Source of the DNA: a virus
DNA length: 44,110 bases
Reading direction: 5' to 3' (one strand)
IMG/VR virus record: IMGVR_UViG_3300048691_000037
Span: 1-44,110 of that record
Shown: one piece after another, positions 1-44,110 of the stretch
How positions within the stretch are numbered: position 1 is the first letter of the stretch
Layout of the letters: each line of letters begins with the position of its first letter
Program-made: the position numbers and the translations under genes
The notes under the pieces: generated by a model
Databases searched by the model: none
What the model was told of the DNA's origin: nothing
What the model saw: only the letters and a program-made list of their open reading frames with translations

Positions 1-600
1 GACTTAAGGAAACTAGAGAAACTTAAAGCCATATCCCCTATAGATTTAAATGCTTCCTCCCATGCTTTCATCATGTTTCTAGTTATATCATTATTAGCTG
101 GGTCTAAATGCTTAGATAGTTCGCTAACTGTATTCGCCACAGTAGACACTACCTCTGCAGCAGCTTGGTCTATGTTCATTGCCATATCACCAAATGCATT
201 AATCATATCTTGTCCACCATTTACTAGGCAAGATTCAAGTAGTGATACGAAGTCTAATGCCATTTGTCCTATATCATGGAAAGTATTTGCCCAAGCTTGT
301 AGCATATTTTTAGTGTTCTCATTATTAGCAGGATCTAAATGGTCTATTAAGCCATCTAAAGCGTCTATAGCAACACCAAATCCACGAACAGCCGCTTCAC
401 CAAGATTCATAAAGCAATCGCCTAGAGCATTAAGTACATCTTGTCCACCATTAGCCATTAATGACTCAAAGTGGTCGCCTAATCCTAATATGAAATCTCT
501 AGTCTTAACAGATACTTCGTTTAAAGCATCTAGGTAGCCTTGTGTATTCATGTTCTTAGCAGGGTCTAAATGATCCCATAATCTAGCTAAGGAATCAAGT
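1..600 (-). repeat. 231-bp tandem repeats in the tape measure, N-terminal side of the joint
   Basis: These are the remaining repeat copies, with DPA-N motifs at about 100, 331 and 562. The 231-bp spacing is kept exactly across the joint (43852 to 44083, which equals 100, then 331), which independently supports closing the contig at 43,983 bp. Confidence 0.88.
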
Positions 601-3600
601 ATCTCTCCACCTATTTCCATAGCCGCTATACCACAAGCTAGTCCTATCTCTGCCATATGTTGCACAAACTCTTTACCACCATGCTCCCAAACTGATTTTA
701 AGAATTTGCCTAAAGAATCACAGAAATGTTTAAATGAATCTATTAAGTCCGCCCATTCTGCTTTCCATCTATCGCCTAGTAAGTCCCAAGCTGCTTTAAA
801 TGGCTCTAGTATTTCATCCATAAATGCTTTCATCTTATCAGCGAATTTATCGAATGGACCTTCACCTTCAGTTAATTCTCCTACGTCTGGTATTAGTTGT
901 CCACCTTCACCTGGAGTTATATCTGTTGGGTCAAATTCTTCGCTAGAGTCAGAACCAGTATTGTCAGATAATACATTTATTTCATCAAATCCCATTAATG
1001 AACCTTTGAATTTTTCTACAGCTTCTTCAGCTTTTTCAGCAGAGTCAGCAGTTTCATCAAGAGAATCTTTTGTATCATCTATTCCACCTGTATCAATATC
1101 TGTAGAGCCAGTACCAGCACCTACATCTCCAACACTAAGAGCGCCGCCTGTCATATCAAATCCAAGTAAGTTTCCTAATGCTTTAAGTGCATTATTACAA
1201 GCTACTATTATAGTATTTAACCATTGAACTATAGGTTTTAAAACATTAGCTAAGAATATACCTAATGTGCCCATTAAACTTTGGAAGTTATTTTTTAATT
1301 GAGCAATAGCACCTAAAGGAGTATTAGCTAATGCTTCGTTTATATTACCTACATTATTAGCTATTACTTGAGCAAGGAAAGCAGCTCTTTCTTCTTCAGT
1401 TCTTAATGCTTGGAATTTTTTAATTTCTGCTTCTGATAGATATATACCAGATTGTTCTAATGGTGTTATAGTACCTTCTCTAATAGCTTCACCTATTTGT
1501 GTAGCAACTTCTTCTGCATCTTCTGGAGTAGCAAAGAAGCCACCTCTCTTAGCAGTTAAATTAGCTATAGCAGGCATTAATGTTTCAAGTGCTTTAGCAG
1601 AGTGTACATACATAGATAACTGTTCAACACCTTTAGTTAAAGCTGTTTCACTTACTACACCTAGATTAGCTTGTTCTTTTATTAATTGTCTTATAGCTGT
1701 AACAGTCTCATTTGTAGCACCCATTCTGTGTTTCATAAGTGATGTTAATTTGATTTCTGCTTGTGCTAATGTTGTTGATTGTTGTATAGCTTGTCTACCT
1801 AAGTTTATTAATCCATATATAGATCCAAAACTTAATATTTGACCCAATAAGCCTTTCAAACCTGATGTTAATTTTCCAGTTGCTTTAGATGCATCACTAG
1901 CACCTTTGTGGAAGATTTGCTTAATTTTGCCCCATAGAGTTTTACATCCATTAGCGAATTTGCTTAATGCAGCTTTAGCCTTACTTAATCCAGCTTTAAT
2001 GCCACTAGCAACTTTACCACCAAGTTTAATACCGTCAAATACTTTACTTAATGCAGGTCTAGCACTTGAAGCAAATTTAGAAATAGCACTTTTTGCTTTA
2101 CTTAAACCTGAAGCAACACTAGTATACAACTTATTAGACTTAATTCCAGTAAATGCTTTGCTTAAATGTGATTTTATTACTGATCCATAAGATTTAACAA
2201 GTGCAGAAGTTTTATTCATACCTAATTTAGCTAATCTAGGTACATAATTAAACTCTTGCCCCATTTTTCTTATTGATTTCTTCATTGGCTCTGCCATTAC
2301 ACTTCCAAATGCTTTTAGATAAGTACCTACAGATGCCATTTTAGTTTTTATTTTATTAGCTACACTTGATGCAGAATGTCCTAAAACAGTTAATGCTCTA
2401 TCTAGTTTATTTGGACCTACATTAACATTAAATGCACCTCTAAGTGCTTTTCTAATACCAGCACCTACTTTTTTACCTAATTTTGATAACAGTTCTAATT
2501 CTTTTCTATAAGCAGAGAAACCTAATGAATCGGGTCCGCCTTCTCCATATTGCACTTCTCCAGCAAGTTGTGCCCTTCTAGCATATGTTTCTAATTGAGG
2601 AGTAGACATATGTTTTGGAAAAACTTTTGCTTTATTTAGAGCTTTATTAAAATCATTGATAACATCTAATAAATCTCTAATTGCTCTTTCATCTTCTTCT
2701 AGTCCACTTGTATCTAAACCAAGTTCTGCATTACTTAGTTTTTCATCATTTAAATCTTCTCCTAATGCGTTTAAAGCACCTTTAAGTTTCTCAAATTCTT
2801 TTACAATGCTTTTTATACCATTTATACGGTCATCAAATTCAAGTTCAGGCAATGCTTTTGGTAAATCTTTAGAAAATGACCCAAATATATCTGATGTCAC
2901 TTTCTTTAACGTCTCAACATCTTTGTGTAATTTAGATGCTCTACTTTCTCCATCTTCATCTTTAAGACTTGCTTTATAATATGCATCTTTATTAGGCATA
3001 TTATTTCTATCTATTTTAAAGCCTAATATTCGACGTTGTAATAGATTTTTAAAACTATTCATGCCAGTTTCTGCTTGGGGTTTAAAAAAACTGGCTAGCA
3101 TTTCTTCTCCTGCTTTTTTAAACTTTAGACTTTGTTTTTTAGTATCATCACTAGTCTGTTCAATTTGACGTGTTAATTCCTCAGCTGCTTTTTCATGCTT
3201 ATGATATCTTTCATACTCTGGTGTTTTTTGTTCTATTTCAGATACAGGTTTATCAGAGCCATTAGGACTTCCTAATTTAAGTTGTCCTGCAATCATTGCA
3301 GAAGCTAAAGCCTCTTTAATCTTAGTTCCTGTACTCTTAGCATATGAAGCTAAATCATCAAGTTGATCTTCGCATGGTGTTAAGTTTAATATACCTTTAT
3401 CATTATTATCTACACTTGATTTTATATCTTCTTTGATTTCATTAAGTTCCTTAGAAATAGATTTAGGCTTTTCTAATTTAAGTTTTCCTAATTTAACCTT
3501 CCCTGAAGTTATTGCAGTAGTTAAGGCTTTTTTTACTTCAGCACCAGTATCTTTAGCGTGTGGAACTAAGTTATCAAGTTGTTCTTCATATGTATCATCA

Positions 3601-6600
3601 ACTTCATCTGCATTACTTATTGAAGACTTTTTAAAACTTTTAATACCTTTAGTTGGTATTTTTGTATTACCAATTAGTTTAGTAATATTTTCATTCAAGT
3701 CGTCAATTGCTATGATTAGCATATCTATATTTGCATTTAGTTCTTCTAGTACCTGTGTAAGCCCTCCATCTGGATCTATAGTCATAGCTAATTCATTTTT
3801 ATTCGTGAAATCAAAATTGTTTTTAGATTGTTTTTTACCTTGTGTTAAAGGCTGTCCAACTTTACGTATATTCTTCTTGTCTTTTTGCTGTTGTTTGATT
3901 TCATTAGCTGTTTGTTCTAAATCATTAGATAGTTCTTTAAAAGTTTTACTAACTGCGTCAGCTACTGTTTCTGTATCTTTGGTAACTTGTTTTTTAGCTG
4001 CTTCTAAATTAGTAAAATCAAAGTTGTTTTGAACTTGTTTTAAATCACTAAGTTTTGAAGCTGTATTTTTATCAGTTTTGCCTCTTACATTAGCTTTGGC
4101 AAACTTACTTTGCATTTCTTTTAGTTTCTTCTCTGCATCAGAAGAATCTATTGTTAATGCTAATTCATCAGAGCCATTTCTTGATTTACCAAATAAAGCT
4201 TTTTTAATCTTTTCTCCAGCTTTTTTAGCATATTCTATTAATGCATTAACTTCTTTTCTGAATGATGGTAAGAAACCTAATGAATCAGGGCCACCTTCAC
4301 CAAATGATACATTCCCTGCATCTCTAATTGCTCTAGCTTGTGTTTTTAATGCTTCATTATCTATTCCTTTATTACTAGCACCTTTTTGAATTTTAGATAA
4401 TCTATTTCTTGATTGTTGTAAAGATGTTAGTCTATCTTGTAGTTTCTTAATAGCAGATGTATCAAAATTTGCGTCTGATACAGACTCAGCTAACTTTTTA
4501 ATATCTCTATTTAAATGTGATAAGTCTGTTCTGCTTAATTGTCTTAATATTTCTTCACATGCATCTAAATCATCAAGTCCACCTAATAACCCTTTACCAT
4601 CTACTTTATCTAAATTATTAAAGACATCACTTGCACTATCTAATAACTTAACAACTTCTAATAAATCATCAGCAGCTTCGTCTAGTCTAGATTTTAGTTT
4701 CTCTACATCTGCCGTAAACTTCTCTAATCTTGGATTTTTTGTAAATGCTCCTACTTCTCCAGCATTAGCATCTAATATAGTACTCATTTGCTTTCTATGG
4801 TAGTCTTCCATACCATTTTCAGCATTAAGGTCTGGAGTTATTTTTGATAAATCAGAGATTAATTTTTTAGTTTTAGTTGTATCTACATCTAACTCTATTT
4901 TAGGCTTATTTAATAACTTATCAAGTATTTCTTGCTCATTTTCTGTAAATACATATGATGGTCCTTGTTTCTTTGTATCTTTTATAGGGTTATTCTTAGA
5001 ACCAGGCATAGCAACACTTGATTTAAGTGGCCCTATATGGTCAATCATTTTGCTTATGCTTTGTTGTGCTTGTGATAATCTAGGGTCTTTGCTATTAAAG
5101 TCTGGATTTATTTTAGATAAATCAGATATTAGCTTTTTAGTTTCAGTTAAAGTTTTATTAACTTTAGTTATATCTTCTTCTACATTATCTACATCTTTCC
5201 ACTCAACATCAATTATAGCACTCTCTGGTATCTGTGGTTTTTCTTCTGGATTAACTTCATTCCATTCAAATTCTATATTTTCTACACTATCAGGGAATTC
5301 AGGGCGAGAACCATTAATATCTTGCCACTCTAAAGCAGGTAAACCAACAGGTGCTTGTGGTTTAGTGAAGTTTTGTATCTCACTTATTAATGCTCTTATT
5401 CCTGGAGTCATTTGATTTAATACATCTCTAGCAAATTCAAAGCCCTTAGCTATTTGAGGAGATAATGAAGTTAAATCTTTTGAACCTTCTAAAACGCCAT
5501 TTAAAGCAATTTCTAAAAAGTTTGCTTGTTCTACAGCTTCATTTATACCTATAGGTGTTTGATGGAAGGCTTCATTTAATTCTTGTGCCATATCCATTAA
5601 AGATGCAACTTGTCTATGTAGTTCATTAACCATAAATTCACTAGCATCGTAATCTTCTGCAGGCTCATTAAGTCTTGGAATACGGCTTTGTTTACGAATA
5701 TTATGTGTATCTTTAAATGCTTGTGTCATAGCATCTACTTGAGATGTATCAAGTTTACCTGAGCCAAATATATCAAAATTAGCTGTATTTTTTAAGACAT
5801 TTTTCTCAAGGTCTAATACTCTATAGCTAACCTCTATGATATTTTGTAATTGTTTAGATACTTGAGTAGGTATAATCCCTGGGTTTACAACTTCGCCTGT
5901 AAAATATTCTTTATTTCTATTTGCGCTTGTATTTCTATTTATACTAGCGCCTGGCTTGTTATTTGATTTTACTATTTCATTACCATAAGAGCCAGTTCCT
6001 AATCTTTTAATATTGATAGATTTACTAATATCGTCCATAAATCTATTGTATCTATTTGTTGCTTTAACTGATTGTTTTAATGCTTCTTGTAAAGCTTTAA
6101 GAAATGCCCCTGTATCTGTAACTTCACCTAATATGAAGTTTACTTTGTGGTTAAGTTGCTCAAGAGTGAAAAATAAACCTGAATCAACTTTATAATAATT
6201 AATAGGTCTTCCATCTGAATGTGTACCCATTTGGATTTTTTTCTTAGGTTTCGCTTTAGTTTCTGGTGGAATTGCTGCTGGAAGATTTTCTTCTACTTCT
6301 TGTGGTTGTTGCTGAGGTCTTCTTACTTTATAGCCACCTTTTTTATTTAATGATTTACTTAAACCATTAATAGCTTTAACTACATCGTCATTATTGGTAT
6401 TAATATTTATACCTTTAATAGCTGAAGTTAATTTATTGCCTAAATTATCTATAGCGTGTTCTAAACGTGTAGTATTAGCATTATTATTAGCTATTACTGC
6501 ATTTGTAGATTTGATTATCATAGCACCTATGTATTGACCAGAAGATATACTAGATGCTGCATTTGAACCTGATGAACCAGTAGCAGATCCAGATATAGAA

Positions 6601-7013
6601 GTCTTACTTGTAACACGGATATTACCATTGATATTAAGTGCCGCATTTAATTCACGTCTAATATCATTACAAGCACTTCTTACTGTTTGTCTAGCTTGAT
6701 TCATTGCAGATGTTATATTAGAATTAAACTTAGTAAAGCTAACATCAAATGCTTTGTTTAACGACTTAGTGATATCTTTAGACATAGCCTCGAATTCTTT
6801 AGTTGTATCTTTTCTAGATTTCTTAACTAGGTTAAGAGTTGTTTTATTAATAGAAGTTAAACCGCTTTTAATGATTTTATTATTATCAGCCATAAGCTTT
6901 TTAGTAGCTTTAGGTCCTAATGCCTTATCTATGCCTTTAGTAACAGTTTTAAGCTGCTTATTAAGGTCGTCTAACTCAATACTAATCTTAATCTGTAATT
7001 CATCTAAATTCAT
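1..7013 (-). CDS. Tail tape measure protein, N-terminal part (continues across the contig joint into 41409-44110)
   Basis: This is the scaffold that sets tail length and is threaded through the tail tube. The start is ATG at 7013 behind AGAAAGGAG. The frame is open to base 1 and continues in frame at 43983, ending in TAA at 41409; joined, it is 9588 nt or 3195 aa. The first ~1700 residues are charged and coiled-coil-like, with duplicated blocks: GEGGPDSLGF occurs twice, followed each time by a related R-K-E stretch, and KKLISDLSKI occurs twice. A conserved tape-measure core rich in A, G and L follows (around 1550-1870), then an acidic linker (900-1130), then 77-residue repeats that run across the joint. 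No cell-wall hydrolase motif was recognised. It lies directly after the tail chaperones, as expected. Function is confident; the internal domain borders are rough. Confidence 0.93.
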   Translation of the reverse strand, partial: MNLDELQIKISIELDDLNKQLKTVTKGIDKALGPKATKKLMADNNKIIKSGLTSINKTTLNLVKKSRKDTTKEFEAMSKDITKSLNKAFDVSFTKFNSNITSAMNQARQTVRSACNDIRRELNAALNINGNIRVTSKTSISGSATGSSGSNAASSISSGQYIGAMIIKSTNAVIANNNANTTRLEHAIDNLGNKLTSAIKGININTNNDDVVKAINGLSKSLNKKGGYKVRRPQQQPQEVEENLPAAIPPETKAKPKKKIQMGTHSDGRPINYYKVDSGLFFTLEQLNHKVNFILGEVTDTGAFLKALQEALKQSVKATNRYNRFMDDISKSINIKRLGTGSYGNEIVKSNNKPGASINRNTSANRNKEYFTGEVVNPGIIPTQVSKQLQNIIEVSYRVLDLEKNVLKNTANFDIFGSGKLDTSQVDAMTQAFKDTHNIRKQSRIPRLNEPAEDYDASEFMVNELHRQVASLMDMAQELNEAFHQTPIGINEAVEQANFLEIALNGVLEGSKDLTSLSPQIAKGFEFARDVLNQMTPGIRALISEIQNFTKPQAPVGLPALEWQDINGSRPEFPDSVENIEFEWNEVNPEEKPQIPESAIIDVEWKDVDNVEEDITKVNKTLTETKKLISDLSKINPDFNSKDPRLSQAQQSISKMIDHIGPLKSSVAMPGSKNNPIKDTKKQGPSYVFTENEQEILDKLLNKPKIELDVDTTKTKKLISDLSKITPDLNAENGMEDYHRKQMSTILDANAGEVGAFTKNPRLEKFTADVEKLKSRLDEAADDLLEVVKLLDSASDVFNNLDKVDGKGLLGGLDDLDACEEILRQLSRTDLSHLNRDIKKLAESVSDANFDTSAIKKLQDRLTSLQQSRNRLSKIQKGASNKGIDNEALKTQARAIRDAGNVSFGEGGPDSLGFLPSFRKEVNALIEYAKKAGEKIKKALFGKSRNGSDELALTIDSSDAEKKLKEMQSKFAKANVRGKTDKNTASKLSDLKQVQNNFDFTNLEAAKKQVTKDTETVADAVSKTFKELSNDLEQTANEIKQQQKDKKNIRKVGQPLTQGKKQSKNNFDFTNKNELAMTIDPDGGLTQVLEELNANIDMLIIAIDDLNENITKLIGNTKIPTKGIKSFKKSSISNADEVDDTYEEQLDNLVPHAKDTGAEVKKALTTAITSGKVKLGKLKLEKPKSISKELNEIKEDIKSSVDNNDKGILNLTPCEDQLDDLASYAKSTGTKIKEALASAMIAGQLKLGSPNGSDKPVSEIEQKTPEYERYHKHEKAAEELTRQIEQTSDDTKKQSLKFKKAGEEMLASFFKPQAETGMNSFKNLLQRRILGFKIDRNNMPNKDAYYKASLKDEDGESRASKLHKDVETLKKVTSDIFGSFSKDLPKALPELEFDDRINGIKSIVKEFEKLKGALNALGEDLNDEKLSNAELGLDTSGLEEDERAIRDLLDVINDFNKALNKAKVFPKHMSTPQLETYARRAQLAGEVQYGEGGPDSLGFSAYRKELELLSKLGKKVGAGIRKALRGAFNVNVGPNKLDRALTVLGHSASSVANKIKTKMASVGTYLKAFGSVMAEPMKKSIRKMGQEFNYVPRLAKLGMNKTSALVKSYGSVIKSHLSKAFTGIKSNKLYTSVASGLSKAKSAISKFASSARPALSKVFDGIKLGGKVASGIKAGLSKAKAALSKFANGCKTLWGKIKQIFHKGASDASKATGKLTSGLKGLLGQILSFGSIYGLINLGRQAIQQSTTLAQAEIKLTSLMKHRMGATNETVTAIRQLIKEQANLGVVSETALTKGVEQLSMYVHSAKALETLMPAIANLTAKRGGFFATPEDAEEVATQIGEAIREGTITPLEQSGIYLSEAEIKKFQALRTEEERAAFLAQVIANNVGNINEALANTPLGAIAQLKNNFQSLMGTLGIFLANVLKPIVQWLNTIIVACNNALKALGNLLGFDMTGGALSVGDVGAGTGSTDIDTGGIDDTKDSLDETADSAEKAEEAVEKFKGSLMGFDEINVLSDNTGSDSSEEFDPTDITPGEGGQLIPDVGELTEGEGPFDKFADKMKAFMDEILEPFKAAWDLLGDRWKAEWADLIDSFKHFCDSLGKFLKSVWEHGGKEFVQHMAEIGLACGIAAMEIGGEILDSLARLWDHLDPAKNMNTQGYLDALNEVSVKTRDFILGLGDHFESLMANGGQDVLNALGDCFMNLGEAAVRGFGVAIDALDGLIDHLDPANNENTKNMLQAWANTFHDIGQMALDFVSLLESCLVNGGQDMINAFGDMAMNIDQAAAEVVSTVANTVSELSKHLDPANNDITRNMMKAWEEAFKSIGDMALSFSSFLK

Positions 7014-7115
7014 TGTGTATCTCCTTTCTATGTATTAGTTTTGGGTGTTTTATAGTGGAAAAATGGTTAAAGCCTTGTAATACCAACGCCTCTGTTTGTT
7101 CCAAACAGCGTCGGC

Positions 7116-7155
7116 CCAGTAATAAATACATTATTATATATGTATTATTTACTGG
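7116..7155. repeat. AT-rich palindrome, copy 1 (shares a 22-bp core with 24019-24072)
   Basis: The outer arms CCAGTAA and TTACTGG are perfectly complementary and the inner arms nearly so, giving a 15-bp arm with two mismatches around a short AT loop. The 22 bp at 7125-7146 are identical to 24035-24056. It lies in the 289-bp gap between the chaperone and tape-measure genes. A separate 7-bp hairpin (CTGTTTG/CAAACAG, loop TTC) sits beside it at 7092-7108. Function unknown. Confidence 0.8.
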
Positions 7156-7260
7156 TTTGTGGATGTTTAAATAAGCTAGGATCCAGTCATATCAATGTCT
7201 TTATTGATCTTATCGCACACTTTTTCCCAAGTTTTAAACATACACATGATTTGTAATAAT

Positions 7261-7305
7261 AAAAATGGGCCAATATACTTTGTTTAATAGTACATTGACC
7301 CATTA
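7261..7305 (-). terminator. Likely terminator after the tail chaperone genes
   Basis: On the minus strand AATGGGTCAATGTAC pairs with GTATATTGGCCCATT over 15 bp, followed by TTTATTATT. The two imperfect positions are G-U pairs on the minus strand but A-C mismatches on the plus strand, so the minus-strand RNA is the selected one. It overlaps the chaperone stop codon and would separate chaperone and tape-measure transcription, at least partly. Confidence 0.7.
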
Positions 7306-8115
7306 TTTTTGTTCTTCAATTTTAATTCCATACAATTCTTCTATTTCTTTAATTTGTTGTTTAGCATTATGATGTTCAGTATATTCTATCATTCTAGCCT
7401 TCATCTTCATTGCTTCCATATTTATTAATTCTTCTTCGCTAGGTGCTTCAAATATACTAGGATATGCTTCATGTATTTCAGGAAATTTACCGTCAGAACT
7501 AAATAAACGTGATACAGATATACCTATTAAGTTAGACAGTTGATAATCAAAGAATGCCCTATCTTGTCTTTCTCTTAATAGTCTGTTGGAGTATGCTTTC
7601 ATGTATCTTAGCATCTCACCATATGTACTATTCCAGAAGAATTCTTCAGTTATTCCAGCTTCTAAACATTTGATTAGTAATCTTTTAAATCTGGTTTCCA
7701 AAGTAATATCTTCTTCTAATACATCTTCATTGGGAGATTCATTATTAGCATCTTCTTCTTTATCATTGACTACCTCGTCATAGTAATCGTTATCACCGCT
7801 TATAAATCCCATATCTACAAATAGTCTGATAAGAGTGTTTAAAAAAGACCCAATATCACCTACATTTTCTATATAATCATCAAAGATATCATATGCATCA
7901 TCAATAGTGTATTTTGTTTCCCCGCCCTGTAATGACACATAAAGTATGTATACTAGGTCTTCCAAACTAATTCCATAAGCATTATAAATTGCTGCCTTTT
8001 GTAATATATCTAATGGAGACTCACCTAATAGACGTTCTAATTGCACCACATCAATAAGAGTTAATCTTAAATTGTATATGTGGCAATCATCTATTTTTAG
8101 TTGTGAATATAACAT
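7303..8115 (-). CDS. Tail assembly chaperone, long form (gpGT-like, with its own G-like domain)
   Basis: This 270-aa protein should coat the tape measure and deliver it during tail-tube polymerisation. Residues 1-110 are clearly homologous to the whole upstream chaperone (8115-8462): both have a leucine-rich start, then LE(R/K)-LG-SPL-IL and a late GFISG or SGYI motif. After an acidic linker of D, E and N (about 110-135) comes a separate helical T-like domain. The start codon overlaps the upstream stop as TAATG, so it is translated by coupling. Siphophages usually make this fusion by a -1 frameshift; here it is an independent gene. The T assignment rests on position and architecture. Confidence 0.75.
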   Translation of the reverse strand: MLYSQLKIDDCHIYNLRLTLIDVVQLERLLGESPLDILQKAAIYNAYGISLEDLVYILYVSLQGGETKYTIDDAYDIFDDYIENVGDIGSFLNTLIRLFVDMGFISGDNDYYDEVVNDKEEDANNESPNEDVLEEDITLETRFKRLLIKCLEAGITEEFFWNSTYGEMLRYMKAYSNRLLRERQDRAFFDYQLSNLIGISVSRLFSSDGKFPEIHEAYPSIFEAPSEEELINMEAMKMKARMIEYTEHHNAKQQIKEIEELYGIKIEEQK

Positions 8116-8462
8116 TATTTAGCTTTCTTTTTGTTTTTTGGTTCATCCATTTTTATATATCCACTAACTGATAAAACATCTATTACTACAGGTATTAATT
8201 CCATCATTGTATTTCCTGCTTCTATAAATTCATCATATAAGTCATAAACAGCTTCCATACTATATCCATGTTCATATTGTTGTAAAGCTGCCCATAATAT
8301 TATTAACATATCATTTATTGATGGTAATGCTCCTTCTTGTGCATCCATTAGTATATTAAGTGGACTTCTTCCTAAAGCTTTTTCTAATGCTACTACTTGT
8401 CTAGTTTTCATTCCTAATTTTAAAACTTTTTCTCCGACTTTTAATTCAACAAAATTTTTCAT
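8115..8462 (-). CDS. Tail assembly chaperone, short form (gpG-like)
   Basis: This 115-aa helical protein lies directly after the tail tube gene, the standard place for the gpG-type chaperone. It opens with a small beta-like segment (VELKVGEKVLKLG), followed by LEKALGRSPLNIL and helices ending in SGYI and a basic KNKKKAK tail. The start follows AAGGAGCGG. The first half of the next gene is a diverged copy of it. Confidence 0.75.
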   Translation of the reverse strand: MKNFVELKVGEKVLKLGMKTRQVVALEKALGRSPLNILMDAQEGALPSINDMLIILWAALQQYEHGYSMEAVYDLYDEFIEAGNTMMELIPVVIDVLSVSGYIKMDEPKNKKKAK

Positions 8463-8506
8463 TTCTTGTTTCCGCTCCTTATGTATTATTTTAGTTTTAT
8501 TAGATT

Positions 8507-8531
8507 AAGGAGCCATTAATTGTGGCTCCTT
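8507..8531 (-). terminator. Hairpin after the tail tube gene
   Basis: AAGGAGCCA and TGGCTCCTT form a perfect 9-bp stem with a 7-nt loop, 20 bp after the tail tube stop. The following TTAATCTAAT is a weak U-tract, so this may be a partial terminator or an mRNA 3'-end stabiliser for the highly expressed tube gene. Confidence 0.55.
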
Positions 8532-8551
8532 GTTTATTTAATTAATAAAGA

Positions 8552-8941
8552 TTAAGCATTGTAAGTTATTTCAGATTGTAAAGCTACTGACATAGCGAAA
8601 GTTATTACAGCGTTAACTCCAACACCTAATATTCTTACAGATATATCACCTTCAAAAGAGAATGTAGCCCCATCTGGGAATTTAACTGAACATTCTTGTA
8701 CTCCTTTTCCTTCCATTGCAGCTAATTTAGCATAGTTTCCATCTGCTCCTGATTCATATATAAAAGTGAACTCTAAGTCTCCGAAGTCTTTAACACCATT
8801 TATATATTGTCTATATTCATCTGCTAAAGTAGTTACATCTAGTTTTTCAGGAGTTGCTCCCATATCTGGTATATCAGTTAATCCTGCTATAACTGCTCCA
8901 CCTACTGTTAATTCTATTCCTATTGAACTATGTTTTGCCAT
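8552..8941 (-). CDS. Major tail (tube) protein
   Basis: This 129-aa beta-rich protein polymerises into the tail tube. It starts after AAAGGATG with MAKHSSIGIEL and carries repeated Gly-containing beta-turn segments and the V/I-rich strands typical of small siphophage tube proteins of the TP901-1/SPP1 kind. Its size and its place between the tail terminator and the chaperones agree. The stop is TAA, followed by a hairpin. Confidence 0.8.
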   Translation of the reverse strand: MAKHSSIGIELTVGGAVIAGLTDIPDMGATPEKLDVTTLADEYRQYINGVKDFGDLEFTFIYESGADGNYAKLAAMEGKGVQECSVKFPDGATFSFEGDISVRILGVGVNAVITFAMSVALQSEITYNA

Positions 8942-8975
8942 TGTCTATTCATCCTTTCGTTTTAAGTCTCGTGGA

Positions 8976-9335
8976 CTAATTATTATATATTTCACCCTTA
9001 TGATTTATTATTGCTTTGAATCTTAATGTCTTGCTATAGTACCCATCAGAGTACATATCTGGACTTGTATAGTCCTTATTAAATCCTACATTTCTTAATG
9101 CTCTATCTATCATATCAATGATAGCAAATATATCTGTAGGATTTTGAGAGTAAACAGTGAAGTTATATGCAATATTAGCGTATTCATTACCTAAAACAAA
9201 AGCATAGTCACTATTTACTACTTCATTGTAGACTACGCATGGAAATTCTGCGTTTTTAGGAGGATTCATATAATAACAATTCATTCTAGTCGTTTTCTTT
9301 ATCAAGTCCACTATGTCCTTGCGTATATCTATCAT
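8976..9335 (-). CDS. Tail terminator / tail completion protein (putative)
   Basis: This 119-aa protein starts after AAAGGAGGCAAATAACA. The N-terminal helix (IRKDIVDLIKKT), a PCVVYNE strand and the later alternating strand/helix pattern fit the gpU-like or DUF3168-like proteins that cap the tail tube. The assignment relies mainly on gene order, between the HK97 gp10-like gene and the tube gene. Confidence 0.6.
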   Translation of the reverse strand: MIDIRKDIVDLIKKTTRMNCYYMNPPKNAEFPCVVYNEVVNSDYAFVLGNEYANIAYNFTVYSQNPTDIFAIIDMIDRALRNVGFNKDYTSPDMYSDGYYSKTLRFKAIINHKGEIYNN

Positions 9336-9337
9336 TG

Positions 9338-9694
9338 TTATTTGCCTCCTTTGTTTATAGAATCTATTAATCTTTGTTTAAAGAAATCTTTATTTTCTTG
9401 ATAAGCAGGATACATAAAAGGTTGTGGTGGCATAAATCTAGTGCCTAATTCAACGAATGGAGCATAGTCCATATCGCTATACACATATCCAGTATGCTTA
9501 TACTTTTCATTATCAAATCTTGTATCTATTGAATCTCTTAAATCTCCATCATCTACTGGTGATAATTGTTTAGCTTGTGCTTTTATTAGATTGCACCCAT
9601 CTTCTAAAATAGACTCAGAAGACTTATCTATATTATTAATAAGCTCCATTAACTGCTTTTCTAACTTTGAAGTATCACAACTTAGCTTAATCAT
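9338..9694 (-). CDS. HK97 gp10-like head-tail joining protein
   Basis: This 118-aa protein has the recognisable HK97-gp10 pattern: an N-terminal helix, AKQLSPVDDGDLRDSI, a GYVYSDMDYAPFVELGTRFMPPQPF segment, and a C-terminal PAY helix. Family members join the head-closure complex to the tail. Its start overlaps the end of the upstream gene by 8 nt, showing translational coupling. Confidence 0.8.
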   Translation of the reverse strand: MIKLSCDTSKLEKQLMELINNIDKSSESILEDGCNLIKAQAKQLSPVDDGDLRDSIDTRFDNEKYKHTGYVYSDMDYAPFVELGTRFMPPQPFMYPAYQENKDFFKQRLIDSINKGGK

Positions 9695-9995
9695 TTAAAT
9701 CACCTACAAGGAACTCTAAATAATCGTCCCATTCTATTACATTCAATATCTTATACATCTTACCTTTGTATTCAACATAAGCACCATCTACAATGTATTG
9801 GTTAAGTGGTGAAAAGATACGCCATGATATATTGATATCAATACCATATTCTTTTTGGCTTCTTAATCTATCTATAGGTTGTACATCAACTAATAATGTA
9901 TCAACAAGTTCTAGTTCACCTTTACGCACTATACCATATTCATCTACTGATGGCTGAACGTCAATATAAATATTAATTGTTTTAGTATAAAACAC
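9687..9995 (-). CDS. Head closure / head-tail adaptor protein (SPP1 gp16-like, putative)
   Basis: This is a 102-aa beta-rich protein. The start is GTG at 9995, overlapping the upstream TAG, and there is no good Shine-Dalgarno site, so translation probably depends on coupling. The pattern of strands with VDVQPIDRLRSQKEYGI and a late YEIL-like segment (KMYKILNVIEW) fits Phage_H_T_join-type head closure proteins. Position supports it. Confidence 0.65.
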   Translation of the reverse strand: MFYTKTINIYIDVQPSVDEYGIVRKGELELVDTLLVDVQPIDRLRSQKEYGIDINISWRIFSPLNQYIVDGAYVEYKGKMYKILNVIEWDDYLEFLVGDLND

Positions 9996-10333
9996 TAGAA
10001 TAGTCTCGCATATGGTTTAGGTAATAATGCTTTGATAGAATCATCAATAGTGTAGGATAAGGTCATAGCATCTGAATATGATACAGAACGGCTACCTTGA
10101 GTCATAGAAGTAACACCATTAAGTCCTTGAGTATCAGCGCAAAATTGTCTTTTAACTAGTTGTATTATAGCGTTAGGATAGTTATGTATTACTTCTTCTG
10201 GTGATAGCTTAGGATTATTTAAATAAACTATTATTGCATTAATGGAGTTTTCTATGTGTATTGTTATCATTTCATCGTTGGAATCATCTTTTATAGATGC
10301 TAATATTTTTATTCTTTCAATTAAGCTATTCAT
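9995..10333 (-). CDS. Head-tail connector protein (gp6/gp15-like)
   Basis: This 112-aa helical protein starts MNSLIERIKIL. It has a helix with DEMITIHIENSINAIIVYLN and a late SYSDAMT segment, a common pattern in phage DNA-packaging/connector proteins that bind under the portal. It lies directly after the capsid gene, which is the usual place. Confidence 0.7.
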   Translation of the reverse strand: MNSLIERIKILASIKDDSNDEMITIHIENSINAIIVYLNNPKLSPEEVIHNYPNAIIQLVKRQFCADTQGLNGVTSMTQGSRSVSYSDAMTLSYTIDDSIKALLPKPYARLF

Positions 10334-10344
10334 GACTCATCATC

Positions 10345-11160
10345 CTATGCTTTTTTAATTTTTACTAATTTAGTAGCATCAGTTAATGCACATAAGTTTA
10401 CTTTTCTTAAATAAACATCATTTCTTCTTACGTTAGCTTGTCTTTCTTGTTCTACTTCAGATTCTTGTTTAACAAATAATGTTACAGCTTCTCTAGTTAA
10501 TAAGTAAGCAGTACCTTCTGGAACCATTCTAGAATGAACTACTGGTATATCACATATGCTTCCAACTTGTCCTGAGAATAATATTTCACCTTGGTTAGCT
10601 CTCTTGAAGTCTTCGTCTTTTCTTATGTCAGCTTTTAAATCATTTCCTATTAATAAGAATAATCCATTTTCATTTTCAACAGTTACTCCACCAACATTGT
10701 TTTCTACTTGCATTAAGCTTATAGCATCAACTATATCATCATAGCATAAAGCTTCTCCAGCTATGTTTTGTTGTATAGTAGCTTTTTCTAATTCAGCAAA
10801 GAATTGATTGTTCATATCATTTACCATAGTAACTGCTGCACCTTTTAATCCTACTTCTATTACCATTGGGTCTTTCATAGCTTGTTCATCATAGTAAGCG
10901 AAGTTTTGTTGAGCAACTGCTACTTCATATTCTTCTTCTGTGAAAGTAACTTTACCAGATACAGTGTTTCCTGCACCCATAGCTAATCTTTCTACTTGTC
11001 CTTCATAGTCATATCTATGTATCATTTTTTTCATCCCAGCATTAGCTGCTAATGAAGTATCTATAGTCATGAAGTTTCTTACATTTAACATTGTGTTTAA
11101 CATGTCTTCGATTTTGTTTTCTAAGACATAATTATCGTATATCACATGATTTTTTGGCAT
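10345..11160 (-). CDS. Major capsid protein (HK97 fold)
   Basis: This 271-aa protein forms the icosahedral shell. It starts after AAAGGAG. It has an N-terminal arm, a central segment YEVAVAQQNFAYYDEQAM, a glycine-poor helix of the P-domain type, and FLLIGNDLKADIRKDEDF followed by the GQVGSICDIPVVHSRMV segment typical of Firmicutes phage capsids. The preceding gene supplies a separate scaffold, so no fused protease or delta domain is expected. Confidence 0.85.
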   Translation of the reverse strand: MPKNHVIYDNYVLENKIEDMLNTMLNVRNFMTIDTSLAANAGMKKMIHRYDYEGQVERLAMGAGNTVSGKVTFTEEEYEVAVAQQNFAYYDEQAMKDPMVIEVGLKGAAVTMVNDMNNQFFAELEKATIQQNIAGEALCYDDIVDAISLMQVENNVGGVTVENENGLFLLIGNDLKADIRKDEDFKRANQGEILFSGQVGSICDIPVVHSRMVPEGTAYLLTREAVTLFVKQESEVEQERQANVRRNDVYLRKVNLCALTDATKLVKIKKA

Positions 11161-11183
11161 GTCTTCTTTTCTCCTTTACAGTA

Positions 11184-11765
11184 TTATTTTTTAGTTAACT
11201 CCTTATATCTGTCAGGATTCTCACGAGCCATCTTTTGTTGCTCTGCTAATGATAGTTTCATAAACGAAGCTCTATCTAATCCATCATTGTTAGGAGTTTG
11301 TTTAGTTTTAGGCGGTCTGCCTTTAAGTTTATTAGATACACCTTTTTCAACTGATTGTGCGTATAAATTTGCAAAGTTATCTATTGCTTCTTTGGTGGAC
11401 TCAGCATCACCTTTTACTAACATTTCAGCAAATTCTATAGGCACATTCTTAGCACTTAATTCTTTTTGAGTCTGAATCAACAATCTTTCACGTTCAAATT
11501 CAGCACGCTCTCTCTCAAACTCAGCCTTTTGTAATCTGAATTCTTCTTTGGCTCTTTCTTCAGCAGACATTTCTGCTAATCTTTTAGCTTGGTCAACCTC
11601 ATTTTTCCATTTGTTTTTTTCTTTGCTTAAGCGTTTTTCTATTATGTTATTAACTTCTTCTTGTGTAAATAACTTCTCCTGTTGTTTCTGAGGTTCTGCA
11701 GGTACCTCATTATGTACGTCTACATCAACATTTTGGTTATCTGTATTATTTATATCTTGTGGCAT
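11184..11765 (-). CDS. Capsid scaffolding protein
   Basis: This 193-aa protein is strongly helical and charged: a polar N-terminus, a long coiled coil (EEVNNIIEKRLSKEK then KAEFERERAEFERER), and a basic C-terminal tail ending in KELTKK. This matches the DUF4355/GP20-like scaffolds encoded between portal and capsid. It probably drives procapsid assembly and then leaves. The start follows GGAGAGATATAA. Confidence 0.8.
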   Translation of the reverse strand: MPQDINNTDNQNVDVDVHNEVPAEPQKQQEKLFTQEEVNNIIEKRLSKEKNKWKNEVDQAKRLAEMSAEERAKEEFRLQKAEFERERAEFERERLLIQTQKELSAKNVPIEFAEMLVKGDAESTKEAIDNFANLYAQSVEKGVSNKLKGRPPKTKQTPNNDGLDRASFMKLSLAEQQKMARENPDRYKELTKK

Positions 11766-11861
11766 TTATATCTCTCCTATCTTCTTTTAACACCCATAGT
11801 AGGTGCTTTATTTTGTCCGAGTGTTCTTCTTTTACGCCTGGAACCAAGTGAAAAAAGGCAT

Positions 11862-12044
11862 CTATTTATTACTACCATTAACGATAAGTATTACTGTTAC
11901 TACTAAAATTGCCCACACCCATATTGCTCCTATGGTAGCGGCAGGTATCTGTATTAGTATCCATGGTATACTAGTCCACCCGAAATAATTAGTTATAGAT
12001 AATATAATAACTATCCATGTAGCAACATCAAATATTTTCACCAT
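11862..12044 (-). CDS. Small two-helix membrane protein within the head operon
   Basis: This is a 60-aa protein with an ideal ribosome site (AAGGAGGTATTATT-ATG). Two hydrophobic segments (about residues 8-30 and 33-56, both rich in I, V and W) with a short polar C-terminus indicate a membrane protein. It sits between portal and scaffold, where membrane proteins are not usual. Superinfection exclusion or an accessory role is possible, but nothing in the sequence shows which. Confidence 0.65.
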   Translation of the reverse strand: MVKIFDVATWIVIILSITNYFGWTSIPWILIQIPAATIGAIWVWAILVVTVILIVNGSNK

Positions 12045-12075
12045 AATAATACCTCCTTATAATAAAGAAGAAGGC

Positions 12076-13449
12076 TTATTCATCGCCTTCCTCATTGTTT
12101 TCCTGTTCAATCAATCTATTATTAACATCTTCATCTGATTCTTCATTTTTTTGTTGGAATTGAACCATATTAGCTTCTTTTTCTTCTTTTACACGCTCTT
12201 TCTCTTGTTCTGGGTCTATTATATCTCTTAATAGTTCCAGAACGCTTTCTTTTGATATTAAATTAGCTACTTTATTAGCTAGGTCTGCTTGTTCTTGTAA
12301 GTTATCTATAGTATTACGAGTAAACTTAATGCTAACATCTTGTATTATATCTATAGGCTCACTAGAAGTTATGTTAATGATATTGCATATTAATTCTATA
12401 CGTCTTAATAAACCTTTCTTAAATAGTGCTTCTTTAGTAGCTGCTTTATAGTTTAATCCAGCTAGTTTATATTGCATAGCTACACCTGAAGCATTTGATG
12501 CGAAGTTTTCATCACTCATGTTTGGTACAAAGCTAAACTTATGTATATCATTATCTAATCTATTCTTATAATTTTCAGTAGCAGAATCATTTATGTTTTT
12601 AGTAACAAATTCAACATTTCCATCTGGGTCTGGGAAGTTAAATACTTTTAATTCTTTTAATTGTTGAGCCATCTCTGGGTCTAAAGATGCACCTACCACT
12701 TTTAAATAACAATCTGTGAAGCTTTCAAAATCATTAGCTGTATCTGATTGTGCTTGGTCATATGCATTAATTAAATCTATTACTGGCTCAAAGTCTCCCA
12801 TTTTAGAATCATTGTTATCATACACTATAAATGGAACATCACCAAATGGATGTAATTCTACAGATTCAGCTTCTCCATAACAAGTATGTCCTTCGTATGA
12901 ATATCTTTCAACTCTGTCTTTATAATAAACTTCCACATATGTTATAGTTTTATCTTCAACTATATCTTCTTCATCCCAATGTCTTATAACTGTATGTATA
13001 TCACCTATTACATCAGGTTGTCTTATTACTATAATTTCAGTTACATCTACTGGTGCAAATCTTATGTCGCTATTTTCATCCATAAATAGCATTTCAACTG
13101 CTTGTCCGAATATTGAACAGTCTGTAGCTAATTTCATATTAACTGCGGATTCATCATTATATTTATAAATATCATCAAAAATAGGCCCATATTCATCAGG
13201 AAAAGTATAGCCTATAGGTTTACCCATAAAGTATCCAACTGAAGCAGTGACGATATAGTTTGCATAGCTGTGGGCGATTTTATTATTAGGTGCTGATGGG
13301 TCAGCTTTAACTCTGTTTCTAATAGCATTTCTAGTATCATACATAGCTTGTAAATCTCTATAATGTGAAATGTATAGTTTATGGTTATCTATTAATTTTT
13401 GTATCTCATAAATACTAAAATCTTTTTGCGTTCTTTTAATATCTAACAT
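12076..13449 (-). CDS. Portal protein (SPP1/TP901 type)
   Basis: This 457-aa protein should form the dodecameric DNA channel at one capsid vertex and dock the terminase. The start is ATG at 13449 behind AAAGGAGATTACA; longer in-frame starts upstream would run into the terminase gene. SPP1-family features include the HYRDLQAMYDTRNAIRN region, IAHSYANYIVTASVGYFMGKP, a central VPFIVYDN segment and the C-terminal ASGVAMQYKLAGL helix. The acidic C-terminal tail is rich in E and N. Confidence 0.88.
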   Translation of the reverse strand: MLDIKRTQKDFSIYEIQKLIDNHKLYISHYRDLQAMYDTRNAIRNRVKADPSAPNNKIAHSYANYIVTASVGYFMGKPIGYTFPDEYGPIFDDIYKYNDESAVNMKLATDCSIFGQAVEMLFMDENSDIRFAPVDVTEIIVIRQPDVIGDIHTVIRHWDEEDIVEDKTITYVEVYYKDRVERYSYEGHTCYGEAESVELHPFGDVPFIVYDNNDSKMGDFEPVIDLINAYDQAQSDTANDFESFTDCYLKVVGASLDPEMAQQLKELKVFNFPDPDGNVEFVTKNINDSATENYKNRLDNDIHKFSFVPNMSDENFASNASGVAMQYKLAGLNYKAATKEALFKKGLLRRIELICNIINITSSEPIDIIQDVSIKFTRNTIDNLQEQADLANKVANLISKESVLELLRDIIDPEQEKERVKEEKEANMVQFQQKNEESDEDVNNRLIEQENNEEGDE

Positions 13450-13462
13450 TGTAATCTCCTTT

Positions 13463-14728
13463 CTATATGTTATAGAAACTCTTATCTGTAATATATAAGT
13501 CTTTCTTCTTGATACGCTCCATCCCATAGCGTAGGGAATCGAGCAAATGATTGTAATCATCTATAGGTTTATTTATCATTACTCCGTCCTTAGTATCCCA
13601 TACATAATTTGATAATTCTAATAAGGTATTCTCACACTTAGGATGAACTATTATTTTATAGTCTTGTATAAGTTGAATACCATTAAGTATAGAATCTTTT
13701 CCTTTTGCCGCACCTTTAATCCTCATTACTCCCGCTCGTTTTATCTCCTCAATAGACTTTGGCTCACTAGAATCAGCTATAATAACTTCTTTAGCATACC
13801 CTTTGTATTTAATCATTGCTGCAATTTCACTATTTGTCATTGCTTTCTCATAATGTTCATCGAATATATATAATTCTTTAGTATCTTGGTCTACTAATGC
13901 ACATATGAAAGCTGTAGGGTCATTTGTGTATCCAAAGTCAAGTCCGAATATGGATGTTACACTCTTTCTTTTGCTTATCTCTTGATAGTCAAACTCTCTC
14001 TCTACGAAATCTTCATACACTAATCCTTCTGCTATTCCCCACTCACCTAAGCCTTCTATTGCATATCTACGTGGGTTTCTTACTTTCATAGACTCAAATA
14101 AGGCTATATCATCAGGACCCAGCCACTCATTTGTTTTATAAGTAGTTGTTAAAGCTAATGTATTTTCATCTGGATTATCATAAAACCTTTTCTTTATCCA
14201 ATGTTTCTCCGACCACGGGTTAAACGTCATTATAATCTGCTTATAATAGCCTTCAGGTAATTCTCCCCTTATTGACATATCTATTTTATTGAAACTATCT
14301 TCATCTGCTATCTGGAAAAATTCTTCAAACCAACAGAAACATATATAACCTTTTTCTACTGTTATAGATGTGATACTCATTGGATCATCCGTCCCTCTAA
14401 ACAGTATCTTTTGCCCTGTAGGTATATATGTGGCTTCCAATGGACTCAAGGAAAACTTCCATAAATGACGTACGCCTAAATTATTTACCGCCCATTTTAA
14501 TTGTGCAAAGGTACTATCCTTATGTGTGTTAAATACCCTTCTAATAACAAGTGTATTAGCTAATGGATATTGCATCATCTTATATATGATTTTCATAGCC
14601 GCAGTACATGATTTCTTACTCCCTCTGGAACCTTTAACTAGTAGTCAAAGATAACGATGCTTAGATAGCCAGAAGTCTTTATATCCTGCACCTATTTTAT
14701 CTGCTATATTAATTTTATTCATCGTCAT
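13463..14728 (-). CDS. terL: Terminase large subunit, interrupted by an in-frame TGA at codon 28
   Basis: This is the packaging motor ATPase and nuclease. From ATG 14728 (behind AGGAAGGTGGTGG) the frame would give 421 aa. Visible motifs are a variant Walker A GSRGSKKS (33-40), a Walker B-like ICFCWFEEF (E135/E136), the coupling motif MTFNPWSEKHW, and nuclease acids D264 (GLDFGYTNDP), D319 (IIADSSEP) and D397 (HLLDSLRYG). Codon 28 (14645-14647) is TGA, five codons before Walker A; context RYL-TGA-LLVKGSR. No ATG, GTG or TTG lies in frame between this TGA and the ATPase motif, and the first later ATG (14596) would give a protein without Walker A. Either the TGA is read through, or the copy is defective, or there is a base error. 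Confidence 0.85.
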
Positions 14729-14745
14729 TATTGACCACCACCTTC

Positions 14746-15177
14746 CTAGTCTTTAATATCATCTTCCCCTGTAAATATAACCTGAGCCACGTTAGCATTA
14801 ACGTCATGTTCTTGTCTATCCTTCCACTTATCATACGCTCTATTTTTAAGCCAGAATATCATACTCGTTGTATTTGGTTTAGCATACTTAGTTACTTCTA
14901 CTACTTCTCCACTCTTAGTTAATTCTTGTTCCGTGTAGTAGTACCCACAAGCTGATTTAAATAATGCATTCTCAACTTCATATACTGCATCTTGATTGCC
15001 ACGTCTTAATGCTTCATCAAGTTCTGGATGTTGATTTTTATAATTACACAACGTTGATAGTGCTATTCCAAGATAATCTGCTATTTCATCAAGTGTATGA
15101 CCTTCACGATACATACCTTCGATTGTAGATAATTTTGGTTTAACTTGCGATTCATATAAACTTTTTCTACCTGCCAT
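14746..15177 (-). CDS. terS: Terminase small subunit
   Basis: This 143-aa protein recognises the packaging site and regulates the large subunit. The start MAGRKSLYE at 15177 follows AAGGTGATGAA; an upstream in-frame ATG at 15195 is less well placed. Residues 25-50 form a helix-turn-helix (GHTLDEIADYLGIALSTLCNYKNQHPE). Later comes a KPNTTSMIFWLKNRAYDKWKD segment common in Firmicutes TerS proteins. It lies 17 bp upstream of the large subunit. Confidence 0.85.
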   Translation of the reverse strand: MAGRKSLYESQVKPKLSTIEGMYREGHTLDEIADYLGIALSTLCNYKNQHPELDEALRRGNQDAVYEVENALFKSACGYYYTEQELTKSGEVVEVTKYAKPNTTSMIFWLKNRAYDKWKDRQEHDVNANVAQVIFTGEDDIKD

Positions 15178-15274
15178 TTCATCACCTTCTTCCATTTTTA
15201 AGCTCTATTTATTCTAATTAAAAGCTGTATAGCTTGATTTTACCGTTCTTCTAATACATCTTCATCATTGTCGC

Positions 15275-15306
15275 AAAAAAAAATCCACGTCGGAGGAAGA
15301 CGTGGA
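15275..15306 (-). terminator. Strong rho-independent terminator
   Basis: TCCACGTC and GACGTGGA form an 8-bp stem with a 7-nt loop, followed on the minus strand by nine T residues. It closes the upstream block and insulates the packaging/head operon, implying a promoter for terS between about 15270 and 15180 that I could not pin down. Confidence 0.85.
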
Positions 15307-15370
15307 GAAAACAAATATAAATTATAAATTAGGAGGATTTATTATGAAAATATAACAAATTTATTAGAGA

Positions 15371-15386
15371 TGGTATACCTATACCA
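15371..15386. promoter_or_regulatory. Perfect inverted repeat TGGTATA-CC-TATACCA (possible operator)
   Basis: Seven-bp arms with a two-base centre make a compact dyad typical of binding sites for dimeric regulators. It lies just after the 15407 gene and about 65 bp before the terminator. No other copy was noticed. Confidence 0.4.
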
Positions 15387-15406
15387 CTTCAGGCTTACCT
15401 TCATTT

Positions 15407-16327
15407 TTATTTTAATAATTGATTCAGATTGTTTAATTGTTTAAATAAAGCTATTCTATAATATTTTAAAACCTTATCATAATTATAATATCCATAATTA
15501 AATGCTTTCATTACTTCCAATGGAACATATGATGTTAATGCATCGTTAATTACTGTTTTATCTCTGTATTCTAGTATACTAGCTACGAAATCATCAGACT
15601 CAAGTATGTTTTCTATTAATCTTATATTAGTTTTTATTTCATTTATTCTGCTATCATCACAATGGAATTGTTCTTCATATGCTTTAGTTGTTCTATTATA
15701 TATACGTTTCTTGTATGATGATTTATTTTTAGATTCAATTGCACTATCGTCTTCGATAAACTGCAATTGTTTTTGGGTTAGAAAAGATTTTTTTTCATTA
15801 TTAAACCAATTTGTGAAAAATGATATATCTTCATCTGGATTATCTATATGTAATCCATGATTATATTCTGGTGCATCTGATAATGTATCTTCATTGAATT
15901 CTATATAATCTGCTGCTGGTATCATACCACCTTTTGATGAACGTCTATGTCCTGATAGATTTACTTTTGTTTTTAATACTGCTAGTTTATAAACAGATGC
16001 AAGAAATGAATGTGTTATAGATAGTTCTTTAGTATGTATATCTGCGGCGATTTGTTCTAGTTGTTCATCTGTAAAATCAGGTGCTACTTTATTAACCATA
16101 ACTTCGTACATAGATGCATATGCCTCGTCTCTGATGATTGTAGTGTCATTCCAGTCGCGGAAGCATAATCCAAATGTTTTTTTGATTATAGCATTAACCG
16201 TCATATGATTTCTATATTTAAAGTCGATAGTTTTCTTGTCTTGTGAGTTTACTTTTTCTTCATAATAATCAACTAAATCTATTTGTATTAATTCATTTAC
16301 TATTTGTTCTAATAATTGTCTTCTCAT
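15407..16327 (-). CDS. Unknown protein, possible sigma-like late transcription regulator
   Basis: This 306-aa protein starts at the second ATG (16327), since the first (16336) lies inside the ribosome site AAAGGAGATG. I do not recognise it firmly. The layout is loosely sigma-factor-like: a helical N-terminal region with RDEAYASMYEVM, a polar linker with two basic patches (HRRSSKGG), then FLTQKQLQFIEDD followed by a basic KSSYKKRIYNRTTKAYEE helix resembling a sigma region 4 helix-turn-helix. It lies directly before the packaging and head genes, where late activators of Firmicutes phages are often found. Function is inference only. Confidence 0.4.
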   Translation of the reverse strand: MRRQLLEQIVNELIQIDLVDYYEEKVNSQDKKTIDFKYRNHMTVNAIIKKTFGLCFRDWNDTTIIRDEAYASMYEVMVNKVAPDFTDEQLEQIAADIHTKELSITHSFLASVYKLAVLKTKVNLSGHRRSSKGGMIPAADYIEFNEDTLSDAPEYNHGLHIDNPDEDISFFTNWFNNEKKSFLTQKQLQFIEDDSAIESKNKSSYKKRIYNRTTKAYEEQFHCDDSRINEIKTNIRLIENILESDDFVASILEYRDKTVINDALTSYVPLEVMKAFNYGYYNYDKVLKYYRIALFKQLNNLNQLLK

Positions 16328-16350
16328 TATACCCATCTCCTTTAAATTTA

Positions 16351-16860
16351 TTAGTTAATATATTCTAAGTGGTATCCTTTTACTGTTTTTCTTTTGCCTT
16401 GGCAACAAAGACTTATGAATTGATAACAACACCCAAAGTATTCAGCCGCTGCTTTAGATGTATAGAAAACCATATCTAATTCAATACAATATATTCTTTT
16501 GTTTTTAGTACTTCTTCTAGTTTGTAGTGCATTTTTTGTTCTCTCGCCATATATGTTATTGCTTCTAACAGTGACCCATTCTAAATTAGTCCATACATTA
16601 TTTGTTTTATCTTCATCTATGTGATTTACTACTAATCCTTCATCATATCCATCCACAAATGCTTTTGCAACCAATCTGTGAACCAAGTGATGTTTTCTTT
16701 TGCCGTTCTTACATAGACTTACTTCTAAATAATCATTACCGCTTATAAATGTAGGTGTAAGAAAACGTTCTCCTCTACCTTTTAAAGATTTAACTCTTCC
16801 TAAGTTACTAACTTGATAATCTCCATCATAACCTTCTATATCTCTCCATATTTCTTCCAT
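16351..16860 (-). CDS. HNH homing endonuclease with NUMOD4 (and NUMOD1-like) domain
   Basis: This is a 169-aa free-standing homing nuclease. The NUMOD4 motif is at the N-terminus (EIWRDIEGYDGDYQVSNLGRVK), followed by an HNH_3 core (LVHRLVAKAFV, then VVNHIDEDKTNN and NLEWVT) and a C-terminal DNA-binding module (KNKRIYCIE... SKAAAEYFGC...ISLCCQGKRKT). All expected His and Asn residues are present. It probably arrived as a mobile gene between its neighbours. Confidence 0.88.
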   Translation of the reverse strand: MEEIWRDIEGYDGDYQVSNLGRVKSLKGRGERFLTPTFISGNDYLEVSLCKNGKRKHHLVHRLVAKAFVDGYDEGLVVNHIDEDKTNNVWTNLEWVTVRSNNIYGERTKNALQTRRSTKNKRIYCIELDMVFYTSKAAAEYFGCCYQFISLCCQGKRKTVKGYHLEYIN

Positions 16861-16929
16861 TAAAATCCCACCTTTGATTTATATTCTTACTATTACTATA
16901 TGTAGTGTTACTTTGTACTAGGAAGTTTA

Positions 16930-16946
16930 AGAGCCTTAATTGGCTC
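16930..16946 (-). terminator. Weak hairpin after the BRO-N/RusA gene
   Basis: GAGCC and GGCTC are separated by a 6-nt AT loop just after the TAG of the fusion gene. The following sequence TTAAACTT has only a short U-tract, so efficiency is doubtful. Confidence 0.4.
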
Positions 16947-18083
16947 CTAAATTCTATCATCATCAACATTATATATTGTAAATATTATTTTCCCATCTTG
17001 TAGGGAATCACAAGTACCTATTGTTTGTGGAATAACTTTTGCAACAACTTTATCGTCTACACCTAGACAACGATTAAATATCATGTCTATTGTAGCTTTG
17101 AATAAGTTATCTGTATCAAATCTTTCAGGATGAATAAAATTAAGTTCTACTATAACTGATTTAGGAGCAAAGACAATTCCTTTTGATTCAAAATATTCTC
17201 TTGTTGGTATTTGATGACGAGGAAAGTTTTTTATCCACCAATTATATGCAGGAGTTCTATGTTCATCTTTATACATGCAATTTAAGCTAAATGGTGCAAA
17301 ATCTACTGTTATCCATTCTCTCTCAGGGTTATAATATTCTTCAAGTTCTTCTGCATACGTTTTCCAATGTTCTAATTCGTCTCTTAATTCTTGTTTATCT
17401 TGTTCTGCTTTGTTTATTTGTTTAGTCATACCAGATTTAATACCGCCATTTCTTTTATTTGATAATCTAGTAATCTCACCTTTTATTTCAAGCATTACTT
17501 CTTGATACATAACAACTTCATATGTTTTCATTTCTAAATTGTTGTTAGCTATATAGTTTTGTAATTCATCTATTATAATCTCACAGCGTTTAATTCTATC
17601 TTCATTATTTATACGGTGGGCATCTCTTTCTATTTTTGATAACTCTTTAAATTCGTTCCAGGTATTTATAAGATTTGTTGTTTCTCTAAATGTATTTCTA
17701 ATACGTTTTATACCATACTTATTTTGATAATCTATTGCTTCTTGTGTAGCAGATTCAGTTATATATACCCCACATTGTCTTAACTGTGGTAATACTTCTT
17801 CCATCACCCATTCTTCAAATTTCTCTGCTTCTGGTAAATGTGAACCAAATATCAATCTATAAACATCCGACTCAGGTATTATATTCATTTGTTGCTCAAA
17901 CCCAGTAATATCAAGGACGGGATGTTTCATCCCGTGCTTACAATGTCTTGATATTGCTTTATGAGGTTCTTTATATCCTAATGCTTCTGCAATATCTTTA
18001 CCTATAAAATATATTTTTTCATCTATTACTAATGTTCTTACTTCCCCAAATAAATCATTATTAAAAGTTATTATATTATTCAT
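16947..18083 (-). CDS. BRO-N domain fused to a RusA-like Holliday-junction resolvase
   Basis: This is a 378-aa two-domain protein. Residues 1-115 form a BRO-N antirepressor domain (FGEVRTLVIDEKIYFIGKDIAEALGY, later FEEWVMEEVLPQLR). A helical, charged linker follows (about 120-245). Residues 250-378 resemble RusA: VIVELNFIHPERFDTDN with D323, D325 and N326, then K329 and D343 in LGVDDKVV, the positions of the catalytic acids in RusA. RusA cuts four-way junctions during recombination or before packaging. BRO-N is normally joined to KilA-C or ANT domains, so this partnership is unusual. Its start overlaps the upstream gene by 8 nt. Confidence 0.75.
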   Translation of the reverse strand: MNNIITFNNDLFGEVRTLVIDEKIYFIGKDIAEALGYKEPHKAISRHCKHGMKHPVLDITGFEQQMNIIPESDVYRLIFGSHLPEAEKFEEWVMEEVLPQLRQCGVYITESATQEAIDYQNKYGIKRIRNTFRETTNLINTWNEFKELSKIERDAHRINNEDRIKRCEIIIDELQNYIANNNLEMKTYEVVMYQEVMLEIKGEITRLSNKRNGGIKSGMTKQINKAEQDKQELRDELEHWKTYAEELEEYYNPEREWITVDFAPFSLNCMYKDEHRTPAYNWWIKNFPRHQIPTREYFESKGIVFAPKSVIVELNFIHPERFDTDNLFKATIDMIFNRCLGVDDKVVAKVIPQTIGTCDSLQDGKIIFTIYNVDDDRI

Positions 18084-18483
18084 ATAAATTTTCCCCTTTC
18101 ATATCTACATTATAAAGTGAATATTTTATTTTCCCATCAGATTCAAATTCACAACGTTTTAATGCTGTATATCTTACTTCTACTAAAGTACCTTGAGGTA
18201 TATTATACATATCTTTAAGTAGTTGAGTTAATCCTTGCATCATATTAACCGCCTTCGCATCTTCTGTAGCTGTAAAATGTATCTCTACCCCAAAATAGCC
18301 TCCAAAATCAACTCCTGCTACTTCTTTCCAATCTCTTTTATCTGCTAATTCTTCAAGTGGGAATTCATCGAACCATTCTATATAATCTGATGTTTTAGCT
18401 AACTCACCAAATCTATTAAGTGCTACTGGTGTTTCTCCTTTAAATCCGTGATAGTTTATTGTATTATAAAATTTATTCATCAT
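18076..18483 (-). CDS. RusA-fold paralogue lacking catalytic acids (1)
   Basis: This 135-aa protein aligns over its length with the C-terminal RusA domain of the next gene and with the preceding gene: a central W...FP...L segment, a VEIHF strand, a QGLTQLLKD helix, an IPQG turn, and the shared ending DGKIKYSLYNV. The stretch matching FDTDN reads DAKAVNM, so the paired catalytic aspartates are gone. It is probably a non-cutting DNA-junction binder or a partner subunit. The ribosome site is GAGGAGGAAT. Confidence 0.55.
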   Translation of the reverse strand: MMNKFYNTINYHGFKGETPVALNRFGELAKTSDYIEWFDEFPLEELADKRDWKEVAGVDFGGYFGVEIHFTATEDAKAVNMMQGLTQLLKDMYNIPQGTLVEVRYTALKRCEFESDGKIKYSLYNVDMKGENLYE

Positions 18484-18500
18484 TTTTTATTCCTCCTCGA

Positions 18501-18881
18501 TTATATATTGTAAATAGAAAACATTATACGTCCATCTTCTACGTCTTCACATGTTCCAACTATTTCGAATTTGCAACCTTCAATTTTACCATCTGGTATA
18601 TCTAATAAATCTTTAAGTAATTGATGTAATCCTTGTGCCATATCTGCGACTTTAGCACCTTTCATTGCCACAAATTTTGATTCAATTATTAAAGAACCAT
18701 TAAAATCTACTTCACACATTTCCCATTCTTCTCTTGTTGGCAATTCATATACTGGGAAGTTGAAGTACCAATCAGCAAACTCATTACATTTATTTAATGT
18801 ATCATTTTCAAAATCGTATAATAATACTGCATCTCCAGTGTATCCATGATAATCTACTGTTGCAAAACCGTTATGTTTCAT
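18501..18881 (-). CDS. RusA-fold paralogue lacking catalytic acids (2)
   Basis: This 126-aa protein is paralogous to the two genes downstream. The match to the RusA domain of the fusion protein is clear: a TVDY/TVDF start, W...NFP...LPTREEWE against IPTREYFE, SLIIESKF against SVIVELNF, and the ending DGRIMFSIYNI against DGKIIFTIYNV. The catalytic DTDN is replaced by KVADM, and the metal-site lysine region by AQG; only the PDGK aspartate remains. Start behind AGAGGAGGAGTTTAC. Confidence 0.55.
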   Translation of the reverse strand: MKHNGFATVDYHGYTGDAVLLYDFENDTLNKCNEFADWYFNFPVYELPTREEWEMCEVDFNGSLIIESKFVAMKGAKVADMAQGLHQLLKDLLDIPDGKIEGCKFEIVGTCEDVEDGRIMFSIYNI

Positions 18882-18946
18882 TGTAAACTCCTCCTCTTAG
18901 ATTTTTTATTTGTTTTATCTATTTATTACTATATACACGAGGTATG

Positions 18947-19339
18947 TTAGTATCTCAAATCAGGATTAGAATAAAAATAAGGATTAAAAAAATTCGAGTT
19001 TCTGATTGTATCATCATAGCTTTTTTCTACTACATATAAATTACTATAAACTTCATCTACATCTAATAATCTATTGTTTGCTAAGGAAACAAAGTCCCTT
19101 GCTATTTGGGTAATATCATCTTCAGTAACATTATGTATTTTTTCACGGTAGAAATAAGCTATTGCAGATACACCATAATAGAATTCATATTTAAAATCAG
19201 GATGGTTATGATAGACTTCTTGTTCAAGTTCGGGGCGAAGAATCAAATTCATAGTACCTATTGTGTTATCATTATATACAATTTCCCATTTGTAAAAGAT
19301 AGTATTGCCTAAAAACTCTTTACTATCAAATATAAACAT
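18947..19339 (-). CDS. Unknown protein
   Basis: This gene of 130 aa starts best at ATG 19339 (AAGGTGG, 8-nt spacing); a GTG at 19351 would overlap the ribosome site. The protein is rich in aromatic residues (Y, F), with strands at the N-terminus (FLGNTIFYKWEIVYND), a helix around IAYFYREK and TEDDITQIARDFVSLANN, and a polar Asn/Tyr-rich tail. No signal or membrane segment, and no family recognised. It lies between the HNH protein and the RusA-fold cluster. Confidence 0.6.
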   Translation of the reverse strand: MFIFDSKEFLGNTIFYKWEIVYNDNTIGTMNLILRPELEQEVYHNHPDFKYEFYYGVSAIAYFYREKIHNVTEDDITQIARDFVSLANNRLLDVDEVYSNLYVVEKSYDDTIRNSNFFNPYFYSNPDLRY

Positions 19340-19401
19340 ATGAATTGCCACCTTCTTTTTAATATTTTCATTTTTACTATATGATTTAGATGAATGTTTC
19401 C

Positions 19402-19857
19402 CTATGCTATCTTTTTATGTGCGCCATTTTTAGCTTTATATAATTTTGTTCTTTTATATTTCTTAAATGTTTTATAATCATCAGTAGTAGCTTTCTTTCC
19501 ATAATGCTGATGGAATTCCATATGTAATCCGTGAAGTATTACTGCTCCTTGTACATCTTTATGCATCTCTTTAATCTCTTGTATCAGTAAATCTATTTCC
19601 CCTGGATTGTATTCTGTTATGTATTTATGATATTTTATATCTAACTTCTTATGTGCTTTATGCATTATAGAATCAAATGCATTATTCATATGATGTACAT
19701 CTAAAGGATTCTTTTGTGATGATTTTGAGCCTGTTATTTCACATTTATATCCAGCCTTTCTAAGGCATTCTTTCTTCCATTCTTCTGAACCATGTATTCT
19801 TAGATATTTTTTTGTTTCCCTGTTAAGCATTGCCTTCATATTGTTTATACTTGCCAT
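19402..19857 (-). CDS. HNH-like endonuclease
   Basis: This 151-aa basic protein has a degenerate HNH layout: YKCEITGSKS, then NPLDVHHMNNAF, and after a helical insert VILHGLHMEFHQHYGKKAT. The paired His (VHHM), the Asn and the final LH..FH..YG motif are characteristic of phage HNH proteins. A basic C-terminus (KKYKRTKLYKAKNG) could bind DNA. The gene follows the small-RNA-like unit; the start is behind GGTGAATTAGAG. Confidence 0.65.
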   Translation of the reverse strand: MASINNMKAMLNRETKKYLRIHGSEEWKKECLRKAGYKCEITGSKSSQKNPLDVHHMNNAFDSIMHKAHKKLDIKYHKYITEYNPGEIDLLIQEIKEMHKDVQGAVILHGLHMEFHQHYGKKATTDDYKTFKKYKRTKLYKAKNGAHKKIA

Positions 19858-19980
19858 CTCTAATTCACCTTTACCTTTCCCTATCTATACTACTTCTCAA
19901 AGTAGTTCTTTTTTATTTGCTATTACATTAATGTATTACTGTAAAACATAACCTTATTTAACAGAAAATAAAAAATTTTC

Positions 19981-20011
19981 AAAAAAATAACCAGCTAAAT
20001 TAATAGCTGGT
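19981..20011 (-). terminator. Rho-independent terminator of the twin-hairpin RNA
   Basis: ACCAGCTA and TAGCTGGT form an 8-bp stem around AATTAA, followed on the minus strand by TTA then seven T residues. It lies ~45 bp after the second twin hairpin and would end a transcript of about 140 nt. Confidence 0.85.
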
Positions 20012-20121
20012 CAAAAACTTATTGATAGGTATAATAAAACCACATCATAGTCTATTGTTGATTCAGCACCACCTGTTCATCAACGTTGTTAGTCCAGCAC
20101 CACCTGTTAACTAACGAAAAT
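20012..20121 (-). ncRNA. Putative small RNA with two tandem hairpins sharing a GTGGTG loop
   Basis: Two 28-nt units 31 bp apart fold the same way: an outer 6-bp stem, a 3-by-1 internal loop, CAG pairing with CTG, and the hexaloop GTGGTG. The outer stems differ but stay paired (GTTAGT with ACTAAC; GTTGAT with ATCAAC), while the 14-nt middle is identical. A promoter-like sequence lies just upstream and a terminator downstream. No open frame with a ribosome site fits inside. No known RNA family was recognised. Confidence 0.6.
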
Positions 20122-20127
20122 TCATTA

Positions 20128-20156
20128 ATTATAAGGGTACTCTTAATATATGCACA
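20128..20156 (-). promoter_or_regulatory. Promoter-like sequence for the twin-hairpin RNA
   Basis: On the minus strand the -10 is TATAAT (perfect), at a 17-bp spacing from a weak -35 TGTGCA. Transcription would start near 20121, a few bases before the first hairpin. Confidence 0.5.
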
Positions 20157-20186
20157 GGAATCATTACTGTTTTAAAGCATAAGAAA

Positions 20187-20213
20187 AGCGACTGGGGTAC
20201 CAAGCCAGTCGCT
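20187..20213 (-). terminator. Hairpin with loop CTTGGTACC and U-tract
   Basis: AGCGACTGG and CCAGTCGCT form a 9-bp stem with a 9-nt loop, followed on the minus strand by TTTTCTTAT. It works as a terminator on paper. Its loop resembles that of the hairpin at 20250-20278. Confidence 0.65.
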
Positions 20214-20249
20214 GAAAGAGAATGATATTTATGTTATTGTAGTATCTTT

Positions 20250-20278
20250 TGTTATTGGGTTTACCAGGCCCAATAACA
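20250..20278 (-). repeat. 10-bp perfect hairpin with loop CCTGGTAAA
   Basis: TGTTATTGGG and CCCAATAACA are perfectly complementary around a 9-nt loop. The loop shares the TGGTA core with the next hairpin (CTTGGTACC), although the stems are unrelated, which suggests a shared loop function. No good U-tract follows. Confidence 0.65.
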
Positions 20279-20342
20279 TTCAACAAATATAAGTAATATA
20301 CTCCTAATATATGATTAAGAAACTACTGCTGTTTCTATTTTA

Positions 20343-20374
20343 GCAAAAAAAATGCAACTAATTTAATTAGTTGC
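20343..20374 (-). terminator. Rho-independent terminator after the 20425 gene
   Basis: GCAACTAAT and ATTAGTTGC form a 9-bp stem with a 3-nt centre, followed by ATTTTTTTT on the minus strand. It ends the operon of the primase, GIY-YIG and 20425 genes. Confidence 0.85.
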
Positions 20375-20424
20375 GAGTGTCATATAAAAAGAGATATTGT
20401 GCTTTAATCATTTAATCATATCTA

Positions 20425-20691
20425 TTATATGTCGTCTATATGATCCAGATAGCAATCTATTAAAACTTTCATAATATCTATAATATTATAATCAGCTTCA
20501 TCTTCTGGCTCTATATAGAATCTATCTTTAATAATGTGTTGATAGTAGGTTATTGCTTGTTGATAGTCAATGATATCATCTTCTTCTAATTCTTTAATTA
20601 TAAATTTTCTTGCCCTTTCAGATAAAGCCATATGTCCTTCTGATACTTTGTCTATAACAGCATTGCATATTTCTTCATCAATACGACTCAA
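20425..20691 (-). CDS. Unknown small acidic protein
   Basis: This 88-aa protein starts at TTG 20691 behind a strong AAAGGAGGTG site with 8-nt spacing. It is helical and acidic (IKELEEDDIIDYQQAI, EPEDEADYNIIDIMKVLI), with no membrane segment and no motif I recognise. It is the last gene of the replication operon, just before a strong terminator. Small acidic helical proteins in this position may be inhibitors or regulators, but the sequence does not show it. Confidence 0.6.
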   Translation of the reverse strand: MSRIDEEICNAVIDKVSEGHMALSERARKFIIKELEEDDIIDYQQAITYYQHIIKDRFYIEPEDEADYNIIDIMKVLIDCYLDHIDDI

Positions 20692-20739
20692 GAAAACACC
20701 TCCTTTATAATAGTGTATGCAGAGAGTTTAACAAAAATG

Positions 20740-21426
20740 CTAACAAACTATTTTTAATGGTTTAGGACCATTTCTTAATAATTGTTTTATTTCTTCTGGT
20801 ACTTGTGGTTTAGGTAAGTCTTTAATATATTTCCATTTTAGTTTAGTACCATCAGGTAGTTTACCTGCTGATTTTTGTTTACCTAAACAAGCTTGTGAAA
20901 TAGATTGAAAAGAAACACCAGTTATTCTTTCAGCTTCTCTTACACCGTAAAAAACTTGTTTTGTAGTTAAACAAATTATTGTTTTAGAGGTAGGACTTTT
21001 ACTTCCAGTTCTACCATACATAGGACAACTTTCACCAGTTCTGCCATACATAGGACCAAGTTTACCTTTGTGAGATTCACTTATTTTTCGTCTCCATTCT
21101 TCAGTTCGTTCACAACCACTATTTCCACCTTCGCCGCCTGTAGAACTATTGTAGCCATTCTCACGATTAGTAGTATCGTAAAATGCTATAAAATATTGTT
21201 CAAACAAGCATGCCTCATTTTTAGTTAAATCATCAGCAAGAATCACATGTATAATATTATCCCAACCATATTTATTAATAGCTCTCCAAAAATATGGATG
21301 TTTCTTATAGCCTTTACCATTAGACCAACGTGCTTCAGGTTTTTGACTTGTTATTCCAAAATATTTTTTACCACTTGGTGATATGTGTAAGTAAAGTACA
21401 TATTTTTTTTCATTAGTTCCGCTCAT
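20740..21426 (-). CDS. GIY-YIG homing endonuclease with NUMOD3 and NUMOD1 motifs
   Basis: This 228-aa protein has an N-terminal GIY-YIG domain in variant form (YVLYLHISPSGKKYFGIT, then RWSNGKGYKKHPYFWRAI and E-x-CLFEQYFI), with the catalytic Arg and Glu present. NUMOD3 repeats follow (HKGKLGPMYGRTGE, CPMYGRTGSKSP), then a NUMOD1 helix-turn-helix (VFYGVREAERITGVSFQSISQACLG). The preferred start is ATG 21426, since the upstream ATG lies too close to the GGGGG site. It is wedged between the primase and the 20425 gene. Confidence 0.88.
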   Translation of the reverse strand: MSGTNEKKYVLYLHISPSGKKYFGITSQKPEARWSNGKGYKKHPYFWRAINKYGWDNIIHVILADDLTKNEACLFEQYFIAFYDTTNRENGYNSSTGGEGGNSGCERTEEWRRKISESHKGKLGPMYGRTGESCPMYGRTGSKSPTSKTIICLTTKQVFYGVREAERITGVSFQSISQACLGKQKSAGKLPDGTKLKWKYIKDLPKPQVPEEIKQLLRNGPKPLKIVC

Positions 21427-21442
21427 TTTTACCATCCCCCTA

Positions 21443-23362
21443 TTAACAAACTTTTATATATATAAATGTATTTGAATCATATTCTGTTGGAATACCATAT
21501 TGTTTTCTAGTAGCTTTATTAACTCTAACTCTAGTTATTAGACCTTCTTGTTTAAATGTTGGAATAAAATCTAAGACAACTTGTTCTGCTTGTTTTTTAG
21601 TGATATGTTTTTTATCTGTATCACGATATGCTTTAGCTAGGTCGGATTCATTAAATAAGTTATTATTGCTTTCTAATAAAGCATCTAATACATTTCTAAG
21701 TTTTGTTTCTATTTTATTTTGTTTTTTAGTATCAACAGTTGCTTGTACATTAATAGTTGTTAAAACTTCTTCAGCGCCGAATGTGTTTATTCTTCTATTT
21801 ACATTGTTACCTTTTTGTCTTACATAGTTATCTTCCATGTGTTGTATTCTATCTTGTATTTGTGCTATTACAGATGGAGAAAGATCCACTAACTCATAAA
21901 AATCTACTCTGTTTATATCTTTACCTAATCTTTGTTTTAATGCTTCTCTTTGTTGATTAGCATTAGTTAAGGCATCTTTTCTTATTTCTGCATTAGTTAA
22001 TTTTCTTAGGAAGCCTAACTCACATAATATAGTTAATTTTTCTCCTGCATTACCTGATATAAAGTTTAGTTTCATTTCTTCTTTTAATGCTCTTTTACCT
22101 AAGAAGAATACTACTCTATCATCATCAGTAGATAATGAACTATAAGTTATATGAGCATCTGCAAAGTCTATTATTAATTTATATACTCTAGTTAGTTTTC
22201 TTCTGTTTAAATAGTTTTGTAAATCTTCTGGAAGTATTTTATTTACGTTTCTTCTAAGGTCTGCTATATATCTTTCAGTATTTTTTTGATATTCTGAGCC
22301 AAAAGATATATTTAAAGCATTTAATATCATCATTTTAACTTTAACTTCTGACATGTCTAATAGTTTTGATAATAATGTTATTAATCTATATCCACAAGCT
22401 TCACATGAACAGAAGTACACTTGTTCTTCTCCATCAGTAGCTATTCTAGCAGATGGGTTATTATCTTCATGGCTTGGTAATATGCATCTAAATCTAACGT
22501 TTTCTTCTATGCCTAACACGTCTGTCATTTTAACATGTTCATTTATCCATTTATATGCTTCGTTTATATCTAATTCTTGTACATCTGCATATTGTTCTTC
22601 CATAGCTACTAAGTTTTCTAATACAGTATCTTTATCTATTTCTATTGATTCATAGTTAGTATCTTTTACATTTGATGGTTTAGTAGTTTTAGGTGCTTGT
22701 CCTATTGCTTTAACTACTGGAGTTTCATTTATAACATTATTGAAGAATGATAACGCTTTCCCACCGAATAATATTTTTCCTGGGTCTACAGATGCATCTA
22801 TATCAACTGTAGGATATTGTGCTTTAACTTCTTCATATAATGCTACCATTTCATTATAATCAGTTATAATTCTATCAAATGCGAATACGACTCTATATCT
22901 TTGATGTTCTTCTGTACTACTGAAAGTTTCGTATATGAAACATGGTTGATATTTGTGTTCAAGTGCCATAAAGTCTTCTATTGAAGTATAGCTTTCTTTA
23001 TTATCTATATCTAAAGCAACTAATGAAGATGATACAAATGAACCATTATTAGTATCTGATAAAACAGATGCTTTCCAGCTGCGTCCATTAACTGCTGCTT
23101 GTGCTAAATCTTTTAATATTATAGTTTGTTTGCTTTGTGGTAATCTTTTAGTTATTGCAGCTATTGTTTTTCCTGCTGGTTTTTCATTGTAGCATACTGA
23201 GTCAACTAATACTTCTACTTTAGATGCTTGTAATGCTTCTATTTCATCAAGTTGAGCTAATAATCTTTGTGTTAATGCTTTATCTGATTCAGTTAATCCT
23301 GAACATTTTCTTGGTTGATATCCTTCTAATAAACTTTCTAGTACTTTTTGATTTAAAAACAT
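21443..23362 (-). CDS. Primase-like replication protein (AEP-type N-terminus, CHC2-type zinc finger, C-terminal winged helix)
   Basis: This 639-aa protein is the only clear replication gene. The start is ATG 23362, the better of two ATGs after AAAGGAG. Residues ~60-220 resemble archaeo-eukaryotic primases of mobile elements: VALDIDNK gives the hhhDhD motif, then ETFSSTEEHQRYRVVFAF and a late IDASVDPGKILFGG. Residues ~280-330 form a CHC2-like zinc finger (RCILPSHEDNNPSARI ... YFCSCEACGY). The middle is helical and unassigned, and the last ~90 residues look like a winged helix. There is no helicase domain, so the host replisome would be needed. It has an unusually long leader upstream. Confidence 0.65.
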   Translation of the reverse strand: MFLNQKVLESLLEGYQPRKCSGLTESDKALTQRLLAQLDEIEALQASKVEVLVDSVCYNEKPAGKTIAAITKRLPQSKQTIILKDLAQAAVNGRSWKASVLSDTNNGSFVSSSLVALDIDNKESYTSIEDFMALEHKYQPCFIYETFSSTEEHQRYRVVFAFDRIITDYNEMVALYEEVKAQYPTVDIDASVDPGKILFGGKALSFFNNVINETPVVKAIGQAPKTTKPSNVKDTNYESIEIDKDTVLENLVAMEEQYADVQELDINEAYKWINEHVKMTDVLGIEENVRFRCILPSHEDNNPSARIATDGEEQVYFCSCEACGYRLITLLSKLLDMSEVKVKMMILNALNISFGSEYQKNTERYIADLRRNVNKILPEDLQNYLNRRKLTRVYKLIIDFADAHITYSSLSTDDDRVVFFLGKRALKEEMKLNFISGNAGEKLTILCELGFLRKLTNAEIRKDALTNANQQREALKQRLGKDINRVDFYELVDLSPSVIAQIQDRIQHMEDNYVRQKGNNVNRRINTFGAEEVLTTINVQATVDTKKQNKIETKLRNVLDALLESNNNLFNESDLAKAYRDTDKKHITKKQAEQVVLDFIPTFKQEGLITRVRVNKATRKQYGIPTEYDSNTFIYIKVC

Positions 23363-23413
23363 AATTACCATTCTCCTTTAAAATTAAATTTGTTGTATAT
23401 ATATTTTTTATTT

Positions 23414-23703
23414 GGTAAGAATAATCTTAACTAGAATATGCGGTATAAGATACCTCCGTGTCAACGTTCCCTGTAATGTCTTACCTTAATCCTAAAATCT
23501 CTCTGTGGATTATGGCGAGATTGCAATTATATATGATTCGGAATCTCTGGATTCATTAGCTACTCTTACTTCCATCGTTGACTTTCACTAGGCCCAATGC
23601 CCGTCCCTCAGTCTAGGTTTCATTTGTTCTAAGCAATCACTGTTCTATTCATATAATGTTTTGCTAGGTCCCTCGCTTTTAGAACCAAGGCTCACAGTGG
23701 ATT
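23414..23703 (-). ncRNA. Structured RNA candidate upstream of the primase (leader element or ncRNA)
   Basis: This ~290-nt stretch has clearly more G/C than its surroundings and many complementary segments: 23694-23703 with 23635-23643; 23541-23545 with 23550-23554 (tetraloop); 23507-23512 with 23487-23492; 23479-23485 with 23414-23420 enclosing the 23442-23454 hairpin. Several nest as expected for one folded RNA. Within the AT-rich genome this is typical of a structural RNA. No riboswitch, intron core or tRNA was recognised. Confidence 0.45.
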
Positions 23704-23980
23704 GTTGTTTCTCTATTCTAATTCTTTATTACCTCTTACATTTATAATATATACATGTGATATGTACTTGTTCGTTATTTTTGGGATTATTTTAAATTTA
23801 TTTTTGATAGACATTAGTATTATCAATGACTGTAGCCTATTTAAATCTCTAAATGTCCCTTACATCTATTAATATATTACTCATGGGAATATCTGTATTG
23901 CATATTGTAATAAAAATTTATAAGAATTGTATAAATCCAGCGTGATTTTGGGGAATTATTGATGTGAAAATGGGCTAAGA

Positions 23981-24115
23981 ATGGCTTGATTTCAATAGGT
24001 TGAGTGTTGTCCAAAATCCCGCTAACCGTTAAATAATACATTATTATATATGTATTTATTATCGGTCAGCGGAGCTTCAAACAATAGATAAATGGCTTGG
24101 TTCCAATGGGTTGAC
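23981..24115. repeat. Direct repeat pair flanking the palindrome
   Basis: 23981-24004 and 24092-24115 share 20 of 24 bases. Three of the four differences are transitions, and two of these compensate: TTGA-TT-TCAA in one copy and TTGG-TT-CCAA in the other, so each copy keeps its own small dyad. The palindrome lies between them, 14 and 19 bp away. Confidence 0.65.
24019..24072. repeat. 54-bp palindrome, copy 2 (shares a 22-bp core with 7116-7155)
   Basis: The outer arms begin CCGCTAACCG and end CGGTCAGCGG, pairing with one G-T; inner AT arms pair with three mismatches. The 22 bp at 24035-24056 match 7125-7146 exactly, while the outer arms of the two copies are unrelated in sequence but still self-complementary. 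Confidence 0.8.
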
Positions 24116-24201
24116 GTATCTTTCCTCATATAAATTTCCCATCTTTGAAGATACGCTTGTCTAATAATAATAGTAATACTGCATTAACTTTTAAATCCTT
24201 T

Positions 24202-24230
24202 ATAATAGTAAATCGTACAACCAATAACAA
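24202..24230 (-). promoter_or_regulatory. Promoter-like sequence for the primase leader
   Basis: On the minus strand TTGTTA, 17 bp, TATTAT (4/6 and 5/6 matches to the vegetative consensus). Transcription would start near 24195, giving a leader of about 830 nt before the primase start. Confidence 0.4.
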
Positions 24231-24299
24231 TCAATACTACTTGGATTCACGGTGGTATTAGCGTAAATGATATATTGGTCTAAGCTATGCTAACCCATG

Positions 24300-25673
24300 C
24301 TATATGTTCAAAAAAATATCAGCTTCGTTAGTATCTGATACTTCTACTCTATTGATTAACATATGGAGTATTGCTTTCTTCTGTGCAATATTAGCTGTTT
24401 GATAAATTGCTTTAGCATTAAGGATATTAGCTATCAAAGCTTCATGATAATTAGTTTGTTCCTGCAATGCTTCTATATCTTTGTTAACCTTATTTAATTG
24501 TTCTTCCAGTTCTGTTAATTCATTTGTTATGTTATGAATCATTGTACTAACTGCATTAATAGTGGTATCAGGAGCCCCATTTAGAATATACCCTTCAAGC
24601 TTTGATTGTGCTAGCTGTACAGCACGCATCTTAGATGAATGGGTATTGGTAAGCTCACGTTGCTTAATGTTTAATACAGCTTGTTTTTTAGTACATCTTG
24701 AGTTGTACTTTTCTAATAAGGCATCATGATTCAGGCTATCAAGAATCTGTAGGACTTGTTCTTCCAGATAAGCATCAAGTCTTTTGCCGCTAAAGCTTTT
24801 CTTGATAGTACTTCCATTACCTCTACATGCTTTGCATCTGTAGACGTGTGCCTTGGTTTTATATCTGTAATCTCTATTTAAATACAATCTACTTTGGCAA
24901 CATTTATGATACAGTAGACCTTCGAATAAGATGTCTGTTCTGTTTAATTGATTAGCTGAAGAATTAGACCTGCATTTTCTTGATTCCCTAACTTTATTCG
25001 CACGGTTAAATAAATCATCACCTACTATTTCTTTTAACATTGGATGCGATATTCTATCAATCAGGGTTTTTCTGTTACGTATATTATACTTCTTTTGTAC
25101 GTATGAAGAAGAGTGGTGGATATAATCTTCAAACATTTCTATTATTTGTGGTGCTAGTTCTTCATCTATTATTGCATATCCATCAATTAACTTGTATCCA
25201 TAAGGTATAGTACCAGATGCCCATTTACCTTCAGCTCTTAGTTTAGCATGCGCACTCTTGACACGTCTACCTGTTTCTATACTACTTTGTTCTGCCATCC
25301 AACCTTTGAATGCATTAAGTAATCTGTCAATGTCATGTGCATTTAAAATAGTATTCTCACTAACTGAATGAACTTTAACATTATGTTGGGTGAAGATATC
25401 CATAACAGTTTGATATTGTACCATTCTTCTACTGATTCTTGATGATTCAAAAATAAATAGGTTTGCTACTTTATCTTCTTGTACAAGGTGTAAAACTTCT
25501 TGTATGCCAGGTCTTTGTTCTACATCTAATTTAAATCCACTTAAACCTTCATCAGAAATATATTTATCAATAGTCATATTGTTTCTGGCGGCGTATTCAT
25601 TAATGGATTTAACTTGATGGTCAGTATCTTGTTCTGTACTTGAGCATCTTGTATAACAAATATTAATCCTCAT
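24300..25673 (-). CDS. Large serine recombinase (putative integrase)
   Basis: This 457-aa protein has an N-terminal catalytic domain with the YTRCSS motif (likely nucleophile S11), IFESSRISRR and the following helix to GRRVKSAHAKLRAEGKWASG. Next comes the recombinase domain TIPYGY, a zinc ribbon (LLYHKCC...HVYRCKACR), a long coiled coil (about 310-420) and a C-terminal strand. It is the usual plan for phage integrases, at the short end in length. It would join attP and attB sites. Start behind AAAGGAGGAGCCAGAC. attP is expected just upstream, in 25765-26200, but cannot be proved here. Confidence 0.85.
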   Translation of the reverse strand: MRINICYTRCSSTEQDTDHQVKSINEYAARNNMTIDKYISDEGLSGFKLDVEQRPGIQEVLHLVQEDKVANLFIFESSRISRRMVQYQTVMDIFTQHNVKVHSVSENTILNAHDIDRLLNAFKGWMAEQSSIETGRRVKSAHAKLRAEGKWASGTIPYGYKLIDGYAIIDEELAPQIIEMFEDYIHHSSSYVQKKYNIRNRKTLIDRISHPMLKEIVGDDLFNRANKVRESRKCRSNSSANQLNRTDILFEGLLYHKCCQSRLYLNRDYRYKTKAHVYRCKACRGNGSTIKKSFSGKRLDAYLEEQVLQILDSLNHDALLEKYNSRCTKKQAVLNIKQRELTNTHSSKMRAVQLAQSKLEGYILNGAPDTTINAVSTMIHNITNELTELEEQLNKVNKDIEALQEQTNYHEALIANILNAKAIYQTANIAQKKAILHMLINRVEVSDTNEADIFLNI

Positions 25674-25764
25674 TGTCTGGCTCCTCCTTTGTTTCTAAAA
25701 ATATATCTATTAGCAATTCTAATAATAAATCTAATGATTTATCATCGTATGAATATATTATCAC
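25663..25764 (-). CDS. Small ORF (33 aa) coupled to the recombinase
   Basis: GTG at 25764 follows a perfect AAGGAGGCG site at good spacing. The 33-aa product (starting MIIYSYDDKSLDLLLELL) is acidic and helical, and its stop TAA overlaps the recombinase start by 11 nt. The strong site and overlap suggest a leader peptide controlling recombinase translation, or a small regulator. Confidence 0.5.
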   Translation of the reverse strand: MIIYSYDDKSLDLLLELLIDIFLETKEEPDNED

Positions 25765-26067
25765 AAAGAATCGCCTCCTTATGCTGGTATATATATGCAA
25801 CTGGTTCCTGATTTATGACTTCTATCATAGTCATGTCGGAATTTTGTGTACGAAAGTTCTTAAAATTGGAAACTTTTTTAGCAAATTGAGCATATAAAAT
25901 AAATAGTTATTCATAATATAGAGTTCGATACAGGTAATAAAATGAATGAAGACGAACGCTAGTGAGTCAAGTGAATGAAATTACCATTTAGAATTACAAT
26001 CAACAGCATTTATCTCATAAAGCAGCACCAGGTAAACACAACACAGCTTACAAGAGCTTCACACAGT

Positions 26068-26118
26068 AAATGATTAGCTTAGTCTCACTCGGAGCAAAGA
26101 CAAGCCACACAATCATTT
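26068..26118 (-). ncRNA. Nested 51-nt hairpin, structured RNA candidate
   Basis: AAATGATT and AATCATTT form a perfect 8-bp outer stem. Inside, GCTTGTCT pairs with AGACTAAGC over eight pairs with one bulge. It lies between the lysis terminator and the recombinase. No tRNA or known riboswitch was recognised. Confidence 0.4.
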
Positions 26119-26207
26119 GATAGCTTGCTTTTATTAGATATGACAGCAGTAACTCTTTATAACACTCTTTTATAGGTTTGGAGATACTATGCCTATCAAC
26201 AAATAAA

Positions 26208-26230
26208 GGGCACGCAGTTAATGCGCACCC
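26208..26230 (-). terminator. Terminator of the lysis/late operon
   Basis: On the minus strand GGGTGCGCA pairs with TGCGTGCCC over nine positions including two G-U pairs, followed by TTTATTT. On the plus strand those two positions would be mismatches, so minus-strand RNA is favoured. It lies ~100 bp after the amidase stop. Confidence 0.75.
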
Positions 26231-26265
26231 TATTTTTATGTCTGTGGTCGGTGTTCAGACAATTG

Positions 26266-26288
26266 TTCAGAAAATTTAAATTTCTGAA
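26266..26288. repeat. AT-rich perfect hairpin after the endolysin gene
   Basis: TTCAGAAA and TTTCTGAA form an 8-bp stem around a 7-nt AT centre, 40 bp after the amidase stop. It may be an mRNA 3'-end structure; there is no U-tract of its own. Confidence 0.5.
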
Positions 26289-26327
26289 TACTTGTGACAG
26301 ACCAGTATTTCCAACGGTTTCAGCCGC

Positions 26328-27083
26328 TTATAGCTTTTTAACATATTTACTACTCAAACTAATCCAGCCCAGCTTTGATTTTAAAAGTCCCATATTGTTC
26401 TTAACCTCTACTATGGTAAAGACTTCACCACAATGGACTTGTCCTACAACTTTAGAATTATAAGATGCATTCTCACGGATGTTTAACCCCTCTGCTCCAT
26501 CATATATAATTTTTACTTCAAATGAATCATCAGTAGCTTGTGCAGGTACAGATTTATTAGATAAACCCTCTGCAATTAGTTTAGCAACCTTATCAATATT
26601 ATTTAAATATATTCTTGCATCATCTTTATCATCTACAAAACATACTTCTATTAAAATGGAAGGACATTTAGTATACTTGAGCCAGTAAAGACCTCTAGTA
26701 TCTTTTTTGCTACCTCTATCTTTAAATAATGTAGATAGTTTAGCATTAACTCTATCTGCATATACTTTACCTTTACTAGAAGCATAATAAGTTTCTGTAC
26801 CTGTAGTATTACCATTTGGATCCGTGGAACCTGCATTAAAATGTAATTGTACAACTACATCGTAGGTACCCATATTGTTAGCTTTATCTACTTGTTCTTT
26901 AAGGTAATTTGATGTTCTAGGTTTATCGTGTTGTATATAATCTGCATCAACACCTGCAGCTTTTAAATATTGTACTACTTTCGGACCTAATCTTCTTGTT
27001 TCATTAGATTCATTTATATATTTAGAAGCACCACTTCCTACATATCCGTTCTGCGAGTGACTAGCCATAATCAACGCCTTCAT
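26328..27083 (-). CDS. N-acetylmuramoyl-L-alanine amidase endolysin with C-terminal SH3-like domain
   Basis: This 251-aa protein cuts the amide bond between MurNAc and the peptide in the host wall for lysis. Amidase_3 features are H9 (ASHSQNG), an acidic ligand in NESNET, H81 (VQLHFNAG) and catalytic E146 (SILIEVCFVDD). Residues ~186-251 form a bacterial SH3-like wall-binding domain (GLNIRENASYNSKVVGQV). There is no signal peptide, so release depends on the holin. The start overlaps the previous stop as TAATG. The dipeptide HS replaces the more usual HGG. Confidence 0.88.
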   Translation of the reverse strand: MKALIMASHSQNGYVGSGASKYINESNETRRLGPKVVQYLKAAGVDADYIQHDKPRTSNYLKEQVDKANNMGTYDVVVQLHFNAGSTDPNGNTTGTETYYASSKGKVYADRVNAKLSTLFKDRGSKKDTRGLYWLKYTKCPSILIEVCFVDDKDDARIYLNNIDKVAKLIAEGLSNKSVPAQATDDSFEVKIIYDGAEGLNIRENASYNSKVVGQVHCGEVFTIVEVKNNMGLLKSKLGWISLSSKYVKKL

Positions 27084-27223
27084 TAATTATCATCTTCTTC
27101 CTGTTTATATAATTCTAACCATTTATCATATGCATCAAGTCTATCTAGGAATTGTTCTTCCAGTAGGCGTAGTAGTAGTCTTTCCTCTTGAAGTTCTGCC
27201 GCAAAGTCTTCTATATGATTCAT
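27083..27223 (-). CDS. Small helical protein in the lysis cluster
   Basis: This 46-aa protein starts at ATG 27223 behind AAGGAGGCAATT. It is one acidic amphipathic helix (LQEERLLLRLLEEQFLDRLDAYDKWLELYKQEEDD). It is coupled to the endolysin by a TAATG overlap. No family recognised; its small size and helical nature suggest a regulator or partner of lysis proteins, which is inference. Confidence 0.55.
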   Translation of the reverse strand: MNHIEDFAAELQEERLLLRLLEEQFLDRLDAYDKWLELYKQEEDDN

Positions 27224-27233
27224 AATTGCCTCC

Positions 27234-27488
27234 TTAACGCACAATAGCATTATAAAATATGTTTTCTTCAAGCAGCTCTTTAATCGTTTTACCTTTGTAA
27301 AGAATAGCTGTGTCTAATTCTTCTCTAGGTACATCTAATTCGAATATACATCCATCATAGCCAACAAAGAAAGTAGCACAATCTTTTTCATTTATTAAAC
27401 CTGCTACTTCTCCATCAATATAACCTGTTAAATCACATCTGTATCTTATTAAGTGTTCCATTGTTTCATCAATAGTATAATCTATCAT
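27234..27488 (-). CDS. Unknown small protein in the lysis cluster
   Basis: This 84-aa protein has a good ribosome site (AAGGAGCGG). It is acidic with a beta-rich middle (CATFFVGYDGCIFELDVP) and helices at both ends. No membrane segment, no motif recognised. Located 10 bp upstream of the small helical gene. Confidence 0.6.
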   Translation of the reverse strand: MIDYTIDETMEHLIRYRCDLTGYIDGEVAGLINEKDCATFFVGYDGCIFELDVPREELDTAILYKGKTIKELLEENIFYNAIVR

Positions 27489-27554
27489 TAAAATCCGCTC
27501 CTTGTATTAATTATATTAATTACTATATAATACACTTCAACTGGAGCTATGTAT

Positions 27555-27755
27555 TTATTTAGATTTAGCGTCATATAGTTCTTCAATTCTGCGAAGGTAC
27601 TTATACCATTCTATTGGACTATCTAAATCGCCTATAACTAATTCTACCATTTGTTGAAAGTATTCAAAGTCTTCTACGTGTTTAGATCTTTTAGCTGCTG
27701 CATATAAATCATCAAGGAATTCTAAATCCACTTTACTAAGTTTATCATTAAACAA
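27555..27755 (-). CDS. Unknown small protein
   Basis: This is a 66-aa helical protein starting at TTG 27755 after AAAAGGGGCG; the start overlaps closely with the upstream stop. It has mixed-charge helices (LSKVDLEFLDDLYAAAKRSK, YKYLRRIEELYDAKSK). No family recognised. Confidence 0.5.
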   Translation of the reverse strand: MFNDKLSKVDLEFLDDLYAAAKRSKHVEDFEYFQQMVELVIGDLDSPIEWYKYLRRIEELYDAKSK

Positions 27756-27756
27756 A

Positions 27757-28089
27757 TTAATCGCCCCTTTTTATTTGTTGTGATTCTGCCCAGTTATCGT
27801 TGCCCCAATTGCTAGTATCTAAACCTTCTAGTAGTTGATTATATACTTTTTTACCCATGCCATTGCCTCCGTGTGCTATATACCATTCACCTGCATGTAG
27901 TCTATCTACTAATGGTAAATCAGTATTAAGTAGGGCCATCTTATTAAGATGTAAATTCAGTTGTTCTAGATTCTTATCATATGAATCAAGTTTGTTTTCT
28001 ACACGTCTAGCTAGGTTATAAAGTTTAAATACGCAGCCAACAATTACTGTTAATGCTGTTATTATAGAAGCTATTTCAATAATGTCCAT
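27757..28089 (-). CDS. XhlA/holin-associated membrane protein (putative)
   Basis: This 110-aa protein has one N-terminal membrane helix (IASIITALTVIVGCVFKLYNLA), then a coiled coil (ENKLDSYDKNLEQLNLHLN) and a conserved-looking GEWYIAHGGNGMGKKVY segment common in small proteins encoded next to phage holins. The start overlaps the holin stop as TAATG. It may help the holin or act as a second one. Confidence 0.6.
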   Translation of the reverse strand: MDIIEIASIITALTVIVGCVFKLYNLARRVENKLDSYDKNLEQLNLHLNKMALLNTDLPLVDRLHAGEWYIAHGGNGMGKKVYNQLLEGLDTSNWGNDNWAESQQIKRGD

Positions 28090-28310
28090 TATTCATCTTT
28101 CTCCTTTGGCTCTGATTTATCAGAAAGACCATCTGATGATGTATCTATTACAATACCTAATAGTACTGCCATAGATAATATTGTGCCACTTATAGCATTT
28201 AAATCAAATGGAAGTGTTATTCCTAGTTGTTCAAACAGTATCACTAGTAATGATATGAAAGAACACCAGAACCATTTGTTTCTTAGTCTTGCTTTTATAT
28301 CAATCTTCAT
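28089..28310 (-). CDS. Holin, phiLC3 family
   Basis: This 73-aa protein matches the phiLC3 pattern: a basic N-terminus (IKARLRNKWFW), a first membrane helix (CSFISLLVILFEQLGITL), a second (ISGTILSMAVLLGIVID), then the hallmark TSSDGLSDK and a charged tail. It opens the membrane for the endolysin at the end of infection. Start behind GGGTGAGAAACAG. Confidence 0.85.
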   Translation of the reverse strand: MKIDIKARLRNKWFWCSFISLLVILFEQLGITLPFDLNAISGTILSMAVLLGIVIDTSSDGLSDKSEPKEKDE

Positions 28311-28340
28311 CTGTTTCTCACCCTTTCTTCGTATTAAAAT

Positions 28341-28364
28341 AGACTAGGCATTGGCGCCTAGTCT
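28341..28364 (-). terminator. Terminator before the holin gene
   Basis: AGACTAGGC and GCCTAGTCT form a perfect 9-bp stem around 6 nt, followed by ATTTTAATA on the minus strand. It marks the end of the tail/receptor-binding operon and implies either read-through or a separate lysis promoter. Confidence 0.7.
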
Positions 28365-28435
28365 AGTTTGTGTCCTACATATTTGAGCATATCGGCTTCG
28401 TCAACTCGAAGAGAACATAGGCTTTGTAGGATCAT
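28358..28435 (-). CDS. Possible 25-aa micro-ORF
   Basis: ATG at 28435 opens MILQSLCSLRVDEADMLKYV and runs to TAG inside the terminator stem. Composition looks protein-like but the ribosome site (GAAAG) is weak, and TCCTACA/TGTAGGA also makes this stretch a hairpin, so it may be RNA structure instead. Confidence 0.25.
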   Translation of the reverse strand: MILQSLCSLRVDEADMLKYVGHKLD

Positions 28436-28458
28436 TAATGAGCTTTCTTTATTTTTAG

Positions 28459-28533
28459 TTAGTCACGCTCTATGACTAAATCAACAATTGAACTTTTTTT
28501 CTGCTCGCGTTCTACGAGCAATTTTCTTATCAT
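28459..28533 (-). CDS. Possible 24-aa micro-ORF overlapping a hairpin pair
   Basis: ATG at 28533 opens MIRKLLVEREQ and ends LVIERD-stop. There is no Shine-Dalgarno site. The same bases form two hairpins with nearly equal loops (TAGAACG at 28501-28517, TAGAGCG at 28459-28479). Coding status is doubtful. Confidence 0.2.
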   Translation of the reverse strand: MIRKLLVEREQKKSSIVDLVIERD

Positions 28534-28548
28534 GTCGTAGAAATTAAT

Positions 28549-28716
28549 CTATTGTTCTTCTGGTTCAATATATTCATCTTCTGGTATTTCTTTATAGTTT
28601 TCTGGGGAATCATAAATACCTAGATATAATAATTTTGCACCATAACCATCTGGTCCTACTAATATCATCCCTTCTTCTGCTCTTAATTCTGTAAGAGTTG
28701 TTTCTTTCATTTTCAT
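28549..28716 (-). CDS. Unknown small protein after the LRR tail gene
   Basis: This 55-aa protein starts best at ATG 28716 behind AAGGACGGTG, with short overlap-type spacing to the upstream LRR gene. It is acidic, with a beta-like middle (GMILVGPDGYGAKLLYLG) and a PEDEYIEPEEQ tail. No family recognised. It could be a small baseplate or fibre accessory. Confidence 0.5.
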   Translation of the reverse strand: MKMKETTLTELRAEEGMILVGPDGYGAKLLYLGIYDSPENYKEIPEDEYIEPEEQ

Positions 28717-28733
28717 ATTATCACCGTCCTTAT

Positions 28734-29717
28734 CTATGCTAGTGTCCATCCTTTGTTTGTCGCTATTGCTTTTTCTTCATTTGTTAGTTTCGCTAGATTA
28801 GTTGTACCTAATGTTAACTTAGTTGTTCTTGTTACTGTGGCTAGATTATTAATAATACTCATTAATGAATCGTGTGTTAAATTAGTACACGTATTAAAAT
28901 TAAAAGCCGCATTGATATTCTTAGGTGCTTTAAAGTCTGTTAATGCTTTACAACCATTAAATGCACTAGTAACAGAAGTAACCTTGCCGACATCCCAACC
29001 GCTTAAATCTAACGATGTTAAAGTACAACTAGCGAATATATTCCCCATACTAGTTACTTTACTAGTGTCCCAATTACTTACATCTAATGATGTTAAACCA
29101 GTACAAGAACCAAACATATATTGCATATTAGTTACATTGCTAGTATCAAAATTACTTAAGTCTAATGATGTTAGACCGGCACAAAGGTAAAACATATATT
29201 GCATATCTTTAACATTACTAGTATCAAAATTACTTAAGTCTAATGTTGTTAGACCGGCACAACCACGAAACATATATTCCATATTAGTTACATTGCTTGT
29301 ATCGAAACTGCTTACATTTAATGATGTTAAAGTACTGCAACCATGGAACATATAACTCATATTCGTCACATTACTAGTGTCCCAACTACTTAAGTTTAGT
29401 TTTCTTAAAAGCATACAACTATAGAACATATACTTCATATCTTTAGCTTGGCTGGTATCAAAATTACTTAAGTCTAATGACATTAAGTTAGAACCATAAA
29501 ATAAATAAGAATAATCAGTGCTATAATTTGTTGATACATTCCACCAATATTCATAATAAGCATTGTCTCCACCACTATTGGATTCAATAGCATTTATTTT
29601 AGAAGGATAATCGGCGAAAACAGTATCCTCTGGAACTTCAACACCTTTACCTATAATAGCTTGACGTATAGCGGTCTTAGTCTGTAGAAGCTTGTTAATT
29701 TTATTAACAACGCCCAT
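28734..29717 (-). CDS. BspA/DUF285-type LRR tail protein, cassette 3
   Basis: This 327-aa protein begins with a phage tail-fibre adaptor ([20 protein letters not shown], then VFADYPSKI) and then seven 26-residue repeats of the form LTSLDLSNFDTSNVTNMxYMF-x-x-C, with a C-terminal cap (from about 245). These DUF285/BspA repeats are usually in adhesins of Mollicutes and gut bacteria; here they probably bind the receptor. The start overlaps the BppU-like gene stop as TAATG. Confidence 0.75.
   Translation of the reverse strand: MGVVNKINKLLQTKTAIRQAIIGKGVEVPEDTVFADYPSKINAIESNSGGDNAYYEYWWNVSTNYSTDYSYLFYGSNLMSLDLSNFDTSQAKDMKYMFYSCMLLRKLNLSSWDTSNVTNMSYMFHGCSTLTSLNVSSFDTSNVTNMEYMFRGCAGLTTLDLSNFDTSNVKDMQYMFYLCAGLTSLDLSNFDTSNVTNMQYMFGSCTGLTSLDVSNWDTSKVTSMGNIFASCTLTSLDLSGWDVGKVTSVTSAFNGCKALTDFKAPKNINAAFNFNTCTNLTHDSLMSIINNLATVTRTTKLTLGTTNLAKLTNEEKAIATNKGWTLA
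29030..29480 (-). repeat. 78-bp coding repeats of the LRR domain
   Basis: Near-identical blocks such as TATCAAAATTACTTAAGTC recur every 78 bp (26 codons), e.g. at about 29147 and 29225. The high DNA identity compared with the older LRR genes suggests recent expansion or gene conversion. Confidence 0.8.
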
Positions 29718-30655
29718 TATTCAATCACCTCACCATTAACATCATCTAGCAAAGCGCCTATATCTCCTATAAGATTATCTACATATTCTTTAGTAGCATA
29801 ACTATCAAGATTAGGAACTTCACCTGGATCTCCTTTATCACCTTTTTCGCCCTTCTCACCTTGAGGACCTTTTAAAGCAGCTAATTGTTCTGGTGTAAAC
29901 ATATCATAAGTAAAGTCTTTACCGTCTTGTCCATCAATACCATCTTTACCAGTAGAACCTTGTTCTCCTGGGTCGCCTTTTTCTCCTTGTGGTCCAACTT
30001 CTCCTTGTATACCTTGTTCCCCTTGAGGACCCATAGGACCCATTCTTCCTTCTGGCCCTTGCTCTCCTTGTGGACCTTGTGGACCAATTTCACCTTGGAT
30101 TCCTTGTTCACCTTGTGGACCAACTATAGCTAATTTATCAGCATTGGCATCAATATAATCATTAACCATTTGCTCCATATTTTCATCAAGGTTTTGCACT
30201 TGATTTATAAGGTCAAGTAGTATTGGATAATCTGGGTCAGATTCTATTTCTTCATCATATTGATTAAAGATACTGTCAGTTACACGATAATAAAATGAAC
30301 CAGAAGTTAATGATTTGTCTTCACAAGATATAACTAGCTCACATTTGTATTTGCCTATCTGGTCTACAAGCTCTGGAGTAAGTTTAAATTCAAATGCGGC
30401 GTTTTCACCATCAATAAGAATTGCATCAATTTCTCTATACTCGGAAGTCTTAGGTTTAGTTGCATAGAGTTTTAAATTATAATTAGCACTGTTATCTATA
30501 GGGTTTACTTCTACAGGATACTTAGAATAATCACTAGTAACTACTGTACAAATAATATTAGCCACATTATTATCAGTTATGTTAAAGTATAGACTGTCAA
30601 TACAACTAACAGAGCCATTAGATAAATCGAGTGTAATATTATAATCTCTGTTCAT
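29717..30655 (-). CDS. BppU-like baseplate protein with collagen-like repeats, cassette 3
   Basis: This 312-aa protein starts at ATG 30655 (AAAGGAGCG). Residues 1-130 form a BppU-like N-terminal domain ([13 protein letters not shown], later [11 protein letters not shown] and FYYRVTDSI). Collagen-like Gly-X-Y runs occupy 179-247 and 263-279, separated by [14 protein letters not shown]. The C-terminus [17 protein letters not shown] matches cassette 2. The collagen part should form a trimeric rod joining baseplate to the LRR partner. Confidence 0.75.
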
Positions 30656-30686
30656 TTGTTTCGCTCCTTTCATCATGATAAATAAT

Positions 30687-30726
30687 ACGTGCGAGAAGCT
30701 ATGTTTAACTATGATTCTCAGCACGT
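30687..30726 (-). promoter_or_regulatory. Leader hairpin before the BppU-collagen gene
   Basis: ACGTGC-GAGAA pairs with TTCTC-A-GCACGT (11 bp with one bulged base). It lies about 30 bp upstream of the start codon and could protect the mRNA or modulate translation. A small GGGT/ACCC hairpin is at 30740-30751. Confidence 0.45.
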
Positions 30727-30794
30727 ATGAAAGAATTGCGGGTATTCACCCACTTAATAATCTATTGTTGCTTATTTAAGATTTGTAAAAACTC

Positions 30795-30865
30795 AACGAT
30801 GATACCCATATATCTTAAGAAAGAATATTATTATTCTTGTTTATAGTATTGTGGGTATCATCGTT
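30795..30865 (-). terminator. Long-arm terminator between cassettes 2 and 3
   Basis: AACGATGATACCCA and TGGGTATCATCGTT are perfect 14-bp arms around 43 nt that hold an inner hairpin (30821-30838). On the minus strand GAGTTTTT follows. A second hairpin lies at 30886-30904. Confidence 0.6.
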
Positions 30866-30922
30866 TGATTTAGTCATTATTACAACTTCAATAAAGTATT
30901 GAAGGAACCAAGCGGCCCCTTC

Positions 30923-32128
30923 TTATTTAACATTAACAAATTCCCAACCGTCTGGTGCTGTTAGTTTGCCCACATTTTCTTCTAAGCAGTAAATCTTACG
31001 TGTTTCACCCCAATTATCTTCTGCTTCACCAGTTGGGAAACTAAATGACTCAATAATCTTTCTAATAGTATCTTCATTACAGTTGTCTAGTCTTAACGTG
31101 TGAAGTCTTCTGCAATTATTTAACATCCATTCAGTATTACAGTCTTCTCTTATCTCGAAGCTACTTAAATTTAATTCTTTTAAGTTTTCGCATTCAGAGA
31201 ACATATCATACATGCTCTCAACATTACTAGTGTTAAAGCTGCTTAGGTCTAATGATTCAAGACTTCTACAACTATAAAACATATTATTCATAGTAGTTAC
31301 ATTACTAGTATCCCATTCGTTGATACCATTAATAGTTCTTAAGTTTTCACAATTAGAGAACATATCACTTAAGTTATCATGTTCTTTTGTTACCATAACA
31401 TTAACTTCTTCAATGTCTCTGTTATCACGGAACATATCAGGTTGGTATAGTGGTATTTCTTCTTTTGGAGCAATAACTTCACCAGTAAAACAGTCAACAA
31501 ACTCCCATCCATCAGGAGCTGTTAAATCAGCTGCATATTTTGGCGATACCCACATTTTTCTTGTTACTTCAATTCCTTTCTTATCAATCCATACTAAACC
31601 AGTTGGGAAACCATATGCAGTTATTACTTTCTCAAGGTTATAATTTTCACAATTGTCTAATCTTAAAGTATGTAATGATGAACAGTCTCTTAGCATACTC
31701 GTCATAGACTTTATAACTATTGGGTCGTAATTTCTTATATCTAAGTATTCTAAAGCAGTACAACCATCAAACATATTAGACACGTTAGTAACATTATCAA
31801 AAAACCAATTGCTTAAATCTATCGAAGTTAAGTTTTTACATCCAGAGAACATAAAAGCCATATCAGTCACGTTGCTAGTATTCCAAGTATTAAGATCAAA
31901 ACTTTCTAATGAATCACCTAAATAACCGTAAAATAAATATCTATAATAAGTATGATTACTAGTTCTTAATGAAATGTAATCAGGTCCGCTTATTTCTACT
32001 ATTTTATTAGGATAATCAGCGAAGACTACATCTTCTCCAACCTCTACACCTTTGTCAATGATAGCTTTTTTAATGGCCGCTTTTGTTTCTAGAAGTTTGT
32101 TAAGTTTGTCAGTAGTAGTACCCATCAT
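30923..32128 (-). CDS. BspA/DUF285-type LRR tail protein, cassette 2 (internally duplicated)
   Basis: This 401-aa protein has the same adaptor start as cassette 3 (KLNKLLETKAAIKKAI, VFADYPNKI), then two related halves. Each half has LRR repeats, then LHTLRLDNC, a SFPTG or GFPTG motif and an ending DGWEFV (once at ~215, once at the C-terminus). The joint (about 215-245, FTGEVIAPKEEIPLYQPDMF) is unlike the repeats. The start ATG overlaps the upstream TGA. Confidence 0.75.
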   Translation of the reverse strand: MMGTTTDKLNKLLETKAAIKKAIIDKGVEVGEDVVFADYPNKIVEISGPDYISLRTSNHTYYRYLFYGYLGDSLESFDLNTWNTSNVTDMAFMFSGCKNLTSIDLSNWFFDNVTNVSNMFDGCTALEYLDIRNYDPIVIKSMTSMLRDCSSLHTLRLDNCENYNLEKVITAYGFPTGLVWIDKKGIEVTRKMWVSPKYAADLTAPDGWEFVDCFTGEVIAPKEEIPLYQPDMFRDNRDIEEVNVMVTKEHDNLSDMFSNCENLRTINGINEWDTSNVTTMNNMFYSCRSLESLDLSSFNTSNVESMYDMFSECENLKELNLSSFEIREDCNTEWMLNNCRRLHTLRLDNCNEDTIRKIIESFSFPTGEAEDNWGETRKIYCLEENVGKLTAPDGWEFVNVK

Positions 32129-32766
32129 ATCTCCTCCCCATTAAGGTTGTCTAATATGGAATTAATATCACCTATAGCATCTTTAGTTGCATAAGTAATA
32201 GAATCAGTTACTAGATAATCTATAGCTGTTTCTACTTTGTTTAGTTTACCAGAAGTTATAAGGTCTCCATCAATCCACTCAGTTTTTAAATACTGCCCAT
32301 TTTCTAAATCTCCAACAGGTACATCTGATTTATTATCAATAGCAGAATAATTACTAGCAGTAGCTCTACCTGCATAAGCCGCAGTATCTTGAGGTACACC
32401 TATAGGATTTTTAACTTCAAAGCTAAATGGTGCTATAGTTATACATTCATCATTTGGATTGTCGCTATAAAGTTGTAATTGTATCTGATAAGTACCAACT
32501 TCTCCAAGGTGGTCAGTCCAAGTATCATCAAGATACAGTACATATACACTATCAACAATATCAGTTATAGGTGTAGTAGAAAGTTTTTTATTAGGTCTAA
32601 GGATAATGGCTCTAGCTTTAGTTATTTCATTAACTAGGTCATATGTATCAGGAGATTTAAGAGTTATGTTAAGTGTAATACCTCTATCATATCTGTAAAG
32701 TATAATATTTTTATCTAGGGATACATTAGTATCCGTGATAGTAAGTGTTAAATCACGAGAAATCAT
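32125..32766 (-). CDS. BppU-like baseplate protein, cassette 2
   Basis: This 213-aa protein begins MISRDLTLTITDTNVSLDKN, closely matching cassette 1, with the BppU-type beta domain (IILRPNKK, YQIQLQLYSD, FSFEVKNPIG) and a linker with LNKVETAIDYLVTD before IGDINSILDNLNGEEI. No collagen part. It is one of only two genes here ending in TGA, inside an ATGATG overlap. Confidence 0.75.
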   Translation of the reverse strand: MISRDLTLTITDTNVSLDKNIILYRYDRGITLNITLKSPDTYDLVNEITKARAIILRPNKKLSTTPITDIVDSVYVLYLDDTWTDHLGEVGTYQIQLQLYSDNPNDECITIAPFSFEVKNPIGVPQDTAAYAGRATASNYSAIDNKSDVPVGDLENGQYLKTEWIDGDLITSGKLNKVETAIDYLVTDSITYATKDAIGDINSILDNLNGEEI

Positions 32767-32796
32767 TATATCAGTCCTTTCTTTTGTATTAAAATA

Positions 32797-32820
32797 AGGA
32801 CGCGTAATGAGCCGCGTCCT
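32797..32820 (-). terminator. Terminator between cassettes 1 and 2
   Basis: AGGACGCG and CGCGTCCT form an 8-bp stem with an 8-nt loop, followed by TTATTTTAAT on the minus strand. It directly abuts the stop codon of the upstream LRR gene. Confidence 0.75.
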
Positions 32821-34197
32821 CTAGTCTACATATTCAAATTGCCAGTTTTCAGGAGGTGTTAATAAACCTTCATAATCTCGTTTTACGTATATTTTACGTA
32901 TTACACCACTAATTGAACGAGTTGGAAAGTATTGTGATGTTATAATTTTATTAATTGTATCAATATCACAGTTATTAAGTTTTAATGTATGAAGTTTGTG
33001 GCATCCAGTAAACATACCTTCTGTATTGGTTACATTATTCATATCAAAATTACTTAAGTTCAATATTTCTAAAGAACTACACATAGTAAACATTCTATAC
33101 ATATTAGTTACATTATTAGTATTAAAATTACTTAAGTCTAATGATGTTAAATTAGTACAATAATTAAACATATTACTCATATCAGTTACTTTATTAGTAT
33201 ACCAGTTACTTAAGTCTAGTGTAGTTAAATTATTACAATTCATAAACATAGAACTCATATCAACTACATTATGAACAGACCATCTACTTATATCTAAAAT
33301 TGTTATGTTACTACATTCAAAAAATATACCATTCATATCAATAACTTTATTTGTATCAAAATTGTTTAATGCTAATGAAGTTAAATTGCTGCAACTAAAA
33401 AACATACTACTCATATCAGTTACATTCTCTGTATTAAAGCTACTTAAGTCTAATGATATTAAGTTCCTACAGTTATCAAACATACCTTTCATAGTAGTTG
33501 CACTACTAGTATTCCAATCATTTAAATTTAATGAAGCTAATGATATACAGTAGCTAAACATATACATCATATCTTCAACACTAGATACATTCCAATTACT
33601 TAAGTCTAATTCAGTTAAAGATTCACAATTATTAAACATATGGCACATACTAGTTACATTCTTAGTACTTAAACCATTTGGAATAAATGTATTTAAAGAG
33701 CTGCAATTATAAAACATATTACTCATATCTGTAATACTAAGTGTATTCCAGCTACTAGTATCAACAGATGTTAAATAACAGCAGTTTTTAAACATATCGA
33801 ACATAGAAATAAAATCAAATGCACCACAATGTTTTACTGTTTTTATAGGTGAACAAGGCTCTGCTTCAAAGAACTCAATTTTAGTAGTAGCTTCTGGGTA
33901 CCAAACTATAACTCTTTTTATGTCTTTACATAAGACCGATGTATCAGTAGTTGTGGAACCATCATTAAGTGTTATTTCAATTTCTGTGAAATAATCATAA
34001 GAGTACCCGTTTTTTGTATGAATGCAAGGTAATCCATAATGTGAATCTAAAGAAGAACGAAGGCTTATGTCTAGAGGTTCAACAGTATATTCTATGCAAA
34101 ATTTACTATAATAAACATAATATCCATTGTATTTTATAGAATGTATTTCTCTATCGTTAAAATGGCCGCCTAAACATATATCTCTGTCTAATCTCAT
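32821..34197 (-). CDS. BspA/DUF285-type LRR tail protein, cassette 1
   Basis: This 458-aa protein is the longest LRR member. It starts with a different N-terminal domain of about 130 residues (CLGGHFNDREIHSIKYNGYYVYYSKF), then ten or eleven 26-residue repeats (LTSLDLSNFNTNNVTNMYRMF type), and a C-terminal cap with LHTLKLNNCD, YFPTRS and PPENWQFEYVD like the cap of cassette 2. Probably a receptor-binding tip. Its start overlaps the upstream TGA. Confidence 0.75.
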   Translation of the reverse strand: MRLDRDICLGGHFNDREIHSIKYNGYYVYYSKFCIEYTVEPLDISLRSSLDSHYGLPCIHTKNGYSYDYFTEIEITLNDGSTTTDTSVLCKDIKRVIVWYPEATTKIEFFEAEPCSPIKTVKHCGAFDFISMFDMFKNCCYLTSVDTSSWNTLSITDMSNMFYNCSSLNTFIPNGLSTKNVTSMCHMFNNCESLTELDLSNWNVSSVEDMMYMFSYCISLASLNLNDWNTSSATTMKGMFDNCRNLISLDLSSFNTENVTDMSSMFFSCSNLTSLALNNFDTNKVIDMNGIFFECSNITILDISRWSVHNVVDMSSMFMNCNNLTTLDLSNWYTNKVTDMSNMFNYCTNLTSLDLSNFNTNNVTNMYRMFTMCSSLEILNLSNFDMNNVTNTEGMFTGCHKLHTLKLNNCDIDTINKIITSQYFPTRSISGVIRKIYVKRDYEGLLTPPENWQFEYVD

Positions 34198-35105
34198 ATT
34201 ATATCACTCACCCTAATATAAAGCACATTTGGCTCTTCATAAGTAGGATATTGAGTTACTATTTCAATTCTAGTGATATTTTGAGAACAAGTAATAAAAC
34301 CTCTAGTTATATCAGCTTTATTTTCATCTGTCATATCATCGTAAGTAAAAGATTTTCCTTCTTCTCCTTTTGGACCTCTAGGACCCATTATGTTAACTGG
34401 TTCTGGATTATCTAATTCTAAATCATTAGTCCAAGATAAATCACCAAAAGTATCTACATGTGGGAAATAAATAGCTTTAGCTTTTTGAGTTCTTACTAGA
34501 TATTCAATAGCGTCTTCCATTTTATTAAGGTGAGCAGAAGTTATCATATCTCCTGGTTCCCAATTAGTTTCTTCATATTCACCATATGGTAATCTTCCAT
34601 CATCATCAATCTCGCCATCTTCTGCTTCAGAACCATCGGCAACACCTCCATCAGCACTAGGAGGATATGCTACTCCTTCTTCAGGTTGGAATCCTATAGG
34701 TTTAGCTACTGTAAAATCAAATGGTGGTAATGTAACTCTTTCATTTATATAATCAGAACCATATAATTGTAATTGTATTTGATATTTTCCTACCTCTACA
34801 TCGGTCCATTCAATAGGGATAGTTATAATTACACAATCATCTTCAATAGGTTGTCTAGGACACTCAATCATACGGTTATCATTAGTATCCTTAGAATTAA
34901 TTTCAGGTCTAAGAATAAGGGCTCTAGCAGATATTATAGATGTATCTGCCACAAAATCTTCTTCCATTATCTTGTTAAAAGCGAATTTATATTTTAATAC
35001 TTTAATTCTAAGAGTTATACCTCTGTCATGTTGATATATGACTAAAGGTTCATTAAGTGAGGCTTTATCATTATTTATTGTTAAAATTAAATCTCTTTGA
35101 ATCAA
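34194..35105 (-). CDS. BppU-like baseplate protein, cassette 1
   Basis: The best start is TTG 35105: AAGGTG lies 9 nt upstream and the product then begins MIQRDLILTIND, aligned with MISRDLTLTITD of cassette 2; a GTG at 35117 overlaps the ribosome site. The 303-aa protein has the BppU-type domain (IISARALILRPE, YQIQLQLYGSD, FDFTVAKPIGF), an acidic linker, LNKMEDAIEYLVRT, a short collagen-like GPRGPKGEEG and a C-terminal strand domain. It ends in TGA overlapping the next ATG. Confidence 0.75.
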   Translation of the reverse strand: MIQRDLILTINNDKASLNEPLVIYQHDRGITLRIKVLKYKFAFNKIMEEDFVADTSIISARALILRPEINSKDTNDNRMIECPRQPIEDDCVIITIPIEWTDVEVGKYQIQLQLYGSDYINERVTLPPFDFTVAKPIGFQPEEGVAYPPSADGGVADGSEAEDGEIDDDGRLPYGEYEETNWEPGDMITSAHLNKMEDAIEYLVRTQKAKAIYFPHVDTFGDLSWTNDLELDNPEPVNIMGPRGPKGEEGKSFTYDDMTDENKADITRGFITCSQNITRIEIVTQYPTYEEPNVLYIRVSDII

Positions 35106-35122
35106 TTTTACCAACACCTTTC

Positions 35123-38100
35123 TTATTTATTATTCATTAGTTCTTGAATCAAGGCTTCTAATTGTAGTACACGGTTTGTTAGTTCTTTAATACATACATT
35201 TTGATAGTAGTCCATGTCTGTGATGCTTTGGTAATTAGAATTAGTATAATCACCTTCACTGTAGGTAGTCACACTTACACCATCAGAAGTTAATCCAGCA
35301 GCAAGAGTTGATATTTCTATTTGTGCTGTACCTATTTGATTATCAATATATTTGATACAAGTATCTAATACAAACCTAAATTCTTCATAAGCGAAACAGA
35401 ATTTTTGATATCTAACATCGAATTCTCTTTTTTCATTTAATGAAAGTGTTTGGTCCTTAATTATATTATTCAAACAATCAACAACATCATTTCTGTAAAA
35501 ATCATAAGAGTCATTTTTTGATTCTTCTAAAACAGCTTTATAACTGTAATTGTTCATATCTTTTATAGTGAAAGTTATAGGGTCTGACTCAATAGAATTT
35601 CCTGAAGAATCAGTGGCAACTACATAAATAGAATGTTCTCCAGATTTAAGCCCTTTACCAAACACATAATGATATTTACTATTATTGTATAAATGACTAT
35701 AAGCTTCAAAATCAGTTGCTTCATCATCAACAAATATTTCGTGTTCTACTTCTGTATCTAAATCATCTTCAACTAAATATTTTAAAATATAAGAACCATT
35801 ATAAAATGTATCTTCTATAGATAAATTCTTTGCAAAAACAGGAGGTTCATCTTCTCCTTGAATATGTACTCCATAAGACTTGGATATAGTTTTAGGTTCA
35901 TCTTTATTTACCCATGTTCTTGTATATGTACAAGTTACAGTGATTATATAATCGCCCATTTCAAAACATGTTAATTTAATATAACCATTTTCTAAAGATA
36001 CAACATTTAAAGTATTACTACCATTAGTTTTCTTAATTGAAACAGATACAGTCTTTTCTATTAAATTAGTATTGGATATACTATATTTAATTAGATTAAC
36101 TTTATCTACAAAAGTAGTTAAAGGGGTTTTAGGTAAATAAATAACAGGTACATAATTCTCACGAGAGACTAGCGAAGCAGTGCATTCAGCATATATACCA
36201 GGTTTAGTAAGCGATAAGCATCTAATTATACATGTAGTTTCTTGAGTCGCATTTGTATTAGGAGAAAGTCTACCAGCTTTATTAATTATAGCGACATCAT
36301 CATCATTTGAAGACCATACTATACTAGATTGAGTTGTATTCTCAGGGATAAGTATAGCCTCAAGTGTTTCATATGCACTGTTATCACCAATTATAAATGG
36401 TATATCATCTACATCTAATTCTATATAATCTAATGGAATTGATTGAGATACTTTGACTGTAACATACCCCATAGGTTTATGTGAAGTGGTATCTACACAA
36501 CCTATAGTAGTTGTTCCTTCTCCAGCACCTTTGATACAACCAAATTCATCTACTGTGGCTATATTGGTATCTAAAGATTGCCACTCTATTCTTTGTCTGA
36601 TATTCTCATTTGTATTAGATTCATTTAAAAGAATTGCAGTAACTCTAAATAAATCACCTATACCTATATTTACTTCTTCTTGAGATAATAATACTCCAGT
36701 TGATGATTCAAGAGACTGAACTACATTTAACTTATATGATGCATACCTACCAGTTCTATGATTTATTGCAGTTATAGTACAAACACCTAATGTCATAGCA
36801 GTTACATTACCAAAAGCATCTACTATAGCTATTCTTTCATTACTACTAATCCAATCTATTGGTACTTCATATCCTCTAATAGGGACAACTAAACAAGAAA
36901 CTTTATCTATTTGACGTGACTTCATATAAGTTTCTTCGTATGGAAGTTCTAAAACAATATCATTACTGTATTGCAATTCGTCAGTAGCATAAATGATAAA
37001 TGATTTTTTAAATATAGTTCCATCTTGATTTGTATGAGAAACAGTTAATTCAGTTTTTCCTGAAGATTTAACTAAGAACTCTATAGTATTAGATGTATTA
37101 TATTGTCCAAGCCCGCTATTCTCAACATTGTCTATGATATTAATTACACTTAATACATCTCTATCATAATCAAGATCCATTGTTATAGGAGGATACATTT
37201 CACTGAATGTTGTTTGTATAGTGAATGAATCACCTTCTAGGAAATCAAGAACTTTAACATTTTTATCAAAGCCTTCTATATATGCGTCGAAGTAATCCAT
37301 TATACTATACTTAATAGTACCCATACCATTAGCGTCTATTTCAACACATTTATTATCAATAATTACATTTTGTAAGATATACATTTTGCATTGTGGAGAG
37401 AAGTATCTAAGATATTCTATAAAATTATAGAAACCATCACAATAAAGTGTTCCATCATTATCTTTTGTTAAATAATAGCTATTTCTAATGTATATAAATT
37501 TATTCTCACTTGCATTCTTACCAGAATCAAGTTTAAACTTAGGTGTATATTCTCCATCAGATGTATACTCCCACACTAAACACCCATCTTCGTAATTATA
37601 TGGATTATCAAAATCACCAGTTCTACTATTAGAAGCACTTTCTGTATAATAATTAAATTCTCCATTATAACCTATATATAATGGGTTAGACATTGAATTA
37701 CTTTCTACTGGTGGAATTATATAGAGTTTGTAATTTTCAGATTGAACCCAATCAATTTTAAAAGTGTATAGAGTCCACTCTTTTTTAGTAGTTAATACTT
37801 CATTAATATAAGTATTTTTAATGCCGTCAACCAAGATTATTTTAAATTTTGTGCCTTCTGGTAAATCACTTCTATACCATAATCTTAATCTTGCAGTAAA
37901 TTCATCTATATTATAATCTGTACCTTGAATCTCAGGCATTCTAAAAGAGTAATATGCACCAATACGGTTAGTCTCAAGGTAAGACAATGAACTACTAGTA
38001 GAAGTATGATAGACACTATGAATTAAATTACTAGTGTTTCGATAAATATCTTCTGGTGGCTTTATTTTAGATTCATCTGAAGTTAATACCTGTCTTCCAA

Positions 38101-38728
38101 GACCACTTGAATAAAAACTTGCATCATCTAATAAATTTATATAACCTATTTCATTTGTTTCTACTGCAACTACATCCATATAATGTGGGCGTAATCCATT
38201 AATATCATAGAATGTACACTCATCTCTGTCATCATAACTTAACATATCACACCCAAAACCTAGAGCGTAAATACCAGGTTCTAGTGTAACTATAACAGTG
38301 AAAGTTTCAAGATAGATAGGCTCAACTGTGTATTTTGATTTATGAATATAATCTTTATAGGTACCGGCTATGTTAAATTTATCTACAGACAGAGTATCAA
38401 GGGTTCTAACTTTATATATATAGAAACAAAAATCTGTGCCGCTAAATTCATCAAAACATGTTACCTGAAATTTAATACGCAATCTTACATTACTTTGATA
38501 ATCGCTAAGGTCTATAGCTTGATATATACCAGGAATCTCGTCATATTCTAATCTAGGAGTTCCATTTAGACTATCAACATAACTAGGGACAGAGGTATTA
38601 GAATTATAAGTAGGTTTAATATTTAAATTTATATGCTTCCAATCTGCTATTTTATATTTAATATCAGAATAAATATAATCATCATCATATATACATTTAA
38701 AACTATCATTTTTAATTAAGTTTGCCAC
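35123..38728 (-). CDS. Large tail/baseplate protein with Ig-like (Big_2) domains
   Basis: This 1201-aa protein starts at GTG behind AGGAAGGAG. The first ~620 residues are beta-rich and unassigned, with carbohydrate-binding-like patches. At least two or three Big_2-type domains follow (VPIRGYEVPIDWISSNERIAIVD, IEWQSLDTNIATVD, SIVWSSNDDDVAIINKAG), then other Ig-like segments (DSSGNSIESDPITFTIKD) and a C-terminal helix (NVCIKELTNRVLQLEALIQEL). No hydrolase motif seen. Role: adhesion or tail-tip architecture. Confidence 0.7.
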   Translation of the reverse strand: MANLIKNDSFKCIYDDDYIYSDIKYKIADWKHINLNIKPTYNSNTSVPSYVDSLNGTPRLEYDEIPGIYQAIDLSDYQSNVRLRIKFQVTCFDEFSGTDFCFYIYKVRTLDTLSVDKFNIAGTYKDYIHKSKYTVEPIYLETFTVIVTLEPGIYALGFGCDMLSYDDRDECTFYDINGLRPHYMDVVAVETNEIGYINLLDDASFYSSGLGRQVLTSDESKIKPPEDIYRNTSNLIHSVYHTSTSSSLSYLETNRIGAYYSFRMPEIQGTDYNIDEFTARLRLWYRSDLPEGTKFKIILVDGIKNTYINEVLTTKKEWTLYTFKIDWVQSENYKLYIIPPVESNSMSNPLYIGYNGEFNYYTESASNSRTGDFDNPYNYEDGCLVWEYTSDGEYTPKFKLDSGKNASENKFIYIRNSYYLTKDNDGTLYCDGFYNFIEYLRYFSPQCKMYILQNVIIDNKCVEIDANGMGTIKYSIMDYFDAYIEGFDKNVKVLDFLEGDSFTIQTTFSEMYPPITMDLDYDRDVLSVINIIDNVENSGLGQYNTSNTIEFLVKSSGKTELTVSHTNQDGTIFKKSFIIYATDELQYSNDIVLELPYEETYMKSRQIDKVSCLVVPIRGYEVPIDWISSNERIAIVDAFGNVTAMTLGVCTITAINHRTGRYASYKLNVVQSLESSTGVLLSQEEVNIGIGDLFRVTAILLNESNTNENIRQRIEWQSLDTNIATVDEFGCIKGAGEGTTTIGCVDTTSHKPMGYVTVKVSQSIPLDYIELDVDDIPFIIGDNSAYETLEAILIPENTTQSSIVWSSNDDDVAIINKAGRLSPNTNATQETTCIIRCLSLTKPGIYAECTASLVSRENYVPVIYLPKTPLTTFVDKVNLIKYSISNTNLIEKTVSVSIKKTNGSNTLNVVSLENGYIKLTCFEMGDYIITVTCTYTRTWVNKDEPKTISKSYGVHIQGEDEPPVFAKNLSIEDTFYNGSYILKYLVEDDLDTEVEHEIFVDDEATDFEAYSHLYNNSKYHYVFGKGLKSGEHSIYVVATDSSGNSIESDPITFTIKDMNNYSYKAVLEESKNDSYDFYRNDVVDCLNNIIKDQTLSLNEKREFDVRYQKFCFAYEEFRFVLDTCIKYIDNQIGTAQIEISTLAAGLTSDGVSVTTYSEGDYTNSNYQSITDMDYYQNVCIKELTNRVLQLEALIQELMNNK

Positions 38729-38743
38729 TATATCAACTCCTTC

Positions 38744-40129
38744 CTATTTTAAATATTTATTATTTAGAACCAATAAATATTGTTCATTAAACTTTGTATC
38801 ATCAGTTTCTATTTTTTGTAGTATTTCATTATATGTTTTTAATTTGTCAGAACTAACATTGTTTGATATAGTATCTATTAATTTATCCATTCTATCTATA
38901 TCGTCTTTGACATTAGATAAAGTTGTTAGACTCTTGCTTAAATTATCTATTTCATTGTTTATCTTAGTTACAGAACTTTCTAAGCTATCTATCCTTGAAG
39001 AAATTGTTCCTTTATAATTAATATTTTTCTCTGATTCTGCTTTACATACAGACTCAATATCAACACCACATCCGCCTGTGAAGCTAAACTTCAATCTAAG
39101 AGCAGGGAATAATACAGGTGTTTCATAATTATATATTTTGATTGTGTCCCCAGGTTGTAAAGTAGGGTCGCCTTTTGCTCTTATTTTCACTGGGCTGTAT
39201 TTTATTTTATCAAGAGTGTTTAATAGGTCTGCCAGTCTACTTTCATTATAAAATGGATTTTCAAATGAAAATGATGCAAGAGTATTTTCACCTGCTTCAA
39301 GAACTTCTCCTGTAGAAGTAGTACAATAAACTGTATTTACTTTATAAGATGCTTCTCCATAAGTAGGATTAGCGTATTCATTAACTGCATATGATTTTAC
39401 AACACTAGACTCGTATACATTAATCTTAATTAATTTAAGTTTTCTATCCCCGTCAACTATAAAATTCCCCTTTAAATATGCTGCAATGTAAGATAAAGCT
39501 TGCCCTACGCTCATACCAAAGCATACTTGATTAGAATCTGATTCTACTTCTACATAATTGCCTTCGTCAGTTAAAACAATATGAGATACATATTCTGGTC
39601 TATATAAATTGTCATTAGGTATATCAGGAGAATAACCTATATTTAATATTTCACATAGTTCTCCAAGTACATCATGAATCCTAGCTGGAGAACTATCAGT
39701 GTAAGCATAGCCACTCTTATAATCTTCTTCTAACTCAGATTTGTATAAATCATCATATGCTTCTATAGTTTTTGATAATTTACTACGCTTTATATTGAAC
39801 GCGTAGAATCTACCCATAGGTATAGGTATTTTAATAAGTTGTCCATTCTTATCAATCTCTTTAGTTTTTAAATAGACTGTAATATCTATTCTATCGCTTT
39901 CACGTATCTCTACACTAGAAGCTACTGTGATTGTTAATTTAGCTGAGGCTAAATTACCTATAATGTATTCTTCTGCTCCTGATATTAAGTCATGTTCAAT
40001 ATAAATTGATGATATATCAGATTCAGATACTGGGTTTCCTTCTATACTACATTCAAATTCAAACTCACGGTTATTCTTATTTATGTAATTTCTATAATAA
40101 GATTGATATTGACTTGGTATTTGATACAT
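38744..40129 (-). CDS. Baseplate hub / Tal-like tail protein
   Basis: This 461-aa protein follows the distal tail gene. Beta-rich hub features are seen: an N-terminal EFEFECSIEG strand, IGNLASAKLTITV, then PMGRFYAFNIKRSKLSKTIEAYDDLYKSE, a pattern common to gp27-like hub proteins. A helix with GMSVGQALSYIAAYL follows, and a C-terminal coiled coil (SRIDSLESSVTKINNEIDNL). No peptidase domain is visible, so it lacks the wall-cutting part of longer Tal proteins. Confidence 0.75.
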   Translation of the reverse strand: MYQIPSQYQSYYRNYINKNNREFEFECSIEGNPVSESDISSIYIEHDLISGAEEYIIGNLASAKLTITVASSVEIRESDRIDITVYLKTKEIDKNGQLIKIPIPMGRFYAFNIKRSKLSKTIEAYDDLYKSELEEDYKSGYAYTDSSPARIHDVLGELCEILNIGYSPDIPNDNLYRPEYVSHIVLTDEGNYVEVESDSNQVCFGMSVGQALSYIAAYLKGNFIVDGDRKLKLIKINVYESSVVKSYAVNEYANPTYGEASYKVNTVYCTTSTGEVLEAGENTLASFSFENPFYNESRLADLLNTLDKIKYSPVKIRAKGDPTLQPGDTIKIYNYETPVLFPALRLKFSFTGGCGVDIESVCKAESEKNINYKGTISSRIDSLESSVTKINNEIDNLSKSLTTLSNVKDDIDRMDKLIDTISNNVSSDKLKTYNEILQKIETDDTKFNEQYLLVLNNKYLK

Positions 40130-40137
40130 TAAATCAC

Positions 40138-40497
40138 CTACTTCTCTATAAAGTTGGCTGAGAAACTTTTGAAAATTAGTCTACCGCCAGCTATAGAATA
40201 TACTGGTGCGCTTCTATCTCCTACATAGAATGTTTTTGTAGTAGGACCTTCAAGTGGGTCATAATAGTGTATATCAAAGAACACGTCTTGCATTTCATTT
40301 AATAATTGTTGCATTTGTTTAGCATCTAAAGCGTTCCATCTACATTCTAATTTAACCTTTACAGCGACTCTATCTCTTTGCATTTCACCACTAAGACTTC
40401 TAAATGATTCTTCAGAGTCTAAGTCGTATCTCTGACATACCACTTCTGCTGGCTGTGGTACATTATGTCCATTGATTGTTAAATAAGTTACTGCCAT
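40138..40497 (-). CDS. DUF6711-like distal tail protein
   Basis: This 119-aa protein starts behind AGAAAGGAG. It shows the DUF6711 pattern: TINGHNVPQPAEV, a central RVAVKVKLECRWNALDAKQM, FFDIHYYDPLEGPTTKTFYVGDRSAPVY and a final FKSFSANFIEK. Such proteins sit where the Dit ring protein is found, between tape measure and hub. Confidence 0.75.
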   Translation of the reverse strand: MAVTYLTINGHNVPQPAEVVCQRYDLDSEESFRSLSGEMQRDRVAVKVKLECRWNALDAKQMQQLLNEMQDVFFDIHYYDPLEGPTTKTFYVGDRSAPVYSIAGGRLIFKSFSANFIEK

Positions 40498-40554
40498 TTA
40501 GATTACTCCTTTCTGTAGTTAATCATTTATTACATCTTCATTGTTTGCAACAAA

Positions 40555-40582
40555 AATAAGGAGGGAAATTATTTCCCTCCGT
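40555..40582 (-). terminator. Terminator after the AP2/HNH endonuclease
   Basis: GGAGGGAAAT and ATTTCCCTCC form a 10-bp perfect stem with a one-base centre, followed on the minus strand by TTATTTTTG. It sits between the endonuclease and the distal tail gene. Confidence 0.75.
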
Positions 40583-40596
40583 GTATTGTTATATAT

Positions 40597-41337
40597 CTAA
40601 TCATTTATTTCTACTTCATAATTTATCATTGCATTGTATAATACCTCTGGTATTAAATCTCTATACTCGTCTGCCATATCCTTAATAACTTGTTCTTTAT
40701 ATTGCTTATAAGATTCAAAAGCTTGTTCTGGTGTGTCATAATAGCCTAAATGCACTATATGACCCGAACCATTATTACAAGATACTCTATACTTGTTCTG
40801 GTGATAATTAACACCTATAGGTAGATTACCTCTATCTCTATCACGTTTAGTAAATATACTATTGATACACTTAGGAACAAATACACAAGTGTCTGGAGAA
40901 TACGTTTTATTGCCTTTACATGTTATATCTTTATCAAGAGCCATTGATTGACCTTCAATTTCATAATAATTATCATAATACCATTCAGCGAAGTTTTGGA
41001 AGTTATGCCATTCTTCGCATACTTCACATCCTATATATGTTGGGTTTTTTGATAGGCATTGTGAATCATAACATCTTCTAATCATACCCCTCCATGCTTC
41101 GTAACTATCTTTATTATCTTTATAGTTATAATCACCTTGTCCGATATAACCTATATCATAAATAGATGCATGATTTGGATTTTTAATAGCACCTTTTTTA
41201 AAGTCGCCATATTCTCTATTGGTAACTATAGTTCCATCTTCAAATTGTACGTCGATGTCTTTATTTTTTCTGTATTCTATAATAGCCATCATACATCCTT
41301 GATTGTTTAATGCTTGTTCACCTATTCTATTAACCAA
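40597..41337 (-). CDS. HNH homing endonuclease with AP2 domain
   Basis: This 246-aa protein starts at TTG 41337. An HNH region has CEEWHNFQNFAEWYYDNY, SMALDKDI, NKTYSPDTCVFVP and IN-x-x-F. An AP2 DNA-binding domain follows (LPIGVNYHQNKYRVSCNNG, GYYDTPEQAFESYKQYKE). It interrupts the otherwise tight tail operon and has its own terminator, as typical for mobile homing nucleases. Confidence 0.85.
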   Translation of the reverse strand: MVNRIGEQALNNQGCMMAIIEYRKNKDIDVQFEDGTIVTNREYGDFKKGAIKNPNHASIYDIGYIGQGDYNYKDNKDSYEAWRGMIRRCYDSQCLSKNPTYIGCEVCEEWHNFQNFAEWYYDNYYEIEGQSMALDKDITCKGNKTYSPDTCVFVPKCINSIFTKRDRDRGNLPIGVNYHQNKYRVSCNNGSGHIVHLGYYDTPEQAFESYKQYKEQVIKDMADEYRDLIPEVLYNAMINYEVEIND

Positions 41338-41392
41338 CTCAAACCATCTCCTTATTAATGTTTTATTTCTAATATATTACCGATGGTTTGAG
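41338..41392 (-). promoter_or_regulatory. 11-bp inverted repeat that can hide the endonuclease ribosome site
   Basis: CTCAAACCATC (41338-41348) is the exact complement of GATGGTTTGAG (41382-41392), with 33 nt between. In the minus-strand mRNA the 3' arm starts within AGGAGATG and runs to the TTG start, so folding would block initiation. Confidence 0.65.
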
Positions 41393-41408
41393 CCAGTTTA
41401 TTATTTAA

Positions 41409-44110
41409 TTAAATTTGAAGAAGGGTTCTACCACTTTCTCTTTGTAGTTTGTTTATGCTATTAATTGCAGCACGTGCAAGCTCACGTTCATTCACTTTAA
41501 GAATAATGTCTCTGTTATCATTTGTATTGTTATTATTGTTATTATAAGGGTTAGATTGTTTAGCTAATGCATTATCAACAGCCTGTCCAAGTGCCATAGC
41601 TATCTTACTAGTAAAGCTTGTGTTTTCCAAAGGCATAACGAGTTCTTTTCCTGCTTCGCCACCCATATGCATAGTATTGCCTGTGAATCCAAGAGGTGTT
41701 ATTCCATCTATAATACCACCACGTTTATACCATTCTACACTGAATTTAGGTACACTAGGTGGATTTAAACTAAAACCACCAGAAATAGATAAATGAGGTA
41801 ATTTAAGTTTAGGTAAAGACCAGTTAGCATTGCTTAATGTTCTACCTATATTACTAATTATATCTCCTATTGCTTTTTTAGCATCTTCAAATGGTTTAGT
41901 GAATTTAGTCTTAATATCTGATAAACCTTCACTGATTTTTGATGCGAAGCCAGAAGCTTTAGTTTTAGCATCATTTTTCAAATCTTCCCACTTAGGTCCT
42001 AAAGCAGATTTAATTTCATCTATTTTAGATGTGAAAGTAGATTTCATTTCTCCAAATTTAGATGTAGCTTCATTTACTACTTCTCCTACTTTAGTGACAG
42101 TAGCAGATTTTATATTTTCCCACTTAGTAATTGCTTCACTTTTTACTTCTTCAAGTTTAGTGCCTAAATTAGTTTTTAAAGCACTATATTTTTCTTCAGC
42201 ATCAGCTTTTAAATTATTAACTATTTCAGATGTTTTAGATTTTATATTTTCCCACTTAGTTTGCATATCAGATTTAAGTGTTTCCATCTTAGAACCAAGA
42301 TTGTTTTTAAGTGTTTCATATTTATCTTCTACAGTTGATTTTAAGTTGCTTACTAATTCACTAGTTTTAGTTTTGATATTGCTCCATTTTTCTTCGCTAG
42401 TTTTTCTCCATGTCTCTAACTTATTAGTAAGATTATCTTTCATAGTGTTATATTTATCTTCTATAGTTGATTTTAAATTACCTACTAACTCGCTAGTTTT
42501 ATTTTTAACCTTAGTCCATTTTTCTTCACTATTAGAACGCCATTTTTCCATAGTGTCAGTAAGAGTATCTTTGAATTTAGAATATCTTTCTTGAACTGTA
42601 TCTTTTATATTAGTTGTTATTTCATTTGTTTTATCTTTGATATTGTTCCATTTTTCTTGACTGTTTTGTTTCCATGTTTCCATAGTATCTGTTAACTTGT
42701 CTTTTAATTCAGTATATTTTTCTACTGCTTTTTCTTTTAAGTTAGATGCAATTTCAACTGTTTTATCTTTGATATTTGTCCATTTTTCTTTTGTATCTTC
42801 ATAGATATCTTTGCATTTTGTTGATACAGTTTCTTTGATTTCACCCCATTTTTCAGATGTTGCTTCACAAAGTTTGCCCCAGTTTTCAGATGCACTACTA
42901 AGTATACCTTCAAACCAACCGAATATAGTTTCACCTATCTTAGTAAATATTTCACTAATAGCACTTATCATATTCTCAATACCTTGGATTAAACCTTCGA
43001 TTAAGTTAACCCCTAAGTCTGCAAATACAGTAGATGGTGAATGTATACCGAATAACTCTTTAAAGAATCCTACTATTGTGTCAAATAAGAAAACTATAGC
43101 ATCCCAAAGTAATCCTGGTAATGAGCATATACCCTTAATTAGTCCTTTGATTAAATCTACACCAATATCAACTAACCATTGAAGTATTTCTCCAGTTAAT
43201 TTAAATGCATTCTTGATAAGACTAGCAAATGCTCTACCGACTTTTTCTCCGTCGCCTTCAAGTATACCAACAATAATATCTATAACATCTTGGAATATAT
43301 CTTTAATTACATCTATTACATCTTTAAGTCCTGCTAATTTTTCAGCTAACCATTCTATTAACTCCGCACATTTTTTTATCATTTCTTGACCAGCAAATGA
43401 ATTTAAGAATGATGTAACTGCATCTATAAGTCCTCCAGTTAAACAAGCAGATAAGTCAAGAAGTATTGCTAATATATCTCCTAAGTGTTTAAAGAAATCA
43501 CGTCCACCATTATCCATAAAGTTTTGGAATGATTTCGTACAAGCATCTACAAATCCATTAATAGAATCAAATAGTTTATCAAATGAATCTAACATATCTT
43601 TAGTATTTTCATTCTTAGCTGGATCCAAATGCTCAAATAATTCAGTAAGCGTTTGAGAGAATTCATCAATAACAGTACCTATAAGCTCTCCTAGATTCAT
43701 AAATACATCGCCTATAGAGTTAGTTAATTCTTGTCCACCATTTTCAAATGTAGATGATAATAGGTCGCCAAATGCAGTACACATTTCACTAAGACCTTTA
43801 AATGCTTCTTCCCAAGCTTTTAGGAAGCCTTTAGTATAGTCATTTTTAGCAGGGTCTAAGTGGTCCCATAAGCCATCAAGGTTTTTAGCCGCAGTATCAA
43901 CTATTCCTCCAATTAAACCAAGTATGCTATTAAATGTATCTCCTATAGCATTTACTACATCTTGACCGCCATTTTCCATAGTAGACTTAAGGAAACTAGA
44001 GAAACTTAAAGCCATATCCCCTATAGATTTAAATGCTTCCTCCCATGCTTTCATCATGTTTCTAGTTATATCATTATTAGCTGGGTCTAAATGCTTAGAT
44101 AGTTCGCTAA
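41409..44110 (-). CDS. Tail tape measure protein, C-terminal part (continues from 1-7013)
   Basis: This is the C-terminal ~860 residues of the same tape-measure gene; bases 43984-44110 repeat 1-127, so the part not already covered is 41409-43983. It holds the last copies of the 77-residue repeat (motif DPAKN and ENGGQ), a hydrophobic stretch rich in G, L and I (about 43000-43500), six 44-residue repeats carrying KW and NLK motifs (about 42000-42790), and a typical tape-measure tail end: WYKRGGIIDG, then GGEAGKELVMPLENT, an Asn-rich linker and a short final helix. The stop TAA is followed 70 bp later by a homing endonuclease gene that separates it from the distal tail gene. Confidence 0.93.
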   Translation of the reverse strand, partial: SELSKHLDPANNDITRNMMKAWEEAFKSIGDMALSFSSFLKSTMENGGQDVVNAIGDTFNSILGLIGGIVDTAAKNLDGLWDHLDPAKNDYTKGFLKAWEEAFKGLSEMCTAFGDLLSSTFENGGQELTNSIGDVFMNLGELIGTVIDEFSQTLTELFEHLDPAKNENTKDMLDSFDKLFDSINGFVDACTKSFQNFMDNGGRDFFKHLGDILAILLDLSACLTGGLIDAVTSFLNSFAGQEMIKKCAELIEWLAEKLAGLKDVIDVIKDIFQDVIDIIVGILEGDGEKVGRAFASLIKNAFKLTGEILQWLVDIGVDLIKGLIKGICSLPGLLWDAIVFLFDTIVGFFKELFGIHSPSTVFADLGVNLIEGLIQGIENMISAISEIFTKIGETIFGWFEGILSSASENWGKLCEATSEKWGEIKETVSTKCKDIYEDTKEKWTNIKDKTVEIASNLKEKAVEKYTELKDKLTDTMETWKQNSQEKWNNIKDKTNEITTNIKDTVQERYSKFKDTLTDTMEKWRSNSEEKWTKVKNKTSELVGNLKSTIEDKYNTMKDNLTNKLETWRKTSEEKWSNIKTKTSELVSNLKSTVEDKYETLKNNLGSKMETLKSDMQTKWENIKSKTSEIVNNLKADAEEKYSALKTNLGTKLEEVKSEAITKWENIKSATVTKVGEVVNEATSKFGEMKSTFTSKIDEIKSALGPKWEDLKNDAKTKASGFASKISEGLSDIKTKFTKPFEDAKKAIGDIISNIGRTLSNANWSLPKLKLPHLSISGGFSLNPPSVPKFSVEWYKRGGIIDGITPLGFTGNTMHMGGEAGKELVMPLENTSFTSKIAMALGQAVDNALAKQSNPYNNNNNNTNDNRDIILKVNERELARAAINSINKLQRESGRTLLQI
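41990..42800 (-). repeat. Six 132-bp (44-residue) tandem repeats in the tape measure
   Basis: The (E/T)KW codons recur every 132 bp (about 42785, 42653, 42521, 42389, 42257, 42125). Each unit reads approximately EKW-x-x-IK-x-KT-x-E, NLK, KY-x-x-LK, then a T/M-E-W or L-K stretch. 44 is 4 x 11. The pattern of hydrophobic and charged positions suggests a long rod-like coiled coil of hendecads near the end of the tape measure. Confidence 0.9.
43620..44110 (-). repeat. 231-bp (77-residue) tandem repeats in the tape measure, C-terminal side of the joint
   Basis: The codons for DPA(K/N)N recur at about 43621, 43852 and 44083, exactly 231 bp apart, and the series continues at 331 and 562 once the contig is closed. 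Each unit reads roughly DPAKN-x-x-T, an AWEEAF helix, then ENGGQ, an IGD motif and a hydrophobic helix. 77 is 7 x 11, which fits an 11-residue helical phase. The copies are diverged, so this is old protein duplication rather than a recent DNA expansion. Confidence 0.9.
43984..44110. repeat. Terminal 127-bp duplicate of 1-127 (circular assembly overlap)
   Basis: These bases are identical to positions 1-127. The length equals a common assembler word size, and joining keeps the tape-measure frame and the 231-bp repeat phase, so this is an assembly overlap of a circular or circularly permuted genome, not a biological terminal repeat. Confidence 0.93.

Follow-up and report, generated by a model that had tools for sequence, protein, structure and literature searches.

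A UGA codon within a probable two-codon insertion interrupts the large terminase gene of a circular phage genome

We confirmed an in-frame stop codon in the large terminase (TerL) gene of a phage genome represented by a metagenomic record; the window analysed here is this whole stretch of 44,110 nucleotides. The interpretation that we favour, and consider reasonably probable, is that a recent 6-nucleotide insertion broke the gene. A replicating strand would briefly have copied its own nearby sequence (a template switch), adding two codons that bring a UGA into the beta-strand just ahead of the P-loop. Only a 27-residue peptide would then be made, leaving no working ATPase and a genome that could not package itself unless helped, possibly by the terminase of a helper phage or by intact sister phages. 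The features on which this interpretation draws are as follows.

13463 to 14728, minus strand: TerL frame from ATG 14728 to a TAG, interrupted at codon 28 (Pfam and fold matches)
14645 to 14647, minus strand: in-frame UGA with C as the next nucleotide (read from the sequence)
14648 to 14650, minus strand: CUU Leu codon ahead of the stop, the take-off codon if ribosomes hop over the stop (read from the sequence)
14642 to 14644, minus strand: CUA Leu codon after the stop, the landing codon of such a hop, which would leave three residues before KG
14639 to 14650, minus strand: zone of the two extra codons (6 nt), with five codons here versus three residues in 126 relatives
14630 to 14652, minus strand: predicted 10-bp hairpin with a 3-nt loop and arms at 14652-14643 (insertion) and 14639-14630 (next DNA)
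14609 to 14632, minus strand: Walker A motif (P-loop) GSRGSKKS, near-invariant among family members
13463 to 14596, minus strand: longest reinitiation product from a start-codon scan, 377 aa, lacking Walker A
14746 to 15195, minus strand: small terminase gene TerS, intact (PHROG 309, 3.4e-51)
12076 to 13449, minus strand: portal protein gene, intact (SPP1_portal, 2.8e-107; 76% identical to the closest relative, L266)

The interrupted gene is a Terminase_3 large terminase with a Walker A motif, an RNase H-like nuclease domain and overall family similarity. Its post-stop part matches Pfam Terminase_3 (3.6e-46) and Terminase_3C (1.7e-30), and its fold matches are the D6E, Sf6 and SPP1 terminases. 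From ATG 14728 the frame reads MTMNKINIADKIGAGYKDFWLSKHRYL, the stop and LLVKGSRGSKKS, and then remains open as far as the TAG at 13465-13463. The TGA is codon 28, and the first Gly of Walker A is codon 33, five codons later, as the initial annotation of this DNA had described. That annotation was also correct that no usable start lies between the two: the interval contains no ATG, GTG or TTG, and the frame offers its next start only past Walker A, at ATG 14596. Ordinary decoding yields a 27-residue peptide, and reinitiation at ATG 14596 yields at most the 377-aa product. This product lacks Walker A, supporting the earlier claim that reinitiation cannot give an active ATPase.

Our survey of fetched loci yielded 128 distinct Walker A regions, two of which (L049 and L096) are frameshifted just upstream, leaving 126 clean relatives. 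All 126 have a conserved Tyr or Phe, exactly three residues (for example RVV, VPL or IAL) and then Lys-Gly. The window TerL departs from this uninterrupted three-residue arrangement and carries five codons, Leu-stop-Leu-Leu-Val, between the aromatic residue and Lys-Gly. A MAFFT alignment places a two-column gap in every relative at the site, and none of the 126 distinct relatives has a stop there. The comparison of three residues with five codons argues that the stop belongs to the two extra codons, and it very probably lies within a 6-nt insertion rather than resulting from a substitution. The exact placement of the insertion is ambiguous, with equivalent placements within 14643-14650. Substitution of a Trp or other sense codon by TGA is rejected, as the position corresponds to no codon in any relative. 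The two extra codons had escaped the initial annotation, which suggested that the TGA might be read as Trp, being one G-to-A change from TGG, and proposed reading the residue at codon 28 from aligned TerL proteins; no such residue exists in the relatives. An intron at the stop site is also ruled out, given the length of just 6 nt and the lack of any Rfam intron near the gene.

Interrupted terminase genes of another kind occur among the related loci. TerL is present in at least two pieces, separated by hundreds of bases that are probably introns, in L007, L056, L101 and L123. L007 is Bacillus phage Silence, in which TerL is annotated as joined and an HNH endonuclease lies between the pieces. 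The window itself has at least four homing-endonuclease-like genes (16351-16860, 19402-19857, 20740-21435 and 40597-41337), of the types NUMOD4-HNH, HNH, NUMOD3/GIY-YIG and HNH.

We found no strain-level relative of the window by searching for its exact flanks with a gap, by screening viral contigs and genomes for TerL peptides, or by DNA similarity to phages. A degenerate pattern of the insertion had no match, and no matching DNA was found in viral contigs. The closest relative, L266 (L218), has a portal that is 76–79% identical and a TerL C-terminus that is 86% identical, and its contig starts inside TerL and lacks the N-terminus. In L266 (positions 1-1215) a homing-endonuclease-like ORF comes ahead of TerL, an arrangement that would fit an intron or insert splitting the gene near the nuclease motif DFGYTNDP; the upstream TerL terminus lies beyond the contig.

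The CUU, the two CUA codons and the UGA all fall within the predicted hairpin, whose 5' arm contains the stop. On its own it has a predicted energy of -7.0 kcal/mol, and its folding z-score is -2.1 over 35 nt but just -1.1 over 43 nt. The insert pairs with the neighbouring DNA at 10 of 10 pairs by RNA rules and at 7 of 8 inner positions by DNA rules; an inverted-repeat tool based on DNA pairing did not, at its strictness, report the quasipalindrome at 14630-14652. Complementarity of this extent is rare by chance, in that a stem of 10 bp or longer would form with just 12 of the 4096 possible 6-nt inserts at this point of TerL. Stems of at least 10 bp have 27 entries across the whole 44-kb coding strand. 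The hairpin is not unique by itself, and what counts is its coincidence with a private insertion.

Template switching at quasipalindromes is an established path to more perfect palindromes and hairpins (PMC7202029, PMC8794818). We infer that the insertion most likely arose in this way. In the Ripley model of quasipalindrome mutation and at the E. coli thyA hotspot (PMC7202029, PMC8794818), as in the window, a small insertion extends complementarity and makes a hairpin. The window differs from these cases in two respects. One of the six inserted bases does not fit a perfect template-switch copy, so that a copying error or later substitution is needed, and the ancestral sequence is approached only through relatives of at most 77% identity.

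The rest of the gene is undecayed. Among 107 near-invariant TerL columns, two are altered in the window, both conservatively (L8I and F183Y), against a median of one across 53 sequences, and the mean identity of the window TerL to other TerLs is ordinary. In tblastn searches with the proteins of six relatives, TerL was the only sense-strand window gene with a stop inside the alignment, once stops just ahead of start codons were set aside. The collinear relative L266 (18.9 kb) matches intact window genes at 60–88% identity from the portal to the tape measure, except in the repetitive tape-measure end, which falls below this range. With TerL undecayed and no other sense-strand gene carrying an alignment stop, the lesion is of recent date or else does no harm. 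The private site, with no matching DNA in viral contigs, is as expected for a young lesion. The intact remainder of TerL and of the comparable head and tail genes would fit a working gene equally well.

Broken terminase frames make up a few percent of the related records. Among approximately 154–155 near-full relatives there are about five: L167, L011 and L237 have an internal stop or frameshift, and L049 and L096 have the frameshift just before Walker A. The interruption in L167, a metagenomic record, is an in-frame TAG at 2332-2334 in the TerL nuclease domain, which may reflect either a TAG-recoded phage or a lesion.

Direct terminal repeats of 127 bp close the window record into a circle of 43,983 bp; their length of exactly 127 bp probably reflects the k-mer overlap of the assembler. 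The sample therefore probably contained circular or concatemeric extrachromosomal DNA. This weighs against a knock-out, although packaging is not required for such DNA to exist. Defective prophages, and phages whose packaging genes are broken, resemble the window in having an interrupted packaging gene among intact structural genes. The window differs from them in being a circular record rather than an integrated remnant, and in showing a single lesion.

TerS lies just upstream of TerL, and the portal, scaffold and major head protein genes lie downstream. The 3195-codon tape measure gene, whose length in the initial annotation we reproduced, runs across the circle join. The phage is recognisable as temperate by its serine integrase, anti-repressor and amidase. 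Its host is probably a low-GC Firmicute, since the window has a GC content of 31% and its nearest terminases are found in Clostridium caldaquaticum and other Clostridia. We also observed that a region of approximately 900 bp without a long ORF (23372-24299) separates the serine integrase from a gene of 642 aa. Within it, 23380-23760 (minus strand) is more stably folded than most of its shuffled versions (z -2.1), and 24086-24005 forms a strong hairpin with a chance match to a microRNA family. We found no relative of the region among phages, and it is possibly an attachment region or a novel structured RNA. Between the tail-fibre and lysis genes, 28433-28483 (minus strand) matches the Rfam 6A RNA (RF02925) above the gathering score. 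The presumed receptor-binding region encodes three DUF285/BspA-type leucine-rich repeat proteins (28734-29717, 30923-32128 and 32821-34197), two of which flank a BppU/collagen-like protein.

TGA terminates just two other window genes, at 34194 and 32125, in agreement with the initial annotation, and the window contains no tRNA genes. These properties, together with the interruption of TerL only, rule out a phage in which UGA encodes Trp. The earlier exclusion of wholesale recoding holds, with no other sense-strand gene interrupted. TGA avoidance is ruled out as a clue to the host code, given that related phages use TGA about as rarely.

Foremost among the alternatives to a knock-out, though doubtful, is a stop hop. 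Peptidyl-tRNA-Leu would leave CUU at the slow UGA-C in the hairpin and re-pair with CUA 6 nt on, so that nine nucleotides would be decoded as a single Leu, yielding a certain amount of full TerL with exactly the family length. The stronger claim, that a natural in-frame stop hop is the sole route to the packaging motor and supplies TerL of exact family length late or in small amounts, seems to us a little more doubtful again. A stop hop product is two residues shorter than the corresponding readthrough product (PMC5009743), and this shortfall is exactly the window excess. UGA-C is a weak stop (PMC5009743), and TerL and the genome are otherwise intact. With same-box Leu codons on either side of it and a predicted hairpin around it, the stop resembles that at the T4 gene 60 take-off site, which is next to the take-off codon within a stem-loop (PMC11194080). 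The hairpin expected at a bypassing or stop-hop take-off site is present as the predicted 10-bp stem. As in T4 gene 60 bypassing and synthetic stop hops (PMC5009743), the stop directly follows the take-off codon, and same-box re-pairing would restore the product. The window gap is 6 nt as opposed to 50 nt in T4 gene 60, CUU and CUA are not identical although they share a codon box, and the resemblance is sequence-based. A pattern scan and the 126 relatives showed the site to be absent from all relatives and the signal not to be conserved. Stop hops have been demonstrated with synthetic constructs, and a 2016 review was aware of no natural case (PMC5009743). Because one template-switch event would generate the matched Leu codons, the hairpin and the 6-nt length together, these features provide no independent support for function. 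Another terminase gene may similarly need ribosomal nucleotide skipping, in that case linked to UUA rather than to a UGA between same-box Leu codons.

A sequencing or assembly artefact, with the insertion absent from the real phage or present as a minority form, appears unlikely. The window is known from one metagenomic record only, which leaves room for such an error. An in-frame 6-base insertion complementary to its neighbour would be an atypical short-read error, and the frame is intact on either side with no other lesion seen.

We regard as slightly more unlikely a readthrough in which a near-cognate tRNA or a host suppressor decodes the UGA, giving low-level TerL two residues longer than in relatives. 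In its favour, the frame is open before and after the stop, the UGA-C context is leaky and the downstream TerL is undecayed. The leaky context is the one property shared with programmed UGA readthrough; a sense codon in relatives and conservation of the stop are both lacking (0 of 126). With five residues before KG, the readthrough product would stand alone among 127 sequences, its two additional residues falling in the strand that runs into the P-loop. AlphaFold2 confidence falls at exactly this point, to a pLDDT of 61 for the P-loop block 31-40 and below 50 at residues 33-35, compared with 90 in the control relative L138, a drop that is an indication only and not an assay of the effect of the insertion. 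These results, and the absence of a window tRNA, count against the earlier proposal that the UGA is read as Trp.

The probability outside knock-out, hop, readthrough and artefact falls to other readings. One of these is an RF2-type +1 frameshift at CUUUGAC, which is highly improbable. The local sequence UAU CUU UGA CUA C is similar to that of the bacterial RF2 gene, prfB, and contains UAUCUUUGACUAC, which we take to be the core of the prfB shift site of E. coli. CUU-UGA-C has been described as the prfB shift site (PMC5009743), matching the window. Unlike prfB, the window has no Shine-Dalgarno-like stimulator just upstream and no open +1 frame, and the post-stop TerL frame is the zero frame. 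The +1 frame past CUUUGAC closes after two codons (GAC UAC UAG) and the -1 frame closes at UAA, which rules out either shift as a way of making TerL.

Since the site is not conserved, we consider a knock-out of recent date the likeliest explanation, and the defective copy that the initial annotation offered as its fallback is the likeliest outcome. Fixed family length in 126 relatives, an insert complementary to adjacent DNA, a private site, an otherwise unspoiled gene and the frequency of broken terminase frames in related records are all consistent with it.

If a stop hop were real, it would be the first natural in-frame case, unknown to the 2016 review and mistakable for readthrough (PMC5009743); the junction peptides predicted by hop and readthrough are two residues apart. 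If the knock-out is real, the window would provide a clean case of a circular phage genome, complete in other respects, whose packaging gene was broken by a template switch. It would also caution against taking every stop in a metagenomic phage gene as a sign of recoding.

Follow-up and report, generated by a model that had tools for sequence, protein, structure and literature searches.

A G/C-richer noncoding segment ahead of a primase-like phage gene: a possible structured leader in a control region

The DNA analyzed here (the window) is the full 44,110 bases of IMGVR_UViG_3300048691_000037, a single virus record that begins and ends with the same 127 bases and is a complete phage genome. 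The minus strand carries the phage's main genes, and the presumed tape measure frame (2,345 codons, minus strand) crosses the junction between the end and the start of the record. The phage is probably temperate. A gene for a Bro-N antirepressor is found at 16947-18083 and an integrase gene is present too; no repressor gene was recognizable among the phage proteins scanned. Three proteins encoded on the minus strand within 28734-34197 carry DUF285/BspA-like 'MSxMF' repeats, identified by eye from the translations, and are probably tail fibres.

The integrase, a serine recombinase, and a primase-like protein are encoded in the same orientation on either side of a 928-nt gap (Table 1). When the primase-like protein was aligned with its relatives, a weak match to the DnaG-type CHC2 zinc ribbon was seen in two members of the alignment, and a search of solved structures yielded none that was related; a primase identity is plausible from these comparisons. 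No ORF longer than 56 aa was found in the gap, and its six-frame translations had no match in PHROGs better than E 0.14, a scan on which a decayed gene was rejected.

Table 1. Positions of the features in and around the gap between the integrase and primase-like genes.
Feature	Position	Strand	Description	Support
Serine recombinase/integrase	24300..25673	-	upstream of gap	Pfam Resolvase 9e-26; phrog_95 integrase 2.1e-58
Noncoding gap, 928 nt	23372..24299	-	between serine recombinase and primase-like gene	ORF and protein-family scans
Primase-like gene	21443..23371	-	downstream of gap	mainly phrog_25531 (PHROG with unknown function), 1.2e-42
Candidate structured leader	23404..23753	-	segment 23414-23703 of the sequence-only reading plus closing helix	G+C 35.7%, minus-strand purine 60.3%
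Closing helix, 5' arm	23714..23739	-	GTAAGA, GTAAT, AATTAGAATA	pairing probability 0.87-0.98
Closing helix, 3' arm	23415..23438	-	TATTCTAGTT, ATTAT, TCTTAC	pairing probability 0.87-0.98
Inner 14-bp helix, 5' arm	23678..23691	-	several G-U pairs	mean pairing probability 0.77
Inner 14-bp helix, 3' arm	23483..23496	-		mean pairing probability 0.77
Perfect palindrome GGTAT-AAG-ATACC	23442..23454		sole exact copy in genome	
Imperfect palindrome, 54 bp	24019..24072		strongest fold in gap, 300 nt outside 23414-23703	
24-nt direct repeat, copy 1	23980..24003		flanks 54-bp palindrome	88% identical to copy 2
24-nt direct repeat, copy 2	24091..24114		flanks 54-bp palindrome	

The primase-proximal third of the gap, 23414-23703, had been described in a sequence-only reading as a G/C-richer, multi-helix RNA. 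The noncoding, G/C-richer segment is real: its G+C content is 39.7% versus 31.1% for the genome, a value reached by 1.0% of 290-nt windows, and complementary stretches exist within it. The pairing, however, does not rise above chance there. Measured against dinucleotide shuffles, the fold of exactly this segment has a z-score of +0.67 for the minus strand, where 108 of 150 shuffles are equal or better, and of +0.37 for the plus strand, where 97 are. In a regression-based scan of the whole genome, 200-nt windows sliding over the segment gave z-scores between -1.1 and +2.5, which are average to poor, and the outliers of the genome lie elsewhere.

A predicted fold signal appears on the minus strand when the span is widened by approximately 10 nt at its low-numbered end and 50 nt at its high-numbered end. 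For 23404-23753 the z-score is -1.9 (4 of 150 shuffles as good), and for 23390-23770 it is -2.25 (4 of 100), with values of about -0.5 for the plus strand. The span would be closed by a 21-bp helix in three parts (6+5+10; 23739-23734/23420-23415, 23732-23728/23425-23421 and 23723-23714/23438-23429), predicted for the minus strand only, whose end lies ~40 nt ahead of the AAGGAG ribosome-binding site of the primase-like gene. Base pairs that span at least 200 nt number 39 on the minus strand versus 17 on the plus strand, a difference explained in part by four G-U pairs among the 39. At least 39 such pairs turned up in 3 of 250 shuffles and in 6 of 291 other regions of the genome (p about 0.01-0.03), for all of which the window offset was optimized in the same way as for the candidate; since the wider span was picked after the fold had been seen, the long-range pairing signal is suggestive only. 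We consider the predicted closing-helix signal on the minus strand to be marginal, and 23404-23753 to be a possible structured RNA. An inverted-repeat mobile element was rejected as an explanation: the arms do not pair without mismatches and G-U pairs, and inside the closing helix the best inverted repeat at the DNA level is 10 nt long.

Base composition bears on the same span. Its minus-strand purine content (60.3%) compares with 59.5% in the primase-like gene and 57.5% in the integrase gene, versus 49-55% in the rest of the gap; this purine loading fits, as indirect evidence, a minus-strand transcript that runs into the primase-like gene. No convincing promoter was identified ahead of 23404-23753, and a scan of the gap showed no intrinsic terminator-like site. 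Promoter-like sites in the gap number 8 for 6.9 expected, with no enrichment over shuffles. The best of them (TTGACA, 18 nt, CATATT; 23464-23435, minus strand) matches at 10 of 12 positions and lies inside the candidate leader, with the perfect palindrome of Table 1 in its spacer. Sites of this strength occur 33 times genome-wide, and we therefore place little weight on it. Judging by its sequence, the palindrome could form an RNA hairpin, or could equally serve as an operator at the DNA level.

The 54-bp palindrome and its flanking repeats (23980-24114) adjoin the serine recombinase gene, where they could serve as a recombination, operator or origin site. The AT-rich core of the palindrome is repeated in a noncoding stretch at about 7120-7160. 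A 250-nt paralogous element at 7039-7281 at first appeared significant; once the core was masked, the score was 19 versus up to 22 for shuffles, leaving only the 30-nt palindrome core, and we discarded the element.

Rfam 15 at gathering score gave no family match in the region of 23414-23703. At E values up to 10, the scan returned mir-991 (on the 24019-24072 palindrome), snoR16, drum, HIV_GSL3, STnc430 and CRISPR-DR38, all far below their gathering scores and implausible. On these two scans a known RNA family, introns, ROOL and GOLLD included, was rejected, and they bear out the earlier statement that no class could be recognized; there is nothing by which to rename the segment as an intron or tRNA-like element. 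The same reading had brought up ROOL and GOLLD, two classes of large RNA from Firmicutes phages, a resemblance that finds no support, neither having been reported for the region at E values up to 10. The candidate shares with them a noncoding, phage-borne nature and the prospect of a multi-helix RNA. However, at about 350 nt it is much smaller than these RNAs of 600-900 nt (a ROOL example measures 659 nt and many GOLLD RNAs exceed 800 nt), both of which are often close to tRNA islands (PMC12286853), whereas ARAGORN found no tRNA in the window; nor does the candidate have an Rfam match or an extensive fold beyond chance.

We also looked for homologues of the region itself. The gap gave nothing related in blastn searches of phage and plasmid collections, and only two short, AT-rich chance matches in the genomes of three bacterial orders (385, 249 and 385 genomes, two of the sets overlapping). 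Four exact patterns matched 0, 3, 8 and 21 stretches of viral contigs, all 32 in unrelated sequence, and a 26-mer had no match in genome contigs. No close relatives were found in viral contigs through the primase-like and integrase proteins. The portal protein has one relative (77%), on an 18.9-kb fragment that has no match to the primase-like gene or the gap. Two distant primase loci, obtained with a fragment query, displayed no notable similarity to the gap. Because these searches are limited to the collections named, with exact patterns detecting close relatives only, their negative outcome does not count as evidence for a unique RNA.

Relatives of the primase-like gene were identified by tblastn at about 22-28% identity on Staphylococcus and Bacillus plasmids and in a few phages; others occur in a Sedimentibacter prophage and, at 21-38%, in scattered Clostridia and Bacilli genomes. 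The Staphylococcus and Bacillus plasmids that carry relatives are phage-like, one of them having a ParA gene, which hints at phage-plasmids. In nearly every readable relative (about 22-41% identity), -18 to 163 nt separate the end of the preceding ORF from the gene. Two loci (L119 and L132) have longer upstream stretches than the other readable relatives, and the first of these, also widened as L134, bears no notable similarity to the gap. Upstream distances thus disfavour a long leader as a conserved trait of the primase-like family, within a comparison in which all relatives are distant and a lineage-specific leader would escape. Two related Staphylococcus plasmids carry 0.9-1.4 kb with no annotated gene immediately ahead of a two-gene unit that includes the primase-like gene. 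These stretches would be consistent with a control region or an origin, but they contain short reading frames and no sequence similarity was noted.

The sequence-only reading had proposed either a regulatory leader of the primase or a stand-alone ncRNA, and a leader is possible. As a leader conserved throughout the family it is disfavoured by these distances, but the marginal closing helix confined to the minus strand, the raised G+C, the purine loading and the position directly before the gene speak for it locally. We tentatively propose, at somewhat less than an even chance, that 23404-23753 forms part of a temperate phage's early/replication control region, as an untranslated leader of ~350 nt. 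A minus-strand transcript would start near 23750 and run into the primase-like gene, its leader would be closed by the long-range helix, and it would act in cis, for instance by adjusting the amount of RNA polymerase or the number of ribosomes that get to the gene; transcription, helix formation and any regulatory effect are what we infer here. The HK022 put RNA, which consists of two short hairpins, offers a likeness of description, with no match of sequence or structure claimed, in that the candidate would likewise head an early operon and act in cis. According to one source, put RNA works in cis as an antiterminator on the early transcripts of the phage (PMC9378689).

The reading that assumes least is a cis leader or control region of the replication operon, and a serious rival is an element that works as DNA. 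The 928-nt gap would then be a replication origin and/or the operator-promoter of the early operon, with palindromes and repeats as protein-binding or strand-opening sites. Indeed, the clearest signals of the gap are DNA-like, namely the 54-bp palindrome with its flanking 24-nt direct repeats, to which the perfect 13-bp palindrome within a promoter-like site and the unannotated stretches of the two Staphylococcus plasmids can be added. Yet the 54-bp palindrome lies 300 nt outside 23414-23703, the genome has 33 sites as strong as the promoter-like one, the DnaA box TTATNCACA has no match in the window (3.6 expected), and origin activity is not something that a sequence by itself can reveal. We consider this explanation possible but rather unlikely. 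The locus does resemble an ordinary integrase/early operon boundary of temperate phages in where it lies, in being noncoding and in having palindromes and direct repeats; it differs from such a control region in having no recognized repressor gene alongside and in the unexplained composition of its G/C-rich segment. The lack of a recognizable repressor, the deviating G+C, the missing fold signal at 23414-23703 and the absence of homologues would also agree with an unconstrained or recently acquired spacer, left over from sequence replacement at the integrase/replication boundary, the usual site of the repressor module in temperate phages. Against this stand the six-frame PHROGs scan, which gave no trace of a decayed gene, and the fact that useless DNA of 900 nt is rarely retained in phage genomes, and we judge such a spacer unlikely.

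A further alternative is a new class of structured ncRNA that would stand alone, be made from the minus strand and act in trans. It would account for the G/C enrichment in an AT-rich genome, the predicted minus-strand closing helix and the lack of an Rfam family. Nevertheless, the fold is just marginally above chance, no terminator was found, none of the collections searched holds a homologue, and the segment abuts the primase-like gene downstream. A new ncRNA class thus has little positive support, and we regard it as very doubtful. Most improbable of all would be a new class of ~350-nt structured phage RNA that is closed by a long-range helix and governs entry to the replication operon in a temperate phage without a recognizable repressor. 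Should the leader that we favour be real, it would represent an RNA-level control point of phage replication that stands in for the repressor region usually seen. On the present evidence, the segment is to be taken as an ordinary control region and not as a demonstrated new RNA; the locus is worth checking once close relatives of the phage are sequenced, and no general conclusion hangs on it.

Other parts of the genome carry predicted structured elements. Rfam gave a match to 6A RNA (RF02925) on the minus strand at 28433-28483 with 53.3 bits (gathering score 41.2), in noncoding DNA that has the holin gene on one side and the gene at 28549-28749 on the other. The 290-nt noncoding gap ahead of the tape measure gene (7010-7302) has a predicted minus-strand fold with a z-score of -4.8, composed of several hairpins that include an AT-rich palindrome sharing its core with 24019-24072. 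By its predicted fold, this gap is a better structured-RNA candidate than 23414-23703. The strongest fold of the genome in the sliding-window scan (26101-26350, minus strand, z -4.0) adjoins the endolysin gene and is probably a terminator region.
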